Shown here: one piece after another, positions 1-64,000 of the stretch
Numbering within the stretch: the stretch's first letter is position 1
Layout: every line of letters begins with the position of its first letter
NCBI GenBank assembly: GCA_029881995.1
Contig: JAOULO010000002.1
Coordinates: 62,001-126,000 of the forward strand
Length of the DNA: 64,000 nucleotides
Direction of reading: 5' to 3'
Origin: Gammaproteobacteria bacterium
GTDB taxonomy: Bacteria; Pseudomonadota; Gammaproteobacteria; UBA6429; Thiohalophilaceae
Program-made: the position numbers and the translations under genes
The notes under the pieces: model-generated
The model's input: only the letters and a program-made list of their open reading frames with translations
What the model was told of the DNA's origin: nothing
The model's database searches: none

Positions 1-246
1 AAGCGGAATATTGCATGGCGTGAAGATGCGTTGACCCAGGAGGCCGTGGCCTGCCTGACTGAATTTTTAGATAGTGATAGTCCTTATATCTTTCGACATG
101 CGCTACAGCCGGGAGAGGGTTATCTGGGAAATAATGTGCTGCACAATCGCACGGTGTTTGAAGATGATGAGGTCCATCATCGTTTGTTATACCGGGCCCG
201 TTACTTTGATCGCATCAGCAATACCGATGTGCGTTTGAGTACTTAA
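1..246 (+). CDS. TauD/TfdA-type Fe(II)/2-oxoglutarate dioxygenase, C-terminal fragment
   Basis: The frame is open from base 1, so this is the last 81 residues of a gene that begins outside the window. The fragment carries the typical C-terminal core of TauD-like oxygenases: a glycine-rich turn (LQPGEGYLGNN), the distal iron-ligand histidine in VLHNRTVFED, and an arginine in RLLYRARYFD placed where this family binds the 2-oxoglutarate carboxylate. Members hydroxylate small molecules such as taurine or carnitine precursors; the substrate cannot be told from this piece. It is followed after 17 bases by a small ORF on the same strand, so it probably heads or belongs to the same transcript as the Cas6-like gene. 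The catalytic HxD pair lies in the missing part, so activity cannot be judged. Confidence 0.65.
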   Translation, partial: KRNIAWREDALTQEAVACLTEFLDSDSPYIFRHALQPGEGYLGNNVLHNRTVFEDDEVHHRLLYRARYFDRISNTDVRLST

Positions 247-263
247 AAAACAGGATTAAATCG

Positions 264-455
264 ATGTTATGGTTGAGTGAAGTACTGATGGAAGGGTATG
301 ACCTGGAGAGTTTTGCTGATCTGGAATCACGTATTGCGGAGAAGGCTAAAACCGGTGAAATGTTTTTCCGAATGGATGTGAAACCGCCTTTTGGCGATAC
401 CCCGGATAACTGGGAAGAAAAACTTGAGACAGTGTTTACCTCGGCGGGTCGATAG
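264..455 (+). CDS. Small conserved-looking protein, function unknown
   Basis: A 63-residue ORF with an acceptable ribosome site (AGGAT 8 bases before ATG), lying 17 bases after the dioxygenase stop and 9 bases before the Cas6-like gene. The tight spacing argues for one transcript. The protein is acidic, has no cysteine, no signal peptide and no membrane segment. I do not recognise a domain. It could be a small partner of the downstream Cas6-like protein or an unrelated cytosolic protein. It is listed because of its position and start context, not because of any family match. Confidence 0.45.
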   Translation: MLWLSEVLMEGYDLESFADLESRIAEKAKTGEMFFRMDVKPPFGDTPDNWEEKLETVFTSAGR

Positions 456-464
456 GAAACTAAT

Positions 465-1148
465 ATGTTCTGGTCTGAAGAAACCAAAAAAGTAGAATTT
501 ACAGTTCCCGATGATGTTGTTGATCTGGTCTTTAAACTCGACTGTAAAATGTTACCTCTGGAGCATGCCCATGCCCTGTCACAGGCCATCCATTCTGTAC
601 TGGACTGGATCATCGATGAGGAACTGGCGGGGATTCATCAGATACATGTGGCCGAATCCGGCAATGGCTGGATGAGACCGGAAGATCCCACCAATGAAGT
701 ATTAAACCTCTCACGGCGTACTCGTATGACACTACGTGTGCCGAAGGAGCGAGTCGAAGATGCCAGACAACTGACCGGTCAGACCCTGGATATTGATGGC
801 TATAGCCTGACCGTAGGTGAAGCCAGTATCAAGCCTCTTAGCGATATCACCATTCTGTTTTCCCGTTATGTGGTTTGTGATCAGGAATCCAGTGAAGAAC
901 AGTTTTTATACGCTATTGCCGAAGAATTAAAGGCCATGGATATTCCAGTGAAAAAGATGATGGCCGGTAAACAGCATGTGATCAAGACGCCTGATAGTGA
1001 GCTCACAACCCGCAGTGTGATGGTGGCGGATCTGGATAAAGAGCATGCTATTCTTTTGCAGCAACGAGGTATTGGGCCAGGGCGTCATCTTGGTTGTGGG
1101 ATATTTGTTCCTCAGAAGGGAATCAAGCCGGTAAAGGACACTTCCTGA
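465..1148 (+). CDS. Stand-alone Cas6/Cmx6-like RNA endonuclease family protein
   Basis: The 227-residue protein resembles the Cas6/Cmx6 proteins of type I-MYXAN CRISPR systems. These RAMP-fold proteins cut CRISPR repeat RNA. Visible features are two ferredoxin-like halves, with a strand-rich middle around RMTLRVPKERVEDARQL, and a C-terminal glycine-rich loop RGIGPGRHLGCGIFVP at residues 201-216, the hallmark of Cas6 proteins. Histidines that could serve in catalysis are present (for example HVIK near residue 168), but the active site of this subtype varies and I cannot assign it. There is no repeat array, no other cas gene and no transposase in the window. The protein may process an array elsewhere or have been recruited to another RNA task. 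Its neighbours point to sulfur metabolism rather than defence. Confidence 0.6.
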   Translation: MFWSEETKKVEFTVPDDVVDLVFKLDCKMLPLEHAHALSQAIHSVLDWIIDEELAGIHQIHVAESGNGWMRPEDPTNEVLNLSRRTRMTLRVPKERVEDARQLTGQTLDIDGYSLTVGEASIKPLSDITILFSRYVVCDQESSEEQFLYAIAEELKAMDIPVKKMMAGKQHVIKTPDSELTTRSVMVADLDKEHAILLQQRGIGPGRHLGCGIFVPQKGIKPVKDTS

Positions 1149-1285
1149 TTGATTCAACTCAACTGGTGATAAATCAGCCAGCCATCTATCCCGTTTGGGT
1201 ATTTTTTTCAGTCGTCTAATCTGGTTTAATACGCGCGTTTTTCAATCTGTACGATGAACTGCGTATACGAGAGAGGGAAAGAATT

Positions 1286-1624
1286 ATGGTAATTGAAGTA
1301 AACGGTAAAACAATCGAAACAACCGAAAATGGTTATCTGGTAAATCTAGAAGACTGGAACGAAGATGTCGGCAAGATCCTGGCCGAAGGAGAAGGTATCG
1401 AAATGACCCAGGAACACTGGGATGTTGTCAAATATCTGCGTGATGAGCATTTTAACAACGCTGGCAACGAGCCAAATGAGCGCACCATTCTGAAGGATAT
1501 GGGCAAGAAATGGGGTAAGAAGGTCTCGTCCAAGGATATGTACCTGATGTTCCCACAAATGCCTTCAAAGCAGGGCCGTAAAATCGCCGGTCTACCACAG
1601 AGTACGCGAAAAGGCGGCTACTAA
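1286..1624 (+). CDS. TusE/DsrC-family protein lacking all cysteines (RspA-like)
   Basis: At 112 residues this matches the DsrC/TusE family in length and sequence from end to end, including WDVVKYLRDEHF and the C-terminal arm FPQMPSKQGRKIAGLP. In DsrC the arm carries two redox cysteines (in KQACKIAGLP and at the penultimate position); TusE keeps only the last. Here the first is arginine and the tail ends RKGGY, and the whole protein contains no cysteine. It therefore cannot carry sulfur or form the DsrC trisulfide. Cysteine-free homologues have been proposed as regulatory sulfur-related proteins (RspA). The helix-turn-helix-like fold of DsrC makes a regulatory or DNA-binding role plausible, but that is inference. 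It has a strong ribosome site (GAGAGGGAAAG) and a 137-base leader after the Cas6-like gene. Confidence 0.8.
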   Translation: MVIEVNGKTIETTENGYLVNLEDWNEDVGKILAEGEGIEMTQEHWDVVKYLRDEHFNNAGNEPNERTILKDMGKKWGKKVSSKDMYLMFPQMPSKQGRKIAGLPQSTRKGGY

Positions 1625-1750
1625 GCGATATTTTTAGCCCTAGACCAAAGTGGATATAGGGGCGTCGAGGGTCCTGTGCTATAGTTCAGCACAGAATTCG
1701 ACGTCTCTCTATTGAGATTAATAAAATCAAGTACTTAGAGGTACCTTGTC

Positions 1751-1966
1751 ATGAGTGATAAACAGAAGCTTATCCAGGAAATGCTGGAAATGCAGAAAAA
1801 ATTCGTTGAATACGAACACAAAGCTGGTTTTGATGCGGTTGAATATTTCACCGACAATGCTGGCCCCAAGCACGAGCTGAACCAGTATCGTCAGAAATAT
1901 GCAGAGCTGGCCACCAAGGTTGTTGACCTGGCACATTCTGAAAAAGGTTCACAGCGCAACATGTAA
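1751..1966 (+). CDS. Small helical protein next to the DsrC homologue, unknown function
   Basis: A 71-residue hydrophilic protein, predicted mostly alpha-helical from its run of charged and aliphatic residues (QKLIQEMLEMQKKFVEYEHK). It has no cysteine, no signal peptide and no membrane segment. It is preceded by a clear ribosome site (GAGGTACC) and followed 19 bases later by a strong rho-independent terminator, which supports it as a real gene and as the last gene of this transcript. It follows the DsrC-like gene by 126 bases. I do not recognise the family. The neighbourhood suggests a sulfur-linked role only by association. Confidence 0.6.
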   Translation: MSDKQKLIQEMLEMQKKFVEYEHKAGFDAVEYFTDNAGPKHELNQYRQKYAELATKVVDLAHSEKGSQRNM

Positions 1967-1985
1967 TTGCAGTTGCTCAAGAATC

Positions 1986-2014
1986 AAAAAAAGCCCGCTG
2001 ATGCGGGCTTTTTT
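1986..2014 (+). terminator. Rho-independent terminator
   Basis: An A-tract, the stem GCCCGC, loop TGAT, stem GCGGGC and then six T. The symmetric A and T tracts mean it can work in both directions. It closes the cas6-like/DsrC-like/small-protein transcript. Confidence 0.9.
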
Positions 2015-2084
2015 GTTGTAGAAAAGTTAATAGAAAAGGACACGAAGGTTCGAAAAGAAAACTTTGTTTTATAATGGAAATGTT

Positions 2085-2117
2085 CCCTCCCCTGGCAGGG
2101 GAGGGTTAGGGAGGGGT
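2085..2117. repeat. Dispersed palindromic repeat, copy 1
   Basis: A perfect palindrome CCCTCCCCTGGCAGGGGAGGG (2085-2105, odd centre) is followed by a TTAGGGAGGGGT extension. The same 33-base element occurs inverted at 55107-55139 with one difference, so it is a dispersed repeat rather than a local hairpin. It lies between convergent genes, a usual place for REP-like elements. Confidence 0.8.
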
Positions 2118-2155
2118 GATCAAAACAATTTACGTTCTTAGAGGTTTAAATGTTT

Positions 2156-2830
2156 TTATAATTCAGCCCACATACGTATCAGATTGGCATAGCAGATATC
2201 CAGCTTTTTACTCTCTTCCATATCCCCATGATCACGTAATAACTTTTCTCTTACCGTATTCATTTCATAAAGTAACTCACGTTTGGCAGGATCACGGATC
2301 ATACTTTGCAACCAGGTTACGGCAACCAGTCGTTCGCCTCTGGTGACTTCTTCGACATGATGCAGGCTGGCGGAGGGATACATTACAGCATCACCGGCCT
2401 TGAGTTTGACCTGACGATCGCCAAAGGCAGTGCGAATGGTGAGTTCACCTCCTTCATAGTCCTCTGGTTCATTGAGAAAGACAGTAATGGATATATCAGA
2501 GCGATAGCGCTGTCCTGGCGGGCCCATGACAGGATCATCCACATGATCACCATACTGTTTACCTGCGGTGTAGCGGGCGTAGAAAGGCACAGCGATACGG
2601 GTTGGTAGTGCACCGCTTTGATACATGGGGTGCTGTACCAGACTACCCATAACGATGTTATTTAGTTGATTGAGTTCCTGCGCATCACTGGCCAGCTCTT
2701 CATTATCCTTAACTTTTTTTGCCGCCATCCCAGCCGATAATTTCCCATCCACAAATCGCGCTTTTGATAACAATGTGCGGACTGTGTCTAATTGTGACGG
2801 GTTTAATACACCCGGAATCTGTAACATCAT
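2156..2830 (-). CDS. PKHX-type Fe(II)/2-oxoglutarate dioxygenase (PiuC/YbiX family)
   Basis: The 224-residue length is typical of the PiuC/YbiX family of cytosolic prolyl-hydroxylase-like oxygenases, often linked to iron uptake and oxidative stress. Visible signatures are the iron ligands H and D in QYGDHVDDPVMG, the distal histidine in SASLHHVEEVTRGER, and a following arginine suited to binding 2-oxoglutarate. The N terminus (LQIPGVLNPSQLDTVRTLL) also matches the family. The start was set at the first of two adjacent ATG codons because AGGAGAG lies 7 bases upstream. It is transcribed towards the terminator region and is divergent from the next small gene. No TonB-dependent receptor is next to it, although one often accompanies piuC. 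The substrate is unknown. Confidence 0.85.
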   Translation of the reverse strand: MMLQIPGVLNPSQLDTVRTLLSKARFVDGKLSAGMAAKKVKDNEELASDAQELNQLNNIVMGSLVQHPMYQSGALPTRIAVPFYARYTAGKQYGDHVDDPVMGPPGQRYRSDISITVFLNEPEDYEGGELTIRTAFGDRQVKLKAGDAVMYPSASLHHVEEVTRGERLVAVTWLQSMIRDPAKRELLYEMNTVREKLLRDHGDMEESKKLDICYANLIRMWAEL

Positions 2831-2897
2831 GCTGTCTCTCCTGGCTGGATGCGGTAGAATACCGACCCTTATTTTACATAAATTGAAGGACAGTTTT

Positions 2898-3224
2898 ATG
2901 CTTTTAACAGTCGTCGCCGGTGAACAACCCGTTCAGATTGATGTGCCTGAATTTTTAATTTCAGATGCTGTCGAGTTGTTTCACAAGATGGACAAGGACA
3001 TGGATAAGGGCTGGCAAATGAGTCGTATCTGGGTGGAAAATCTATCTGATACACAGCGTTGCCAGGTTGCAGCTGATCGTCTGTTAACAGCTTTGGAAAC
3101 CGAAAATGAAAATATGAAACTCATGATGGCAGGTTACATCCTCTACAAAATGCCTAATGTAAAAAATATTTATATCGATACTGAAGGTGATATGACCGCA
3201 ACGGAACTGGAAATTTCAGCTTAA
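2898..3224 (+). CDS. Conserved-type small cytosolic protein, unknown function
   Basis: A 108-residue protein. The frame is open further upstream, but that part overlaps the divergent PiuC gene, so the ATG at 2898 with AAGGAC 8 bases before it is preferred. It begins with a short beta-rich stretch (LLTVVAGEQPVQIDVPEFL) and continues with helices rich in methionine and acidic residues. There is no signal peptide. It ends 6 bases before the HPP membrane protein gene, so the two are probably co-transcribed. I recognise no domain. Confidence 0.6.
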   Translation: MLLTVVAGEQPVQIDVPEFLISDAVELFHKMDKDMDKGWQMSRIWVENLSDTQRCQVAADRLLTALETENENMKLMMAGYILYKMPNVKNIYIDTEGDMTATELEISA

Positions 3225-3230
3225 TTCTAC

Positions 3231-3782
3231 ATGCATTTTCTGAGGCAGTACTTCAAAAAAATGAAAGGGGGCAAGCGTTGTCCTCCCAGAGCACCTGTTT
3301 CAGAAATTATCTGGTCAACCATTGGTAGTTTTTTAGGCATAGCGGCAATTTATATCATTGGTCATCTACATGGCCTCAAGCTGGAGCAGAACCTGTTTCT
3401 GGTTGGATCTTTTGGTGCTTCAGCTGTCCTTATCTATGGGATTCCATTAAGCCCTTTTGCACAGCCACGTAATCTCATTGGTGGGCATTTGGTATCGGCT
3501 ATTATTGGTGTCATTTTCTATCAGTTATTTCCAGAAAATACATTATTGGCTGCATCCCTGGCAGTGAGTATTGCGATAGCCGCCATGCACATCACACGCA
3601 CACTGCATCCACCAGGTGGTGCTACTGCATTGATCGCCGTTGTTGGTGGAGTATCCGTTCATGAACTTGGATTTTTGTATGTGCTGACCCCTATTGGCTT
3701 GGGTGCAGTCATAATGTTAATTGTTGCATTGGTGGTTAACAATTTTGCCAAAGATAGACATTACCCAGAATATTGGTTATAG
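3231..3782 (+). CDS. HPP family integral membrane protein
   Basis: 183 residues with four to five hydrophobic segments and the family signature RTLHPPGGATAL (the HPP triplet near residues 126-128). The conserved motif VGSFGASAVLIYG lies near residues 58-70. HPP proteins are small inner-membrane proteins; a cyanobacterial member has been linked to nitrite transport, but the role in gammaproteobacteria is not established. The gene starts 6 bases after the preceding small gene. The cytosolic N terminus is short and basic (KKMKGGKRCPPR). Family assignment is firm; function is not. Confidence 0.9.
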   Translation: MHFLRQYFKKMKGGKRCPPRAPVSEIIWSTIGSFLGIAAIYIIGHLHGLKLEQNLFLVGSFGASAVLIYGIPLSPFAQPRNLIGGHLVSAIIGVIFYQLFPENTLLAASLAVSIAIAAMHITRTLHPPGGATALIAVVGGVSVHELGFLYVLTPIGLGAVIMLIVALVVNNFAKDRHYPEYWL

Positions 3783-3861
3783 CTTGTTGGGTTTTAGATT
3801 GGTTTCAAAAGGAATTGGAGTTCCTGTCTTATATAAAACAAAAAATATACCTGGAGTGATT

Positions 3862-5625
3862 ATGAAACTATGGATTGGTGTCATTGTTTTAAGTTTATTT
3901 TCTGCCTGTGGTAGTTCTGAAACCACAACACCAACAACACCGTCAGTTAGTGCTTTCTATATCGATTCACAAAATGGTAGTGATACAAATAATGGCGCAG
4001 CAAGTTCAACGCCATGGAAGTCATTTACAAATCTGGCATCAACTAGCTTTCCAACTAATACCACAATCTATCTGAAAAGGGGTAGTACATGGTATGAACA
4101 ACTGACGGTACCTGCCTCAGATTTTAATATTGATGCATATGGTAGTGGAGTGTTACCTGCAATTAATGGTTCCACTGAAATATCAGCCTGGAACAGTCTT
4201 GGAGGCAGTTATTACAGCAAGTCAGTGACACTGACTTCGGGTGATGCGTTGGGTAATGTGACTGAAGATGGTGCAATGATGAGCTTTGTTGCCTGGAATG
4301 ATAATTACACAACTTCTTTATCAGGCGCAGCCAATGGCAGTTTTACTTTTGATTATCCAAATAGCACAATCTATATAAAGGTCGGTTCTGATCCAGCATT
4401 AAAAACTTATCGGGCAAGTACCAGATTGTTCGGTATTAATGTGGTGGGTAAATCAAACATATCAATTAAGAACGTTTCAATCTCTAACTTTAGCCTGGTA
4501 GGGGTAAATTTTAAAAACTGCAGCATCTGTTCAATATCAAATAGCACCATTAGTAATGGTGGCGGTGCGGTTTTAATAAACTTTGGTACTGGTTCTAACC
4601 CGGACTACCTTTATGCAGGAAATGGAGTTGAGTTTGGTAATAGCTCAACAAATGGTACAGCCAGTAATCTGACTATCAGCAAAATATTTGATAGTGGTTT
4701 ATCACCACAGACCTACTCTAGTAACCAGACAGCAGGCCCCTTTACCTTCAGTGATATTACGATCAGTGAGTGTGGATTTGCAGGTATTGAAATTTCTGTT
4801 CTTGACAATAACGGTACAACTAACAGCAGTATCAATACAGTAAATATGTCGGGAATAACGATTACCCGTTCTGGTAAGGGCTGGAGTGGCAAGCGTTATG
4901 GGACAGAAGGTTATGGTATTCGGGTTAAGGCTGATGCTGGGGCTGGAACCATCTCCGGTGTTAGTTTAACCAGAGCTGGCATAAGTAGCTCTATAAATTC
5001 CGGTATCAAGCTGGCCGGTGAAAGTGATGTTATTAGCATTTCTCGCAGTCGGATATATGCCAATGATAGCCATGGAATTGAGGTGGCGGAAGCCAGTGCA
5101 ACATCATTGCGTCTGGACCTTTCTACGTCACTAATTTATGCGAATGGTGGTTCTGGATTGAATTACAACTCTATCACGGCTGCTGGATTCAATGTCTTGC
5201 ATAATACTTTTTATGGCAATACAACGATCAATCTGGCCGTTTTTAATCAGTTGGGTACTGCAAAAATACAGAATAATATTTTCCATGGCAGTATGGATAT
5301 GGCACATATATACGTGGCTGACACACTTTCTGGTGCAACAGTTAATAATAACTGTTACCAGAATCAGAGTGTTGTTGATATGTTTGCTTACAATGGTACA
5401 GCTTATAAAACTGTTACGGCATTTAATATCTCGACGGGCTTCGAAGCCAATGGTACAGGTGCAGGTGGTATTGGTCTTAGTAATCCAGACGGAGGGGTCT
5501 TTTCAATATCAGTGGGTTCATCATCCTGTGATGGATTGGGTGACTCAACTGTTGGGATAACGACAGACTATGCCGGTAATGGTTATGCTAATCCTCCGGC
5601 CAGTGGCGCCTTTGAGGCGCAATAA
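3862..5625 (+). CDS. Parallel beta-helix lipoprotein (pectate-lyase-like fold)
   Basis: A 587-residue precursor. The start at 3862 gives a proper lipoprotein signal, MKLWIGVIVLSLFSAC, with the lipidated cysteine at residue 16; an upstream in-frame ATG would overlap the HPP gene and bury this signal. After a Ser/Thr linker come FYIDSQNGSDTNNG and PWKSFTNLA, the usual opening of right-handed beta-helix proteins. Many short Asn/Ser/Gly-rich beta turns follow (ISIKNVSISNFSLVGV, SISRSRIYANDSHGIEV). The fold is used by polysaccharide lyases and surface adhesins; no lyase catalytic site could be identified. A surface- or periplasm-facing outer-membrane lipoprotein that binds or trims polysaccharide is plausible. 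It stands alone between an HPP gene and a convergent broken gene. Confidence 0.75.
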   Translation: MKLWIGVIVLSLFSACGSSETTTPTTPSVSAFYIDSQNGSDTNNGAASSTPWKSFTNLASTSFPTNTTIYLKRGSTWYEQLTVPASDFNIDAYGSGVLPAINGSTEISAWNSLGGSYYSKSVTLTSGDALGNVTEDGAMMSFVAWNDNYTTSLSGAANGSFTFDYPNSTIYIKVGSDPALKTYRASTRLFGINVVGKSNISIKNVSISNFSLVGVNFKNCSICSISNSTISNGGGAVLINFGTGSNPDYLYAGNGVEFGNSSTNGTASNLTISKIFDSGLSPQTYSSNQTAGPFTFSDITISECGFAGIEISVLDNNGTTNSSINTVNMSGITITRSGKGWSGKRYGTEGYGIRVKADAGAGTISGVSLTRAGISSSINSGIKLAGESDVISISRSRIYANDSHGIEVAEASATSLRLDLSTSLIYANGGSGLNYNSITAAGFNVLHNTFYGNTTINLAVFNQLGTAKIQNNIFHGSMDMAHIYVADTLSGATVNNNCYQNQSVVDMFAYNGTAYKTVTAFNISTGFEANGTGAGGIGLSNPDGGVFSISVGSSSCDGLGDSTVGITTDYAGNGYANPPASGAFEAQ

Positions 5626-5632
5626 CTGAAAG

Positions 5633-6013
5633 CTAGACAACAGGCTCTTCTATCATCAGGCTACACAGCATTTTTTCCTGTGTGACAGGGTGAATGATTA
5701 TCTCAGCTTGATATTGTTCAATGTCCAGCTTTTGGATGTGATGTTGTACTTCCTGTTCAGACAAGAGCACCAGTTTGGGAAGCATCGCTTTACCCTGTAA
5801 AGTTGCCAACAAAGATTCCAGATTACTGATTCTCGCACTATACATTGGACTATAGATAAACTCGGTAATGATCACGTCGGGTTGATGTTGCTTGAGAAGG
5901 TTTAAAGCTTTTCGCATGGATGAGGCGATTTATACCTCATAGCCCAGCGATTGATAGAAAGAAGTGAAATCTGGATAGCCACCCTGTTCAACGATGGCAA
6001 GTAGGGTCTTCAT
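5633..6013 (-). pseudogene. Receiver-like protein gene interrupted by an in-frame TAA
   Basis: Read from the ATG at 6013, the frame gives 27 residues (MKTLLAIVEQGGYPDF and on), then TAA at 5930-5932, then continues in the same frame for about 98 residues beginning IASSMRKALNLLKQ. The joined product would be a roughly 125-residue alpha/beta protein resembling a response-regulator receiver domain (PDVIITEF strand, KLVLLSE strand). The ATG overlaps the stop of the upstream acetyltransferase as ATGA, the usual sign of coupled translation, which shows that 6013 is the original start. The internal ATG at 5917 could still give a 94-residue product, but it would lack the first strand. I read it as a recently broken gene or a base-call error. 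Confidence 0.65.
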
Positions 6014-6489
6014 TTTTTAATATATTTATGCATTTTGTAGTGATGGACACTATCGAAAAGGGTATGCCCCGGTGCAATAGTAGTGTAACCATAGCGTTTG
6101 TAAAAACCGGCAATATTGGCGCGTGCATCGAATACAATTTCTTCTGCGCCCCATTCGAAGGCTTTTTCTTCCAGAGCAAACAATAACATTTTGCCAATGC
6201 CTTTACGTTGTTCTTTTGTTTCGACAGCCATATATCGAATCTGTGCCTGTTGAGGGGTATTGAGGTGTAAACGAGCAACACCGATGGGCTTCCCAGAAAT
6301 TTCCAGCACCATGAGGTGATAGCTATCTTCTTCCATGATGTCTTTTTCACTACCACGGGGTTGCTTCCAGGGGGCCCGTAGGATTCGCCAGCGAAGATCG
6401 TAATATTGTTCGAATTGTTCGTCGGTAGTGGGCTCGACCAGGGTGATGGCCGAGTTGTTTTTGATTTGTACTGCGTGTTCAGGTTCCAT
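6010..6489 (-). CDS. GNAT family N-acetyltransferase
   Basis: 159 residues. The acetyl-CoA binding motif A is clear in RYMAVETKEQRKGIGKMLL, with the Q/R-x-x-G-x-G/A pattern, and is followed by a helix and the closing strand near GFYKRYGYTTI. It is a cytosolic transferase that moves an acetyl group from acetyl-CoA to an amine; the substrate is unknown. It lies 45 bases downstream of ccmI on the same strand and may be carried on the same message, although nothing links it to cytochrome maturation. Its stop overlaps the start of the next, broken gene. Confidence 0.85.
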   Translation of the reverse strand: MEPEHAVQIKNNSAITLVEPTTDEQFEQYYDLRWRILRAPWKQPRGSEKDIMEEDSYHLMVLEISGKPIGVARLHLNTPQQAQIRYMAVETKEQRKGIGKMLLFALEEKAFEWGAEEIVFDARANIAGFYKRYGYTTIAPGHTLFDSVHHYKMHKYIKK

Positions 6490-6534
6490 TATTTAATTGA
6501 GCGGCAGATTGTTAAAAACCTTTAAAATAATTTT

Positions 6535-7785
6535 TTAGAGCACTTCCTGGCTGATCGTAAGTTTTAATTTCTGGGATTTGCCGGTTGTGAGCGGTGCTGA
6601 ACGACCTTGCAGATCACCACTTTGTGGCGTGGCATTGCCAGATTTAGAGACACGGGCACCGACGTAGATTTTGGGGACACTGGACATGGTCATACTGGGC
6701 ATCATGGCCATGCTGTCATTCAGTTTGATGGTAATTGGCAAATCCTTGACCAGCTTTTTGACAATGGCCAGTGGCATGGGCGGGCCCTGTACGGCACGGG
6801 CAAATATGAATACAGTGTCATTGGGTGATGTTCTTGCTTTTAATTTACTGTCCAGGCTAACCGTAACATTGACCTCGGTTTTGCTTTTTGAGGCTGTTTG
6901 AGTCTGTTGTGCTGCAGGGGCGGGCGCCTTGCCATCTAAGCGGGCCTGGGCCTGGGTAATCTGTTTTTGTAGCACCTGGGCACCTTCATTATTTTTATCA
7001 GGGTGCATGTTGTAGAGTTTTTCCCAGTGCCGAATCGCATGCTGGAATTTGCCTGCCTGGAAGGCCGCCGTCCCTGCCAACCATAGAGATTTCGGATGCT
7101 CAGGCTTGATGGCTAGGGCGCGACCGACCAGTTGCTCAGGTTGGCCCTGCATATTCCCATTGCTGGCCATGGCCATGGCTTCTGCCTGATCGACCATGTT
7201 GTCGACATCTTTACCACCCGCAAGTTGGTTGGCCTGTGCATAGGCATTAGCTGCTTCCTGATAGCGTTGCATTACAAAGTAGGAACGCCCCAGTAAGGCC
7301 CAACCTTTGGGATCTTTGGGGTTTTGCTGCAGCTTTTCTTCCAGCTTGGCCACCATGGCATCAATGGAGGGTAATTTTGATTTGGCTTCTGCCACCTTTG
7401 TGGGGTCATACTGAACAAGCTGGGTCCACTGGGGGGGAGATAATTCAGCATAAAGGAGCAAGGCCAGCACTGGAATCAGAATACCGAGCAGAGCAGCAAT
7501 CTGATACCGGGTCTTTTTATTCAGTTCTTTCGCAGGAGTAGTGACAGGTTTGCTGGCAACGTCCTGTAACAGACCCTGTTCCAGTTCTTCACGGGCCTGT
7601 TTGATTTGCTCGTCAGTCAGGTTTTCTTCATTATTATCCAGTTCGGATAGTTTCTGTTTATAGATGGCCACATTGACTTCATCACTCTCGACCGATACAG
7701 CCGATTTTTTTGAAATCAGCGGGGGGATAATAAACCACAATCCCATCAGGATCATCGCAATCGTCAGGATCCAGAACCAAACCAT
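6535..7785 (-). CDS. ccmI: Cytochrome c biogenesis protein CcmI
   Basis: A 416-residue protein with the CcmI layout: an N-terminal membrane helix (residues 2-19), a cytoplasmic leucine/acid-rich loop, a second helix near residues 92-113 (AALLGILIPVLALLLYAEL), then periplasmic TPR-like repeats (PKGWALLGRSYFVMQRYQEA). The C-terminal beta domain near residues 300-416 is like that of CycH. CcmI holds apocytochrome c and delivers it to the CcmF/H haem ligation complex. It is the last gene of the ccm operon here, 3 bases after ccmH. A long version of this kind fits a cell that must handle very large apocytochromes such as those encoded at 14-39 kb. Confidence 0.93.
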   Translation of the reverse strand: MVWFWILTIAMILMGLWFIIPPLISKKSAVSVESDEVNVAIYKQKLSELDNNEENLTDEQIKQAREELEQGLLQDVASKPVTTPAKELNKKTRYQIAALLGILIPVLALLLYAELSPPQWTQLVQYDPTKVAEAKSKLPSIDAMVAKLEEKLQQNPKDPKGWALLGRSYFVMQRYQEAANAYAQANQLAGGKDVDNMVDQAEAMAMASNGNMQGQPEQLVGRALAIKPEHPKSLWLAGTAAFQAGKFQHAIRHWEKLYNMHPDKNNEGAQVLQKQITQAQARLDGKAPAPAAQQTQTASKSKTEVNVTVSLDSKLKARTSPNDTVFIFARAVQGPPMPLAIVKKLVKDLPITIKLNDSMAMMPSMTMSSVPKIYVGARVSKSGNATPQSGDLQGRSAPLTTGKSQKLKLTISQEVL

Positions 7786-7788
7786 GAA

Positions 7789-8256
7789 TTATTTTTCCTC
7801 TTTGTCAGCGAGCAGATCCTGCACGCGTTTGTGATCTTCAGCAGACAGGGTCTGTGTTGATTGTTGACCGACTTTACGTACCATTCGAACCAGCATAAAT
7901 AAACCAAGCACAACAAGTACGAATGGACCGAACCAGAGCAGGTAGGTACTGGTTTTAATCGGTGGGTTATAAAGTACAAAATCACCATACCGGCTGACCA
8001 TGAAGTTTTTGATCTCTTCATCACTGGCATTTTCATTGACCATGCGATACAGCTCTTTACGCAAATCCATTGCCAGCCCTGCACCAGAATCCGCCAGTGT
8101 CTGGTTCTGACAAACCAGGCAGCGTAGCTCTTCACTCAGGTGTTTGAAGCGGGCCTCTTTTTTGGGGTCATCAAATTCAAAGGCGTAGATACCAGCCTGT
8201 ACGAGACAGACCCAGCTTGCCAGTAGCAACCCGGTGATAATCTGTTTTACTGTCAT
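7789..8256 (-). CDS. ccmH: Cytochrome c biogenesis protein CcmH
   Basis: 155 residues, the short single-domain form. It has a signal/anchor helix, then the redox motif LRCLVCQNQTL (LRCxxCQ) in the periplasmic three-helix domain, then a C-terminal membrane helix (LLWFGPFVLVVLGLFML). CcmH reduces the apocytochrome CXXCH disulfide and presents it for haem attachment with CcmF. Its start overlaps the ccmG stop by 4 bases (ATGA), so translation is probably coupled. The TPR domain that is fused to CcmH in E. coli is a separate gene here, ccmI. Confidence 0.95.
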   Translation of the reverse strand: MTVKQIITGLLLASWVCLVQAGIYAFEFDDPKKEARFKHLSEELRCLVCQNQTLADSGAGLAMDLRKELYRMVNENASDEEIKNFMVSRYGDFVLYNPPIKTSTYLLWFGPFVLVVLGLFMLVRMVRKVGQQSTQTLSAEDHKRVQDLLADKEEK

Positions 8257-8801
8257 GATTCAGCCTGTAGTTGTTGTACGATGGGCAGTACGGTTTCCTG
8301 CCAGCTTTTATAATCCAGGGGTCCAATGTGCTTGTAACGAATAGTACCTTTCTTATCCAGTACGAAGGTTTCGGGTACACCATATACGCCCCAGTCGATA
8401 CCCACTCGACCATCAAGATCAAAGGCCGAGGCGACATAGGGATCACCACCGTATTGAATGAGCCAGCGTTTGGCATCTTCTCTTTTATCTTTATAGTTGA
8501 GGCCATAGATTGGCACGATATTCAACTTCGCCAGCTCCATTAAAAAGGGATGCTCCTGACGACAGGCTGCACACCAACTGGCCCAGACATTGAACAGTGA
8601 GACCTTGCCAACAAAATCGGCCGTACCGAGTGTCTTTGTGGGTGCATGGAGCTGTGGCAGACTAAACTGCGGCGACGGCTTGTTGATCAGGGGAGAGGGT
8701 ACTTCCCTTGGATTCAGTGTCAAACCGATACCCAGAAAAATGGCCATCACCGCAAAGATGATCAGCGGGATAAAGGGTTTTATTTTTGAATTAGCCATCA
8801 A
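8253..8801 (-). CDS. ccmG: Thiol:disulfide interchange protein CcmG (DsbE)
   Basis: 182 residues: an N-terminal membrane anchor (IPLIIFAVMAIFLGIGLTL) and a periplasmic thioredoxin domain with active site WASWCAACRQEHP. In most CcmG proteins the CXXC is CxPC; here it is CAAC, so the proline is replaced by alanine, which may change the redox potential. The acidic-groove motif near GVYGVPETFVLD with its cis-proline is present. CcmG keeps the haem-binding cysteines of apocytochromes reduced. It starts directly after ccmF and overlaps ccmH. Confidence 0.93.
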   Translation of the reverse strand: MMANSKIKPFIPLIIFAVMAIFLGIGLTLNPREVPSPLINKPSPQFSLPQLHAPTKTLGTADFVGKVSLFNVWASWCAACRQEHPFLMELAKLNIVPIYGLNYKDKREDAKRWLIQYGGDPYVASAFDLDGRVGIDWGVYGVPETFVLDKKGTIRYKHIGPLDYKSWQETVLPIVQQLQAES

Positions 8802-10787
8802 CTAAGCCTTTGATGTCGCTACGCCTGCAGGCAGTTTTGCAGCGCGACGTTGCAGGATACGGTAACGCTTGTCTGTAGCGGCCAGCAGACCACCAAAGCC
8901 CATGAACAGGGAGCCTAACCAGATCCAGCGGATAAAGGGTTTGTAATAGAGACGTACTGCCCAGGCCTTACCATCGGGCAGTGGTTCGCCCAGGGAGACA
9001 TAGAGGTCACGGAACAGACCGGCATCAATCGCCGCTTCAGTCATGGGCATAGTCTGGACAAAGTAAGTCCGTTTTTCCGGATAGAGAGTTACGACGGGTT
9101 TGCCATTTTTACTGACTTTGATAATACCCTGGTGACTCTCGTAGTTGGGGCCTTCAGTATTTTTCAGGCCGAAGAAATGAAATTCATAGCCCCCCAGTTC
9201 CATTTTCTGATCCGGTTCCATGCGAATATCTTTTTCAACACTGTAGTGACTGGTCAGAGTCACACCGATGATGGTAATAGCAATACCCACATGGGCAAAC
9301 ATCATACTGTAATATTGGCGAGGGAGTTTCTGTAGACCTTCCCACAGATTGCCCTTGTTACGCAGGCGATATTTCATATCCATCACGGTTGCGGCAACGA
9401 TCCAGATGGCAATGGCCATACCTAGCATGGCCAGCAAAGAGAAGTCACTGTAGAACAGGGGCACAAAGATGATTCCCAGTAGCAGGCTAATCACAGCCGG
9501 GATACGCAGGGTTTTGAGCATCTGCTGTTTGTCATTCTGTTTCCAGCGGGCCATGGGACCGATACCCATCAGGATCGCAATGACGACGGTAATGGGGACA
9601 AACACCGCATTGAAATAAGGAGGACCAACGGAAATCTTACCCAGACCCAGTGAATCCAGCAGTAAGGGGTATAAAGTACCAAGTAAGATAGTGGTGGTTG
9701 CGATCACCAGTAATACATTATTAGAAAGTAACAGGGTCTCACGTGATAAAAGCTTGAAGCCACCTACGCCTTTAATCATGGGCGCACGCCAGGCATAAAG
9801 CGTTAGTGAGCCGCCGACCACAACGCCGAGGAAGATCAGGATAAATACACCACGAGCCGGATCGGTGGCAAAGGCATGAACCGAAGTCAGTACCCCGGAA
9901 CGAACCAGGAAGGTGCCCAGCAGGCTCAGTGAAAAGGCAAAAATGGCCAGTAAGACTGTCCAGCTTTTGAAGGCGTTACGTTTTTCCGTGACTGCAAGGG
10001 AATGCATCAGGGCGGTACCCACCAGCCAGGGCATGAATGAGGCATTTTCTACTGGATCCCAGAACCACCAACCGCCCCAGCCAAGTTCATAGTAAGCCCA
10101 CCAGCTACCGAGGGAGATACCCAGGGTCAGGAAGATCCAGGCCACAGCAGTCCAGGGACGTGACCAACGGGCCCAGGCGGCATCGAGACGACCACCTAAT
10201 AAAGCGGCAACCGCAAAGGCAAAGGCGACTGAAAAGCCGACATAGCCCATATAGAGCATCGGCGGATGTAGCACCAGACCAATATCCTGCAGTAATGGAT
10301 TCAGGTCACGACCATCCTGAGGAATCATGTTGAGCGGGATGCGATCGAATGGGTTGGAGGTCAGTAACATAAACAACAGAAAACCAATACTGACCAGGCC
10401 CATGATGCCAAGTACTCGTGCGACGGTATCCAGTGGCAAGGTACGACTGAAGGCCGCTACCGCCACACTCCAGGTGGCGAGGATAAAGGCCCAGAGTAAT
10501 AGCGAACCTTCATGGGCACCCCACACGGCAGAGATTCGATATTGAATTGGCAAAGCTGTATTTGAGTTCTGGGCGACATATGCCAAAGAGAAATCGTTAC
10601 TGATAAAAGCGTTGGTCAGGGCGATAAAGGCGATCAGCATAAAAATGAAATGCCCCAGAGCCACTCGACGTGCCAGTCGCATCAATGGGTAGATGTTTTT
10701 CTGAGCTCCAATCAATGGCAGTGTGCCCTGTATGATGGCCATACACAGGGCAAGAATCAGGGAGAAATGGCCGAGTTCGGGGATCAT
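8802..10787 (-). CDS. ccmF: Haem lyase subunit CcmF
   Basis: 661 residues with about 15 membrane helices. The tryptophan-rich haem-handling motif is present as WGGWWFWDPVENASFMPWL, and the family segments GAHEGSLLLWAFILATWS and VLHPPMLYMGYVGFSVAF with conserved histidines can be seen. CcmF takes haem from holo-CcmE and, with CcmH and CcmI, ligates it to CXXCH motifs of apocytochromes at the outer face of the inner membrane. Length and motifs are normal. It follows ccmE by 7 bases and abuts ccmG. Confidence 0.96.
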   Translation of the reverse strand: MIPELGHFSLILALCMAIIQGTLPLIGAQKNIYPLMRLARRVALGHFIFMLIAFIALTNAFISNDFSLAYVAQNSNTALPIQYRISAVWGAHEGSLLLWAFILATWSVAVAAFSRTLPLDTVARVLGIMGLVSIGFLLFMLLTSNPFDRIPLNMIPQDGRDLNPLLQDIGLVLHPPMLYMGYVGFSVAFAFAVAALLGGRLDAAWARWSRPWTAVAWIFLTLGISLGSWWAYYELGWGGWWFWDPVENASFMPWLVGTALMHSLAVTEKRNAFKSWTVLLAIFAFSLSLLGTFLVRSGVLTSVHAFATDPARGVFILIFLGVVVGGSLTLYAWRAPMIKGVGGFKLLSRETLLLSNNVLLVIATTTILLGTLYPLLLDSLGLGKISVGPPYFNAVFVPITVVIAILMGIGPMARWKQNDKQQMLKTLRIPAVISLLLGIIFVPLFYSDFSLLAMLGMAIAIWIVAATVMDMKYRLRNKGNLWEGLQKLPRQYYSMMFAHVGIAITIIGVTLTSHYSVEKDIRMEPDQKMELGGYEFHFFGLKNTEGPNYESHQGIIKVSKNGKPVVTLYPEKRTYFVQTMPMTEAAIDAGLFRDLYVSLGEPLPDGKAWAVRLYYKPFIRWIWLGSLFMGFGGLLAATDKRYRILQRRAAKLPAGVATSKA

Positions 10788-10794
10788 ATTGTGA

Positions 10795-11258
10795 TTACTC
10801 CTTCAGGGTCGCCTTCATTTTCTGGGCGTTCTTGACGGCCTCGGCGGCCTCGGGTGGCATATAGTTTTCATCGTGCTTGGCCAGCACCTCGCTAGCCACG
10901 AAAGTACCATCGGCGCGGAGCTTGCCCTGGGCAACAATACCCTGACCTTCACGGAACAGGTCTGGCAGGATACCCGTATAAGAGACCGGTACACTCTTGG
11001 CAGTATCAGTGACTTCAAAAACGACTTCCAGGTTGGTATTGCTGCGTTTGACCGAACCGGTACGCACCATGCCGCCCAGGCGGAAGGTATGCCCTGTGGC
11101 GCCTCACCAGCAATAATCTGACTTGGGCTAAAGAACAGGTTGATGTTCTCTTTCAGGGCCATGGTGACCATGCCAACGGCAGTACCGACACCCAATATCA
11201 GTAAAACAATCAGTCCCAGTTTTTTACGACGATGTTTGTGTTTTGGTAATAAACCCAT
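10795..11258 (-). pseudogene. ccmE: Haem chaperone gene ccmE with an apparent one-base deletion
   Basis: The N-terminal frame from 11258 gives the anchor and first strand ([20 protein letters not shown], ending IIAGEAPQG). It then leaves the family sequence. The correct continuation ([14 protein letters not shown]) is in the next frame and runs to 10795. One base is missing near 11092, between GEAPQG and HTFRL. Everything else is intact, including the haem-binding histidine and tyrosine in [12 protein letters not shown]. CcmE carries haem from CcmABCD to CcmF and is essential for System I. As all other ccm genes are intact and the window encodes more than 100 haem sites, a sequencing or assembly error is the likeliest explanation. 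A true break would disable the pathway unless a second copy exists. Confidence 0.88.
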
Positions 11259-11259
11259 T

Positions 11260-11418
11260 TTAAGCTTGCTCCCGTCTCAAACGACGTTTCAGGTTTTTCA
11301 ATATCTCTTTTTTACGCTGCATGGGTAGGATGATATTGGCCAGCAGGACGACCAGGGCAATGCCGTAGGAGGTCCAGACAAAAAAGGCATAACCGCCCAT
11401 GTGGAAAAATTCACTCAT
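11260..11418 (-). CDS. ccmD: Haem exporter accessory protein CcmD
   Basis: A 52-residue protein with the normal CcmD layout: a short N terminus with [16 protein letters not shown], a single membrane helix, and a basic C-terminal tail ([10 protein letters not shown]). CcmD helps release holo-CcmE from the CcmABC complex. Its ATG overlaps the ccmC stop (ATGA), and its stop is 1 base from the ccmE start. The position between ccmC and ccmE and the sequence both fit. Confidence 0.92.
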
Positions 11419-12161
11419 GATTCAGTCACCATATCTTTAACCCAGGTGGTGTCCCGTTCACGATGCAGTACTTCGTTGCGCGCCCGCATGAACAGGGTGG
11501 TTCCGTAATAAAACATAAAGCCCAGCCACATCAGTAATAGTGGAATTAGCATATTGGTATCCATGGCTGGTTTGTCCATGCGCGCTACGGTGCTGCCTTG
11601 ATGCAGGGTGTTCCACCATTCCACCGAGTAGTGAATGATAGGAATATTCACTACGCCTACCAGGGCCAGTACGGCACAGGCATTGGCGGCAGTTCGCTTA
11701 TCATCAATGGCGGCTTCGAGTCCCATGAACCCTAAGTACAGAAAAAGCAGAATAAGTTCCGAAGTCAGGCGTGCATCCCATACCCAGTAGGTACCCCACA
11801 TGGGTTTACCCCACAGGGAACCCGTGATGAGAGCGAGGAAAGTGAAGGCTGCGCCGAGTGGGGCGGAGCAGGAGGCGACTACGTCGGCCATTTTCATTTT
11901 CCAGATCAGGCCTACGGCCCCGGCTGTGGCCATGACCATGTAGACAAACAGGGACATCCAGGCGGCAGGCACATGGACATAGATGATGCGATAGCTGTCA
12001 CCTTGTTGATAATCCGCTGGTGCGAGAACCAGACCCCAATAAGTCCCAACCAACATCAGGATCAGGGTTAGCCAGCCAAACCAGGGGAGGAATTTACCGG
12101 ACAGATCGTAAAAGTATTTGGGCGAACCCAGTTTATGAAACCACAACCACATATTATTCAA
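11415..12161 (-). CDS. ccmC: Haem exporter protein CcmC
   Basis: 248 residues and six membrane helices. The tryptophan motif WGKPMWGTYWVWDARLTSE is the haem-presenting WWD-type segment, with flanking histidines in YRIIYVHVPAAWMS and IIHYSVEWW. CcmC loads haem onto CcmE. The gene lies 72 bases after ccmB and overlaps ccmD. Length and motifs are typical. Confidence 0.95.
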   Translation of the reverse strand: MNNMWLWFHKLGSPKYFYDLSGKFLPWFGWLTLILMLVGTYWGLVLAPADYQQGDSYRIIYVHVPAAWMSLFVYMVMATAGAVGLIWKMKMADVVASCSAPLGAAFTFLALITGSLWGKPMWGTYWVWDARLTSELILLFLYLGFMGLEAAIDDKRTAANACAVLALVGVVNIPIIHYSVEWWNTLHQGSTVARMDKPAMDTNMLIPLLLMWLGFMFYYGTTLFMRARNEVLHRERDTTWVKDMVTES

Positions 12162-12233
12162 ATACCAGATAATTTTGTTGCGCTATTGTACACATAAAAA
12201 ACAAATTGGCAGCATTGACTTCGATCAGTTTTA

Positions 12234-12917
12234 TTATCTCAAACTGATCCGTAGGGCGGCTGCCGTGGCAATAGGAGCGAGTGTCAGAGCCAGGGCCAGC
12301 AGGGCACCCAGGAAATACAATTGACCAGCAATAGGTAGCCCGGCGGCGGCATTACTAACAGCATTGGCAGCAAAAATTAGTACGGGAATATACAGGGGTA
12401 ATATCAACAGTGACAGTAAAACACCACCCCTACGTAGCCCGACCGTCAGGGCCACACCGATGGCTCCGACCAGACTCAGGATAGGGCCCCCCAGGGCCAG
12501 GGTGATCATCAGGGCCGGGATGGAATCCGTAGGCATATGCATCAGTACTGCAAGCAGTGGTGAAAGCACTAGCAGAGGGATACCAGTGACCATCCAGTGG
12601 GCCAGCACCTTCCCCAGCACGATGACTGAAACGGGATGGACGCTGAGTAGCATCTGCTCCAGCGCCCCGTCATCAAAATCAGATCGGAACATGCTATCCA
12701 GTGATAACAGAGTGGCCAAAAGGGCTGCGACCCAGATTACGCCAGGGGCCAGGGATTGGAGCACCTTCGGGTCCGGGCTGACTGCCAGGGGAAACAGGCT
12801 GATCACGATAATGAAAAACAGTAGGGGATTAAACATTTCTGTGCGCGTCCGGTAAGCCAGGGTCAGATCCCGCTTCAGAACGGTAAAAAAGGCACTGCGT
12901 AAACTGGTTTCACTCAT
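12234..12917 (-). CDS. ccmB: Haem exporter membrane protein CcmB
   Basis: 227 residues with six hydrophobic helices and the family segment near LDSMFRSDFDDGALEQML, which forms the cytoplasmic contact with CcmA. Together with CcmA it forms the ABC-type transporter that powers release of haem-loaded CcmE. The start overlaps the ccmA stop by 4 bases (ATGA), consistent with coupled translation of the two ABC subunits. Confidence 0.94.
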   Translation of the reverse strand: MSETSLRSAFFTVLKRDLTLAYRTRTEMFNPLLFFIIVISLFPLAVSPDPKVLQSLAPGVIWVAALLATLLSLDSMFRSDFDDGALEQMLLSVHPVSVIVLGKVLAHWMVTGIPLLVLSPLLAVLMHMPTDSIPALMITLALGGPILSLVGAIGVALTVGLRRGGVLLSLLILPLYIPVLIFAANAVSNAAAGLPIAGQLYFLGALLALALTLAPIATAAALRISLR

Positions 12918-13576
12918 GGGCGTAGATTTATGGTTTTTAACATGCCGTCTTTCAGGGCCAGGGGGTGATGGGAAGTCAGGATCACCATGCCGCCGTTTTC
13001 TACATGATTGACGAGCATGGATTCGATCTGGGCCTGACCCTGGACATCCAGTGCCGTGAAGGGCTCATCCAGAATCCATAAAATGGATTTGGACAATAAC
13101 AGTCGTCCCAGGGCTACTCGTCGGCACTGCCCGGCAGACAGGGTGATGGCCGGAACATCTTCAAAGCCTTTCAGGCCGACTTTTTCAAGAACACCCTCAA
13201 GAGACTGGTTTGGATTTGTGTCCGCCATGGCCAGGGCCACCTGCAGATTTTCCAAGGGGGTGAGTTCCTTTTTGATGCCATGGGCATGGCCGATGAAATC
13301 CATGGCAGCCATGTACTCTGGTCGGACATCTTCGATAGCTTCGCCATTCCAGAGGATTTCCCCATCGGAGGGAAGGGTGAGGCCACACAGGGTACGCAGC
13401 ATAGTGGTTTTGCCACTGCCGTTGGGCCCTTCAATCTGTAGGGCCTGCCCGGGTTCCAGGGAAAAATCCAGCCCCCTAAAAAGTACCCGATCATCTCGAA
13501 TACAGGTCAGGCCTTTGACTTCGAGCTTGGCGGGAGTGTCTGAGGATGAGTCAGGCAGATTCTGGGCTAGTGACAT
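12914..13576 (-). CDS. ccmA: Haem exporter ATP-binding protein CcmA
   Basis: 220 residues: an ABC ATPase with Walker A GPNGSGKTTMLR, signature LSAGQCRRVALGRLLL and Walker B ILWILDEPFTALD, followed by the H-loop histidine in LTSHHPL. The first 18 residues form a short extension with a run of Ser/Asp. It is the first gene of the ccm operon, and the 151-base gap to the divergent plus-strand gene at 13728 must hold the operon promoter. I could not pick a clear operator there. Confidence 0.95.
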   Translation of the reverse strand: MSLAQNLPDSSSDTPAKLEVKGLTCIRDDRVLFRGLDFSLEPGQALQIEGPNGSGKTTMLRTLCGLTLPSDGEILWNGEAIEDVRPEYMAAMDFIGHAHGIKKELTPLENLQVALAMADTNPNQSLEGVLEKVGLKGFEDVPAITLSAGQCRRVALGRLLLSKSILWILDEPFTALDVQGQAQIESMLVNHVENGGMVILTSHHPLALKDGMLKTINLRP

Positions 13577-13727
13577 TCGGCGTTCAGTTATTTGAATTTA
13601 TTATCTAATTTCCGGCCATGATACCAGTTAATTTGGTGCCCTGAACCGATCGAGGGGTGAATATACCAAATTTCCAGCATTTGACGATATTTTAAAGTTA
13701 GCCTGCAGCCAGACCGAAAATAGAGGT

Positions 13728-14279
13728 ATGGCCCATTTTTTCGGTATGACAGAGCAAATTGTTCAGGTTAAGGGGATCGACCTCAAGCTGGTGTCCCGCT
13801 TTGCCCTTTATACCAGTATTGTTGCCGTAGTCATGTTGGTGTTAAGTGTCCTGTTTCTCACAGACAAGATGGGGACAAGTTATGCTGAAATCATTTATGC
13901 CCACAGTTTCACACAAAAACACCTCAAACCAGTCCTGTTAATCAGTGGGCTTTGTCTACTGTCGTTTATTGCATTTATCACCTGGCTGTTCACGATTTAT
14001 TCCACCTTCAGAATTGCCGGACCCCTATATCGATTCAGCCGCAATCTTGAACAGGCCGCAGAAGGCATTCCACCAATAGGTGTGCGTAAGGATGATGCTT
14101 TACAGGATGTATCTGACCAGCTTAAACAAAGTGTCGGCAGTTTACATAATCACTATCGAGCGATAGATAAACAAATAAATGAACTGCTCTATCAAATTGA
14201 TATCAAGGATGAAAGCTCACTGGATAACAATCTGGCAAAGCTAAAGGAGTTACTGGAGAAGGCACGAATTGATGGTTAG
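13728..14279 (+). CDS. Two-helix membrane protein with HAMP-like segment, multihaem cluster partner
   Basis: 183 residues: a cytoplasmic start, a first membrane helix (SIVAVVMLVLSVLFL), an external loop of about 40 residues, a second helix (VLLISGLCLLSFIAFITWLF), then IYSTFRIAGPLYRFSRNLEQ, which resembles the start of a HAMP linker, and a charged helical tail. This is the layout of a chemoreceptor or histidine kinase sensor half without an output domain. It overlaps the heptahaem cytochrome gene at 14272. A second protein of the same length and layout follows that cytochrome (15054-15605). Similar small membrane proteins are found next to multihaem cytochromes, where they may act as anchors or assembly factors; that is inference. 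Confidence 0.6.
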   Translation: MAHFFGMTEQIVQVKGIDLKLVSRFALYTSIVAVVMLVLSVLFLTDKMGTSYAEIIYAHSFTQKHLKPVLLISGLCLLSFIAFITWLFTIYSTFRIAGPLYRFSRNLEQAAEGIPPIGVRKDDALQDVSDQLKQSVGSLHNHYRAIDKQINELLYQIDIKDESSLDNNLAKLKELLEKARIDG

Positions 14280-15057
14280 TGTGTCATCCAAATTTGCCTG
14301 GTTATTTGGGGCAGTAGCTCTGCTATCGACCAGTCTTTATGTCAGCAGGGTCATAGGTGAGCGACCCTTTCATCCCAATCTGGAATGTGCAGGCTGTCAT
14401 CTTGCAGGACAGGGAACCACTGCGGCAAATGCATCGCAACTTACCAGTAGTCAGGAAGCACTATGTGGTCAGTGTCATCGTGGCGCACTTGAATTAAGCC
14501 ATCCTAGTGGGTTCCGCCCAAATCGAAAACTCCCAGCTGAATATCCGCTGGACTGGAAAGGTGATATGACCTGCAGCAGTTGCCATAACATCCATGATGG
14601 GAAGGCCGGGTTAATTCGTGGCGATAAGCAGGGCAAACAGTTCTGCCTGACCTGTCATGATGCCAGTTTCTTTTCACAGATGGTTGATAAAGGTGTCTCT
14701 TTGCAAAGATTTGGGCATCTTGCAGCCAGAAAATCAGATATGCAAAGAGAGCTGGATACCTATTCAATTAAGTGTATGGACTGCCATCAGGGGAGCGGGG
14801 AAGCGCCACAAGTGAGTGTTGATGCTCGAGGTGTCATCAGACACAGTGGTGGTATCAATCATCCCGTTGGGTCCGATTATGAAAAAGCCAGTCGTTCAGG
14901 CCTCTACAAACCAGTTTCACAATTGCGTCCTGGCATCCACTTGCCACAAGGCAAGGTCAGTTGTGTGTCCTGTCATGTTGGTTACAGTAAAAAACATGGT
15001 GACCTGGTAATGCCAAACCTGCGATCAGCCTTATGCCTGGAGTGTCATGACTTATGA
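14272..15057 (+). CDS. Heptahaem c-type cytochrome, periplasmic
   Basis: 261 residues with an N-terminal signal or anchor helix (FAWLFGAVALLSTSLYV) and seven CXXCH motifs: CAGCH, CGQCH, CSSCH, CLTCH, CMDCH, CVSCH and CLECH. Free histidines such as HNIH and HPVG can serve as distal ligands. The motif pairs (CSSCHNIHDGKAG...FCLTCHD) place it in the doubled-CXXCH / cytochrome c3-like group. The ATG at 14272 is preferred over a TTG 3 bases upstream. It overlaps the upstream gene (13728-14279), and its stop overlaps the start of the next gene by ATGA, so the three form one operon. It is probably a membrane-tethered periplasmic electron carrier that feeds the larger cytochromes downstream. Confidence 0.88.
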   Translation: MVSVSSKFAWLFGAVALLSTSLYVSRVIGERPFHPNLECAGCHLAGQGTTAANASQLTSSQEALCGQCHRGALELSHPSGFRPNRKLPAEYPLDWKGDMTCSSCHNIHDGKAGLIRGDKQGKQFCLTCHDASFFSQMVDKGVSLQRFGHLAARKSDMQRELDTYSIKCMDCHQGSGEAPQVSVDARGVIRHSGGINHPVGSDYEKASRSGLYKPVSQLRPGIHLPQGKVSCVSCHVGYSKKHGDLVMPNLRSALCLECHDL

Positions 15058-15605
15058 ATGAGCAAGCACATCACTATCGTCGCCGTCGCCGCTTTGTTGA
15101 TAAAATGATTCAGGGGAATCTCCTGTGGGGATTGATAATGATTGAAAGTATCCTGTTTACCATTGGGATGTTGGTTATTTATATCGATTTACAGTCTGTT
15201 TTATCTGAAAGCATGTACCGCATTCACCAGGAAGCAAATAGTGGACGGCCAGTCCTTCTTAAAGAACTGTTGATGATTTTTCCCTGGATCATAACGGCCA
15301 ATCTGCTGCTGTTATTGGTTGTCGATAGACGCTGGAAAAAAGTTGTTCGTGGAATTGTATTGCAGTTGCAGGATATTTTATATCGAGTAAAGAGGCTGGA
15401 TCTTAGAATATATTCCATTCAACAAAATGATCATGATGTCTTGCAACAGGCCAAAATCTGGCTGGATAAGGAACGTGATCGACATGCCAGTCTTCATACT
15501 CGCCTGCGAGAAATTCCTGAGCATATTGATCTCAATGACTCTGAAAAATTACATAAAACCAGAGAATGTTTGAAAAGCATGAGTCGCTTATTACCAAACA
15601 CATGA
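15054..15605 (+). CDS. Two-helix membrane protein flanking the heptahaem cytochrome
   Basis: 183 residues with a strongly basic N terminus (HHYRRRRRFVDK), two membrane helices (LLWGLIMIESILFTIGMLV and FPWIITANLLLLLVV) separated by about 40 residues, and a long charged C-terminal helix. Its layout matches the 183-residue protein at 13728, so the two may be distant paralogues or a heteromeric pair around the heptahaem cytochrome. It has no histidine pair typical of b-haem. It starts in an ATGA overlap with the cytochrome stop. Function unknown. Confidence 0.6.
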   Translation: MNEQAHHYRRRRRFVDKMIQGNLLWGLIMIESILFTIGMLVIYIDLQSVLSESMYRIHQEANSGRPVLLKELLMIFPWIITANLLLLLVVDRRWKKVVRGIVLQLQDILYRVKRLDLRIYSIQQNDHDVLQQAKIWLDKERDRHASLHTRLREIPEHIDLNDSEKLHKTRECLKSMSRLLPNT

Positions 15606-15612
15606 TCGTATT

Positions 15613-16008
15613 TTATTTTTTCTGGTTTTTCCGATAGAAGGCCAGATACATTCTCCCACCTACCAGGCAATATACTATTCCGGTTACCAGCACCAGACCT
15701 ATATCCTGTACTTGTGCATTATGAAACCATGGACTGGTGAATAAGGCGATTAGCAAGGCTATCGAGCTATAGAAAAAAAGCCGAATCCAAATTTTACTGT
15801 TATTGTCCTGCTGCAGCAGTTTCTGGCGCGATGTTTCAAGCAAGAAAGCCAGTAAGGCAATCGACCAGCTAAACAGCAGATAGAACAAAAACAACTGGTA
15901 TGCTTTTACATCAATTCCTGGTTTAAGAAGTGGAGGAATCCAGATCAATATCCCCGGCAAACCAATCCAGAGTAAAAAAGTCAGAAATGTGTTTTTGACG
16001 CTCATCAA
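15613..16008 (-). CDS. Four-helix membrane protein, unknown function
   Basis: 131 residues with four hydrophobic segments and few charged loops. It is convergent with the preceding gene (7 bases between stops) and divergent from the tetrahaem cytochrome gene at 16288. A near-consensus FNR-type box lies only 22 bases upstream of its start (16030-16043), so it may share oxygen control with the cytochromes. The first or second of two adjacent ATG codons may be used. I do not recognise the family. Confidence 0.55.
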   Translation of the reverse strand: MMSVKNTFLTFLLWIGLPGILIWIPPLLKPGIDVKAYQLFLFYLLFSWSIALLAFLLETSRQKLLQQDNNSKIWIRLFFYSSIALLIALFTSPWFHNAQVQDIGLVLVTGIVYCLVGGRMYLAFYRKNQKK

Positions 16009-16029
16009 TAAAACTTTAGAAATATTTAG

Positions 16030-16043
16030 TTGATCTAGATTAA
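16030..16043. promoter_or_regulatory. FNR/ANR-type box, 9 of 10 consensus bases
   Basis: TTGATCTAGATTAA matches TTGAT-N4-ATCAA at nine of ten positions. It lies between the divergent membrane protein (start 16008) and the tetrahaem cytochrome (start 16288). It is close enough to the minus-strand start to act on it. Confidence 0.5.
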
Positions 16044-16170
16044 TTGTTGACCAGTTAAAAATAAACCATATATAATATGTGTGTTATCAATATATTTTAA
16101 CTGGTTGATTTATATAGGAAAACAATTTTCACTAAAAATCCAGTGGTTAATAAATGATTAATCGAAAAAC

Positions 16171-16184
16171 TTGATTTAGATCAA
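16171..16184. promoter_or_regulatory. Perfect FNR/ANR-type box before the tetrahaem cytochrome
   Basis: TTGATTTAGATCAA is a full match to the FNR/ANR consensus TTGAT-N4-ATCAA and a perfect palindrome in its half-sites. It lies 104 bases before the start codon at 16288, leaving room for a promoter and a leader of 50-60 bases. This suggests activation when oxygen falls. A CRP-family regulator with the same half-site is an alternative. Confidence 0.75.
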
Positions 16185-16287
16185 GGCGAGTTAACCGTAG
16201 AAATACGATAAAACACTTAAGAGAAATTAAGTTTGCCACGGACGACTGGAGACTAAATCAACCAACAGGACCTCGTAGGGGGCTACT

Positions 16288-16974
16288 ATGAAAATGAAAT
16301 CTAAAAATATGACCTTTATGCTTTATCTGACCGCCGTATTTGGTATGTTTTATATGGTTGTTAGCGGAACGGCAGTTGCTGAAACAATTACAGGTTCCGC
16401 ACATGACTTTTCAAGCAGAACTTACACTGGTGGACAGATATGTGTCACTTGTCACACACCTCACGGCTCAAACACCGATGTAACTGACGCACCTCTCTGG
16501 AATCATACACTAACCACTCAAACCTATACTTTGTATTCGAGTGATACCTTGAATGCCACAGTAGGTGATCCCAGCGGCGCTTCAAAACTTTGCCTTTCTT
16601 GCCATGATGGCTCTGTTGCTGTTGATAGCTTTGGTGGAACAAAATCAGCGGGTAATACTGAAACTCTGATTGGATCAAGGGCGGTTGGTGCTGATGGCCT
16701 GAACAACGACCATCCAATATCTTTTGTTTATAATAAGGCACTAGCAGATGCAGATGGCGCCTTGTTTGATCCGGCTACAAAGACAGTTACTATTGGCTCT
16801 GGTGCAAAACAAAAAACAGGTACAATTGCAGCAGTTTTACTACCCGGTGGAACGTTAGAATGTAGTTCCTGCCATGACGTGCATAACACATTTACCTATG
16901 CACAGACTGGAAGCAGACTGCTCAGAATCTCTGATGCGGGTAGCAAGATCTGCTTAAGCTGTCACGATAAGTAA
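16288..16974 (+). CDS. Secreted tetrahaem cytochrome, candidate OmcE-like filament subunit
   Basis: 228 residues: a signal peptide (cleavage likely after SGTAVA, residue 31) and four CXXCH motifs at residues 52, 102, 192 and 222. The pattern CVTCHTPHG, then APLWN, then SKLCLSCHDGS, then DHPISF, then CSSCHDVH and a terminal CLSCHDK resembles the small tetrahaem cytochromes related to Geobacter OmcE, which polymerises into extracellular haem filaments. The last CXXCH lies only 2 residues from the end, and only four haems sit in about 200 residues, leaving much loop sequence, as in filament cytochromes. It has its own FNR box and its own strong terminator, so it may be made in excess over the downstream conduit genes. 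Polymerisation is inference. Confidence 0.8.
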   Translation: MKMKSKNMTFMLYLTAVFGMFYMVVSGTAVAETITGSAHDFSSRTYTGGQICVTCHTPHGSNTDVTDAPLWNHTLTTQTYTLYSSDTLNATVGDPSGASKLCLSCHDGSVAVDSFGGTKSAGNTETLIGSRAVGADGLNNDHPISFVYNKALADADGALFDPATKTVTIGSGAKQKTGTIAAVLLPGGTLECSSCHDVHNTFTYAQTGSRLLRISDAGSKICLSCHDK

Positions 16975-16988
16975 AAATCGTAATCTAT

Positions 16989-17033
16989 CAAGGCCCCGTT
17001 TCCCGGTAGAAGGTAAAGGGGAACGGGGCCTTG
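16989..17033 (+). terminator. Strong hairpin after the tetrahaem gene
   Basis: A 16-base-pair stem, with CAAGGCCCCGTTTCCC pairing with GGGGAACGGGGCCTTG and one T-G wobble, around a 13-base loop. The T-tract that follows is weak (ACGTTTT). It lies between the tetrahaem gene and the NHL/barrel genes. It may terminate most transcripts, stabilise the upstream mRNA, or both. Confidence 0.75.
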
Positions 17034-17085
17034 ACGTTTTCGCCCAGGCAAAATATAAACTACAACAGTCAGGGGCAAAGAAAAA

Positions 17086-18174
17086 ATGAAGACAATGAAA
17101 GTATTCCCACTACTGGTTTTATCAATCATATTATCGGTTTCAGGCTGCGCTACTGGCCCAGACAGGGGCTCTGGCCCGGTTTTTTATCCTCCTTTACCGA
17201 ATTCTCCTCGGATTCAGCATTTACGCTCATTTTCGTCCATAAAAGATCTAGGGGGAGGTGGTGCCTTTGCTGAGTTTATTCTGGGTAAGGAGTCAAATGA
17301 GGCACTGATTAACAAACCATATGGCGTGGCCATTCATGATGGGAAAATATTTGCTGTCGATACACGTGGGCCAGGTTATGTGGTGTTGGACCTTAAAAAG
17401 CGTGAACGGACTTTTGTTTCAGGTGGCAGTAGTGGCCGAATGAAAAAACCCATTAATATAACTATCGATAATACTTCAAATAAGTATATTACCGATACAG
17501 GACGTAACCAGGTTTTGGTGTTTGACAAAAAGGATCGATTTGTCCGTGCATATGGAATTAAGGGTCAATTTAAACCCAGTGATGTGGCAATCCACGGCAA
17601 CAGATTATATGTCAGTGATCTGAAACACCATCTGGTCCATGTGCTCGATAAACGATCTGGAAAAACCTTGTTTAAATTGGCCAAGCCTGATATGAAGCAA
17701 AAGGGTGGTGTGGTCCAGTTTCCTACCAATTTGGCCATATATAAAGATAAGCTATTTATCAGTGATACAGGAAATTTTAAGGTTGTTAAATATACATTGG
17801 ATGGTAAATATCTACAAAGCCTGGGTGAGGTAGGTAGCACTCTGGGGAAATTTGCCAGACCGAAAGGGATAGCACTGGATCGTAAAGGCAATATGTATGT
17901 GGTTGATTCAGCTTTTGAGAATGTTCAGGTATTTAATGACAAAGGAAAGTTATTATTATTCTTTGGTGGCCCAGGGGGATCGCCGGATAATATAAATTTG
18001 CCAACAGATATTTACATTGACTATGCCAATGTTAAATATTTTCAGCAGTATGCAGATCCAGACTTCAAGCTGGAATATGTCATTCTTATCGCCAGTCAGT
18101 TTGGCGCCAATAAACTCAATGTCTATGGTTTTGGAAAAATGAAGGGGTATGATTATTCAAAAAGTGACAACTGA
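17086..18174 (+). CDS. NHL-repeat beta-propeller lipoprotein, first of the conduit pair
   Basis: 362 residues with a lipoprotein signal ending LSVSGC (cysteine 21) and then repeated NHL-type blades such as KPYGVAIHDGKIFAVDT, LYVSDLKHHLVHVLD, LFISDTGNFKVVKYTLDGK and MYVVDSAFENVQVFNDKGK, consistent with a six-bladed propeller. It is probably anchored in the outer membrane. It lies directly before the 669-residue barrel, and a related lipoprotein (20217-21257) lies directly after it. NHL proteins recur in gene clusters for extracellular cytochromes, where they are thought to assist assembly or binding. Good ribosome site AGGGGCAAAG before ATG. Confidence 0.85.
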   Translation: MKTMKVFPLLVLSIILSVSGCATGPDRGSGPVFYPPLPNSPRIQHLRSFSSIKDLGGGGAFAEFILGKESNEALINKPYGVAIHDGKIFAVDTRGPGYVVLDLKKRERTFVSGGSSGRMKKPINITIDNTSNKYITDTGRNQVLVFDKKDRFVRAYGIKGQFKPSDVAIHGNRLYVSDLKHHLVHVLDKRSGKTLFKLAKPDMKQKGGVVQFPTNLAIYKDKLFISDTGNFKVVKYTLDGKYLQSLGEVGSTLGKFARPKGIALDRKGNMYVVDSAFENVQVFNDKGKLLLFFGGPGGSPDNINLPTDIYIDYANVKYFQQYADPDFKLEYVILIASQFGANKLNVYGFGKMKGYDYSKSDN

Positions 18175-18207
18175 ATAATTTTGTTTAATTCAATTTGGCA
18201 GGTATAA

Positions 18208-20217
18208 ATGCAGTTAAATACGGGGCACAGGGTATTTATTTTTACCGGGGCTTTATTTGTTTTTCTACAGGCCGGTATGCTTAGCGCGAATGAGATAGCC
18301 GCATTTAAGTTTACCGGGGTTGACGGTAATGTTGCTATACAACGTCACACAGATGAACAGCTTCAGGGTGAGGTCGGTGGTTCAAAGACACGTTATGCTT
18401 TGACTACCAATGAGGAAGAATTTAATTTCCTGACCTACAGTTATATTTATCATCCTAATTTGTTAAGCATGGATCTTGGCGGTGGTGTGCTTCTCACCCA
18501 GAACAAGCTGGAAACAACATCTGATAGGAAAGAATATGATGATGATCTTTATAGTGTAACCGCCAGACTAAAGTTTCTTGAGAACAAGCCTTATCCAGTT
18601 ACGCTTTACTATGAACAAACCACCCCATCTGTGAGTGCCACTTATTCTGAGCGCTTTGTGCTGGAAAATAAAAAAACCGGTATTAATGCTGCAATTAATC
18701 AACCAGTATTACCTTTTTCGATGAACCTGGAGGCCTTTGAACAGAAACAGGAGGGGAGTGGTTCAACACAAATAATAAATAACCGGACCGAACAGGTGCA
18801 GTGGCGTGCCTACCGTAGCCTGGGAAAAAATGGCCATGGACAGCTAACGTATTATGTTAACCGTTTTCATTCCGAGAGTGGCATTGTAGGTCAAGCCATA
18901 AATGAAAGAGATATTAAATCAGAATCAGCCAGTCTTGATACCAGCTTTGATTTTGGTACGACAAACCAGCTCAGTTTAACAAATCTATTATCAGTATATA
19001 CACAGGACAATCTTCCAAAGAGAGAAGAGTTTCGTTGGGCACCCAATCTCAGTTGGCAACATACTGAAGATACATCCAGTTTCTATCGAATTGACTATTA
19101 TGATGTCACGGTTGAACAACATGACACACTGACACGATCCGGTGCAATGGGATTCCGTTCAAACCTGACAGAAACGGTTGGGGTGAATGGGGAAATACAT
19201 GGCGAGAAAACAGATTCAAAGGATTTTTCCAATGAAAGAACAGGGCTAACAGGTTCACTAAGTTATACTTACCCATTTACCTCTGGGAAATTCAGTATCG
19301 CTGCGGGTGGGGAATACAGTGAATCTGATCGGAAAGCACCAACGAATGAAATTGAAAAATTAGCTGAGCCAATAAGACTGGGTGATGTAAGTCAAAAATC
19401 AGAATTGGCTTTTCATCATGTTACTACTATAACGAGTGTTATTCATGCCGATCCAGATAGACGAGGCGTTGTTATCCTTGTTGAAGGCGTAGACTATAAA
19501 ATAGAGTTACCACCTGGTGGCATTGGGCCGGCATATATTTGGCGTCTCGGCACTGAAAATTTAACATCTGGAGAATCGGTACTGGTAGATTATAAGTATA
19601 AATCAGGAGGAACAGTCACTTATTCCAATACCAGTGGTAATTTACATACACAACTCGATTTTTTTAATCATTTTTCAATTTATTCTAATTATTCAGAGTC
19701 TGACTCAGAAGTTGAGCAAGGATTTTCTTCCATCCCCATTTCATCGACTAAACGCAATCGTTACGGTGCTCGAATGGATCACCCCTTTCTGGAAGACAGC
19801 TTGAAAATAGGTCTTGAAACCTACCGCGAGTATTATGAAGATGAGATATCACCCTATTCAAGGGAGCAACATGATGCTTATATACAGACATCAGTTTTTT
19901 CATCAGGACAGTTTAGGGTCGCGGCTAGAAGGTTGATTCAGGATAATCTTTATACCGTTGAGGATGTTGATATACACAGACAATCGGCCAATTTGAGGTT
20001 GTTCCCATGGCCAAGGTCTTCTCTGGTATTTCAAATTAGTAATGAAAAAGATGTAGGTGGTTCCATACCCCGTAGGATCAAAGAAAAATCAATCACAGGT
20101 CAATGGAGAATCCGCAAGCTGATATTAAGCCTTGATGGACGTTCAGTTGTTGAAACGGTTGGCAGCTTTGAGCGGGAACATAATACACTTTCGGCTCGTG
20201 TAAACCGGGAATTCTGA
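18208..20217 (+). CDS. Outer-membrane beta-barrel protein, candidate electron-conduit porin
   Basis: 669 residues with a signal peptide (ending near MLSANE) and, from about residue 60 to the end, alternating amphipathic strands typical of an outer-membrane barrel (LSMDLGGGVLLTQNKLE, YPVTLYYEQTTPS, HGQLTYYVNRFHSESG). The last residue is phenylalanine (ARVNREF), the usual BAM signal. The strand count looks like 20 or more. No haem motif. It stands between two NHL lipoproteins and is followed by a 12-haem protein; the four genes are separated by 33 bases or by overlaps. This is the arrangement expected of a porin-cytochrome conduit. It does not look like MtrB/PioB (no N-terminal CXXC seen), so it may be a different conduit family. 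Confidence 0.78.
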   Translation: MQLNTGHRVFIFTGALFVFLQAGMLSANEIAAFKFTGVDGNVAIQRHTDEQLQGEVGGSKTRYALTTNEEEFNFLTYSYIYHPNLLSMDLGGGVLLTQNKLETTSDRKEYDDDLYSVTARLKFLENKPYPVTLYYEQTTPSVSATYSERFVLENKKTGINAAINQPVLPFSMNLEAFEQKQEGSGSTQIINNRTEQVQWRAYRSLGKNGHGQLTYYVNRFHSESGIVGQAINERDIKSESASLDTSFDFGTTNQLSLTNLLSVYTQDNLPKREEFRWAPNLSWQHTEDTSSFYRIDYYDVTVEQHDTLTRSGAMGFRSNLTETVGVNGEIHGEKTDSKDFSNERTGLTGSLSYTYPFTSGKFSIAAGGEYSESDRKAPTNEIEKLAEPIRLGDVSQKSELAFHHVTTITSVIHADPDRRGVVILVEGVDYKIELPPGGIGPAYIWRLGTENLTSGESVLVDYKYKSGGTVTYSNTSGNLHTQLDFFNHFSIYSNYSESDSEVEQGFSSIPISSTKRNRYGARMDHPFLEDSLKIGLETYREYYEDEISPYSREQHDAYIQTSVFSSGQFRVAARRLIQDNLYTVEDVDIHRQSANLRLFPWPRSSLVFQISNEKDVGGSIPRRIKEKSITGQWRIRKLILSLDGRSVVETVGSFEREHNTLSARVNREF

Positions 20218-21257
20218 TGATACTGCACACCCAGTTTAAATATATTTTTTTAGTGATTGTAGTTGGCAGTATGCTGGGCTGTTCTTCTGTGGTAAAACGC
20301 TATGAATACCCATCCAAGCAACAAATTGTCTGGCCTGCCAGCCCGGCAAAACCGAAAATTAAATACATTGGCAGTTTTTCATCGGCAATAGACCTTGGTA
20401 TTGAAAAAGGGGTATTTGCCATGCTGGCTGAATTTTTTGCAGGTAGTGAAAAACAGAGCCTTATTCGACCTATGGATGTCGTGACCCTGGGCGAACACGA
20501 GATCTTTGTAGCTGATCCAGGGATTAAAGGCATTCACTATTTTAATACAAGAGCGCACATATATAAGCAAATACGGCTGACCGGCAATGTCGCTATGCCA
20601 TCACCCATTTCATTAGCTGTTGACCACAAAAAAAATGTTTATGTCAGTGATTCAGCCTTGGGAAAGGTGTTTAAACTTAATGTAGAGGCAGGGATTGCAA
20701 CTCCAGTTCAACTCAGTACCGCGGTATCTCAGCCAACAGGGCTGGCGTTTGATAAAAAACAGAAACGGTTCTATGTCGTGGATACAGCCTCTCACCAGCT
20801 TGGGATTTATAATTCAAACTGGAAGCTGATAAAAAAAATTGGTAAAAGAGGTAAAGGCAGGGGCGAGTTTAATTACCCGACCAGTATCTGGTGTGATACA
20901 AATGGCCACTTGTGGGTTACTGATTCACTTAATTTTCGTATTCAAAAATTAAGCTCCACGGGTAAATACATTAAGCAGTTTGGCAAGGCAGGGAGTGCGA
21001 GCGGCTATTTTTCACGGCCTAAAGGTGTCGCAACCGATAAATTCGGCCATATTTATATAGTGGACTCCTTACTACACACGATGCAGATTTTTGATAAAAA
21101 GAGTCGGTTATTGTTGAATATTGGACAACAGGGCCAGGATCCCGGTAATTTCTGGTTGCCAACAGGCATCTATATCGGTGAAAATAGTAAGGTCTATATA
21201 GCGGATTCATATAACCAGCGAATCCAGGTGTTTCAGTATATCGGAGGTAAATCGTGA
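20217..21257 (+). CDS. NHL-repeat beta-propeller lipoprotein, second of the conduit pair
   Basis: 346 residues. The lipoprotein signal ends VGSMLGC (cysteine 22). Blades are easily seen: HEIFVADPGIKGIHYFN, NVYVSDSALGKVFKLN, HLWVTDSLNFRIQKLSSTGK, HIYIVDSLLHTMQIFDKKS and KVYIADSYNQRIQVFQ. Like the lipoprotein at 17086 it opens with a proline-rich stretch and a SFSS...DLG segment (here KYIGSFSSAIDLG, there RSFSSIKDLG), so the two are paralogues. The start overlaps the barrel stop (TGATGA context), and the stop overlaps the next cytochrome (GTGA). The tight coupling suggests barrel, lipoprotein and 12-haem protein are made in fixed ratio. Confidence 0.85.
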   Translation: MILHTQFKYIFLVIVVGSMLGCSSVVKRYEYPSKQQIVWPASPAKPKIKYIGSFSSAIDLGIEKGVFAMLAEFFAGSEKQSLIRPMDVVTLGEHEIFVADPGIKGIHYFNTRAHIYKQIRLTGNVAMPSPISLAVDHKKNVYVSDSALGKVFKLNVEAGIATPVQLSTAVSQPTGLAFDKKQKRFYVVDTASHQLGIYNSNWKLIKKIGKRGKGRGEFNYPTSIWCDTNGHLWVTDSLNFRIQKLSSTGKYIKQFGKAGSASGYFSRPKGVATDKFGHIYIVDSLLHTMQIFDKKSRLLLNIGQQGQDPGNFWLPTGIYIGENSKVYIADSYNQRIQVFQYIGGKS

Positions 21258-23020
21258 TTTTCAGGGGAACGGGAATCATTTTCATTTACCTGCTACTGAC
21301 CCAGGTGAGCCTTGCTGGCAGTGTCCTGAACACCAAACACAACCTATCGGTCTCAGGGCCAGGAAATGTGCGCGCTAGTCAGGAGAGTAAGGTCTGTGTT
21401 TTCTGCCATACCCCCCATAATTCCCAACCTACTGCACCTTTGTGGAATCGGGAAGACTCAGGTGTTTCTTATACTCCTTATAATAGTACGACGGTAAAAG
21501 CGAATATTGGCCAGCCTACAGGAGCTTCTATCCTTTGCCTGAGTTGCCATGATGGAACGATAGCCCTTGGTAAGGTATTAAGCAGGGACGTTGATATCTC
21601 TATGCGAGGGGGAATCACCCAAATACCAGCCGGTAATACACGACTGGGTACCGATTTATCTGATGATCATCCCATTTCCTTTGCTTATACCTCCGGCCTG
21701 GTTTCCCAACGTAAGGGAGAGTTGCGACAACCTTCCAGTCTCCCCGCACAAATAAAACTGGATGGAAATGGAGACATGCAGTGCACCTCCTGTCACGATG
21801 CCCACAGCAATGACAATGGGAAGTTTCTGGTCATGTCTAACCAGCAAGGTGCCCTGTGTGAATCATGTCATACCAAACCAGACTGGGATCAGACACCACA
21901 TAATACTTCAAGCAGGGGATGGGATGGCTCGGGACAGGATCCCTGGCCGAACTCAAGCTGGAATACTGTACGGGATAATGCCTGCCAGAACTGTCATTCA
22001 CCCCATAATGCCGGGACCAGTGAACGTCTGTTGAATACAGCTGTTGAAGAGAATATCTGCCTGGTTTGTCATAATGGTCATGTCGCACGGGAAAATATCG
22101 CCAATGAATTTAATAAGGCATCCTCACACCCCATTGAAAACTGGACCGGAAGGCACAGCCCAACGGAGGATGCCGTGGTTAACAATCGACACGTAGAGTG
22201 TGTTGATTGCCATGACCCCCACGCAGCAAAAGCTGGCGGTGGAAATCCAGCTGGACCACTAACTAATGTCAGGGGAGTGGATATCAATAATTCTCCAATT
22301 CAACCTATTAACAGGGAATATCAACTCTGTTTACGCTGTCATGGGGACAGTAATGGTAAACCGGCGGCGCCTACGCCCAGAGTTTTTGCGCAAACGAATG
22401 TTCGCCAGGAATTTAATACATCAAGTCGATCCTATCATCCCGTCGCGGGTTCAGGTCGTAACCCAAATGTTCCCAGCCTGACAAATGGGTTGAATACTTC
22501 CAGCCTGATTAATTGCACTGACTGTCATAATAATGATGATGCTCCCAATGGTAATGGCCCCAATGGACCTCACGGTTCTAACTTCCCTCATTTACTGGAG
22601 CGCCAGTATTTAACCAGTGATCCAACCACTGAAAGTCCAACCGCATATGCACTTTGTTATAAATGTCATGATCGCGGAAGTATTTTGGGTAATGAAAGTT
22701 TTCCTCGTCACAATTTTCATATTACTGGCCAGGGTGGTATGGGCGGTATGGGGGGTGGTCTGAGTACGCCCTGTAATGTCTGCCATGATCCTCACGCAAG
22801 CGGATACGACAGACTGATTAATTTTGATACATCAGTTGTATCAGGACCAAATGGTACTGGGACACCCGTATTTAACTCAACCGGCACATTTTCAGGTGAA
22901 TGCTACCTGAGTTGTCATGGCCGCAACCATAATCCCTGTACTTATGGAGGTGGTGGCGCTAACTGTATGATGGGCGGCGGCGGCGGCGGCGGTGGCGGTG
23001 GCGGTGGCGGTGGTCACTAG
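21254..23020 (+). CDS. Dodecahaem cytochrome with tetrahaem-like N-terminal module and poly-glycine tail
   Basis: 588 residues from a GTG start that overlaps the upstream stop. After a signal peptide (LLLTQVSLAG) there are eleven CXXCH motifs and one CXXXCH (CYLSCH, near residue 550). The first 200 residues follow the tetrahaem protein at 16288 closely in motif order: CVFCHTPHN, APLWN, ILCLSCHDGT, DHPISFAY, CTSCHDAHS, LCESCH. The rest adds eight further haem sites of the CHxPHxA type. The C terminus runs into a stretch of 14 glycines ending in histidine, encoded by GGC/GGT repeats. It is probably exported to the outer membrane or cell surface as the electron acceptor of the adjacent barrel. 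A role as cap or base of a tetrahaem filament is possible but untested. Confidence 0.85.
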   Translation: MIFRGTGIIFIYLLLTQVSLAGSVLNTKHNLSVSGPGNVRASQESKVCVFCHTPHNSQPTAPLWNREDSGVSYTPYNSTTVKANIGQPTGASILCLSCHDGTIALGKVLSRDVDISMRGGITQIPAGNTRLGTDLSDDHPISFAYTSGLVSQRKGELRQPSSLPAQIKLDGNGDMQCTSCHDAHSNDNGKFLVMSNQQGALCESCHTKPDWDQTPHNTSSRGWDGSGQDPWPNSSWNTVRDNACQNCHSPHNAGTSERLLNTAVEENICLVCHNGHVARENIANEFNKASSHPIENWTGRHSPTEDAVVNNRHVECVDCHDPHAAKAGGGNPAGPLTNVRGVDINNSPIQPINREYQLCLRCHGDSNGKPAAPTPRVFAQTNVRQEFNTSSRSYHPVAGSGRNPNVPSLTNGLNTSSLINCTDCHNNDDAPNGNGPNGPHGSNFPHLLERQYLTSDPTTESPTAYALCYKCHDRGSILGNESFPRHNFHITGQGGMGGMGGGLSTPCNVCHDPHASGYDRLINFDTSVVSGPNGTGTPVFNSTGTFSGECYLSCHGRNHNPCTYGGGGANCMMGGGGGGGGGGGGGGH

Positions 23021-23089
23021 GCCTGTTAGAAATATAACGCCAGCTCCTATTTACTTGAATTCAAATTAACAAAAACATGAAGGCTAATA

Positions 23090-24091
23090 GTGAGCCACAA
23101 ATATAAAATAATAATGTTTACATTAGTGCTCACTGTGTTATCAGCTGAGTCGTTACTGGCTGAACAGAAGCCTAAACAGCAGGTTGATCGAAAAACAATT
23201 ATTAACAATACCAGTTCAATTCCAAAATGGCTCAAAACGGATCGCATAAATAAACAACAGATTCCTGACCCACACTGGAATCCGGACGATTGTCTTGCTT
23301 GCCATAAAAGCAAAAAAGCCACTAAGAATAACTTACGTAGTAAAAATATCGATAAAGTTTGTAATAATTGCCATACAAGTTTGTCGGCACACGACTATAT
23401 CCATGTATCGGATATTAAAGTGCCCAAATCCATGTACCGGCGTATGCCGAAAGGTTTTCAGCAGTCGATTGCACAAAATAGCAATAAAATGAAATGTACA
23501 AGCTGTCATGATTTACCCATGACATGTGTTAAATCACGACATAAAGAAAAGAGGCAAAACCCAAAATTTTTCCGAGGTGGTCCTTATAAGTCAAGATCAG
23601 GCATCTGCTACCATTGTCATGACCAGAACAAGTACCAGCGCATTAATGCACATAAGCAGATTGATAATAAAGGTCAGATTAAAAAAGATAAATGCCTGAT
23701 CTGCCACGAAGTATCTACTGATATTCATGCAGTAAAGGATATTTCTAGCATCAAATTTAATTTGAAGGATAATCTATCCAGGTTATGTTGGGGCTGCCAC
23801 CCATGGAAGCCACATCCTGGTGGTTCCTTCTCTTTCTTTTCAGGCAAAGGTGGTACTCCTAATCATCTCGTGAAGCCATCTGAAAGTATTTTGGAAAGGA
23901 TGCACCAAAAACAGGCTGAGCATGATATTCTTTTCCCTCTGGAGCCTGGAACCGGCAAGGTATTTTGTGGAACCTGTCATAATCCACATCAAAAGGGCGT
24001 TATCAAGGATCAAAAATTGGCCAAGGGTGCAGATAGCAAGCAGCGTCTCCGTATGCAAAAGTTATGTGCCAATTGTCATGATAAAGATTGA
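23090..24091 (+). CDS. Octahaem c-type cytochrome
   Basis: 333 residues from a GTG start (an ATG at 23114 is the alternative). Signal peptide IIMFTLVLTVLSAESLLA. Eight CXXCH motifs: CLACH, CNNCH, CTSCH, CYHCH, CLICH, CWGCH, CGTCH and CANCH, with spare histidines (HPWKPHPGG, HNPHQKG) for bis-His ligation. Lysine-rich and soluble, so it is probably a periplasmic carrier. It follows the 12-haem gene by 69 bases and is the last gene before an FNR-like box that overlaps its stop codon. It probably bridges the inner-membrane module and the outer-membrane barrel. Confidence 0.85.
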   Translation: MSHKYKIIMFTLVLTVLSAESLLAEQKPKQQVDRKTIINNTSSIPKWLKTDRINKQQIPDPHWNPDDCLACHKSKKATKNNLRSKNIDKVCNNCHTSLSAHDYIHVSDIKVPKSMYRRMPKGFQQSIAQNSNKMKCTSCHDLPMTCVKSRHKEKRQNPKFFRGGPYKSRSGICYHCHDQNKYQRINAHKQIDNKGQIKKDKCLICHEVSTDIHAVKDISSIKFNLKDNLSRLCWGCHPWKPHPGGSFSFFSGKGGTPNHLVKPSESILERMHQKQAEHDILFPLEPGTGKVFCGTCHNPHQKGVIKDQKLAKGADSKQRLRMQKLCANCHDKD

Positions 24092-24101
24092 CATAGATCA
24101 A
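24088..24101. promoter_or_regulatory. FNR/ANR-type box before the membrane cytochrome module
   Basis: TTGACATAGATCAA matches TTGAT-N4-ATCAA at nine of ten positions. It overlaps the stop of the octahaem gene and lies 69 bases before the start at 24170, so the module from 24170 onward probably has its own low-oxygen promoter. Confidence 0.6.
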
Positions 24102-24169
24102 TGAGAGGGGCTGTATGCTTACCTATTCTGAACTTGTAGCAGCGCGATGGTTATCGGAGATATAGGCTG

Positions 24170-25291
24170 ATGATACAGATATTTAGAGCTTCCTTAATGC
24201 CGGTTTTTCTGGTGTTTGGTTTGTTGAGCTTCAGTCAGTCAGTTTTTGCCTTTGAAGATGATGAAGGTTGTCTGTTATGTCATAAGTATCCCAAAATGGG
24301 GCGGATTACCGAGGATGGTGCCAGACGTTCATATTACGTTATGCCGCATGTTTTCGGTAATACTGTGCATCGTAATGTACCCTGTAAAGATTGCCATACC
24401 TATATTAAACAACTTCCTCACAGGGAAGTTAAAGAGGGTGTACGCTGCGATACTGAATGTCACTCAATCAAAAATCCAGCAACTGGAAAAAATTTCAGCC
24501 ATAAACCCATTTACGATAAGTACAAGCAAAGCTCTCATTTCAGACCCAAGCTGGCGACGGGAAATGATCAGGATAAACCCTATTGTGTTACCTGCCACCG
24601 CAACCCAATTTACAATCCAAAAGAAACCGTAGGACCACCTAAACGCATCACGGACCGTTGTGTGATATGTCATGAAGATGATGAGTTTGTCAAAGACTGG
24701 TACAAACATACCAGCCGTCGAATAAACGAGGTGCGTCGTAGTTCAGAAGAAATCGTACAGCTTTGCTCTTCCTGTCACGGTGATAAAACTCTGGTTGATC
24801 GACATCTAAAAGCCGCTAAAGAAGAAGGACGTGAGCTGGGTCGGAAATACCAGTATGCGGTAGATTCTTATAAGGAAAGTTTTCACGGTAAGGTTGCCAA
24901 ATACGGGTTCCGCAAGTCAGCTAACTGTCTTGATTGTCATGCCGATTCAATGAATTATTTCTTAAATGTTCACCTACTAAAACCATCACGGGATAAATTA
25001 TCCCCTGTTCATAAAGATCAGCGTGTACGAACCTGCCAACGCTGTCATGAGCGCGCAGATGAGAATTATGCACAACTTGATCCTCATCCTACCAAACATA
25101 AAGCTGATAACCCCTTTGCATACTGGGCCAATCTGATTTATGGCTGGGTGGGTGATATAGTCTTTGTTCTTTTGATTGCTCTCGCCGCATTTGAGACCGT
25201 AGGGCGTAAACGCGACGGTGTCGGCTGGCGCCTGAAACATGGTTCTACCTGGTGGGGTAGTAGTAAACGTGGTCGAGACCGCAAGATTTAA
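24170..25291 (+). CDS. Octahaem cytochrome with C-terminal membrane anchor
   Basis: 373 residues: a signal peptide (LLSFSQSVFA), eight haem motifs in the periplasmic domain (CLLCH, CKDCH, one CXXXCH as CDTECH, CVTCH, CVICH, CSSCH, CLDCH and CQRCH), then a membrane helix (YGWVGDIVFVLLIALAAFE) and a basic cytoplasmic tail (KRGRDRKI). The layout is like the multihaem subunit of quinone-linked cytochrome b/c complexes such as the Cbc complexes of Geobacter. The next genes encode a di-haem cytochrome b, a 38-residue membrane protein and a trihaem membrane protein, supporting an inner-membrane oxidoreductase that passes electrons between the quinone pool and periplasmic cytochromes. The direction of flow cannot be told. 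Confidence 0.85.
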   Translation: MIQIFRASLMPVFLVFGLLSFSQSVFAFEDDEGCLLCHKYPKMGRITEDGARRSYYVMPHVFGNTVHRNVPCKDCHTYIKQLPHREVKEGVRCDTECHSIKNPATGKNFSHKPIYDKYKQSSHFRPKLATGNDQDKPYCVTCHRNPIYNPKETVGPPKRITDRCVICHEDDEFVKDWYKHTSRRINEVRRSSEEIVQLCSSCHGDKTLVDRHLKAAKEEGRELGRKYQYAVDSYKESFHGKVAKYGFRKSANCLDCHADSMNYFLNVHLLKPSRDKLSPVHKDQRVRTCQRCHERADENYAQLDPHPTKHKADNPFAYWANLIYGWVGDIVFVLLIALAAFETVGRKRDGVGWRLKHGSTWWGSSKRGRDRKI

Positions 25292-25318
25292 CAGTTAACA
25301 GGAAATGAGTAAACGGTT

Positions 25319-25891
25319 ATGAAATTATCTGATGAAGCGCGTGAAGTTATTGAAACATCCATGCGTATCAATAATACAAGCAGCAAAGAACGGGAAGAGA
25401 TTGAGGACCTGGTAAAACGTCTGCCTGATGATCGTGTATTACTCTATAAGAATGTTGTATCAAATCCGATTGGTGATTTGCCAAGATATAACATTCACAT
25501 CCGAATACAGCACATGCTGACTTTTGTTACTTTTCTCTGTCTCGCATTTACGGGGTTACCCGTAGCGTTTTTTGACCATTTCTGGGCAACACCACTTAAC
25601 CAGGTGTTGGGTGGTGTGGATGTAACTCGAGTAATACATAGAACATTTGCAGCTGCTATGATATTCGCCATGGTTTACCATGTTGCAACTATTGCTTTAG
25701 GGACATTACTTAAATTAAAAGATAAAACGTTTATATTGTCACGAAGCATCATACCCACCATGAAAGATGCTCGTGACTTTAAAGCCGATATGTTGTATTT
25801 CGCGGGTAAGGTTGATCAAAGACCGGAAATGGATAAATTCATGTACAAACAGAAGCTGCATTATTTTCTGCTGCGTTTGGGAATATCGTGA
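25319..25891 (+). CDS. Membrane cytochrome b, N-terminal half
   Basis: 190 residues: a cytoplasmic start, then membrane helices with paired histidines (NIHIRIQHMLTFVTFLCLAF, then VIHRTFAAAMIFAMVYHVA), as in formate-dehydrogenase-gamma-type cytochromes b. The end (KQKLHYFLLRLGIS) is an abrupt stop at the point where family members continue into another helix (VMIVSGSSFLFPEF). That continuation is encoded by the next ORF in another frame, starting in a 4-base GTGA overlap. Either the protein is naturally split into two coupled subunits, as b6/subunit IV are, or one base (a G near 25888) is missing. It would oxidise or reduce quinone in the inner membrane, with the octahaem protein as partner. 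Confidence 0.8.
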   Translation: MKLSDEAREVIETSMRINNTSSKEREEIEDLVKRLPDDRVLLYKNVVSNPIGDLPRYNIHIRIQHMLTFVTFLCLAFTGLPVAFFDHFWATPLNQVLGGVDVTRVIHRTFAAAMIFAMVYHVATIALGTLLKLKDKTFILSRSIIPTMKDARDFKADMLYFAGKVDQRPEMDKFMYKQKLHYFLLRLGIS

Positions 25892-26235
25892 TGATCGTAT
25901 CTGGTTCTTCTTTCCTGTTTCCTGAGTTTTATGCAAGCATACTACCAACCAGCATGGCCTCCTATTTTCAGGAAATGATGCGTCTATCACATCCTCATGA
26001 AGCCCTGTTGGCATTGTTGGTGATTGCATTCTGGCACTGGTACAACGTTCACCTGGCTCCAGGGCGCTTTCCGATGCAATGGACATTTTTAACTGGCAAG
26101 ATTACACGCGAACATCAGATCGAGGAACATTTCCTTGAATATTTGCGTAATCTGGTAGAAATACCGGAAGAACGGGCCTTTATGCAAGACCTGCTTGCTG
26201 CACGTGAACTGGATCAACTGGATAGTAAGGAATAG
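25888..26235 (+). CDS. Membrane cytochrome b, C-terminal half
   Basis: 115 residues from GTG, overlapping the previous stop as GTGA. It carries the third and fourth helix equivalents, with histidines in MRLSHPHEALLALLVIAFWHWYNVH and the family ending HLAPGRFPMQWTFLTGK. In one-piece homologues these are the ligands that complete the two b-haems with the N-terminal half, so neither half should be functional alone. A cytoplasmic acidic tail follows. An expressed GTG start with overlap would allow coupled synthesis; a frameshift error is the simpler alternative. Confidence 0.75.
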   Translation: MMIVSGSSFLFPEFYASILPTSMASYFQEMMRLSHPHEALLALLVIAFWHWYNVHLAPGRFPMQWTFLTGKITREHQIEEHFLEYLRNLVEIPEERAFMQDLLAARELDQLDSKE

Positions 26236-26248
26236 GGAGAATCAACTG

Positions 26249-26365
26249 ATGATGAAACCCATGACAACCTGGCAGAAGATCATTGCCTATTCGTCATTGG
26301 TGTTCATATTTTTTGCCTTTGCGCTCGGATTTTTTACCATCTGGCTGTATTTAACTGAATTGTAA
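26249..26365 (+). CDS. 38-residue single-helix membrane protein of the cytochrome b module
   Basis: A tiny gene between the cytochrome b C-terminal half and the trihaem protein, with a ribosome site (AGGGAGA) 9 bases before two adjacent ATG codons. The product has a short polar start (MMKPMTTWQKI) and one hydrophobic helix (FIFFAFALGFFTIWLYL). Flanking gaps are 13 and 12 bases. Respiratory complexes often contain such small subunits (for example CcoQ or CydX), so a structural role in this complex is likely. No homologue is recognised by eye. Confidence 0.65.
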   Translation: MMKPMTTWQKIIAYSSLVFIFFAFALGFFTIWLYLTEL

Positions 26366-26377
26366 GAGAACAGGACA

Positions 26378-27394
26378 ATGCACGGACTTGACACGACAAC
26401 CACAATTTTCATTGTTCTAACCGTCATCTTTTTTATGTTGTTTGGAATTGCTATTCTTGTGATCGTTGACCACAAGGCAAAGATTCCTGATAGCTTCCAT
26501 AGCGATCCATTCAGCATATCTGGTATGCGACGCGATCATCCATGGATAGGATTTTTGACTACGTTAATTCTTGGTTCAATTATATTTGCCCTCCTGTTTG
26601 AATTGTCAGTAGCATTTGCTTCGAAACTTGGTTTTTTCAAAGAAAAAGAACAGCCAAAATTGTTGCAGAAGCTTAGTGAGCAACGCTTTACAGAAAAAAT
26701 GCGTCATTTCCATAATGAACCAGAACAGGATCTGGTTAATATGGGCAAAAAGCCGGTTTGTTTCTATTGCCATGGCGACTATCCGCATTCAAAACAAAGA
26801 ATGGTGCGTACACTTCTAAATATGCATACTCAGTTTATCGGCTGTATGACATGTCACAATGATGCTAAAAAGTTTAATGAGGAAAAATTGAGTTTTTATT
26901 GGCTTAATTATTCAGGTATTACGGTGTCTGGCCCTCCCTATGGAACGAGTATCGACCAAAAGACAGGGTATCTGGTTACCACAGACAATTATTATTCTAA
27001 AGTTGTTGCTTATTATTCGAATAAAGGAAAGGATGAGTTACTGGAAATAACCGAAGATTCAGCAGATGCTAAAGAATTTATTCAGGTGAAAGATAAATTA
27101 TCAGAACGGGATAGGGACTCAGTTAAAAAGGCATTTCATAAGACAGTAATGTCCAAAGGTCGTTTCTGTACACGATGTCATACCAGTGAAAATAAAAGTT
27201 ATCTTCCATTCAGAAAACTCGGGTTCTCAGAACAGCGGGTATCTGACCTGACAAATTTGAATATTGTGGGGATTGTGCAAAAATATAAGAAGTTTTATAT
27301 GCCAAGTTTAACCAAGTCAGCTCCCCAGAATAAAGAAGTAAAACAGCAAAAGAGCGGGGCAGACGAGAAAAAATCTGGTGCATGGTGGCGTTAA
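26378..27394 (+). CDS. Trihaem membrane cytochrome c with two N-terminal helices
   Basis: 338 residues. Two membrane helices (IFIVLTVIFFMLFGIAILVI and LTTLILGSIIFALLFEL) with a short cytoplasmic link place the remaining 240 residues in the periplasm. Haem motifs are CFYCH, CMTCH and CTRCH, the first followed by GDYPHSKQR. Between the second and third motif lies a haem-free domain of about 120 residues. It is the last core membrane subunit of the module after the split cytochrome b. A role as exit site for electrons towards soluble cytochromes is likely. Confidence 0.8.
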   Translation: MHGLDTTTTIFIVLTVIFFMLFGIAILVIVDHKAKIPDSFHSDPFSISGMRRDHPWIGFLTTLILGSIIFALLFELSVAFASKLGFFKEKEQPKLLQKLSEQRFTEKMRHFHNEPEQDLVNMGKKPVCFYCHGDYPHSKQRMVRTLLNMHTQFIGCMTCHNDAKKFNEEKLSFYWLNYSGITVSGPPYGTSIDQKTGYLVTTDNYYSKVVAYYSNKGKDELLEITEDSADAKEFIQVKDKLSERDRDSVKKAFHKTVMSKGRFCTRCHTSENKSYLPFRKLGFSEQRVSDLTNLNIVGIVQKYKKFYMPSLTKSAPQNKEVKQQKSGADEKKSGAWWR

Positions 27395-27423
27395 TAGCAT
27401 CATCTGTGCCTTGAGGGACCCAG

Positions 27424-28371
27424 GTGATGATCAAATTGTCTATTCTCCTAAGATATAGTTTTGTTTTTTTTTGTATTAGCTCATACGTTTTTGCTGCTGA
27501 AACCGCACCAATTCCCATTCACCCCGTAAAACATCTGTTTGATATCGGTGGCCCCAAAAAAACTCTTCTATCCTTACCAAGCGATGTGGCAGTTGATAAA
27601 CATCGAATCTATGTTGTGGACAGTGGTCATCATCGAGTTGTGGTATTCGATAAGGATGGTGATCAGGAGCTAATTATAGGCAAGGAAGGTATCAGGAACG
27701 GACAGTTCAGAGGCCCGGTTGGTATTGATGTGGATTCCCAGGGAAGAATTTATGTGGCAGACAAGGGAAATCATAGAATTCAGGTTTTTGATAAAAAGGG
27801 CAAACACCTGGTTTCAATTGTCACTGCCGATAAAAATAAATCCCTTGTCAGTCCAGTTGATGTAACCGTCGATGAGTCATCAGAACTCATATATGTCACA
27901 GGTAATAACAATCACAAACTCATGATTTATAATTTTCCTGGTTATGTGCTTGAGGAGTGGGGTGGTGATGGAGTGGATGAAGGATTTTTCAGATATCCCG
28001 GGACACTCACCTTATTGCATGATAAACGGATTGCCGTGGTAGATATTTTGAATACCCGTGTCCAGGTGTTTACTACAAAAGGTAAGCTTTCACTGCAGGT
28101 TGGCGAATGGGGTGTTCTCCCTGGTCAGTTGTTTCGTCCTAAAGGGATAGCGATTGATAAACAAGGGCGATTCTATATATCAGACAGTTATATGAATCTT
28201 GTCCAGGTCTTTACAGATGGCGGCCGTTTTCAGGCAGTGCTGGGTAAACGAGACAAGCCTTCCAGTTTCAAAACTGCGGCTGGCATCGCTATTGATGACG
28301 ACATGAAGCTATATGTGGCAGAAATGCTGGAACATAAGGTGTCCGTTCATTCAATTTCTGAATATAAGTGA
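27424..28371 (+). CDS. Periplasmic NHL-repeat beta-propeller protein
   Basis: 315 residues with a type I signal peptide (FFCISSYVFA), not a lipoprotein signal, unlike the two other NHL proteins here. Six blades can be followed: HRIYVVDSGHHRVVVFDKDG, RIYVADKGNHRIQVFDKKGK, LIYVTGNNNHKLMIYN, RIAVVDILNTRVQVFTTKGK, RFYISDSYMNLVQVFTDGGR and KLYVAEMLEHKVSVH. It sits between the membrane module and the 18-haem protein. As a soluble propeller it may chaperone or dock the large cytochrome. It starts 29 bases after the trihaem gene. Confidence 0.85.
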   Translation: MMIKLSILLRYSFVFFCISSYVFAAETAPIPIHPVKHLFDIGGPKKTLLSLPSDVAVDKHRIYVVDSGHHRVVVFDKDGDQELIIGKEGIRNGQFRGPVGIDVDSQGRIYVADKGNHRIQVFDKKGKHLVSIVTADKNKSLVSPVDVTVDESSELIYVTGNNNHKLMIYNFPGYVLEEWGGDGVDEGFFRYPGTLTLLHDKRIAVVDILNTRVQVFTTKGKLSLQVGEWGVLPGQLFRPKGIAIDKQGRFYISDSYMNLVQVFTDGGRFQAVLGKRDKPSSFKTAAGIAIDDDMKLYVAEMLEHKVSVHSISEYK

Positions 28372-28378
28372 TATTGAC

Positions 28379-30709
28379 TTGAATATAGATAAGGAACAGT
28401 CATTATTTTATCTGTCGCTCTTTACTTGGGCGATGATCTTTATATTGATCACTCCTTCTACTGTGCATGCCCGTACCCCATCGGCTAATCGTGAATGTTC
28501 CACCTGCCATATCATGTGGCTGAATGAATTCAAACAGAAAGACAAGGCAACACTCATCCCCTATGATCCCCGGCCGGTAGTGGCGACAGGAAAGCAGGAT
28601 GTTTCGAGTACCGAAATGATGTGCTTTTCCTGTCATGATGGGTTTGTGCTGGATTCACGTTTCATGTGGCAAAAAGGAAAATATCGCCACCCCGTTGGTC
28701 AAAAACCAACAGACGGAATTAAAATACCCCTGGTGGATGGAAAACAGATGTTTCCCCTTAATGACGAAGGAAAAGTGTATTGCGGCACCTGTCATTCTGC
28801 CCATGGGGTGGATTGGGGGCAATCAGAATCGGCCGTGTTCTTAAGAATGAAAAATGTAAATTCCAGTCTTTGTATGACCTGTCATAAAGAACGAACTGGT
28901 GGTCCAAAGCACGGAAATCATCCAGTGAACAAATCTATTTCTCATCCACCAAAAACTTTATTCAAGGTCGGCTCCAAATTCGGTAGTGATGGACGAGTTG
29001 TTTGTGAAACCTGTCATCGGCCCCATGGTGCAAACGAAGATAAGATACTGGTCATCAAGAATAACGAGTCAGATCTTTGTCGAAGTTGCCATGATGACAA
29101 GAAGACAATTAATCAGACCAAGCATAATATGGCACTCAGTAATCCTCGAGCAACAAATTTCAAGGGTAAAACTGCCAGTGAAACAGGGCCGTGCAGTGTG
29201 TGCCATGTTCCTCATGATGCCAAGGGTGCGGCACTATGGGCTAGAGAACGAATTGAGACTGAAGATGCTGCTGCGAGCCCTTGTTTGGGTTGTCACAATG
29301 AAAAAGGCCTTGCGAAGGATAAACCTATTAAACAGCACAGCCATCCCACTCAAGTTGCCATTAAGGAACTGGGTATATCTGTTACAGAGGGTAAGTGGAT
29401 GAGCAAACATTCGCCATTGATAGATATCAAGCAAAAAGCATTGCCCCTATATAATCAATCTGGACAGAGGGTCAAACATGGAGGGAATGTGAGTTGCGGA
29501 ACCTGTCATGACCCCCATGTCTGGGCGCCAGGAAAAACTGCCCTTGTTGACCAGTCCACCATTACAGACCAGGAAGGAAATGGTCAAAATAGTTTTTTAC
29601 GAATCACGCAAGGAAAAGGAAGTGATCTTTGTATAAATTGCCATGTTGATAAGCAAAGTCTGTTCTTCTCCAAACACAACCGGGAAATTGGTTTTAGAAA
29701 TAAACCAAAAGATGAAAGGGGACATGATGGAATTTGTGCAGAATGTCATATGGCTCATAACGGCAAAGGCGCTTTTATGCATGCCAAAGCTGATGGTGAA
29801 GGCAAAGGTGCAGTTGAAAGAGTATGTACTGCCTGCCATAAGCAAGGCGGAATTGCAGACAAGAAACTGACAGGGACTCATAGCCATCCGATTGGTGTCA
29901 GTATGACCAAGCTGGGGAACAGCACAAATTTACCGCTCTTTACAGCAGAGGGTAAGCGACATCCTGATGGAAATGTGGATTGCGCCAGTTGTCACAATGT
30001 TCATCAGTGGGATCCTAAAAACCGTAAAGCCATGAGTGGGGCCAAGCTGAAATCAGAAGGTAATGGCAAAACCAGTTTTTTACGGGTAAGGAATACTAAA
30101 AAATCAGAGCTTTGTACGACCTGTCATCAACAGCAAAAGACAATATTAAAAACTGAACATAATTTAAATATTACTCACCAGAAATCTACTAACCTGCTTG
30201 GACAGGCACCACATCGCTCAGGGGTTTGTGGGGCTTGTCATAGTGTACACCAGGCCCAGACTTCAATTGGTCTATGGGCACGGAAACCTTTTAAGGACAA
30301 TCAGATAAAAAACAGTTTGTGTCTCAGTTGCCACAACAAGGCGGGGCTGGCCAGTAACAAGGTACCTCCCTATTTCACACACCCTGAGCAGGTTTTGGCT
30401 TTGTCTGAAAGGTTAAGACGCTTCATTGGTTCGAAAATATTGCCATACATTCCCGTATTTTCAGAGCAGGGACACTCTGAAAGTATGGGGGAAATTACCT
30501 GTACCAGTTGTCACGATCCCCACCGTTGGACAGCCCGCAGCAAAATGGCACCTGGGAAAAACACCGAGGGTACGGTGTTAACCAGCTTCCTGCGTAATAG
30601 CTCAAGTGAAAACATTGTCTGTGCTGACTGCCATGGTAAGGATGCTCTGTTCCGTTACAAATATTTCCATTCAAAAACTTCGCGTAAACGTCATCCTCTC
30701 TCAGAATAA
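28379..30709 (+). CDS. Octadecahaem (18-haem) c-type cytochrome built of repeated modules
   Basis: The frame reaches back to an ATG at 28313, inside the NHL gene, but a TTG at 28379 gives a normal signal peptide (WAMIFILITPSTVHA) and is preferred; no start is well supported. About 776 residues with 18 CXXCH motifs. The protein is built from a repeated unit: CGTCHxPHxW, SFLR, SxLCxxCH, KHN, GxCxxCHxxHxA, LWAR, CLxCHNKxGxA, HP. At least three full copies can be traced, so it grew by internal duplication. No membrane anchor is seen at the C terminus (KTSRKRHPLSE). An extended haem wire in the periplasm or at the surface is the likely role. Confidence 0.82.
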   Translation: MNIDKEQSLFYLSLFTWAMIFILITPSTVHARTPSANRECSTCHIMWLNEFKQKDKATLIPYDPRPVVATGKQDVSSTEMMCFSCHDGFVLDSRFMWQKGKYRHPVGQKPTDGIKIPLVDGKQMFPLNDEGKVYCGTCHSAHGVDWGQSESAVFLRMKNVNSSLCMTCHKERTGGPKHGNHPVNKSISHPPKTLFKVGSKFGSDGRVVCETCHRPHGANEDKILVIKNNESDLCRSCHDDKKTINQTKHNMALSNPRATNFKGKTASETGPCSVCHVPHDAKGAALWARERIETEDAAASPCLGCHNEKGLAKDKPIKQHSHPTQVAIKELGISVTEGKWMSKHSPLIDIKQKALPLYNQSGQRVKHGGNVSCGTCHDPHVWAPGKTALVDQSTITDQEGNGQNSFLRITQGKGSDLCINCHVDKQSLFFSKHNREIGFRNKPKDERGHDGICAECHMAHNGKGAFMHAKADGEGKGAVERVCTACHKQGGIADKKLTGTHSHPIGVSMTKLGNSTNLPLFTAEGKRHPDGNVDCASCHNVHQWDPKNRKAMSGAKLKSEGNGKTSFLRVRNTKKSELCTTCHQQQKTILKTEHNLNITHQKSTNLLGQAPHRSGVCGACHSVHQAQTSIGLWARKPFKDNQIKNSLCLSCHNKAGLASNKVPPYFTHPEQVLALSERLRRFIGSKILPYIPVFSEQGHSESMGEITCTSCHDPHRWTARSKMAPGKNTEGTVLTSFLRNSSSENIVCADCHGKDALFRYKYFHSKTSRKRHPLSE

Positions 30710-30719
30710 TTTCTTTGCA

Positions 30720-30751
30720 GCACAATGCAGCATAAATATGTTGCATTGTGC
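30720..30751 (+). other. Inverted repeat in a 426-base intergenic region
   Basis: GCACAATGCA and TGCATTGTGC form a perfect 10-base-pair stem around a 12-base loop, starting 11 bases after the 18-haem stop. There is no T-tract, so it may be a processing or stability hairpin rather than a classical terminator. The rest of 30710-31135 holds two FNR-like boxes and no convincing gene; an antisense ORF there has no supporting signals. Confidence 0.5.
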
Positions 30752-30915
30752 AAACAATCCAAATATTCCACGCTATAAAGTGACTAAAACTCAGGCTTTG
30801 AACTTGGCACGGATATTGCCCTATGTTTACTGTAGGGATAGTCTGTGCATAGACAAGGAAGTCGACCCTATTCTCTTCGTCATAGTTAGTCTGATGTAAA
30901 TCAATATATATAAAC

Positions 30916-30929
30916 TTGATCAAGATGAA
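30916..30929. promoter_or_regulatory. FNR/ANR-type box, upstream member of a pair
   Basis: TTGATCAAGATGAA matches TTGAT-N4-ATCAA at nine of ten positions. A second box follows with 24 bases between centres, so two dimers could bind near the same face of the helix. It is about 205 bases before the start at 31136. Confidence 0.4.
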
Positions 30930-30939
30930 TTAGTGAATT

Positions 30940-30953
30940 CTGATATAGATCAA
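30940..30953. promoter_or_regulatory. FNR/ANR-type box, downstream member of a pair
   Basis: CTGATATAGATCAA matches the consensus at nine of ten positions and shares its ATAGATCAA half with the box at 24088. It is about 180 bases before the start of the giant 12-haem gene. Confidence 0.55.
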
Positions 30954-31135
30954 TGCGCAGAATCCTATCTTTTACAAAACTTATTCCAAAGTTGTAAACA
31001 CCCGAGCACAGCGAGTGTATATACGGTAGGTTGAACGATATCTGGTGAAACCTGGTTGTTGTTCTTCAGCCTATATCCTTAATTGCAATGTAATAATAAT
31101 GTGAGTCAATGCATTGCGCGGACAAGGGGGTGGTT

Positions 31136-34100
31136 ATGAAATACCTTGGTCACATACTTATAACAGCTACCATCATGGTGCTGTCCTTTTCCTCAGCACA
31201 GGCTTTTAATTATGGCAAAATAGATGCCTCAAAAGGTGTTGCCTGTAATGCCTGTCATTCGGGTGGAATCGCCCCTACTGTAACATTAACCGGGCCAGAA
31301 ACAGTGACGCCCGGAACGGTGAATCGTTACACCTTAACCTTGTCTGGCGGGCAGCAGAATCAGGGTGGGATGAATGTCTCTGCAACGGATGGTTCATTGT
31401 TTGTAGTTTCCCCTGGTCTATGGAAAACCAATAATCAGATCCATCATAATAACCCTGCGGTTGCCAATGCAAACGGAGTCATTAGCTGGGAGTTTGACTG
31501 GCAGGCTCCGACAACGGACTCAACTTCAGTTATTTATGCTGCTGGTCTATCCACCGATAACTCAGCCTCAGAAGCAGGTGATGCCGCTACTACGGTATCA
31601 CTGACCGTTACGGTTGGTGCTGGTGGAGATGGTAACCCACCTGCTGAGACTGGTGAGACTCTTTATGTCGATAATTGCCAAAGTTGCCATCTTGCTGCAC
31701 CTGGAACCAAGGCAGGTAGATCAGCTGCACTTATACAGCAGGCCATTGATGATAATGCTGGTACAGTGATGGGCTCATTGAGCTTTCTTTCCCCAACTCA
31801 GGTACAGTTAATTGCTGATTTTCTGGCAGGAGATCCAAATGCACCTCAAGCACCGGTTGCCAATCCTGGTGGACCTTATACTGCAGCTTTAGGTGATCAA
31901 ATCCTGTTTGATGGCAGTGCTTCCTCTGATATAGATGGCACTATCACAAACTATGAATGGGACTTTGGTGATGGGAATACAGCCACGGGCGCGAATCCTG
32001 CCCATACCTATGCAGCAGTAGGGACATATACCGTCCAGTTAAAGGTAACTGACAATAGTGGCATGACACATACTGCCAGTACTACGGCAAATGTAGCAGA
32101 AGGGACACCACCTGATCCGGTTTATGATGGTGTGGCCCTGTACACTGCAAACTGTTCAGCTTGTCATAGTCCTCTGGTGTCTAGCACCAAGGCCGGGCGA
32201 AATGCTGCACAGATTCAAAATGCCATTAACAATAACATTGGTGGAATGGGAGCCCAGAATCTGGGGTTAATTAATCTGATCCCAGCTGAAGTCGATGCTA
32301 TTGCACTTGCTTTGGGTGGAGGGTCGTCACAAACACCACCAACTGCAAATCCTGGATCAGGGTATTCAGGTGTGATTAATACTCCTGTCCAGTTTGATGG
32401 CAGTGCCTCAAGTGATATTGATGGCACCATCGCTCAGTACGCCTGGGACTTTGGTGACAACAATATTGGAAGCGGTGTGTCACCCACACATACCTATGTG
32501 ACTACAGGTCTGTTTACAGTCACACTGACAGTGACTGATAACGATGGACTGACACATACAGCAACTACCACAGCCAATATTGGAAGTGGAACACCACCAC
32601 CTCCAGTGCTTGATGGTCTGGCGTTATATGGAACAAATTGTTCTAACTGTCATGGTGCAGCACCGGGAACCAAGGCCGGTCGTTCCGCCAATGATATTGC
32701 ACTGGCCATTACCAATGTTCCTGCGATGAACAGCATCTCCCTAACAACGGAAGAGCTTACTGCTATAGCAGATGCAATCGCCAATGGAGGACCGCCTGCC
32801 ACTGATGGGAAAGGTCTCTACAACAGCTATTGTGCCAGTTGTCATGGTGCAGGCGGTGAGGGCGGAACAGAAGAAGCTGTGACAGGAGAATCTGCTAAAT
32901 CAATCATTGATGCCATTGATGAAGAGAATGAGATGAAATATCTCGATGCTTTGTTGAGCAGTGAGCAGATTGACTTGATCGCCGATTATCTAAATGGTGA
33001 AACCGGTAGTAATGATACTGTCACTGTCACGAAAAAGTCCCAGTATGATCTCTACTGTGGCGCGTGTCATGGAGCTGAAGGAAAAGGTGGCGCCGAAGAA
33101 GGGGTTCGCGGTGAAAGTGTAAGTGGTATCAACAAAGCGATCACTGAAGAAACCGAGATGAATTATCTCTCGAATCTTGGCGATAACATCGTCCAGGCGA
33201 TATCCGATTACCTGAATGGAGATAATGACGGCACCATCGAAATTCCTGCACCAACGGGACCGGTTGATGGTCTGGCTTTATACGGCAACTACTGTTCAGG
33301 TTGTCATGGCGCAGCCCCTGGTACCAAGGCAGGTCGGACACAGGCCGATATTCTGACTGCTATCCAGAACGTACCTTCCATGAATGGTCTGGGTAATATG
33401 TCTGCTGCTGAAGTACAGGCGATTGCCGATGCGATTGCAACCACGGGTGGTGGAGGCACCGGTGGTGGTGGTACTGGCGGAGGGACCGGTGGTACCCCCG
33501 ATGGTAATCAGCTGTATGCCGATAACTGTGCCGGTTGTCATGGCAATGCTCCTGGCACCAAGGCGGGTCGTACTCAGGCCGATATCCTGGCTGCTATCCA
33601 AAACGTACCTTCCATGAATGGCCTGGGTAATCTGTCTGCTGGAGAAGTGCAGGCGATTGCTGATGCGATTGCTACCACAGGCGGTGGTAACACACCTGCG
33701 CCGACTTCACCTGAAGGGCTCTATGTGTCCTACTGTGGTTCATGCCACGGTGCAGATGGAAGTGGTGGATTATACGAAGGTGTGCTTGGCGCCACAGCCG
33801 GTGAGATTCGTGATGCAATCAATAATGAAGCGGATATGAACTATCTGCAGGCTTTACTCGCAGACAGTACAATCGACTTGATTGCTCAATATCTCAGTGG
33901 TGATGGTGACGGAGGGACTGGGGGAGGAACCGGTGGTGGTACTGGCGGAGGAACCGGTGGTGGCTCCCCGGATGGTAACCAGCTGTATGCTGATAACTGT
34001 GCCGGTTGTCATGGCAATGCCCCTGGCACCAAGGCCGGAAGTACCCAGGCCAATATTCTGGCCGCCATCCAGAATGTACCCTCTATGAATGGGATAAGTT

Positions 34101-34813
34101 TGACCGATGCTGAAGTTCAGGCCATCGCTGATGCCATTTCGTCGACTGGAGGAGGTACAGGTGGTGGCACTGGCGGAGGCACTGGCGGAGGCACTGGCGG
34201 AGGCACTGGTGGTGGAACCGGAGGTACCTTCGATGGTGATCAGCTATATGCCGATAACTGTGCCGGTTGTCATGGCAATGCTCCTGGCACCAAGGCGGGT
34301 CGTACTCAGGCCGATATCCTGGCTGCTATCCAGAACGTACCTTCCATGAATGGTCTGGGTAATCTGTCGGCTGCTGAAGTGCAGGCGATTGCCGATGCGA
34401 TAGGTGGTGGTACAACTACAACTCCGACAACTCCAGAAGAGTTATATAATGCCTATTGTCTGGCCTGTCATGGTTCAGAAGGTAATGGAGGCACTGAGGA
34501 GGCTGTCAGAGGGTCATCGTCGGCAGACATATCCGATGCCATTAACAAAGAAACCGAAATGACCTACCTGAAAAACATGCTAAGTGATAGCGAAATTAGC
34601 GCCATTGCTGAATATCTGGGTGGTAACAGGCAGGAATCACGGCCCTCTCAGTCGAGTAGCAGAGAGGAGTCAGATAATAGACGTGCCTGGTGGCAACGCC
34701 TGTTCGGTGGCAATATGAATGGCTCAGGCGGTGCAGGTGCGTTTGGTGTAATGGAGTTATTTATCCTTATGATGGTATTACTTGGTCGGTTGGGTATTCG
34801 TAAGTTTAATTAA
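31136..34813 (+). CDS. Giant 12-haem surface cytochrome with PKD domains and GlyGly-CTERM-like anchor
   Basis: 1225 residues. The ATG at 31136, with GGGGG 6 bases upstream, gives a clean signal peptide (LSFSSAQA). Order: a haem-bearing first domain (VACNACHSGG) resembling Reeler or choice-of-anchor V domains; repeated single-haem cytochrome c domains of about 70-90 residues (YADNCAGCHGNAPGTKAGRT, also YCGSCHGADGSGG type); two PKD domains (FDGSASSDIDGTI, WDFGDGNT). Eleven further CXXCH motifs make 12 in all. Gly/Thr linkers (GTGG repeats) separate the later domains. The end, GSGGAGAFGVMELFILMM then GRLGIRKFN, looks like a GlyGly-CTERM sorting signal cut by rhombosortase. It is probably a surface-displayed electron relay or adhesin, with its own promoter and terminator. 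Confidence 0.85.
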   Translation: MKYLGHILITATIMVLSFSSAQAFNYGKIDASKGVACNACHSGGIAPTVTLTGPETVTPGTVNRYTLTLSGGQQNQGGMNVSATDGSLFVVSPGLWKTNNQIHHNNPAVANANGVISWEFDWQAPTTDSTSVIYAAGLSTDNSASEAGDAATTVSLTVTVGAGGDGNPPAETGETLYVDNCQSCHLAAPGTKAGRSAALIQQAIDDNAGTVMGSLSFLSPTQVQLIADFLAGDPNAPQAPVANPGGPYTAALGDQILFDGSASSDIDGTITNYEWDFGDGNTATGANPAHTYAAVGTYTVQLKVTDNSGMTHTASTTANVAEGTPPDPVYDGVALYTANCSACHSPLVSSTKAGRNAAQIQNAINNNIGGMGAQNLGLINLIPAEVDAIALALGGGSSQTPPTANPGSGYSGVINTPVQFDGSASSDIDGTIAQYAWDFGDNNIGSGVSPTHTYVTTGLFTVTLTVTDNDGLTHTATTTANIGSGTPPPPVLDGLALYGTNCSNCHGAAPGTKAGRSANDIALAITNVPAMNSISLTTEELTAIADAIANGGPPATDGKGLYNSYCASCHGAGGEGGTEEAVTGESAKSIIDAIDEENEMKYLDALLSSEQIDLIADYLNGETGSNDTVTVTKKSQYDLYCGACHGAEGKGGAEEGVRGESVSGINKAITEETEMNYLSNLGDNIVQAISDYLNGDNDGTIEIPAPTGPVDGLALYGNYCSGCHGAAPGTKAGRTQADILTAIQNVPSMNGLGNMSAAEVQAIADAIATTGGGGTGGGGTGGGTGGTPDGNQLYADNCAGCHGNAPGTKAGRTQADILAAIQNVPSMNGLGNLSAGEVQAIADAIATTGGGNTPAPTSPEGLYVSYCGSCHGADGSGGLYEGVLGATAGEIRDAINNEADMNYLQALLADSTIDLIAQYLSGDGDGGTGGGTGGGTGGGTGGGSPDGNQLYADNCAGCHGNAPGTKAGSTQANILAAIQNVPSMNGISLTDAEVQAIADAISSTGGGTGGGTGGGTGGGTGGGTGGGTGGTFDGDQLYADNCAGCHGNAPGTKAGRTQADILAAIQNVPSMNGLGNLSAAEVQAIADAIGGGTTTTPTTPEELYNAYCLACHGSEGNGGTEEAVRGSSSADISDAINKETEMTYLKNMLSDSEISAIAEYLGGNRQESRPSQSSSREESDNRRAWWQRLFGGNMNGSGGAGAFGVMELFILMMVLLGRLGIRKFN
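34150..34226 (+). repeat. 12-base minisatellite inside the giant cytochrome gene
   Basis: Tandem copies of GGCACTGGCGGA (and GGT/GGA variants) encode a Gly-Thr-Gly-Gly linker. Shorter tracts of the same unit occur near 33450-33495 and 33915-33965. Copy number can change by slippage in multiples of 12 bases without a frameshift, so linker length is likely to vary between strains. Confidence 0.85.
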
Positions 34814-34844
34814 ACCCGCTCAATCGGATAATAGCTCCAGTAGT

Positions 34845-34873
34845 AAGGGAGGGTTGTCAAACCCTCCCTTTTT
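34845..34873 (+). terminator. Rho-independent terminator after the giant cytochrome gene
   Basis: An 11-base-pair stem, AAGGGAGGGTT with AACCCTCCCTT, around a 4-base loop and followed by TTT. It separates the cytochrome gene from the orphan atpC-like gene 31 bases downstream. Confidence 0.88.
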
Positions 34874-34903
34874 CATTCACGTTATATTTGCTATGGTTTA
34901 CTC

Positions 34904-35299
34904 ATGGCCTTACAAATGCATGTTGATGTGGTCTCGGCGGAACGATCTATTTTTACGGGTCTGGTTGAGCAACTGCATATCAGAGGAGAGATGGGGGAGT
35001 TAGGTATCTATCCTCGTCACTCACCCTTATTCACCAAAATCAATCCTGGTCTTTTGCGACTTGTTCTCTCAAATGGACAACAGGAGGCTTACTTTATTTC
35101 ATCTGGTTTTCTGGAAGTTCAGCCCCACGTCGTTACTGTACTCGCTGACACCGTCATTCGTTCTGAGGAACTGGATGCAGCAGCGGCACAAGCTGCCAGG
35201 GAGATTGAGCAGTTTGAGGGGAAAAAACGTCAGTTCGATAAGGAGCTGGCCCTGAACATTGCCCTGATCCGGGCCCTGGATGAAGTCAAAAGGGCCTGA
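34904..35299 (+). CDS. Orphan F-type ATP synthase epsilon-subunit homologue
   Basis: 131 residues matching AtpC over its length: an N-terminal ten-stranded sandwich (MHVDVVSAERSIFTGLVEQL, then GELGIYPRHSPLFTKINPG, then AYFISSGFLEVQPHVVTVLAD) and a C-terminal helical pair (LDAAAAQAAREIEQFEGKK). The epsilon subunit couples rotation in F1Fo and can lock the enzyme against ATP hydrolysis. No other atp gene is nearby; here it sits between two multihaem cytochrome units. It could be the only atpC moved out of the operon, or a second copy used under special conditions, or part of an N-ATPase-like set elsewhere. The ribosome site is weak. Confidence 0.85.
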   Translation: MALQMHVDVVSAERSIFTGLVEQLHIRGEMGELGIYPRHSPLFTKINPGLLRLVLSNGQQEAYFISSGFLEVQPHVVTVLADTVIRSEELDAAAAQAAREIEQFEGKKRQFDKELALNIALIRALDEVKRA

Positions 35300-35394
35300 G
35301 CTGTTTCGAGAACTGGTTTTAAAATAACCAATATCCACAACTATAAAGAAGTTATATACTAGCTTTCCTCAGGGGTTGGAATGCTAGTGTAAGT

Positions 35395-36219
35395 ATGTCG
35401 CATTTTATCTTTTTTATTCTCATAACTGGTTTGTTGGGTTTTGGCTGGCTTACCCGGCATGAGAGCTATTTGTCGCCTGAAACTGGGCCGGGTTACTATT
35501 TTGGCATTATTGGTGGCAGCATGATGCTCTTGCTCAGCCTGTATTCCTTCCGCAAGAAATTCCGATTTATGCGTAACTGGGGAGCGATAAAGTACTGGTT
35601 TTCCTCACATATGTTGATGGGGGTTCTGGGGCCGGTATTTATCCTGTTTCACTCTAATTTTTCCTTTGGATCGACCAATAGCACCATGGCATTGATGGCG
35701 ATGCTGATCGTGGCCGGAAGTGGACTGGTTGGGCGCTATTTTTACAAGAAGATCCATTATGGGCTCTACGGCCGTCATGCGTCTCTGACTGAATTGAAGG
35801 ATATGGTGAAACTCAATAAGGGCCAGATTGGAAAGAATCTAAAGCTACGTAGTCAGTCGGTACAAAAGCTATCCAGATTTGAAAAGCTGAGTCTACACAA
35901 TACTGGACTCATTCTAAGTATTCTACGATTGCCAGTTGTGACCCTGTTATCACATTGGGTCTATTTCAGTGTTGCTAGGGAACTAAATCTGCTCCTTAAG
36001 CGTTATAGAGCTAAACAGGCAATGGATGGAGAGATTTACCGGAAGTCACGGAAGGTGGCCAGGCAACAACTCAAGGCCTATGTCTCCAGTGTAAATCAGC
36101 TATCGGGTTTTACGGCCTATGTAAAATTGTTCTCGATCTGGCATCACTTACACCTGCCTTTGTTTATCGTTCTTATTTTTACCGGGGTTGTCCACGTTGT
36201 CGTGGTACATATTTACTAA
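35395..36219 (+). CDS. Polytopic membrane protein, candidate b-type haem protein
   Basis: 274 residues with helices near residues 2-20, 35-52, 66-88 and 95-112, a long basic cytosolic domain (about 115-235) and a last helix (FIVLIFTGVVHVVVVH). Histidines at helix ends (WFSSHML, LFHSNFSF, WHHLHLP, GVVHVVVVH) could bind two b-haems, in the manner of ferric-reductase-like or cytochrome b561-type proteins. It lies 3 bases before the 21-haem cytochrome gene, so the two are almost certainly co-expressed. It may feed electrons from the membrane or the cytosol into that cytochrome. The family is not firmly recognised. Confidence 0.65.
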   Translation: MSHFIFFILITGLLGFGWLTRHESYLSPETGPGYYFGIIGGSMMLLLSLYSFRKKFRFMRNWGAIKYWFSSHMLMGVLGPVFILFHSNFSFGSTNSTMALMAMLIVAGSGLVGRYFYKKIHYGLYGRHASLTELKDMVKLNKGQIGKNLKLRSQSVQKLSRFEKLSLHNTGLILSILRLPVVTLLSHWVYFSVARELNLLLKRYRAKQAMDGEIYRKSRKVARQQLKAYVSSVNQLSGFTAYVKLFSIWHHLHLPLFIVLIFTGVVHVVVVHIY

Positions 36220-36222
36220 AAG

Positions 36223-37806
36223 ATGCAATGGCAGTTTAAAAGGATGTTCATCAGGATCGTAATGGTTATGCTGGCATTATCATTTTCACAAACTGGATCG
36301 GCGAATTCGCTGGAATCATTGGTAATGCCTGGGCCGGTAATAGAAGGGCATAAGAAATACGAAAAAATATGTAAGAACTGCCATTCAGTATTTAGTAAGG
36401 ATACTCAGGATAAACTATGTGCGGATTGTCATAAGAATATTGCCAAAGATATCAAACTAAAAAAAGGTTATCACGGTCGGCAGAAACTGGGGAAGTGTAA
36501 AAACTGCCATACCGAGCACAAGGGCAGAAATGAAGATATCGTTAAATTTAACATCACACTATTTAATCACCAGTTAACAGATTTTAAACTTACTGGACAA
36601 CACGCCAATGTTGATTGTAAGCAGTGCCATGAAAAGGGGAAAAAATATCATAAGACGCCATCACTCTGCTCAAGTTGTCATAAAGAAGAGAATCCTCATA
36701 AAGCTGACCGCCTGATGTTGAAAAAGAAAAAGCTCGAATGCCATGCTTGTCACACGGCAAAGGGGTGGAGTGTTATCCAGTTTAATCATAGCAAAACAAA
36801 ATTCAAACTGCTTGGCAAGCACAAGCAGGTTAACTGTAATAATTGCCATCCAGACGACAAGTATCAGAAAACACCCAGAACGTGTCAGTCTTGCCACAAG
36901 TTTGATGATGTGCATGGCAGAAAAAAAGGGCAGACCTGTAGTAAATGCCATAATGCCAGAGGCTGGAAGGAATTGAAGTTTAATCATGATAAAGAAACTA
37001 AATTTCCGTTAAAGGGGAAGCATAAACAACTGAAATGCAATGACTGCCATAAGAAAGATCCCTATAAATACGAAATCGAAAAACACTGTATTAGTTGCCA
37101 CGGCTCTGATGATGGTCATCGGGGCAGGTTTGGTGATGAATGTAATAAATGCCATGGTTTCGATAGGTGGGACAAGTCTTCTTTTGATCATGATAAGGAC
37201 ACAAAATTCAGGTTAAAAGGCCGACATTCAAAACTGGCCTGCGAAGATTGTCATACTACAAATGCATATAAAGATAAAAACAGGAAGCCCTGTTATACAT
37301 GCCATAAAAAAGATGATGCGCATAGAAGTCAGCAGGGCAAGAAGTGTAATGATTGTCATAACGAACATGACTGGAGAAAAAATGTCAGATTTGATCACGA
37401 TTTGACATCATTTCCTTTGCTGGGAATGCATGCAAGCCTGTCTTGTGAAGAATGTCATATCAAAAGCACATACAAGGACACGGACTCAAAATGTAATGAT
37501 TGTCATAAGAAGGATGACGTTCATAAAGGAAAGTTAGGGATTAATTGTCAACTCTGCCATAACGTTAACAACTGGCAGGCATGGCGTTTTAACCATGATC
37601 GACAGACTAAATTCAAATTAGATGGCAAGCATAAAGATATTCATTGCCATGAATGTCATCGCAATGCTGTGGTGGAAGTGAAAAATGAATTGAGTGCCTG
37701 TAATGACTGTCATGCAGCAGATGATGTACATAATGGCCAGTTTGGAAGGGACTGTGCACGATGCCATTCCACAAAAACGTTCAAAAATGCCAGGATAAGG
37801 AAATAA
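36223..37806 (+). CDS. 21-haem c-type cytochrome of repeating three-haem units
   Basis: 527 residues with a signal peptide (MLALSFSQTGSA) and 21 CXXCH motifs, one haem per 24 residues of mature protein. From about residue 100 a unit of roughly 65-70 residues recurs: GxxCxxCHNxxxW, FxHDxxTKFxLxGKH, LxCxxCH, YKxxxxxCxxCHKKDDxH. Each unit carries three haems and an invariant DDxH histidine that could be a distal ligand. The regular spacing implies a rod-like stack of haems. It is very lysine-rich, so the protein should be strongly positive and bind acidic partners or surfaces. It lies in an operon with the membrane b-type candidate upstream and a 15-haem protein downstream. Confidence 0.87.
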   Translation: MQWQFKRMFIRIVMVMLALSFSQTGSANSLESLVMPGPVIEGHKKYEKICKNCHSVFSKDTQDKLCADCHKNIAKDIKLKKGYHGRQKLGKCKNCHTEHKGRNEDIVKFNITLFNHQLTDFKLTGQHANVDCKQCHEKGKKYHKTPSLCSSCHKEENPHKADRLMLKKKKLECHACHTAKGWSVIQFNHSKTKFKLLGKHKQVNCNNCHPDDKYQKTPRTCQSCHKFDDVHGRKKGQTCSKCHNARGWKELKFNHDKETKFPLKGKHKQLKCNDCHKKDPYKYEIEKHCISCHGSDDGHRGRFGDECNKCHGFDRWDKSSFDHDKDTKFRLKGRHSKLACEDCHTTNAYKDKNRKPCYTCHKKDDAHRSQQGKKCNDCHNEHDWRKNVRFDHDLTSFPLLGMHASLSCEECHIKSTYKDTDSKCNDCHKKDDVHKGKLGINCQLCHNVNNWQAWRFNHDRQTKFKLDGKHKDIHCHECHRNAVVEVKNELSACNDCHAADDVHNGQFGRDCARCHSTKTFKNARIRK

Positions 37807-37816
37807 GGGAACGGCG

Positions 37817-38968
37817 ATGCTTTCAGTCAATGAAAAAAGGTTTTTAATATTGCTGATTGTCGTGCTGGTAATCTGTTTTTATACATTACCGACAAGCTAT
37901 GCCAGACCCTCTATGGCATCCGATTTTAATCATGATGCAACTGGGTTTCCATTATCTGGCCCTCATAGGGTGCTTGAATGTAATGAGTGTCACATCAGAG
38001 GAATATTTAAGGGGTTGCCACGACGTTGCATTGAATGTCATGACCGAGGTAGTCTGATTGGCTCATCACAGAAACCACTGAATCATATTGTTACTAATGA
38101 GGATTGTGAGTCCTGTCATTCTGGACAGACCTGGACGGTGACCATGTTTGATCATGCAGGCGTATCAGGTGTCTGTATTAAATGCCACAATAATATTCAC
38201 CAAACTGGAAAACATACAGGACATGTAGCCAGTTCTAATAACTGTGATAACTGTCACCTGACTGTAGCATGGATTCCAGCCAGGTTTGATCATAATAACC
38301 TTATTGGTACCTGTTATTCATGCCATAACGGAGTACAGGCTACGGGCAAACATCCAACCCATGTTTCAAGTGGGAATAACTGTGGTGAGTGCCATAGTAC
38401 AATCGCCTGGATTCCAGCCAGATATGACCATACTGGTATATCTACTAACTGTTATAGCTGCCATAACGGGATAATAGCAACTGGAAAGCATGCTCGACAT
38501 ATCAGTAGTAGTAATCTGTGTGAAGATTGCCATAGGACAACGGCCTGGGTCCCGGCCGGTTTTGACCATACTGGTATTAGCTCAAATTGTTATTCTTGCC
38601 ACGATAGTGTTAAAGCTACGGGCAAGCATGGTACACACATTGCCAGCAATAATGTGTGTGAAGATTGTCACAGGACGACAGGCTGGACACCGGCCGGTTT
38701 TGACCATTCCAATATCATCTCTAACTGTTATTCCTGTCATAACGGGGTTAAGGCAACGGGCAAGCATCCTCAACACATCACTCCAGCCAGCAATATCTGT
38801 GAAAGTTGCCATGGTAAGAGTCGTTGGTATCCGGCTAATTATTCACACAGTTCAATAGTGACAGGCTGTTATAACTGTCATAACAATATCAGAGATGAAG
38901 GTAAGGACAAGGAACATCCGCCAAGCAGTAATTCTTGCGAGTCCTGTCATACTACCAAAAGCTGGTAA
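37817..38968 (+). CDS. 15-haem c-type cytochrome of repeating two-haem units
   Basis: 383 residues with a signal peptide (LVICFYTLPTSYA) and 15 CXXCH motifs. From about residue 95 a 43-residue unit with two haems recurs at least five times: FDHTGISxNCYSCHNG, ATGKHxxHI, SSNxCEDCHRTTAWxPAG. Each unit contributes a GKHxxH histidine pair, suited to distal ligation. The copies are nearly identical, so the array was recently amplified. The first part (FNHDATGFPLSGPHRVLECNE) matches the unit of the 21-haem neighbour, so the two proteins share ancestry. It starts 10 bases after the 21-haem gene and ends 26 bases before the barrel gene. Confidence 0.87.
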   Translation: MLSVNEKRFLILLIVVLVICFYTLPTSYARPSMASDFNHDATGFPLSGPHRVLECNECHIRGIFKGLPRRCIECHDRGSLIGSSQKPLNHIVTNEDCESCHSGQTWTVTMFDHAGVSGVCIKCHNNIHQTGKHTGHVASSNNCDNCHLTVAWIPARFDHNNLIGTCYSCHNGVQATGKHPTHVSSGNNCGECHSTIAWIPARYDHTGISTNCYSCHNGIIATGKHARHISSSNLCEDCHRTTAWVPAGFDHTGISSNCYSCHDSVKATGKHGTHIASNNVCEDCHRTTGWTPAGFDHSNIISNCYSCHNGVKATGKHPQHITPASNICESCHGKSRWYPANYSHSSIVTGCYNCHNNIRDEGKDKEHPPSSNSCESCHTTKSW

Positions 38969-38994
38969 TGCATATTAACTATTAATTTCATGTT

Positions 38995-41004
38995 ATGAAG
39001 TCTGAAATTTTTAAAAAATGGGTGTGGAATTGTATATTGCTTACAGGGCTTATATTTTTTTCGGTTGATATTTATTCAAAAGAAAATCTAACCGATTTTC
39101 GGTATGTGATAAACCTCGGTTTGTCAGAAGATAAGATAAGAGTGTCTGGAGAACATTTGCCAGAAGGTCTTGTTGTTTATCATATAAAAGTTCGGCAGGC
39201 AGATAAAATCAAATATCGAACCAGGCTTGGATTCTTTCAAAGTCGAAGTGGGGCCATGAAACAGCTTGGTCAGATAAAAAAGATATATCCTCGTGCCTGG
39301 CTGGATACAACAAAAAAATACGATCTTTCCATCAGAGAAAAATGGTTTGGCAATAAGACAGTGAAACCATCGAAGACCTTTGCCAATACCTCAGTTCTAT
39401 TGACAGGCAAAGAAACGGAAGAGCTTATGGAAAAGGCCAGGAGATTAGTTGCTGAACAGAAGTATGCAGAGGCGATTAAAGTATATACAAAAGTATTATC
39501 ACGCGGCGATCGAAAACTCAGAATGGATGCGCAGGAATACCTGGGTGTTACACGCGAAAAAAACGGTCAATATGCCCATGCCAAGGCTGAATATCAGGAA
39601 TACTTGCGTAAATACCCAACTTCGGATGGTGCAGAGCGCGTAAAAATGCGCCTTGACAATATGTTGCTGGCAAATGCCAAACCCCGCCACAAATTAGCTA
39701 ATAAAAAATTTAAGACAAAAACAGAATGGATTAACTATGGTTATTTTACTGAGTTTTATCGAAAGGATACGTTTTCTCAGAATGGAGTTGAAAATGAACG
39801 ATCTTCATTATCAACAGCACTGGGTTTTTTCTCACGACGAAAAAGTGACTCAAGTGACATTAAGCTGGAGCTAACCGGGAGCCATTTGCATGATCTGGAC
39901 AATGAAGACAAAAACCGCAAACGTCTGAACTCATTTTTTATCGATTATAGTAATCGACCAAAATCAACCAGTTTCCGTTTAGGCCGACAAAGTCATACAC
40001 GTTCAGGCGTATTGGGGAGAATGGACGGTCTCTGGGCAGATTATCAATTCGATTCCCAGTGGAAATTCAATGTGGTAGCGGGTTATCCGGTTAATTTGTT
40101 CGAAACAAACAGGATTGATGATACAAAAAAATTCTATGGCTACAGTCTCGATATAGGTCCATTCAATAAATATTGGGATTTCAACCTTTTTTCGATAGAG
40201 CAGGAAGTCAGTGGGCTGCAGGACAGAAAAGCTGTTGGAGGCGAAATACGTTATGTAAGTCCAAAAGGCGTTTTTTTTACACTAGTTGATTATGACACCT
40301 ACTTTGAGGGGCTTAACAAGGTTTATGTAATTTCCAATATCTATTTCAAAAGTGGGGCATCCCTCAATATGACTTATGATAAAGGAAAATCACCTTATCT
40401 ATTAAGCACAAATGCCTTGCAGGGGCAGCCGTTTAGCTCAATTGAGGAAATGCGCAATAATTTTACAGAGCAGGAAATCAAGCAGATTGCCATTGACCGA
40501 ACTTCAGAGGTCACAACTTACACCATTAATGGAACTATACCACTGAGTAAAAAAATAAATTTGAATATGGATGTGACCATGAGTAATTTATCTGGAACAC
40601 CATCATCAGCAGGAATTACTGGTACCGATCCTACCGGCGATGAGTATTTTTATGGTGCTCAACTTATTGGAATCGGAGTTTTTGGAAAAAATGATACGCT
40701 GGTGATGGGAGTTCGCTATTCAGATACTCATTCCTATGAACGAACAGCCTATACCTTGAGTGAACGGATTTTATGGAATAATACATGGCGCTCAAAATTT
40801 GGTATTTACTATGACACCACGGATAAAACCAATGGAGCCCATGTGAAAACCACCCGGCCATCAATAGGCATAGATTATATACATTCACGGTCTTTGCGTC
40901 TGGAGGCTGAAATACAACACTCTCAATCAACGGAAAGTGGCGATACCTTACCGTCTGAGACTGAGGGTACGTTTTTCAGTGCCGGGTTAATTTATGACTT
41001 TTAA
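38995..41004 (+). CDS. SPOR/TPR outer-membrane beta-barrel protein
   Basis: 669 residues: a signal helix (ILLTGLIFFSVDIYS); a segment like a SPOR domain near residues 60-100 (YRTRLGFFQSRSGAM, then YPRAWL); TPR-type helices near 140-225 (ARRLVAEQKYAEAIKVYTKV, YPTSDGAERVKMRLD); then a long barrel region of amphipathic strands ending in phenylalanine (SAGLIYDF). No haem motif. Periplasmic TPRs fused to a barrel are known from polysaccharide and cellulose secretion porins, so a plain secretion role is possible. Its position as last gene after the 21- and 15-haem cytochromes suggests an outer-membrane partner for those, with TPRs docking the cytochromes. It overlaps the convergent ankyrin gene by 4 bases. 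Confidence 0.75.
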   Translation: MKSEIFKKWVWNCILLTGLIFFSVDIYSKENLTDFRYVINLGLSEDKIRVSGEHLPEGLVVYHIKVRQADKIKYRTRLGFFQSRSGAMKQLGQIKKIYPRAWLDTTKKYDLSIREKWFGNKTVKPSKTFANTSVLLTGKETEELMEKARRLVAEQKYAEAIKVYTKVLSRGDRKLRMDAQEYLGVTREKNGQYAHAKAEYQEYLRKYPTSDGAERVKMRLDNMLLANAKPRHKLANKKFKTKTEWINYGYFTEFYRKDTFSQNGVENERSSLSTALGFFSRRKSDSSDIKLELTGSHLHDLDNEDKNRKRLNSFFIDYSNRPKSTSFRLGRQSHTRSGVLGRMDGLWADYQFDSQWKFNVVAGYPVNLFETNRIDDTKKFYGYSLDIGPFNKYWDFNLFSIEQEVSGLQDRKAVGGEIRYVSPKGVFFTLVDYDTYFEGLNKVYVISNIYFKSGASLNMTYDKGKSPYLLSTNALQGQPFSSIEEMRNNFTEQEIKQIAIDRTSEVTTYTINGTIPLSKKINLNMDVTMSNLSGTPSSAGITGTDPTGDEYFYGAQLIGIGVFGKNDTLVMGVRYSDTHSYERTAYTLSERILWNNTWRSKFGIYYDTTDKTNGAHVKTTRPSIGIDYIHSRSLRLEAEIQHSQSTESGDTLPSETEGTFFSAGLIYDF

Positions 41005-42974
41005 TGATTCTCAATTAAAACAGATATATCCATATGGCCAGCGTTTCTAGCAAGATCTTTGGCATTATGACGATCTTTATTTCGTCGGTTAGTGTTGGCG
41101 CCCTTATCCAATAGTGTTGTTACCAGTCGTTTGTGCCCATTTTTAGCAGCCAGCATGAGAGGGGTATTACCAAATCTGTCTTTACTTTCCAGTTTGGCTC
41201 CCTTGCCCAGAAGATAATGTACCACTTTTACGTGTCCATAAGCTGCGGACAACAGTAGTGCAGAATTACCCTGTGAGTCACTGTGATTGACGTCGATGTT
41301 TTCGTCGAGTATTAGCTTTACGATATCAAGATAGCCCTTTTTAGACGCAAGCAGCAAACTACCGGTTAAGGCCGAAGTCGTGTTGATGCCTGTAAATCTT
41401 TGCTTGATAAAATATTTAAAAATGGCAATGTGGTTGAGTTGAGCTGTTTTTATAAGGATGTTGTGTTTGTTGTTTATCTTACCTGCTATCTTTGCCCCAT
41501 TCTCAATGAGCAGTTCTATAATAGCTAAATCCCCATGATCGACACTGTATGTGATGGCATTTTGGCCAGACTTGTCGACTTTGTTAATGTTGATGTTTTT
41601 TTCTAACAAAGCCTTGGTAATATTTAAATTTCCTGTATCTGCAGACCACATTAGTGGTGTTTTTCCATTATTGTCAGCCAGTTCTGGATCAGCGTTTTTT
41701 TCAAGCAGTAGTTTGGCAGATTGGGTATGTCCGTTAATAATGGCCAGGTTAAGTGCTGTTTGTCCTGTTTTTGACCTGAGGTTAAGCTTTGCCTTAAAAC
41801 GCAGCAAAGTTTTAATAATATCGCCATGGCCGTTAATAGTTGCCAGCATTAAGGCTGTATGACCTTCAGGGTCCTGTTTGTTAGCGCTATATGGGTCTTT
41901 CAGTAATATACGCTTGGTTTCAGAATCATTACCACGCCAGGCTGCGATCATTAAAGGGGTCCAGTTATTAAACTGTGTAATCTTTTTGTTGGAGGTCAAC
42001 TGTAAACGATGTTGGCCATCAGAGGTCCTGAGAGTGGGTTTTGCGCCGTGACGGAGCAAACTATTCTGTATTTCTTTATGATTCCGTATATTGGCCAGTG
42101 CAAATGCATTTAGTCCCTGTTTATTTTTCTTATTGATATTTCGAAATTTCTTTTTTCGAATTAATAAGCTTACGAGTTCCGAATTACCACTTTTGGCCGC
42201 ATGCATCAGTCCAGTATAGCCATGACTATCAATGGTAAAGGCATTGGCCTTGTGATTGAGTAATACATTAACGATATCGACACTGCCTCTCTTACAGGCA
42301 TGTAGGAAGGCTGTCATATTTTCCTGATCAGTCTTGTTTATACGGGCACCCATATCCAGAAACATGCTGACAATATCGACTCTTCCAAACTGGGCGGCCA
42401 TCATGAGGGGGGATTCACCATTTTTATCTTCGAGATCGATATCGGCGTGTAAAAGCTGGATCAGCATATCCATGTTGTTCTTTCGAATAGCCGTGCGGAC
42501 AGATTGAATGCGATCTTTGTCAATTAAATCGGAATAAGGGTTGGACTCAGGCTGTTTAAGGATTTGTAGCTGTTTTGTTGCCAGGGCATGTTTATTTTTT
42601 GCTGCCTTTTGGTACCAGATTACAGCCAGCTTTTTATTTACCTTACCACCCAGTCCTTTGTGGTACATGGAGCCAAGATTATACTGTGCCTTGACGTGTC
42701 CTTTTCTCGCTGCCTGGTAAAACCACTTTCTGGCAGTTGCAGCACTTTTTTTTGTCCCCTGACCGGTGCGGTATTGAACTCCTAACTGATACTGGGCTTC
42801 CAGCTCACCCTCATTGGCCAGTCTTTTGAAAATTTCATGGGCCTTGTCATATTTCTTTTGCTTAATGGCCAGTTTGGCACTTTCCAGTTGTGGGCCGGCA
42901 AAGCTATGCGGTGCATAGAAACATAAAATTGTCACTATGCTGAGCAGCAGAATTTTTTGAATCTTACCTGTCAT
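41001..42974 (-). CDS. Exported Sel1/ankyrin-repeat protein
   Basis: 657 residues with a signal peptide (VTILCFYAPHSFA), two to three Sel1-like repeats (AQYQLGVQYRTGQGTKKS, AQYNLGSMYHKGLGGKVN), then about 13 ankyrin repeats (GESPLMMAAQFGRVDIVSML type, GNTPLMLAAKNGHKRLVTTL type) running to the C terminus. One stretch near residues 310-330 breaks the ankyrin pattern. It is a periplasmic or surface protein-protein interaction scaffold. It starts 6 bases after the flavin/Fe-S oxidoreductase gene and is presumably in one operon with it. Exported ankyrin proteins in bacteria have been linked to catalase protection and to surface complexes, but no partner can be named here. Confidence 0.87.
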   Translation of the reverse strand: MTGKIQKILLLSIVTILCFYAPHSFAGPQLESAKLAIKQKKYDKAHEIFKRLANEGELEAQYQLGVQYRTGQGTKKSAATARKWFYQAARKGHVKAQYNLGSMYHKGLGGKVNKKLAVIWYQKAAKNKHALATKQLQILKQPESNPYSDLIDKDRIQSVRTAIRKNNMDMLIQLLHADIDLEDKNGESPLMMAAQFGRVDIVSMFLDMGARINKTDQENMTAFLHACKRGSVDIVNVLLNHKANAFTIDSHGYTGLMHAAKSGNSELVSLLIRKKKFRNINKKNKQGLNAFALANIRNHKEIQNSLLRHGAKPTLRTSDGQHRLQLTSNKKITQFNNWTPLMIAAWRGNDSETKRILLKDPYSANKQDPEGHTALMLATINGHGDIIKTLLRFKAKLNLRSKTGQTALNLAIINGHTQSAKLLLEKNADPELADNNGKTPLMWSADTGNLNITKALLEKNININKVDKSGQNAITYSVDHGDLAIIELLIENGAKIAGKINNKHNILIKTAQLNHIAIFKYFIKQRFTGINTTSALTGSLLLASKKGYLDIVKLILDENIDVNHSDSQGNSALLLSAAYGHVKVVHYLLGKGAKLESKDRFGNTPLMLAAKNGHKRLVTTLLDKGANTNRRNKDRHNAKDLARNAGHMDISVLIENH

Positions 42975-42980
42975 AATAAA

Positions 42981-44288
42981 CTATGCTGTCCCACGTTTGG
43001 TTTCGACTTCTATACCAATTTGTTTTAGAAACGGTGTCGGTAGAATACCACCAGCACAGACAATGGCCGCGTCATTGGGTATTTCCAACTCTTTACCGTG
43101 TTGGTTAATGACGACTTTGTCCTCGGTGAAGTTTTTAACATTCGATGATAAAAGAACATTGATTTTCCGGTTAGCCTCGGCTTGAGTGATTTTGTCACGG
43201 TTTTTTTGTTTGGCACGGGAAAAACTGTCACTCCGGTATGAGATAGTGACATTTGATCCTGCTTGCTCGGCGATACTGTTTGCTGCCTCAAGGGCACTGT
43301 CACCACCGCCGACTATCAGAACATGTTGGCCCTTGTATTGTCCTGGATCGATCAGGTTGTACACCACCTTGGGAAGTTCTTCACCAGGGACACCCAGTTT
43401 ACGAGGGGTACCACGTCGACCTATGCAAAGCAGGACAGCTCGGGTTTTATAAGTACTTTTATTTGTGGTAACGATAAAGCCTTCACCATCCTGTTTAATG
43501 TCTTCGACTTTTTCCCGATAGTTGATTTTCAATTGTTGATCTTTTTCTATTTTTAACCAGAGCCGTAACAGAGTTTCCTTGGTCGTTTCCCTGAGATTGA
43601 TTTTGCCAACCAGGGGCATTTGAACAGGGGCCGTCATCACGAGCTTACCTCGAGGGAAGTTAAACACCGTGCCACCCAGTGAATCCTGTTCGATAGTGGC
43701 TGAGCGCAGTTTATGTTGTTTTGCACTCAGTGTGGCGGAGAGACCAGCCGGTCCGGCACCGACTATTACCACATCGAGTCGATCTCCTTGACCCATGCCA
43801 CTGAGTTTTCGAATCGACTCCATGGCCTGCCGACCCTGTTCCACCGCATTTCGAATCAGGCCCATGCCACCCAGTTCACCGGCGATAAACAGACCCGGTA
43901 TATTGGTTTCAAAATTCTCTTTCACATGGGGAATGTCCACGCCACGTTTTTCGGTACCAAACACCAGGCTGATGGCATCAAAAGGGCAGGCTGCCTTACA
44001 GGCCCCATGGCCTATGCACTTGCTTGGATTAATGAGTTCGGCCTTGCCATTGATCATGCCAATGACAGTGCCCTCCGGGCAGGCCGTGACGCAGGCACCA
44101 CAACCGATACAATTACCAGGGTTCATCACCGGGTGCAGGGAAGCCGGTTCAGTCAGCCCCGCCTCGATGGCATCCCGTTGTATTTTTTGGTGTTTGAGTT
44201 GTTTTAGATTTCTACCAAGCGCAAATAGCAGAATGATAAGAACAGGGATGGAATAAAAAACAATCTGTTGGTAATTAATACTATCCAT
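42981..44288 (-). CDS. Membrane-anchored ferredoxin/thioredoxin-reductase-like flavoprotein
   Basis: About 435 residues using the ATG at 44288, which puts a membrane helix (IVFYSIPVLIILLFALG) at the N terminus; a start at 44324 is possible but lacks a ribosome site. Next is a ferredoxin domain. The first site is canonical (CIGCGACVTACP), while the second reads CIGHGACKAACP, with histidine for the second cysteine. Then comes a pyridine-nucleotide-disulfide-oxidoreductase fold: FAD motif VVIVGAGPAGLSA and NAD(P) motif VLIVGGGDSALEAA. No CXXC disulfide centre is seen, so it is not a true thioredoxin reductase. It may pass electrons from NAD(P)H through Fe-S centres to a membrane or periplasmic partner. 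Confidence 0.82.
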   Translation of the reverse strand: MDSINYQQIVFYSIPVLIILLFALGRNLKQLKHQKIQRDAIEAGLTEPASLHPVMNPGNCIGCGACVTACPEGTVIGMINGKAELINPSKCIGHGACKAACPFDAISLVFGTEKRGVDIPHVKENFETNIPGLFIAGELGGMGLIRNAVEQGRQAMESIRKLSGMGQGDRLDVVIVGAGPAGLSATLSAKQHKLRSATIEQDSLGGTVFNFPRGKLVMTAPVQMPLVGKINLRETTKETLLRLWLKIEKDQQLKINYREKVEDIKQDGEGFIVTTNKSTYKTRAVLLCIGRRGTPRKLGVPGEELPKVVYNLIDPGQYKGQHVLIVGGGDSALEAANSIAEQAGSNVTISYRSDSFSRAKQKNRDKITQAEANRKINVLLSSNVKNFTEDKVVINQHGKELEIPNDAAIVCAGGILPTPFLKQIGIEVETKRGTA

Positions 44289-44416
44289 ATGCCTGTAACG
44301 ATCAAAATGACAAGATCGTTTCATTATGGGGCATTTTTTAAGTTCAGGCAGGCTTTAAGATAAAAAATGTCGTTCTAATCACATAATTTGGACTGTGCTT
44401 TTTGACACGGTCTAAA

Positions 44417-45016
44417 TCAGGCAAATACCACCCAGGTGGTTGCGATATATTTCACGCCTTTATCGACAGTGACGGCCCGATGTTCATGGGTCCAGAAGGG
44501 GGGAAACAGTACCAGCTTGCCTTGTTCCGGGGTTACTTTGATGTCCTGATACAGAAACTCCGTTTCACCGCCGGGGCCCGGCACATCATTCAGATACCAT
44601 AGCGCGACTAACTGACGTTGGCTGAACTGGTGGCTACCCCCATCAATATGCCAGTGATAGTGCTCACCTGCTTGATAACGCTGCAGGTTGTATCCCATGT
44701 CCTTGAAAGGGCCCTTGAAGTAGGGGAAGGTCTCACGAAATTCCTTAATGGCCATACCCAGAGAATAAAACAGGGCCCGGTCCACGTCTTTCCAGTGTTC
44801 CTTACCGCTCACAACCAGATCAGTGGTCTTTTTGATACTACTGTCTTTATTGACGGTCTGTCCTACACGGCCTTCGTACTGCTCATCTTCATGGGCCTCG
44901 AAACGGCGAATCATCTCTTCACAGGCCTCGGCGGGTAGGGCATTGTCTTTGGCGTAGATAAAGGTATTGGGTTTTAGCTCACGAATGGTTTTGAGCGGCG
45001 TGATGGTTTTTTCCAT
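44417..45016 (-). CDS. 2OG-Fe(II) oxygenase, prolyl-4-hydroxylase-like
   Basis: 199 residues. The iron ligands are HWHIDGG (HxD) and the histidine in WTHEHRAVTVDKG, and the lysine in the same motif is placed to bind 2-oxoglutarate. The fold segment YNLQRYQAGEHYHWHIDG is typical of P4H-like bacterial oxygenases. Cytosolic, substrate unknown. It is transcribed away from the flavoprotein gene with a 128-base gap, and the next gene upstream (45046-46089) ends 29 bases before it, so those two probably form an operon. Confidence 0.88.
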   Translation of the reverse strand: MEKTITPLKTIRELKPNTFIYAKDNALPAEACEEMIRRFEAHEDEQYEGRVGQTVNKDSSIKKTTDLVVSGKEHWKDVDRALFYSLGMAIKEFRETFPYFKGPFKDMGYNLQRYQAGEHYHWHIDGGSHQFSQRQLVALWYLNDVPGPGGETEFLYQDIKVTPEQGKLVLFPPFWTHEHRAVTVDKGVKYIATTWVVFA

Positions 45017-45045
45017 GCGGTCATACTACTTCAGGCTGATTAAAC

Positions 45046-46089
45046 TTACAGACGATTGGCTTCGATCATCGTATCGATCTGCTTGACCCAGTCCGGGTCA
45101 TGCTGGCGAAAGATTGTCAGGGCCTGGTTCGCCACAGTCAACCAGTGATCATGACTTACCTCAATAATTTCTTTAAAAGGCTTAAGCGAGCGAGAATCCA
45201 GCCAGTTCTGATAGACTGTTTTCAGGCTGGGAAACAGATCTTTGCGTAAGTTATTCAGATTACCAAGATAAAAATGGATCGAGGCCTCATTGTCCGATTC
45301 CACCAGATAGGGCAGGGTGGCCAGGGCATCGGCCAGATGATCACGGGTGGCGCGCAGCAAAAATTCGGCCTTGGAGCGGGGTAGTTCCACCAGCATGGCT
45401 TCCCACTCTTCTCCTAACAGCTTACCGGCCATCACTTCACCGGTTTCATGCATCAGGACAGCGGTCAGTTCATTCTCTGTCATCTTATCCAGTGAACGAT
45501 CCACATCATGATTGAAATCGTACATGGCGAGGGCACGGGCCATAGGGTTGTCCGGTTTGTTCCAGTTCCACTGTTCGACTTTCTCCCAGAGCAAGCGACG
45601 TAGCGATTCACGGCGGATAAAGATGGTTTTGCCCAGCGTCATCGCCGGTGGTGAGCTCAGGTCACGGGCCATTTCCTTGCCAGTGATGAGAATATTGAAA
45701 TCGTCTTCTGTACGCTGTGATTCCAGCTCAGCGAGAAAGAAATGGGGCTTGGTACGATAGCCAAGACCACCACTATAGACATAGCCCTGGGGAATCAGCC
45801 TTTGATTGATATCTGCCGTATGAAAGGGATCAAACGATTTGTTGTCGACGGTGATCGGTGTATAGTCGGTATCCTCCAGACTTTCCCAGAGTTCTTCACG
45901 TTGGCGCAACCAATGACCGACATCCGACTGGGGCAGGCCATCTGTAAAGCCATAGCCCATCTCCCATCGATAGAACTCGCGCATTTTCATTAGATAGACG
46001 CACAGGGTGAAGTCGGTGGCAAAAGCGGCATCGGCGATGTGGCAGTTGGCCTGGACTGTTTCGGAGATTGTCTGTAGTTGGCTGTTCAT
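45046..46089 (-). CDS. Sfum_1244-like conserved protein
   Basis: 347 residues, cytosolic, with no signal peptide. The opening region (FTLCVYLMKMREFYRWE, then GHWLRQREELWESLED) matches my memory of a conserved family named after Syntrophobacter Sfum_1244, found mainly in sulfur-cycle and anaerobic bacteria. A motif LMHETGEVMAGKLLGEEWE contains an HExxE-like pattern, but I would not call it a metallopeptidase on that alone. Function unknown. It probably leads an operon with the 2OG oxygenase. Confidence 0.6.
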   Translation of the reverse strand: MNSQLQTISETVQANCHIADAAFATDFTLCVYLMKMREFYRWEMGYGFTDGLPQSDVGHWLRQREELWESLEDTDYTPITVDNKSFDPFHTADINQRLIPQGYVYSGGLGYRTKPHFFLAELESQRTEDDFNILITGKEMARDLSSPPAMTLGKTIFIRRESLRRLLWEKVEQWNWNKPDNPMARALAMYDFNHDVDRSLDKMTENELTAVLMHETGEVMAGKLLGEEWEAMLVELPRSKAEFLLRATRDHLADALATLPYLVESDNEASIHFYLGNLNNLRKDLFPSLKTVYQNWLDSRSLKPFKEIIEVSHDHWLTVANQALTIFRQHDPDWVKQIDTMIEANRL

Positions 46090-46236
46090 GAGATCATTAT
46101 ATATAGTGTAGGAAATTATAATACCTAAGTAAAATACTATGATATTATAACGCCAATGTCGAATTTATCGGTCAGCCACAATAAGAACTGACCTTAACAA
46201 TATGTTGTAATCTATTGATTTAAGAGGTTTATCACA

Positions 46237-46785
46237 GTGCGAGTTAGAAGCAAGTGGAGCAAGCGCGACAAGACCCATTCGGTTGAAGAAGTGGCCGGGG
46301 CCCTGGCCTTTATAGCCTTTCGTATCGCCGGCAATGCTGTGCTCAATATGGAAAACCATGAATACGAGACCGACAACCAGGCCCAGCGTCTGGACATCAT
46401 GAGTGAATTTCTGGCCTTCACCATCCACATCATCGACCGCATGACCATTGAGAAATTCGATGCAGAACAGCGTCAGCGTTTCATGATCGAACTGGCCCTC
46501 AAATCCGCCAAGCATATTGAAGACAATCGACGTGACGTCCAGGGCCCGGGTGACTACCGACAGGCCTTTATCGACATGCTCAATGAACGCATGGACGAAT
46601 ATTCAGACTGTGATTATGACGAGAAAGAAGGCGCCAGCTTTGTCATGCGACGCCTGTTTGGCGATCATGTCACCAAACTCATGGGTGAGAAACATAAGCA
46701 GTGGGTGACGGCGCAGGTTATTGATATTGAGGTGCCGGATTTATTCCGAACCTTGAATAAGTCGTTGCCGAATCTTTTTATGTAA
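46237..46785 (+). CDS. Conserved-type helical cytosolic protein, unknown function
   Basis: 182 residues from a GTG start (AAGAGG 9 bases upstream). Predicted almost entirely helical, rich in charged residues, with segments such as LDIMSEFLAFTIHIIDRM and GASFVMRRLFGDHVTKLM. No signal peptide or known motif. It is divergent from the Sfum_1244-like gene with an AT-rich 147-base region between. I do not recognise a family. Confidence 0.55.
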   Translation: MRVRSKWSKRDKTHSVEEVAGALAFIAFRIAGNAVLNMENHEYETDNQAQRLDIMSEFLAFTIHIIDRMTIEKFDAEQRQRFMIELALKSAKHIEDNRRDVQGPGDYRQAFIDMLNERMDEYSDCDYDEKEGASFVMRRLFGDHVTKLMGEKHKQWVTAQVIDIEVPDLFRTLNKSLPNLFM

Positions 46786-46910
46786 AACAAACGGATTGAA
46801 ATAAATATTAAATAGACTGACGATTTATTCGCAATGGAGAAAATCTGTCAAAAGCATATAAAACACATACAAGTGTTTCAATTCAGTCTTTTTGGTATAC
46901 TCATTCAGAT

Positions 46911-47855
46911 ATGCTATCAGACCTTTTAAAATTATTATATTTTCGATTTGGATATGTTGAACGAATTATTTTTACTATCGTCAAATGTTTTACATTTTTT
47001 CTGATATCAGGCACGACATATGCTGAGGAACAGATTGATAGTTCATCTATAGCAGTACGTGATGTCCTATCTGCTCAGGGTGAGTGGCAATTTGATATTG
47101 ATTATCTTTATTCTAACAATCAGTCCACGACAGTACACAGCGGTGGAGGCATAGGAGTTATCCAGTCCTCTAGCACTACAACAGAAAATTCATCTTTAAC
47201 TAAAAGCAGTTCAGATATTTTAATTATCTCACCCGCATTGCGTTATGGTTTGACAAGCGATACTGAAATAGCGCCTAGCATTTCCTGGCAGGCCTATCAA
47301 ACAAGAACACAAGAAAGAAATGCCGTAACAACGGAGAGTGGAGATAAACTAACCAGTCTTAACTTAGCCGTTAATCATCGTTTTACCAATAATGGGGCTC
47401 GTTCAGCAGTGATTGGTAGTTTCAATCTTAATCTTGCTGAGAATGTTGGAAAAGATAATGAAGAAATTGTCTATGGTCGTGCCTGGTCAGCCAGTGTCAC
47501 TGGCTTTCGGGTTTATGATCCCGTTGTTATGAGCGTTGCTGTCGGTTACCAGGAATTTCTTCAACGAAATGTCGACGGAGATATTGTAAATCCTGGTGAG
47601 ATTGTATTTGTTAATGGAGGGATAAACTTTGCAGCAAATAGCGATCTTAGTCTGAAAATGGGGTTTACATGGACTTATACCAGCAGAAACGAGATAAATG
47701 GGCAGAAACAGGGAATTGCTGTAACAACCACCAGCCTTGGTTTTGGTTTTGGTTATGAGTGGTCAGTCAACACACTGGTCTTCTTTGCTGTGAATACAGT
47801 AGTAAGTGGAGGCGAAGGGGCAACTATTTCGTTAAACACAAGTTATTATTTATAG
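46911..47855 (+). CDS. Outer-membrane beta-barrel (transporter-like) of the GG-peptide cassette
   Basis: 314 residues. A long basic start and a signal segment (CFTFFLISGTTYAEE), then regular amphipathic strands: GEWQFDIDYLYSNN, LIISPALRYGLTSDTEIAPSISW, KLTSLNLAVNHRF, SAVIGSFNLNLA, LSLKMGFTWTYTS, TTSLGFGFGYEWS. It fits a 12-stranded outer-membrane protein of the Phenol_MetA_deg/transporter type, and resembles the barrel part of FapF-like exporters in size. The end is SYYL rather than F. It converges on the C39 peptidase gene, with no base between the two stops. DNA here is visibly AT-richer than on both sides, which suggests gene gain. It may let the short peptides out of the periplasm; that is inference. 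Confidence 0.65.
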   Translation: MLSDLLKLLYFRFGYVERIIFTIVKCFTFFLISGTTYAEEQIDSSSIAVRDVLSAQGEWQFDIDYLYSNNQSTTVHSGGGIGVIQSSSTTTENSSLTKSSSDILIISPALRYGLTSDTEIAPSISWQAYQTRTQERNAVTTESGDKLTSLNLAVNHRFTNNGARSAVIGSFNLNLAENVGKDNEEIVYGRAWSASVTGFRVYDPVVMSVAVGYQEFLQRNVDGDIVNPGEIVFVNGGINFAANSDLSLKMGFTWTYTSRNEINGQKQGIAVTTTSLGFGFGYEWSVNTLVFFAVNTVVSGGEGATISLNTSYYL

Positions 47856-48527
47856 TTAATTCTGATGACCGGATTCAAGATTAACAAAATAATCCTGCCT
47901 AACAGATAGATTCTTATTATCGGATGGAAGCACTAACAGAATTTTACCTTTATGAGTCTTAGTTCCCCGAACTTCCCACTTTTCTCGAAATTTTTCGACT
48001 GGATATTTATTATTTCCACTGGCTGGATCGGCGACCCACACTGTATGCTTATCTATCCCTCTTAATACGGCAAAGTGTGGCCCAGCCCAGGTGTGAAAAT
48101 AAATGATCACCGGAATTTTTAACTGTGTAAGCTGTTCATAATCAAGTGCTAGACCGATTCCTTTTAGCCCCCATTGAGGAAGTGAGGATTTCATATCAGC
48201 CATGGACAACCAACTATTTTTTCCTATAGCAGTGAGTACATCTTTTTCTGTTACATTCAGCCCGTAGTAATAGGTTAACAACGTTGCTAGAGCAGCACTT
48301 CCACAGGAGAAATCTAGCTCCTGCATGATGATTTTTTTATTTCTAGTGGCTTTCCAAGATTGAACAGATAGATCACCGTTTAAATGAATGCCTACCGAAG
48401 TAGGTTGTGTATGTGCAGCCCCAGAAAGTGCCCAAAAGACAGACGCCATCGCATACATTAATTTTATGCGATTCAAACTATCACTAACATGACCTGATGT
48501 CATGGAGCTTTCGCACATTATCATCAT
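47856..48527 (-). CDS. Sec-exported C39-family peptidase without ABC transporter
   Basis: 223 residues. A hydrophobic segment (LMYAMASVFWALSGAAH) works as a signal peptide, perhaps from a start nearer to it. The C39 catalytic set is complete: glutamine 69 and cysteine 75 in MQELDFSCGSAALATLL, histidine 151 in GPHFAVLRGI, aspartate 167 in VADPASG. C39 enzymes cut after double-glycine leaders, usually as part of bacteriocin ABC exporters; stand-alone periplasmic forms are known in Fap amyloid (FapD) and Acinetobacter Fil clusters. Here no ABC protein is present. The gene lies 72 bases after the mini-protein gene at 48600-48809 in the same direction, and two similar mini-proteins are divergent. 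They are its obvious candidate substrates. Confidence 0.85.
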   Translation of the reverse strand: MMIMCESSMTSGHVSDSLNRIKLMYAMASVFWALSGAAHTQPTSVGIHLNGDLSVQSWKATRNKKIIMQELDFSCGSAALATLLTYYYGLNVTEKDVLTAIGKNSWLSMADMKSSLPQWGLKGIGLALDYEQLTQLKIPVIIYFHTWAGPHFAVLRGIDKHTVWVADPASGNNKYPVEKFREKWEVRGTKTHKGKILLVLPSDNKNLSVRQDYFVNLESGHQN

Positions 48528-48599
48528 CCACGAGCATCAAATAATATTGCTAAAACTTTAGGTAATGAACATATTTCTGTCGTAATTCAACTTTGATAA

Positions 48600-48809
48600 T
48601 TAGCCTATTATGTGCAAAACAGGAGAACCTCCAACTGTATTTTTATGTTCTTCTTCTGTGAGAGGGGTAACATTGATTGTTTTTTCTTTAGATTCAAAAG
48701 CAGATTGAATATTGCTCTGTTTCACAGCGTCTTCATATTTTTCAGGCTCTGAGGCACTAACGGAAAATGCTGTGCTAAGAAAGACAAAATAGACAATTGA
48801 ATTGCGCAT
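48600..48809 (-). CDS. Sec-exported mini-protein with GG motif (peptide 1)
   Basis: 69 residues: signal peptide VYFVFLSTAFSVSA, a hydrophilic spacer, and at residues 50-61 LTEEEHKNTVGG, leaving a tail of 8 residues (SPVLHIIG). The motif fits the double-glycine leader rule L-S/T-x-x-E-x-x-x-x-I/V-G-G of C39 substrates. The position of L50 and G60-G61 is the same as in peptide 2. It is the first gene of an operon with the C39 peptidase and has a ribosome site (GGAGAG). If cut after GG, an octapeptide would be released in the periplasm. Confidence 0.7.
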   Translation of the reverse strand: MRNSIVYFVFLSTAFSVSASEPEKYEDAVKQSNIQSAFESKEKTINVTPLTEEEHKNTVGGSPVLHIIG

Positions 48810-48958
48810 GATTACTCTCCTTTGTAATTTACGAAAATTGTTGTTTTCAGCAGATCTTGCGATAGATTATTTATTAATCTCTACATCTTAAAGTTTAACC
48901 AATTTACAATGATAATTCGACGGTATAAGTAACGTAGTTCGCAAAAATTTAAAGTATT

Positions 48959-48973
48959 ATATGATAATCATAT
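48959..48973. promoter_or_regulatory. 15-base palindrome between divergent GG-peptide genes
   Basis: ATATGATAATCATAT is a perfect palindrome with an odd centre in the 252-base AT-rich region between peptide 1 (start 48809) and peptide 2 (start 49062). It could be an operator controlling both directions. It has some likeness to part of a Fur box, but it is too short and AT-rich to assign. Confidence 0.35.
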
Positions 48974-49061
48974 TATTTAACTACTTACTAAATTAATATG
49001 GTTTAGAATAGAATATGGGGAAAGGCTGCAATTAACAGCAATTAATTTAAGGAGAATAATT

Positions 49062-49277
49062 ATGCGTTACTTAACATTATTGATATGTCTGATGGGGTTG
49101 TCATTTGCAATAAATGCTGCAGAAATGTCCAACCAAAAAAGTGATAAAGTAAAGAATAAAGTCTCATCAGCTTTTAGCCGTAGTATAAATTCTTCAAAGT
49201 CTGTAATTTTATCTGATGATGAATTGAAGAAGACGATTGGTGGAATAATTGCAGTGAAGAACGGGCAACCATTATAA
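49062..49277 (+). CDS. Sec-exported mini-protein with GG motif (peptide 2)
   Basis: 71 residues: signal peptide (LLICLMGLSFAINA), a Lys/Ser-rich spacer (NKVSSAFSRSINSSKS), then LSDDELKKTIGG at residues 50-61, a near-perfect double-glycine leader motif, and a 10-residue tail IIAVKNGQPL. It has an excellent ribosome site (AAGGAGAATAATT before ATG). Classical bacteriocin precursors have no Sec signal in front of the leader, so this is a hybrid layout. Co-transcribed with peptide 3 (42 bases apart). Confidence 0.72.
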   Translation: MRYLTLLICLMGLSFAINAAEMSNQKSDKVKNKVSSAFSRSINSSKSVILSDDELKKTIGGIIAVKNGQPL

Positions 49278-49319
49278 CTTGAACTTGAGTGTTGGTGATT
49301 AGTAACCCAAAAAAGGAGG

Positions 49320-49550
49320 ATGGTGATGAAAATGATGTTTGTAACAATATGTAGCCTTGGAATGAGCTGTTTTGCTTATGCTGAAGGAAAGATTGAAAAT
49401 ACCGATGGTGTGCCCGAGGCTGATATCAGAACTGTATTTGTGAATGATGACAAGATAGATGTAAAAAAGATGACGAATATTGAGTTAAAAGAGTCAGTTG
49501 CTGGGTCAGAAAATAATTTCGATCGAGGCTCAGCCTTATCGATCCAGTGA
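49320..49550 (+). CDS. Sec-exported mini-protein with degenerate GG motif (peptide 3)
   Basis: 76 residues: signal peptide (FVTICSLGMSCFAYA), an acidic spacer, then MTNIELKESVAG at residues 51-62, where the double glycine is Ala-Gly (also accepted by C39 enzymes), and a 14-residue tail SENNFDRGSALSIQ. The spacing of signal, spacer and motif matches peptides 1 and 2 within one residue. It starts after AAAAAGGAGGATG and is followed by a terminator, so peptides 2 and 3 form a short transcript. Confidence 0.65.
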   Translation: MVMKMMFVTICSLGMSCFAYAEGKIENTDGVPEADIRTVFVNDDKIDVKKMTNIELKESVAGSENNFDRGSALSIQ

Positions 49551-49623
49551 GCAAGTTATAATTACCTACTAAAGCCGATGCGATCGAGAAGCTCTGGTTA
49601 GGACGACAGTTGTCGTAACATAA

Positions 49624-49651
49624 AAAAAGGCGGGTTAAACCCCGCCTTTTT
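49624..49651. terminator. Bidirectional rho-independent terminator
   Basis: AAAAAGGCGGG and CCCGCCTTTTT form a stem around a 6-base loop, with A and T tracts on both sides. It lies between the peptide 3 gene and the convergent gene ending at 49678 and can serve both. Confidence 0.9.
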
Positions 49652-49677
49652 AATTATATAACTGAAAGTTAGTTGAA

Positions 49678-49878
49678 TTACTTAACCCAGTTTTTGTAGC
49701 CGTCAGTCACACCGTTTGTACCGTCTTCGTAACCGGCATTGTAGGCGTCATTAACACGCTGTTCTTCACGAACTGGATTGACCAGGAAACCACCTTGCCA
49801 ACCTTGCAGGTATTCGGGATCTACACCGGCGCCTTCCATTTCAACAACTGTCTTGTGATAAACATCTAAGTTATGCAT
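49678..49878 (-). CDS. Small conserved-looking protein with repeated GY/GW-G motifs
   Basis: 66 residues with a strong ribosome site (AGGAGAAAACCT before ATG). Contains WQGGFLVNP and AYNAGYEDGTNGVTDGY, short glycine/aromatic repeats slightly like the GYxAGxxG helix of ribosome modulation factor; I do not claim homology. No cysteine, signal or membrane segment. It converges on the bidirectional terminator and has its own upstream region. Function unknown. Confidence 0.55.
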   Translation of the reverse strand: MHNLDVYHKTVVEMEGAGVDPEYLQGWQGGFLVNPVREEQRVNDAYNAGYEDGTNGVTDGYKNWVK

Positions 49879-50262
49879 AGGTTTTCTCCTCTAGCTTCAA
49901 CGCTGTCGCTATTGTTTATCCAATAAGGCTGATACTTCGTCGCCCTACTGCAATTCAAAATCGTTTCAACTGCTTAAGCAGTCACCACCCATATCGGGGT
50001 TTTTTCTGGGCCGGGACTATACCAGAGTCCTGGCGGTAAATCCCGTACTTCTGACAGGGGCCAGAGTCTGAGACGGAGGGAAGTATAGCCAAGGGAACAA
50101 GCTGGCTGTATATCCCTATAGAGGGGTATTTGACCCTTTAATCCCTGATAGATTTGGACAAAAATACCCGAGTAATTCCCTTGGTATTTACTCGACCCAG
50201 CAATTGGGGGATAATTATAAGTATTTGGTAATATTCACGCGAGCCCCTGGGAGGGCAATACC
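49879..50262. other. 384-base intergenic region without recognised gene
   Basis: It separates two divergent genes. It contains several short runs that could form hairpins (for example around ATACCAGAGTCCTGG) and must hold both promoters, but I see no tRNA, no known riboswitch and no repeat shared with the rest of the window. A small RNA is possible but unsupported. Confidence 0.3.
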
Positions 50263-50688
50263 ATGTCTGAATTGAACGAAGTCGAATTTAATAGCGCCAT
50301 GTCGGCCTTTGAGTCCAAGCATTTTGGGACTGCCTGCCAGCTTCTGGGTCCCTTTGCCGAACAGGGCAATGCCGATGCCCAACACCGCCTGGCCATCATG
50401 TACCAGAATGGACTGGGTGTAGCCACCAATCCCGAGCAGGCGGTGAAATGGATGAAGGCCGCTGCCGATCAGGGGCATGCCCTGGCCCAGCATGGTCTGG
50501 GTTTTATGTATATGGAAGGTGAGTGTGTGGACAAAAATGCTGCTGAGGCCGTCAAATGGTTCAAGCTGGCTGCCGAGCAGGGTATGGTCGGATCTCAGAC
50601 CACCCTTGCCATGATGTATGAGCAGGGCAACGGGGTTGAGAAGGACCCTGAAGAGGCCCAGAAGTGGTACAAAATGGCCGGATTTTAA
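50263..50688 (+). CDS. Sel1-repeat protein, cytosolic
   Basis: 141 residues, no signal peptide. Three Sel1-like (TPR-type) repeats are plain: ADAQHRLAIMYQNGLGVATN, ALAQHGLGFMYMEGECVDKN and VGSQTTLAMMYEQGNGVEKD, each followed by a PExAxKWxxxAA helix. It should be a small solenoid adaptor for protein binding. It is single-gene, preceded by CTGGGAGGGC, and its partner is unknown. Confidence 0.88.
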   Translation: MSELNEVEFNSAMSAFESKHFGTACQLLGPFAEQGNADAQHRLAIMYQNGLGVATNPEQAVKWMKAAADQGHALAQHGLGFMYMEGECVDKNAAEAVKWFKLAAEQGMVGSQTTLAMMYEQGNGVEKDPEEAQKWYKMAGF

Positions 50689-50824
50689 ACGGGCTTTAAA
50701 ACCCCTGGTTCTTCCGGTTAAATGCTAGACTAAAAGTAGACGTCAGATTATTGGCATCCTGAGAAAATAGACGCTGAGTTATCTGTATTCAAAAATATAA
50801 TGATAATCAAAGAGTTGGAGTTTT

Positions 50825-51871
50825 ATGCGCCCCGCCCATTTAAGTAAAGTCCTGGATCAAGAGTTTTTGAGCACCCGTACAGGCCACCACACGCCCGTTA
50901 TGTTGTGGGGTCCTCCAGGGGTAGGTAAGTCCCAGATCATCGCCCAGATCGCGGATCGGCATAATGTCCCTCTAATTGATATTAGATTATCGCAAATGGA
51001 ACCCAGCGACCTGCGCGGCATTCCATTTCGAAATAACGAGATTGTGGAGTGGGCCATCCCGGCCATGCTTCCCGATGAAAAGCGACATGGCAAAGAGGGT
51101 ATCCTGTTTCTGGATGAGATTACTTCGGCACCCCCCAGTGTTTCGGCCGCCGCCTATCAGCTGATTCTGGATCGCAAACTGGGTGCCTATGAAATTCCCG
51201 AAGGCTGGGCCATCTTCGCAGCGGGTAATCGACAGGGCGATCGAGGTGTGACCTACAGCATGCCGGCCCCCCTGGCGAATCGTTTTTCCCATTTTGATTT
51301 TGATTTGAATGTTGATGACTGGGTGGCCTGGGCCTATCAAAATGGTATCGATGATCGCGTTATCGCCTTTGTCCGTTTTCGCCCAGAGCTGTTATTTGAA
51401 TTTGACCCGGCCCATAACCCGACAGCCTTTCCATCACCCCGTTCCTGGGAGTTTGCTCATCGTGGTTTGCAGAAGTTTCATGACCATCCTGAACTTTTAC
51501 TTGGCACGCTGCAGGCCTGTATCGGTCCTGCCGCCGGTATTGAGTTGAATGCCTTTATCGCCAACCTGGATCAAATGCCGGATATCGATGCCATTCTTCG
51601 CGGTGAAGAAGTCGCTGTCCCATCGGAAATCGATCTGCAGTATGCCGTGGCGTCTTCTCTGGTCGGTCGCGCCATTCGTTCCAAAGAAACGGATGAAGCC
51701 AAATCCGTCATTGGTAATATCCTGAATTATGCCAGCCGTTATCCGCAACGTGAGATGGGCGTGATGCAGGTATCGGATATGCATCGTGCCATTGGTGAAG
51801 TGTTGTTTACGGTACCTGAGTTTACTGACTGGTCGAATGCGATAGCTGATCTCATGCTATATGAAGGCTGA
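50825..51871 (+). CDS. MoxR-type AAA+ ATPase
   Basis: 348 residues with Walker A GPPGVGKSQ near residues 32-40, Walker B ILFLDEITSAPP, and sensor motif WAIFAAGNRQGDRGV. MoxR proteins act as chaperones that insert metals or activate partners together with VWA-domain proteins. The VWA/metallopeptidase-like gene follows, separated only by a palindromic repeat element. The pairing is classic. The target complex is unknown; the DsrS-like gene downstream suggests something in sulfur metabolism. Confidence 0.9.
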   Translation: MRPAHLSKVLDQEFLSTRTGHHTPVMLWGPPGVGKSQIIAQIADRHNVPLIDIRLSQMEPSDLRGIPFRNNEIVEWAIPAMLPDEKRHGKEGILFLDEITSAPPSVSAAAYQLILDRKLGAYEIPEGWAIFAAGNRQGDRGVTYSMPAPLANRFSHFDFDLNVDDWVAWAYQNGIDDRVIAFVRFRPELLFEFDPAHNPTAFPSPRSWEFAHRGLQKFHDHPELLLGTLQACIGPAAGIELNAFIANLDQMPDIDAILRGEEVAVPSEIDLQYAVASSLVGRAIRSKETDEAKSVIGNILNYASRYPQREMGVMQVSDMHRAIGEVLFTVPEFTDWSNAIADLMLYEG

Positions 51872-51875
51872 ATAT

Positions 51876-51968
51876 GTCATTGCGAGGAGTGACAACGACG
51901 AAGCAATCTGTACATATTCTCCACTAAGCTGGAGATTGCTTCGTCGCAAAAACTCTCCTCGCAATGAC
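51876..51968. repeat. Nested inverted-repeat element (REP/MITE-like)
   Basis: Outer arms GTCATTGCGAGGAG (51876-51889) and CTCCTCGCAATGAC (51955-51968) are perfect complements, and inner arms CGACGAAGCAATCT (51896-51909) and AGATTGCTTCGTCG (51933-51946) are too. The whole folds into one long hairpin. Its CATTGCGAGGAG...GAAGCAATC core is of a kind found scattered through many bacterial genomes. It sits 4 bases after the ATPase stop and 18 bases before the next start, inside an operon. Confidence 0.85.
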
Positions 51969-51986
51969 AGTGAATAAGACCGAATT

Positions 51987-53255
51987 ATGATCAAGCAGGA
52001 CAACGAAACCAAACTCGCTGCAGCACGTACGCGGCTGATCATTGATAAACCTTTCCTGGGTGCACTGGTTTTGCGTCTGCCCATCATCGAAGCCGATCCC
52101 GAGTGGTGTAAGACCACGGCTACCGATGCCCGATCCTTTTATTACAATCCGGAATTCATTGAACAACTGAGTCTGAGTGAAACCGAATTCATTCTTGCTC
52201 ATGAAGCCCTGCATTGTGCGCTGTCCCATTTTGCTCGAAGAGAAAGCCGAATCAAGCACCGATGGGATGTTGCCTGTGACTATGCCATCAATCCTATTTT
52301 GATAAAGGAAGGCCTCAAGGCACCACCTGGCACCTTGTCAGAAAAAACCTATGAAGGGATGACTGCTGAAGAGATCTATCCCTATATCAATGACAACGAT
52401 AACGAAGAGACCCTCGATGACCATATCTATGATGACAATGAGTCATCATCAAAGGATCAGCAGAGCACGCAACCGCCACAACCCCCAAAGAGTGATGACC
52501 CTTCAGACCAAGGCAAGCAAGGACAAAGTCCACCACCGCAAGGGGGTAGTAAACCGGAACAGGACCCCGATAAACAAGGTGGGCAGAGCGGGGCATATCA
52601 GCCGCCACCCCTGTCCCATGAAGAACGAGAGTCTCTCAATGTACAGTGGCAACAGCGTCTGGCTGGTGCCGCACAGCAGGCTATGCAGGCTGGCAAGATG
52701 GATGGCGACATGGCGCGCCTGGTGGACTTCCTGTTGCAGCCCCGCTTACCCTGGCGAATGTTGCTGGCCCGCTATATGTCCGGTATCGCAAGGGATGATT
52801 ACAGCTATACAAGGCCCTCGACACGGCGCGGAGATCCAGCCATATTCCCCAGTCTACGCAGTTCTCAAACCGAACTTGTGGTGGCCCTGGACACCAGTGG
52901 CTCCATACATGAAGATGAGTTAAGCGAGTTTGTTTCGGAGATCGACGCTATTAAAGGCCAGATCAGGGCAAAAATCACCCTGGTCGCCTGCGATTCAAAA
53001 ATTGTCGCTGACAGTCCCTGGGAATATGAGCCCTGGGAAGAGTTCATTTTGCCAGAATCGATTGCCGGTGGGGGTGGCACCAACTTTGTACCGGTGTTCG
53101 ATTGGGTCAATACGCAGGACCGATACCCGGATCTGCTTATTTACTTTACCGACGCCGAAGGTAACTTTCCCAGTGTTCCGCCCAATTACCCTGTGTTGTG
53201 GCTGGTGAAAGGTAAACATCCAGTTCCTTTTGGACAACGCATCCAGTTGAATTAA
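51987..53255 (+). CDS. Metallopeptidase-like/VWA protein (DUF2201 type)
   Basis: 422 residues. The N-terminal domain has HEALH at residues 72-76 and WDVACDYAIN near 93-102, the putative metallopeptidase signature of DUF2201. A Gln/Pro/Asp-rich linker (about 145-210) joins it to a C-terminal VWA-like domain with the MIDAS start DTSGSIHEDEL and a later TDAEG. It is cytosolic. Together with the MoxR ATPase it should form a metal-dependent chaperone pair. It lies 13 bases before the DsrS-like gene, so all four genes 50825-54940 appear to be one operon despite the inserted repeat. Confidence 0.88.
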   Translation: MIKQDNETKLAAARTRLIIDKPFLGALVLRLPIIEADPEWCKTTATDARSFYYNPEFIEQLSLSETEFILAHEALHCALSHFARRESRIKHRWDVACDYAINPILIKEGLKAPPGTLSEKTYEGMTAEEIYPYINDNDNEETLDDHIYDDNESSSKDQQSTQPPQPPKSDDPSDQGKQGQSPPPQGGSKPEQDPDKQGGQSGAYQPPPLSHEERESLNVQWQQRLAGAAQQAMQAGKMDGDMARLVDFLLQPRLPWRMLLARYMSGIARDDYSYTRPSTRRGDPAIFPSLRSSQTELVVALDTSGSIHEDELSEFVSEIDAIKGQIRAKITLVACDSKIVADSPWEYEPWEEFILPESIAGGGGTNFVPVFDWVNTQDRYPDLLIYFTDAEGNFPSVPPNYPVLWLVKGKHPVPFGQRIQLN

Positions 53256-53268
53256 ACTTAAAGAAGTT

Positions 53269-54402
53269 ATGCAAACACTTTCCAATGAAGACAACCTGCG
53301 ACTGAATGTCCTGCTCAATCAGGATGTGCAGGCCATTCGCATAGATGAGGGCAAGATGATCGTCTATGGCCTGACCGATCGCGGTGAGGCCAAAATCAAA
53401 CTCAATCCCAATGTACGGGATGAAAAATACATTCGTTCCATTAAAGAAGCCATTTCTTCCCATGTACTGGGATCACCCGGCGGTTATCCTATCTATATTA
53501 AACGCTGGACTCGCATGGGCCAGGCCAAAGATAAGAGTCTGGAAAGTCTGTTAAAACTCGGTGAACCGGAAGCCATTGTGGCCGTCGTGCATGCGCAGGG
53601 TTTGACGGATGAAATGGCACGCCGTGCCTGGTGGGCCATGCCCAGTGCCGAGAACGCACGTCGCATGCTGGCAAGAGAGGCGGTTGCGACAGGTAACATG
53701 GGCCGGGTGCTGGCCGAGTTCCTGTTAGAGTTCTTACCCTTTGAAGAACAGGCGCGCGACATTATTGAAAGTGTACGGCTGGTGCTACAACCTGGTCTGA
53801 TCACAGAGGATGAACGCCAGAGTCTGTGGGACAGGGGGCAACGTAAAAATGTTTATCGGGTTGGCTTCCTTCTGATGCAAGCCAATGACCTGCCGGAACA
53901 ACAGGCTGCCCATAGTGCTTATGATGAAACACAAAACAAACTGGCCTCACTGACTGAACAGAATAATCCCTATGCCAGTTTACTCAGTCATATATATAGT
54001 GAAGCCGGTCAGAATTTTATCCATACCGTAGAAAATATCATGGGCAAACCCTCCAATCAGGATGTGGTGGTGATGACACTGGAAGCCATGCGTGCCTTTT
54101 TCAATGACATACGCTTAGAGGGAGCAGGGCGTCGCGACATGCAGGACATCGAGACCGAAGTCGAACAGGCCTGTCAGGCAGTGAATGGTTCAGCACCACC
54201 GGGGCTGGCAGAAATTATATCGGCCTTACCTGAATACACCGATGCTATTAAAGCCATGATGAAACTCGCCTGTGTCGGTGTCGATGTAGTCAATCCCATT
54301 TTTGCCCAGACCGATGCTATAGGTAACGCCATGCGTCGCAAGATTGAGCCTGTTTCCGGCCCTCTGTTACAGCAATGCAAAATATTAAGAGGTAAGGCAT
54401 GA
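53269..54402 (+). CDS. dsrS: DsrS-like protein
   Basis: 377 residues, cytosolic. The pattern of the first 170 residues, with GSPGGYPIYIKRWTRMGQ, LGEPEAIVAVVHAQGLTDE and ARRAWWAMPSAENARRML, agrees with what I recall of DsrS of purple sulfur bacteria, a soluble protein of unknown function encoded at the end of the dsr operon. Here it is detached from dsr genes and follows a MoxR/VWA pair. The family name is from memory and the role is not established. The rest of the protein is helical. It starts 13 bases after the VWA gene and is followed by a gene 1 base after its stop. Confidence 0.6.
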   Translation: MQTLSNEDNLRLNVLLNQDVQAIRIDEGKMIVYGLTDRGEAKIKLNPNVRDEKYIRSIKEAISSHVLGSPGGYPIYIKRWTRMGQAKDKSLESLLKLGEPEAIVAVVHAQGLTDEMARRAWWAMPSAENARRMLAREAVATGNMGRVLAEFLLEFLPFEEQARDIIESVRLVLQPGLITEDERQSLWDRGQRKNVYRVGFLLMQANDLPEQQAAHSAYDETQNKLASLTEQNNPYASLLSHIYSEAGQNFIHTVENIMGKPSNQDVVVMTLEAMRAFFNDIRLEGAGRRDMQDIETEVEQACQAVNGSAPPGLAEIISALPEYTDAIKAMMKLACVGVDVVNPIFAQTDAIGNAMRRKIEPVSGPLLQQCKILRGKA

Positions 54403-54403
54403 T

Positions 54404-54940
54404 ATGGCACTGAACTTTATGCAACTTGCAGTTAACTTTAAGGTTCGACTTAACGAAGAGGCCATGCAACGTCATATGACCGCCTCGCCGTATGTGGTCG
54501 GGGAAGAACTGGCCAGGCAGATCACAGAATATACCAATCAGAATGAACTGGGTTATTACCCAGCAATCGATTTTTTTATCGAGAATGGTGGCATTGAAAA
54601 AGATCTACTCGATGCCGTGGGTAACATCTCCTGGCTGATCACTAACCTTGTCAGAGAAGAAGTGCGTATTCGTCTACGTTCCGTGTTTTCCACCATCAAG
54701 TTTGAATCTCTACAAACCCAGGCATTCACCATGCCCGGCATCCGTCCAGGACAGAATAATGCACACCACATGCTGGTCGATCACTACACACCCGATCAGG
54801 TAAAAGTAAATATCATCGCTACCATGGTACGCAAACAACAAAGCACCATAGAAGCCACACAAATGGCCCGTCACCAGATCTGTCGCTGGCTAAAAACAAG
54901 ATTTGAATCCCTGGAGATCACCAACGTCCAGACGATATAA
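54404..54940 (+). CDS. Protein encoded with DsrS, unknown function
   Basis: 178 residues, mostly helical with an N-terminal strand (FMQLAVNFKVRLNEEAMQ). No cysteines in a motif (one in HQICRW), no signal peptide. It begins 1 base after the DsrS-like stop, so translation is likely coupled. Segment MPGIRPGQNNAHHMLVDH, with paired histidines, might bind a metal. I do not recognise the family. The two genes are probably functional partners. Confidence 0.6.
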   Translation: MALNFMQLAVNFKVRLNEEAMQRHMTASPYVVGEELARQITEYTNQNELGYYPAIDFFIENGGIEKDLLDAVGNISWLITNLVREEVRIRLRSVFSTIKFESLQTQAFTMPGIRPGQNNAHHMLVDHYTPDQVKVNIIATMVRKQQSTIEATQMARHQICRWLKTRFESLEITNVQTI

Positions 54941-55045
54941 ATAACTTCCCTTTGCTAGATGCGAAGGGTTAGGGTGAGATTAACCCTCATCTAGAATGGG
55001 AGACCAATAATATTCCCCAGCCTGGCAGGAGAGACCAGAATTATT

Positions 55046-55066
55046 CCCCCTCCTGGCAGGAGGGGG
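55046..55066. repeat. Palindromic repeat, variant
   Basis: CCCCCTCCTGGCAGGAGGGGG is a perfect odd-centre palindrome with the same CTGGCAG centre as the element at 2085. A related degenerate copy lies just before it (CCCCAGCCTGGCAGGAG, 55016-55032). The region 54941-55176 holds three such elements and no gene. Confidence 0.75.
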
Positions 55067-55106
55067 CGAGGGGGTGGTGATCTAATATATAATTCCTATA
55101 TTAATT

Positions 55107-55139
55107 ACCCCTCCCTAACCCTCCCCTGCAAGGGGAGGG
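55107..55139. repeat. Dispersed palindromic repeat, copy 2 (inverted)
   Basis: This is the inverse of the element at 2085-2117, agreeing at 32 of 33 bases (centre CTGCAAG instead of CTGCCAG). It lies 38 bases before the glutaredoxin start, so its hairpin may fall in that leader. Confidence 0.8.
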
Positions 55140-55176
55140 AATAAAGGTGTGTAGAAACTTATTTAGAGGAAACAAA

Positions 55177-55431
55177 ATGCCCAATGTAGTCATGTACTGT
55201 TCAGATTCCTGCCCCTACTGCGCCAATGCAGAAAAGTTATTAACAAAGAAGGGTGTCGCCATAGAAAAGAAAAACGTCGATGAAGACCCAGCCCTGTGGG
55301 ATGAAATCGAAGCCAAAACCGGCCGCGACAGCGTGCCGCAGATATTTATCAACGAACAACACATCGGTGGCTTTGATGAGTTATCTGAACTGGAATTCGA
55401 CGACAAACTGGATCCGCTTCTGGCCGACTGA
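55177..55431 (+). CDS. grxC: Glutaredoxin 3 family (GrxC)
   Basis: 84 residues from the ATG at 55177 with TAGAGGAAAC upstream; the earlier in-frame ATG would add ten unlikely residues. Dithiol active site CPYC in YCSDSCPYCANAEKLL, and the glutathione-binding motifs SVPQIFIN (cis-proline) and GGFDEL are all present. It reduces disulfides and glutathione mixed disulfides with GSH in the cytosol. It is monocistronic or co-transcribed with the BFD-like gene 88 bases downstream. Confidence 0.93.
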   Translation: MPNVVMYCSDSCPYCANAEKLLTKKGVAIEKKNVDEDPALWDEIEAKTGRDSVPQIFINEQHIGGFDELSELEFDDKLDPLLAD

Positions 55432-55519
55432 TCCGTCGGCTTCAACTTCTGGTAATCAAGGGTAACGAACACAACAGTCAAAACACCAAAACCATCTCTG
55501 CAAATTAAGAGACAGATTT

Positions 55520-55786
55520 TTGAAAACCGATCCCATTCAGCTTGCCATAAACAGACTGCCACCTATCCTCAGGCAAGATGTAGAGAAAAACCTCTGTACC
55601 TGCAACGATGTACCGAAGTTAGATATTATTAAGGCCATTGTTGCCGGGGCTACGTCTGTGGAAGCGGTTAGAAAAGAAACCTATGCCACGATGGGATCGG
55701 GTTGTTGTATTCAACAGGTGGAGCGATTAATTGAATGTATTTGCAAGCCTGAAATGAAAAAGAGACGATCCAAAAAGAATCAATAA
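55520..55786 (+). CDS. BFD-like (2Fe-2S)-binding domain protein
   Basis: 88 residues from a TTG start (no ATG fits). The pattern CTCNDVPKLDIIKAIVAGATSV, then GSGCCIQQVERLIE, follows bacterioferritin-associated ferredoxin domains: CxC, a helix-turn with AGAxSV, and a second cysteine pair. In the usual domain the second pair is CxxC; here it is CC, with a further CIC later, so cluster binding is uncertain. A basic tail (KKRRSKKNQ) ends it. A small redox or iron-handling protein. Confidence 0.6.
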   Translation: MKTDPIQLAINRLPPILRQDVEKNLCTCNDVPKLDIIKAIVAGATSVEAVRKETYATMGSGCCIQQVERLIECICKPEMKKRRSKKNQ

Positions 55787-55889
55787 TATTTCGATTGCCT
55801 TTCTCAGCTGGGTATCTTGCATTTTTCCACCTTGCTTATGATTAATATGCTGTGATATAGATACAGAAAGTCAACAACAGGATGGATAC

Positions 55890-56723
55890 ATGGCCTCAAT
55901 AACAGCACGAGTTCCTCAGGTAGACTGGTCAAAAGGGTTTGATCGCCATTGGAATGATGGTAATCCAGCAGTTACCCATGCCTTTAACGCATTGTCATTT
56001 ATTTTTCCTCAGGGTGAGCAATTTTTTATTCAGGTTGTTCGAGAAGCCTCCCAGAAGTTAGAGCATGATAAATATCCAGAACTTGTCAAAGACGTAAAGG
56101 CATTTATCACCCAGGAATCTGCCCATACCTACCAGCACCAACAATATAATTCGCAATTAGAACAGCAAGGCTACAAAAACGTGGTGCATAATTATATGCG
56201 GCGTCTACAAATGCAAGCACACAAACGATTATCGCCATTAACGAAGCTGGCACTTGTTAGTGGTTATGAGCATTACACCGCCATTTTAGGTAATTATCTT
56301 CTCAATAATCCGCAGATGATTGACCGTGCTGATGTTGATATGGCTCTGATATGGGGGTGGCATTCCGCCGAAGAAACTGAACATAAAGCAGTTTGCTTTG
56401 ACCTTTATAAGGCGATGGGTGGTGGTTGGTTACGGCGGATACTTGCATTTCTGTTTGCAACGATTGATTTTAATATCATCTATGCGCGCCTTTATATGAA
56501 TTTGCTGCGCCATGATGGTTGCCTGAAACCAGTGCGACTGTTTAAAACTCTACGCCAGTATTTTAGTTTCTTTTATGGTCGAAAAGGGATTATGTGGCAC
56601 ATGATAGGTTATGGTTTTCTTTATTTGAGTCCCGGATTTCATCCGTGGAATAATAACAATAGAGCATTATTGAATGCCTGGCTGTCTAAAAATCGTCCTC
56701 GGTTAAAAGAGGTGAATAATTAA
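55890..56723 (+). CDS. Metal-dependent hydrolase-like diiron protein (PF10118 type)
   Basis: 277 residues. Conserved acid/histidine motifs typical of this ferritin-like diiron fold are present: QESAHTYQHQQY, SGYEHYTAILG and WHSAEETEHKAVCFDLY. The C-terminal third holds hydrophobic helices (FLFATIDFNIIYARLYMN) suggesting membrane contact. The family is annotated as metal-dependent hydrolase, but the ligands also fit oxygen-activating diiron enzymes. The substrate is unknown. No operon partner is evident. Confidence 0.82.
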   Translation: MASITARVPQVDWSKGFDRHWNDGNPAVTHAFNALSFIFPQGEQFFIQVVREASQKLEHDKYPELVKDVKAFITQESAHTYQHQQYNSQLEQQGYKNVVHNYMRRLQMQAHKRLSPLTKLALVSGYEHYTAILGNYLLNNPQMIDRADVDMALIWGWHSAEETEHKAVCFDLYKAMGGGWLRRILAFLFATIDFNIIYARLYMNLLRHDGCLKPVRLFKTLRQYFSFFYGRKGIMWHMIGYGFLYLSPGFHPWNNNNRALLNAWLSKNRPRLKEVNN

Positions 56724-56796
56724 TTATTAATAATTGTCATTTCATTGAAAGTGAAGTGAGTGTTTTGAGTAGGACAATTGCCTGAATGGAAATAAG

Positions 56797-57171
56797 ATGA
56801 ATAAAATTGATAATAAAGAAATAGAGGAAGTGGAAGAAAATCTTAGACAGGCCATGATGGCATCAGATATTAGTATGCTCGATAAACTGATATCTCCTTG
56901 TTTGATATTTACCAATCACCTTGGACACGTTATGAGCAAGGACGATGATCTCAATGGTCATAAAAGCGGTGACTTTCTGATTGAGGATATTGTGCTGTCT
57001 GATTCTACATGTTTCATTCATGGTGACACGGCCGTAGTTGCCACCAGGGCGGATATTACGGGCTCATATAAAGGGTCACCGGCCAACGGAAATTTTCGTT
57101 TTACCCGCGTCTGGCAAAAGCATGATAATCAATTACAGGTCATAGCCGGTCATTCCTGCATAATCGCTTAA
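56797..57171 (+). CDS. SnoaL/NTF2-like protein (DUF4440 type)
   Basis: 124 residues of the cone-shaped NTF2 fold: opening helices (EEVEENLRQAMMASDISML), then CLIFTNHLGHVMSKDDDL, a central strand (ATRADITGSYKGSPANGN) and FRFTRVWQKHDNQLQVIAGHSC at the end. Such proteins serve as small-molecule binding or isomerase domains. A function cannot be assigned. It begins 73 bases after the diiron protein. Confidence 0.8.
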   Translation: MNKIDNKEIEEVEENLRQAMMASDISMLDKLISPCLIFTNHLGHVMSKDDDLNGHKSGDFLIEDIVLSDSTCFIHGDTAVVATRADITGSYKGSPANGNFRFTRVWQKHDNQLQVIAGHSCIIA

Positions 57172-57211
57172 GGCTTAAATTCAGTAACAGCACTATTTGA
57201 AACTTTTTATA

Positions 57212-58021
57212 TTATTTTTTCCCAATTCCCAACCATGCATGGGCCTGTAAGGCTTCAGGTTTGGTCGCAGTTTGCTCCTTGAGATAATTCAGAGCGATTT
57301 GGTTTTTCTCCTGCCAGGCCTCATCGCTCATGCTGTTTTTGTACATGGCGATGGGTGCATTGGCCTGAACCATATCGTTCCAGAAATCTTTGACATTGGT
57401 AAACGGGATCTCGCCGGTGACACGATGAATTTCTACATCACGAAAACCGGCTTGTTCTAGTTCATTCCTGAAAAACTCGGGGTTTTCCAGTGATTCAATA
57501 TCGGTTTGAGGGGCAGGTATATTGGGATTGATCTGCCGTAAGGTACCGAATACAAGTTGAAACCCGTTTGATTCTGAAACGGGTGCCCAACAGGAGATGA
57601 CGGCTTTGCCACCTGGCTTGAGCGTACGGCGTATTTCGGCATAGGCCTTTGCGCGATCGTCAAAAAACATAAGACCAAATAGCGAAATGGCCGCATCAAA
57701 CTGGTTATTCTCATATGGCATATCCTGCCCATCACCACAGATTGTTTTTATGTTGCGAATGTTCTGTTCCCGAATAATGTCATCAAGTATCTTTATCATG
57801 GGTTCAGAAAAATCCAGGGCATCGATAGATTCAACATTTGGCGCGGCCAGTAGTGCAACGGTACCGGGGCCACATGCAATATCAACAAGACTATCCTGAG
57901 GTTTGAGTTCGAGTAGTTTAAGTGCCGCTGATGCATAGGTGCGAAACATCGGCATGGTGATGTCGGCATATGCCGATGCCACCAGATCCCAGGGTGTTTT
58001 TGTGCTGAGTAAGTTGGCCAT
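57212..58021 (-). CDS. Class I SAM-dependent methyltransferase
   Basis: 269 residues. SAM motif I is VDIACGPGTVALLAAP, the acidic motif II region follows (DALDFSEPMIKIL), then CGDGQDMPYENNQFDAAISLFGLMFF. It belongs to the UbiE/type 11 methyltransferase group. A strong ribosome site (AGGAGAATAAC) precedes the ATG. It is divergent from the LysR regulator at 58158 with 136 bases between, the usual arrangement of a LysR regulator with its target. The acceptor substrate is unknown. Confidence 0.88.
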   Translation of the reverse strand: MANLLSTKTPWDLVASAYADITMPMFRTYASAALKLLELKPQDSLVDIACGPGTVALLAAPNVESIDALDFSEPMIKILDDIIREQNIRNIKTICGDGQDMPYENNQFDAAISLFGLMFFDDRAKAYAEIRRTLKPGGKAVISCWAPVSESNGFQLVFGTLRQINPNIPAPQTDIESLENPEFFRNELEQAGFRDVEIHRVTGEIPFTNVKDFWNDMVQANAPIAMYKNSMSDEAWQEKNQIALNYLKEQTATKPEALQAHAWLGIGKK

Positions 58022-58157
58022 TGTTATTCTCCTTATATAAATGTAGTTCAGTACTTCTTTTTTTAAGTCATGGCTGCTATCTTAGATGTCCATAAATGAA
58101 ATGTAATCAGACATAGATGCAATTATTCTTTGCAAAAAAGGACAGCAGGAGGATGAT

Positions 58158-59054
58158 ATGACGACCGCCATGAATATGGATTGGGATGATCTGCGTATCG
58201 TACTGGCTATCTGCCGAGAGTGCAGCCTGACCGGAGCGGCCCGGGTGCTGGGCACGAGTCACAGTACTGTTTTCAGGCAAATCAATAAGATAGAGAAGAA
58301 ATTTGCGACCCGGTTTTTTAATCGACTGCCCCACGGCTATGAGATGACCGAGGCCGGGGAGCTGGTGCTGCACAAGGCGGGCAGTATTGAGGATGAGATC
58401 CTGGAATTGCGGCGCGAGTTACAGGGTAAGGACCTTCGCTTACAGGGGAATATCCGCCTGACCGCACCGGAGGGGGTTAGTCATTATATCCTCATGCCTC
58501 ACATCGCCAGCTTTTATGAGGAACATCCGGATGTTACGATTGAGTTAAAGCCATCATCTGTTATTTTTGAGATGGGGCGTAGTGAAGTAGATCTGGCCAT
58601 TCGCATGACCGATACACCACCACAAAACTGCATTGCGAAAAAGATTTGTGATTTCAAAATGGGTTTGTATGCATGCGATGCATATTTACAAAATGTTGGA
58701 GATAAGGCTGTGTGGGAGTATGAGTATGTACTGTGCTTACATTATCTACAGGCCCTTTCCAGACATGTCTGGAAAGGTAATGTTATTCCCCATATAAAAT
58801 TTTCATCCGACAATATACTGAGCGTGGCTAATGCGGCAAAAGCGGGTCTTGGTGCAACGGTGTTGCCCTGTTTGATTGGTGAAAAAGAACCGACCCTCAA
58901 GCGCATACATGCACCAGGTATTGAAGAATTCAGTAGCGAGATATGGATATTGATGCACTCAGACTTACGCCAGACATTACGAGTCAAGGCACTGATGAAT
59001 CACCTTTATGAGGGAATGCAAACAGAGATAAAGTACGCTGAAGGATTAAGTTAA
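58158..59054 (+). CDS. LysR-family transcriptional regulator
   Basis: 298 residues. N-terminal winged helix-turn-helix: VLAICRECSLTGAARVLGTSHSTVFRQINKIEKKFATRFFNR, here split only for reading: LTGAARVLGTSHSTV is the recognition part. A substrate-binding domain follows (GNIRLTAPEGVSHYILMP). Strong ribosome site GGAGGATGAT. It is likely to control the divergent methyltransferase gene and possibly the nitroreductase gene 34 bases downstream. The inducer is unknown. Confidence 0.9.
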   Translation: MTTAMNMDWDDLRIVLAICRECSLTGAARVLGTSHSTVFRQINKIEKKFATRFFNRLPHGYEMTEAGELVLHKAGSIEDEILELRRELQGKDLRLQGNIRLTAPEGVSHYILMPHIASFYEEHPDVTIELKPSSVIFEMGRSEVDLAIRMTDTPPQNCIAKKICDFKMGLYACDAYLQNVGDKAVWEYEYVLCLHYLQALSRHVWKGNVIPHIKFSSDNILSVANAAKAGLGATVLPCLIGEKEPTLKRIHAPGIEEFSSEIWILMHSDLRQTLRVKALMNHLYEGMQTEIKYAEGLS

Positions 59055-59088
59055 AATATAATTTGAGAAGTTGAAAAGTGGAGTAGAA

Positions 59089-59745
59089 ATGAAACACCCT
59101 GTGATTGATGATTTAATGTGGCGGTATACATCTAAGAAATACGATTCCACGAGAAAAGTTGCAGAGAAAGATCTGGATGTAATATTCGAAGCCATGCGTC
59201 TGTCCGCATCTTCTATCAACTCTCAGCCCTGGAAGTTTATTGTTCTGGAGAGTGACCAGGCCAAGCAACGCATGCACGATACTTTTGCTAATCAGCACCA
59301 GTTTAATCAGCCGCATGTGAAGGAAAGTTCCCACTTTATTCTTTTTGCCCATAAACCTGATTACAGTCGGGATGATTTTGACGGAGTTGTTGATAAATAT
59401 ATCCAGGATGGCCGTGTCAAAGAGGAAGACAGGGAAAAGGCCTATGGTGCCTGTCGTTTTATTGAGATGAATACTGATGAGTCGGGAAATAATAGTGCAT
59501 GGACCATGGCACAACTTTATCTTGCCCTGGGTAATACCATGCATACTCTGGCACGACTAAAGATCGATTCCACGCCCATCGAAGGGATTGATACAGAGCT
59601 TGTGAATAAAGAGTTTGCCAAAGAACTGGATGGTTATTGCTGCCCAGTCGCGCTGGCTATTGGCTATCATCACCCAACAGAAGACTATAATACCCAACTA
59701 CCCAAATCCAGATTAAAACTGGAAGATGTGTTGCTCAGGATATAA
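59089..59745 (+). CDS. Nitroreductase family protein (NfsB-like)
   Basis: 218 residues from the ATG at 59089 with GGAG 5 bases before it. FMN-binding motifs are present: RYTSKKYDSTRKV at the start, RLSASSINSQPWKFIVLES, and YCCPVALAIGYHHPTEDY near the end. These FMN enzymes reduce nitroaromatics, quinones or enones with NAD(P)H. It lies 34 bases after the LysR gene in the same direction, probably co-transcribed. Confidence 0.9.
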   Translation: MKHPVIDDLMWRYTSKKYDSTRKVAEKDLDVIFEAMRLSASSINSQPWKFIVLESDQAKQRMHDTFANQHQFNQPHVKESSHFILFAHKPDYSRDDFDGVVDKYIQDGRVKEEDREKAYGACRFIEMNTDESGNNSAWTMAQLYLALGNTMHTLARLKIDSTPIEGIDTELVNKEFAKELDGYCCPVALAIGYHHPTEDYNTQLPKSRLKLEDVLLRI

Positions 59746-59775
59746 AGCATCCTGAGCCAGTGACAATCCTATTTG

Positions 59776-59946
59776 TTACTCTTCAAACACCATCAGGATT
59801 TCACGAAGACCACTCTCCAGTATAGTATCTGGAGGTACTTGCAGAGTGGCCATGATTGCTGCACTGAAAATAGTATGGATAATAGAAGCATTTATCATGA
59901 GGCTGAATAACTCACTACTGAAGATTTCCATGAGGTAATCTTTCAT
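59776..59946 (-). CDS. Possible 56-residue protein
   Basis: A short ORF with a good ribosome site (AAGGAAAACCTT before ATG), convergent with the nitroreductase gene. The product is hydrophobic in its middle (FSLMINASIIHTIFSAAIMATL) and acidic at the end (ILMVFEE). It has the size of the leader-like or membrane-active small proteins of other bacteria, but nothing identifies it. Listed because of the start context. Confidence 0.4.
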   Translation of the reverse strand: MKDYLMEIFSSELFSLMINASIIHTIFSAAIMATLQVPPDTILESGLREILMVFEE

Positions 59947-60253
59947 AAGGTTTTCCTTGTGAATAGAGTTGGCAATTCTGACTGCCGCGAAAATCTGATT
60001 GCCTTAGTATCCAGTTCGGAAATATCTGATCATTTCTTAATGCTTAAATTGTAAAAAATGATAAATTATTTTCAATTAAAATCAAAACTGGAAAATTATT
60101 TTGGTCAATTTAGGAAAAAATCTCTCTAAAGCGACTAATCACACATCGATAGTGTGCTTGTGACATTATTTGTCAGTAGCTTGTGATGTTTTTGTGATAC
60201 TGGTTTGCGATTATATCCCTGAACACTTAAACTGTTCAGACAGGGAAATAATA
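59947..60253. other. AT-rich intergenic region before egtB
   Basis: About 300 bases with no supported gene. The AT-rich stretch 60040-60130 probably contains the egtB promoter. No FNR box, riboswitch or repeat was seen. An in-frame ATG at 60170 would extend EgtB by 28 residues that do not look like the family. Confidence 0.4.
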
Positions 60254-61534
60254 ATGACAGCCACTTCTTTATCAAAATTACCTGAATATACGTCTTTTTC
60301 ACAACTTAACGCGGATTTTTTGCGTGTTCGAGAAGATTCAGAATCCATCTGTCGACCGTTAGAAATAGAAGACTACGGTATGCAGACTATCGCTGATGTG
60401 AGTCCACCTAAATGGCATCTGGCACATACCAGCTGGTTTTTTGAAACCTTTTTATTAAAACCCTTTGTCCAGAATTATCGTGAGTTTCATCCACAGTTTG
60501 CCCACTTGTTTAACTCCTATTATGAAACGGTAGGCACATTTCATCCTCGACCCGAGCGAGGCCTGTTGGCCAGGCCAACCGTAAAAGAGGTTTACTCATA
60601 TCGTGCTCATGTCGATGAGGCCATGACCAGGCTGATTGAGATGACCGATCATGAGCAATATGAGGAAATCATCAACCGAACTATCCTGGGTCTTCATCAT
60701 GAGCAACAGCATCAGGAATTACTCTACACAGATATAAAACATATTTTTGCCTATAGCCCACTGCGGCCTGTTTACCGGGAAAAAGACTATCCCTCCACCG
60801 ATAAATTAAAAGCCCTTGACTGGCTTTCTGTTTCACCACACGTGTATGAAACAGGTCATGTAGGGAAGGTCTTTGCCTATGACAACGAATATCCCAGGCA
60901 TAAGTCGTATCTGAATGGAGCAAAGCTTGCATCAAGACTGGTGACAAATGGTGAGTTTCTAGAATTTATAGAAGAGGGTGCCTATCAAAGGGCAGAATTG
61001 TGGCTATCTGATGGTTGGAAAACGGTCCAGCAATATCACTGGCAGGCACCATTGTACTGGGAACAGATCGATGGTGAATGGTGGTACATGACTCTGTCTG
61101 GATTCAAGCCAGTCGATCTAAATGCCCCTGTCGTTCATGTCAGTCTTTATGAGGCGGATGCCTTTGCACGCTGGGCGGGTAAACGATTACCTACAGAAGC
61201 GGAATGGGAAGTATTGGCCAGTCAGGCTGCCATTAAAGGCAATTTGCGTGATTCTGATAACCTTCAACCAATTGCATTGCAGGGTTACCATGAGCAGTTT
61301 TATGGTGATGTTTGGGAATGGACACAGAGTCCTTATGCCCCGTATCCGGGTTATAAAACTCCACCAGGGGCGATTGGTGAATACAATGGTAAGTTTATGA
61401 GTAACCAGTTTGTTTTACGTGGTGGATCATGTGTAACACCCGCTGAACATATCCGCGCGACTTATCGTAACTTTTTCTATGCTGGCGATCGTTGGCAGTT
61501 CAGCGGAATTCGCTTAGCGGAGGATTTGGTATGA
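60254..61534 (+). CDS. egtB: Ergothioneine biosynthesis sulfoxide synthase EgtB
   Basis: 426 residues from the ATG at 60254 (AGGGAAATA upstream). The N-terminal DinB-like domain holds the iron histidines: WHLAHTSWFFETF and LHHEQQHQELLYTD (the HxxxHxE motif). The C-terminal formylglycine-generating-enzyme-like domain ends GGSCVTPAEHIRATYRNFF and RWQFSGIRLAED. EgtB joins trimethylhistidine (hercynine) with a thiol (glutamylcysteine or cysteine) using oxygen. Its stop overlaps the egtD start by ATGA. No egtA, egtC or egtE is seen here, so a two-gene pathway using cysteine or another thiol is likely. Confidence 0.93.
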   Translation: MTATSLSKLPEYTSFSQLNADFLRVREDSESICRPLEIEDYGMQTIADVSPPKWHLAHTSWFFETFLLKPFVQNYREFHPQFAHLFNSYYETVGTFHPRPERGLLARPTVKEVYSYRAHVDEAMTRLIEMTDHEQYEEIINRTILGLHHEQQHQELLYTDIKHIFAYSPLRPVYREKDYPSTDKLKALDWLSVSPHVYETGHVGKVFAYDNEYPRHKSYLNGAKLASRLVTNGEFLEFIEEGAYQRAELWLSDGWKTVQQYHWQAPLYWEQIDGEWWYMTLSGFKPVDLNAPVVHVSLYEADAFARWAGKRLPTEAEWEVLASQAAIKGNLRDSDNLQPIALQGYHEQFYGDVWEWTQSPYAPYPGYKTPPGAIGEYNGKFMSNQFVLRGGSCVTPAEHIRATYRNFFYAGDRWQFSGIRLAEDLV

Positions 61535-62502
61535 ATGGAGTAAATATTGGTCCAATCCAGTTTTATGATCACCATCCTGCGCCAGCAGATTTTTATAGTG
61601 ATGTGATAAAGGGCTTGCAACAGGATCAGAAAATGATTCCACCTAAGTATTTCTACGACCAAAAGGGATCAGAACTCTTCGACCTTATCTGTGATACTCA
61701 GGAATATTATCCCACCCGTACCGAGCTGGCCATTCTCAAAGATAATGCCAATGAGATCGCCGATAATATTGGCCCGGAATGTCTACTGGTTGAGCCAGGT
61801 AGTGGCAGTAGTTATAAAGTTCGTAGCCTGCTCGACGCCCTGAAACCACAGGCCTATGTGCCAATGGATATTTCCAAAACCTATTTAATTGAAGCGGCCA
61901 GTAAGTTATCGGACGATTATCCCTGGTTAGAGGTGCATGCCAGTTGTATCGATTTTACTGATAAACTGCACTTACCCCCAATTTTGTCTGAAGAAGCGAA
62001 AAAAGTGGCCTTTTTCCCTGGTTCCAGTATAGGCAATTTTGAACCGGCGGATGCGGTGCATTTTATGAGTGATATTGCAAATATGGTAGGTGAAGAAGGT
62101 GGCTTATTGATCGGGGTGGATTTGAAAAAAGATAAAACTATTCTGGATTCAGCCTATAACGACAATCAGGATATTACAGCACAGTTTAACATGAATCTAT
62201 TGACACGGATTAATAATGAATTAAATGCTGAGTTCGACCTGGCAAGTTTTGAACACAATGCCTTTTATAATGAAAAGCTGGGTCGTATAGAAATGCATCT
62301 TGTTAGTAATATGGAACAGGAAGTCAGTGTAGATGACGTATTGATTAAGTTTGATAAGGGTGAATCCATTCACACTGAAAGCTCTTATAAGTATTCTATT
62401 GCTGAATTTCAGAAACTGGCTGGAAAGGCTGGTTTTGAATCTAGTGAAGTTTGGACCGATAAAAAAGATCTATTCAGTCTACATTATTTTACGATGACTT
62501 GA
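61531..62502 (+). CDS. egtD: Histidine N-alpha-methyltransferase EgtD
   Basis: 323 residues from the ATG at 61531, which overlaps the egtB stop. Family features: KMIPPKYFYDQKGSELFD, then the SAM-binding LLVEPGSGSSYKVRSLLDAL, and KVAFFPGSSIGNFEP. EgtD methylates histidine three times to hercynine, the substrate of EgtB. With EgtB it makes ergothioneine, a low-molecular-weight thiol that protects against oxidants. Its 3-prime end overlaps the convergent membrane protein gene by 14 bases. Confidence 0.94.
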   Translation: MNGVNIGPIQFYDHHPAPADFYSDVIKGLQQDQKMIPPKYFYDQKGSELFDLICDTQEYYPTRTELAILKDNANEIADNIGPECLLVEPGSGSSYKVRSLLDALKPQAYVPMDISKTYLIEAASKLSDDYPWLEVHASCIDFTDKLHLPPILSEEAKKVAFFPGSSIGNFEPADAVHFMSDIANMVGEEGGLLIGVDLKKDKTILDSAYNDNQDITAQFNMNLLTRINNELNAEFDLASFEHNAFYNEKLGRIEMHLVSNMEQEVSVDDVLIKFDKGESIHTESSYKYSIAEFQKLAGKAGFESSEVWTDKKDLFSLHYFTMT

Positions 62503-62830
62503 CATAAAGTGGTTTTTTATCAAACAGGTGTAACCAGCCTTTAATAATTCGATATATGAGCCAGATGGAGCTGGCGATAAGAATAATTTGCCCGATTCCC
62601 TGTTTAAAGCTTAGCCCCCCCAGAGTAAACCAGAGCATACAGTACCAGAAGCTTCGAATCTGCCATTTATAATGACTCGCCAGCCAACTGTCTTTGATAT
62701 CATTTCGTTTAACATAATTGATAATGACTCCGATTATCAGAGTTATGCCAAGATTAAAAAAGGAAACGGCCTGCAGGGCATAAACCACATGCGTAAGCCT
62801 GAGGGCGGATTTATTATCGGATTCTGACAT
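62489..62830 (-). CDS. Small DUF4870-like membrane protein
   Basis: 113 residues with three hydrophobic segments (FFNLGITLIIGVIINYV, FWYCMLWFTLGGLSF, IILIASSIWLIYRII) and the loop DSWLASHYKWQIRSFWY, like that of DUF4870-type proteins of gammaproteobacteria. Inner membrane, function unknown. It begins 6 bases after the M61 peptidase gene, so the two are co-transcribed. Confidence 0.7.
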   Translation of the reverse strand: MSESDNKSALRLTHVVYALQAVSFFNLGITLIIGVIINYVKRNDIKDSWLASHYKWQIRSFWYCMLWFTLGGLSFKQGIGQIILIASSIWLIYRIIKGWLHLFDKKPLYVKSS

Positions 62831-62836
62831 ATGGAC

Positions 62837-64000
62837 TTACTTAACTAATTGAACTTTATTGTTTGCGGTATCTTCCGAGTATGGGTAACGCAACCAGGTA
62901 TTCCTAGCCTGGTATTGCTCGTTTGTTGCCTTATCATCAAGAGTGATGACACAGGTGTTCTCTTCACTGACTGCCAGAGTAACTGAAAGTTCCATAAGTT
63001 CATCGCGTCGGAAGGCGTGGACGAAAATCGTGCTGCCAGGCGTATATGAGGCCAATGTTTTATCGATATTGGCTTTGTCGGTTTTAAGCTGATCAATCGC
63101 GATGATCACGTCACCGGCCGACAGGCCAGCCCGTTGAGCAGGGCCATTGTCAAATACATGAGTAAGCAAGGCGCCCAATTCATGTTTCACAAACCGTGCT
63201 CCCATCCCTGAGACAGGTTGATTAGAACTGGCTGGTTTACCTCCCTTGTCATCCATGTTCTCGGCAGGGCGAAGCAGAAAGTTTACACCGACATGGTTTA
63301 GTAACTCTGGTAGAGGGATATCTTCAGTACCATGTAAGTGTTTATTAAAGAATTCACTTAGTTCCACACCAGCGAAAGTTGAAATAATCTCTTCAATACG
63401 AGCTTCTGGTACCCCTTTCTGGGGTTTGCCATATTCCTGCCACAGGTGACGCATAACATCATCCAGTGATTTATTGTCATTTGTATGTTGTCGAATCAGG
63501 CAGTCCACAGACAGGGCCAGTAAGGCACCGCGAGTGTAATAACTAACGATGGCATTGGGTGCATTTTCATCCTGCTTATAGAATTTGGTCCAGGCATCAA
63601 AACTGGATTCAGCCGCACTTTGTTTTAATCGTCCGCTACCATGCCAGACACGAGTGGCAGTCTGACCAAGCAGTTCAAGATATCGTTGCGGCTTTATAAG
63701 GCCGGTTCTGACCAGAGCGAGATCATCAAAATAGGAGGTAAATCCTTCAAAGGCCCACAATTGTTTTGTATAGGACTCCTGTTGAAGGTTGTAGGGTAAA
63801 AAAGCTTCAGGCTTGATCTGCTTTATATTCCAGGTGTGAAAATACTCATGACTGCATAGACCCAGAAAAGCAACGTAGTCGTCAGTGAGTTCAGTTTGAT
63901 TTGCCAGGGGGAGATTATTACGACTGCAAAGCAGGCTGGTGGATGAACGATGTTCCAGTCCACCGTAGCCACTACCCACAACCATAACTAGAAACAGATA
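62837..64000 (-). CDS. M61 family peptidase with PDZ domain, C-terminal part
   Basis: The frame is open to the window edge (first residues YLFLVM), so the N-terminal part is outside. Visible: GYGGLEHRSST, the zinc motif SHEYFHTWNIK (HExxH), the third ligand glutamate in WAFEGFTSYFDD, and a PDZ domain near the end (VFDNGPAQRAGLSAGDVIIAID). This is the glycyl aminopeptidase (M61) family, cytosolic or periplasmic zinc enzymes that trim peptides. The seen part of about 387 residues agrees with a full length near 600. It is the leader of a transcript with the small membrane protein. Confidence 0.9.
   Translation of the reverse strand, partial: YLFLVMVVGSGYGGLEHRSSTSLLCSRNNLPLANQTELTDDYVAFLGLCSHEYFHTWNIKQIKPEAFLPYNLQQESYTKQLWAFEGFTSYFDDLALVRTGLIKPQRYLELLGQTATRVWHGSGRLKQSAAESSFDAWTKFYKQDENAPNAIVSYYTRGALLALSVDCLIRQHTNDNKSLDDVMRHLWQEYGKPQKGVPEARIEEIISTFAGVELSEFFNKHLHGTEDIPLPELLNHVGVNFLLRPAENMDDKGGKPASSNQPVSGMGARFVKHELGALLTHVFDNGPAQRAGLSAGDVIIAIDQLKTDKANIDKTLASYTPGSTIFVHAFRRDELMELSVTLAVSEENTCVITLDDKATNEQYQARNTWLRYPYSEDTANNKVQLVK

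Follow-up and report, generated by a model that had tools for sequence, protein, structure and literature searches.

The locus raises the question of whether a stand-alone C39 peptidase, three small proteins with signal peptides and a barrel protein, encoded together in a gammaproteobacterial genome, form a route for the secretion of short peptides, and whether this route is new, as a preliminary description of this DNA had proposed. The window, being the whole stretch of 64,000 nucleotides that was analyzed, is part of a 3.5-Mb genome assembled in 132 contigs, on which the whole-genome searches are based. Direct translation and the list of open reading frames bear out the coordinates, catalytic residues, motif and tail lengths (8, 10, and 14 residues) given in that description. 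The island that carries these genes is best read as a hemocin/Nap-type cassette for peptide secretion by way of Sec, a C39 peptidase and a FapF-like channel, and we give this reading a probability of about 0.77. The kind of pathway is not new: it is that of hemocin and of the nap island, mechanistically related to Fap, and the co-localization of fapD and fapF homologues has already been noted, in five further phyla, by Rouse and colleagues (PMC6173800). The window cassette is a divergent variant, with the shortest intact tails seen and without an immunity gene (Table 1).

Table 1. The cassette, its predicted peptides and its borders, in window coordinates
Feature	Position	Strand	Basis
Left flanking gene, conserved, 182 aa, unknown function	46237..46785	+	found in 12 other genomes
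AT-rich inserted island with the whole cassette	46786..49621	.	GC, homology breaks, flank adjacency
FapF-like 12-strand outer-membrane barrel, HmcD/NapF-type channel, 314 aa	46911..47855	+	profile, AlphaFold, Foldseek
Stand-alone C39 double-glycine peptidase, 223 aa	47856..48527	-	Pfam, catalytic residues, AlphaFold, Foldseek
Mini-protein 1, 69 aa: Sec signal, NIQSAF-box spacer, leader LTEEEHKNTVGG, tail SPVLHIIG	48600..48809	-	translation, leader HMM, alignment A6
Mini-protein 1, predicted released tail, 8 aa	48603..48626	-	sequence; predicted cut after GG
Mini-protein 2, 71 aa: Sec signal, KVSSAF-box spacer, leader LSDDELKKTIGG, tail IIAVKNGQPL	49062..49277	+	translation, leader HMM, alignment A6
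Mini-protein 2, predicted released tail, 10 aa	49245..49274	+	sequence; predicted cut after GG
Mini-protein 3, 76 aa: Sec signal, DIRTVF-box spacer, leader MTNIELKESVAG, tail SENNFDRGSALSIQ	49320..49550	+	translation, pattern, alignment A6
Mini-protein 3, predicted released tail, 14 aa	49506..49547	+	sequence; predicted cut after AG
Terminator-like hairpin, island right edge, common to relatives	49624..49651	-	pattern scan; within right-hand homology block
Right flanking gene, conserved, Alvin_2107 family	49678..49878	-	NCBIfam NF049856, relatives

The island is 2.84 kb long, and its five open reading frames occupy positions 46,911 to 49,550 in the order barrel, peptidase, and mini-proteins 1, 2, and 3. 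The barrel and peptidase genes are convergent and meet end to end, mini-protein 1 is encoded upstream of the peptidase gene, and the genes of mini-proteins 2 and 3 diverge from that of mini-protein 1. The GC content of the island is 0.369, as compared with 0.437 and 0.468 in the two adjoining 10-kb segments, in agreement with the earlier remark that this DNA is AT-richer than its surroundings, and no stretch as low is found when 2.8-kb stretches are scanned every 200 bases across the window. The island is an insertion, because the two flanking genes (the right one matching NF049856 with 98.8 bits, cut-off 60) adjoin each other in 10 of the 12 relatives that hold both, at a distance of 71 to 182 bp between the matches. 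In a genome of the same genus (G001), the homologous sequence breaks off at about position 46,784 of the window and is taken up again at about 49,622; in G001 itself, about 30 bp separate the two homologous parts. The five-gene set has probably been imported by horizontal insertion. Only short and unremarkable direct or inverted repeats are found at the island edges, and the promoter scan is uninformative (12 sites, 9.6 expected). No viral-contig relative is detected by tblastn, and the phage records give weak matches only, annotated as C39-ABC transporters. Other inserted genes are seen at the same conserved gene pair in two relatives (L155 of G010 and L157 of G002), suggesting that this pair is an insertion hotspot; G010 has a different gene, of 258 aa, at the site, and in G002 the flanks are split between two contigs, on one of which a transposase-like gene is found close to the flank.

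The peptidase matches the Peptidase_C39 family of Pfam (PF03412, 2.3e-21), and its signal segment is at about residues 17 to 34, as judged from the sequence and from the predicted helix of residues 17 to 34. None of the residues Q69, C75, H151, and D167 varies among the 79 homologues, so that the picture of a stand-alone enzyme with intact catalytic residues and a signal of its own holds. In the Foldseek comparison, its AlphaFold model (pLDDT 85) has the C39 domains of PCAT1, 6MPZ (solved with leader peptide) and ComA as best matches. The C39 relatives in genome contigs were found by an alignment-based search; a single-sequence search of these contigs with the C39 protein finds nothing. In the tree, the window enzyme is placed in a clade of 63 rows (support 100/99), which also holds enzymes of Neisseria, Helicobacter, Herbaspirillum, Acinetobacter and others, apart from 16 FapD-type and other rows; its branch is long (0.89), and by path length the row closest to it is that of locus L051. 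The whole-genome C39 search matches this enzyme only and detects no C39-ABC exporter, as is consistent with the earlier statement that an ABC transporter is lacking. The double-glycine leader and the C39 fold are shared with the class II microcins and the C39-ABC (PCAT) exporters, such as PCAT1 and ComA, but in the window cleavage would follow export by Sec, the enzyme has no ABC-transporter fusion, and the microcin-type type I system is replaced by an outer-membrane barrel. A class II microcin with type I secretion is rejected, the genome having a single, stand-alone C39 protein and the precursors having N-terminal signal peptides.

The barrel protein finds no match in single-sequence Pfam and NCBIfam scans. 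When the profile of its family (A2, 46 members) is compared with the PDB, FapF alone is significant (5o65, 5o67, and 5o68; E about 1e-26). The AlphaFold model (pLDDT 84) has an N-terminal signal helix, which is followed by disorder and then by the barrel, with 12 long strands by our count. The best Foldseek matches of this model are again FapF chains, with 5o67 at the top (best E 5e-14, TM 0.66–0.71), and after these come the COG4313 channel and autotransporter barrels. The FapF-type coiled coil is absent, and 314 residues are too few to hold one. Clearly, the barrel described earlier is a FapF homologue by profile and by fold.

The three mini-proteins share one layout, and a Shine-Dalgarno-like sequence precedes each of them. 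The double-glycine motif spans residues 50 to 61 in mini-proteins 1 and 2 and residues 51 to 62 in mini-protein 3. The preliminary description called all three GG-motif proteins; this is correct for mini-proteins 1 and 2, and in mini-protein 3 the pair is AG. Mini-protein 3 further departs from the leader by S at position -4, and mini-protein 1 has H at position -7 in place of the usual M or L. A leader HMM that was trained on other organisms only, with the window left out, places mini-protein 2 first (E 0.003) and mini-protein 1 second (E 0.005) among 409 open reading frames of the window. Mini-protein 3 (E 3.4) is not significant alone and fits by pattern, sharing the layout, including the F box, in alignment A6. 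Sec-exported precursors with a double-glycine-type leader are thus identified twice by an independent HMM and once by pattern. When the post-signal parts are shuffled, the motif, as a pattern set post hoc, is obtained in 1 to 3 of 200,000 trials per mini-protein. When the whole genome is searched with the precursor alignment, of which the three mini-proteins are themselves members, these three are the only matches. Their weak Pfam and NCBIfam matches (NADH5_C, SA1362, and others; E 0.03–0.2) are dismissed as noise.

Genes for a barrel, a C39 peptidase and a leader-bearing precursor recur together in many genomes, and the co-occurrence on which the preliminary description had staked its proposal is thus found. 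Uncharacterized relatives are numerous in Proteobacteria, Campylobacterota and Nitrospirota, with tails that are mostly longer and often Gly-rich; in RefSeq most of their barrels and precursors are named hypothetical. Around stand-alone C39 genes of other genomes, Sec-exported proteins have leaders such as ADASLIF-x11-LSQAEMKETEGA. The strict motif is found in 42 of 441 signal-bearing open reading frames within 2.5 kb of a C39 gene and in 0 of 311 beyond 4 kb (Fisher 9e-11, an indicative value, given that the list of reading frames is mechanical, the loci are not phylogenetically independent and an initial inspection of them preceded the final choice of pattern). The leader HMM gives 62 qualifying matches, all of them no more than 4 kb from a C39 gene, a count that is partly circular, as most training members are among the matches. 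About 46 loci yield no precursor when filtered by leader HMM, signal and score, which is due in part to contigs that stop upstream of the C39 gene or to loci of the Fap type.

The family shows considerable variety. The sponge symbiont AqS3 (G085; L032–L037) has seven paralogous precursor-C39-barrel cassettes, one barrel of which looks frame-broken; their leaders are similar and their tails, of roughly 25 to 300 aa, unrelated, in a polymorphic-cargo pattern. The 6.3-kb mobilizable Acinetobacter plasmid pTR11_4 (L195) encodes a barrel, a precursor, a 108-aa multi-TM protein and a C39 peptidase; the reading of its barrel is broken at the record ends, and barrel and precursor are unannotated. A Sulfuricurvum precursor (L090, 5807–6748) combines the same leader with a repetitive, Met/Gly-rich tail of 259 aa. 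In Neisseria weixii (L118, 5378–5925) the precursor has a tail of 4 aa and the Gly-rich cargo carries on in another frame, a split that reflects either phase variation or a sequencing error.

These comparisons, and the identification of the barrel as a FapF homologue, support the route that was proposed earlier, and a path of export by Sec, periplasmic cleavage after GG or AG and exit by way of the barrel is a prediction with good support by analogy with Fap. The three precursors would be exported by Sec and their signal peptides removed. The periplasmic C39 peptidase would then read the leader, that is, a hydrophobic-x-x-x-F box and, about 10 to 11 residues on, [LM][ST]xxE[LH]xx[TS]x[GA]G, and would cut after the last glycine of the GG or AG pair. 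The released peptides SPVLHIIG, IIAVKNGQPL, and SENNFDRGSALSIQ would leave the cell through the FapF-like channel of 12 strands. These last steps, from the cut to the passage of the barrel and the release of the tails, are inferred from homology. Points that count against the cassette reading are the pattern-only assignment of mini-protein 3, the H at position -7 of mini-protein 1, the long branch of the C39 enzyme and the tails, which are far below the family median (about 75 aa).

Among the closest known systems is hemocin of Avibacterium, beside which haemocin of Haemophilus influenzae can be named. Plasmid p250 carries hmcD-C39-ATPase-hmcA-hmcI, the last encoding an annotated immunity protein, and the family HMMs used here match HmcD (barrel, 2e-30), its C39 protein (peptidase, 4e-34) and HmcA (leader, 9e-5). 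The window shares with this operon a FapF-like barrel (HmcD in the operon), a secreted C39 peptidase and a Sec-exported precursor with an F box and a leader of the LSQKEMSEVKGG type; in HmcA this leader precedes a 40-aa tail. Hemocin has one cationic cargo of 40 aa together with ATPase and immunity genes, whereas the window has three cargos of 8 to 14 aa and neither gene. The Neisseria nap island, described in 2025, encodes the GG peptides NapABC, the C39 peptidase NapP and the FapF-like NapF (PMC11798529), and has in common with the window island the three GG peptides, the C39 peptidase, the FapF-like channel and a low GC content over about 3 kb. It also has napR, napH, and napI, counterparts of which are absent from the window island. 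The Naps are cationic, helical peptides of 36, 16, and 31 aa (PMC11798529); the window tails are shorter and, as a set, not cationic. In the gonococcal stretches examined here (L116, L197, and L199) the peptidase or the barrel is found and no NapABC is recognized.

What the peptides of this cassette do is a separate matter. Our tentative preference, held at somewhat under even odds, is that they are short extracellular signals rather than bacteriocins, because the tails are tiny, are not clearly cationic and come without an immunity gene; the finding of no receptor or regulator in the island counts against such a role. That they are genuine bacteriocins like hemocin, with immunity provided by an unrecognized or unlinked gene, is rather unlikely. 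Hemocin is indeed annotated with an immunity protein, many relatives encode a small protein of two to four TM segments just after the precursor, between it and the C39 gene, which in our judgement resembles immunity proteins, and the seven AqS3 cassettes, with common leaders and unrelated tails, follow a polymorphic-toxin pattern. However, an immunity gene beside the precursor, present in hemocin and in many but not all relatives, is not found in the window island, where the open reading frames include no immunity-like gene nor any further likely gene; the 8- to 14-residue tails, with charges of -1.5 to +0.8, are near neutral or acidic and have no Gly-zipper, and the gonococcal Naps that were studied did not kill competitors (PMC11798529). 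Very short cargo without an immunity gene may be what sets this cassette apart as unusual.

It is less likely still that the cassette is a decaying bacteriocin locus, in which parts of the cargo were lost and the leaders left with stubs. The window tails are shorter than those of every intact relative found, and the Neisseria weixii precursor shows how a tail can be cut short by a change of frame; shorter tails elsewhere are this case, explained by a frameshift, and L093, with an apparent early stop or frame break. Against decay, three separate reading frames retain start, Shine-Dalgarno-like sequence, signal and leader, and neither the peptidase nor the barrel is disrupted. With gaps of about 40 to 75 bp behind the mini-proteins, there is too little space for a long tail hidden in another frame, which is thus excluded. 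Moreover, the tails are short (about 23–29 aa) at L051 too, a locus with a convergent C39/barrel pair, precursors on both strands and no recognized immunity gene. A Nap-like role, in which the peptides promote stationary-phase lysis of the producer's own population, is improbable: the architecture is matched, with three short peptides, a C39 peptidase, a FapF-like channel and a low-GC island (PMC11798529), but the window tails are shorter than the cationic, helical Naps of 16 to 36 aa and mostly neutral or acidic, and the napR, napH, and napI counterparts are missing.

The Fap system of Pseudomonas (FapD, FapF, and FapE) shares with the window a periplasmic C39 peptidase and a 12-strand FapF channel, and differs in its amyloid cargo, the coiled coil of FapF and the C39 clade. 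The comparison with Fap and Fil suggested earlier thus holds for the channel and peptidase types; it fails for the models, as the window C39 enzyme scores 83 bits with FapD (cut-off 330) and 65.6 bits with FilB (cut-off 475). It is very improbable that the island encodes a Fap or Fil amyloid or pilus system: these matches and the FapF-like barrel point that way, but the scores are far below the cut-offs, the island proteins match neither the FapE and FapF models nor the FapA/B/C/E subunits, the C39 enzyme is outside the FapD-type clade, the barrel has no coiled-coil region and long subunit genes are absent. The possibility that the mini-proteins are unrelated periplasmic proteins with a motif by chance is practically negligible: in its favor, mini-protein 3 by itself lacks significance; against it, the motif is rare in shuffles and co-occurs with C39 genes, mini-proteins 2 and 1 rank at the top with the leader HMM, and the F-box spacing is common to the mini-proteins.

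The role of FapD in secretion needs its periplasmic location and its catalytic cysteine (PMC5557850). The FapD substrate was left open by the 2017 and 2018 Fap papers, in which N-terminal FapE peptides are missing in mass spectrometry (PMC5557850; PMC6173800). In most sampled fap loci, the FapE proteins have [LI]xxxE[LM]xx[LM]RG[RK], with small variations, soon after the signal peptide, at the place of the C39 leader (L038, L042, L045, L046, L170–L172, L174–L176, L180, L183–L185, L191, L193, and L194). This suggests that FapD may cut FapE at the RG[RK] motif, a candidate cleavage site. A wider proposal, somewhat unlikely as a whole, is that the window cassette is a Gram-negative counterpart of pheromone export, with signals of 8 to 14 residues in a distinct short-peptide branch of the hemocin/Nap systems, and that stand-alone periplasmic C39 enzymes, including FapD, read one common leader after Sec export.

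For the hemocin/Nap-type reading, one testable rule, being Sec export, a periplasmic double-glycine cut and a FapF-like barrel, would apply to hemocin, Neisseria nap, Fap and many unannotated sets, and the cassette would be a small model system for leader recognition by such peptidases. Should the tails of 8 to 14 residues in fact be released, they would be of unusually small size for ribosomal peptides that leave a Gram-negative cell by this barrel route. Elsewhere in the window, positions 14,269 to 38,968 encode a long series of proteins that are either beta-propeller-like or, with CxxCH motifs, multiheme cytochrome-like, and the protein encoded at 31,109 to 34,813 has many cytochrome-c repeats.
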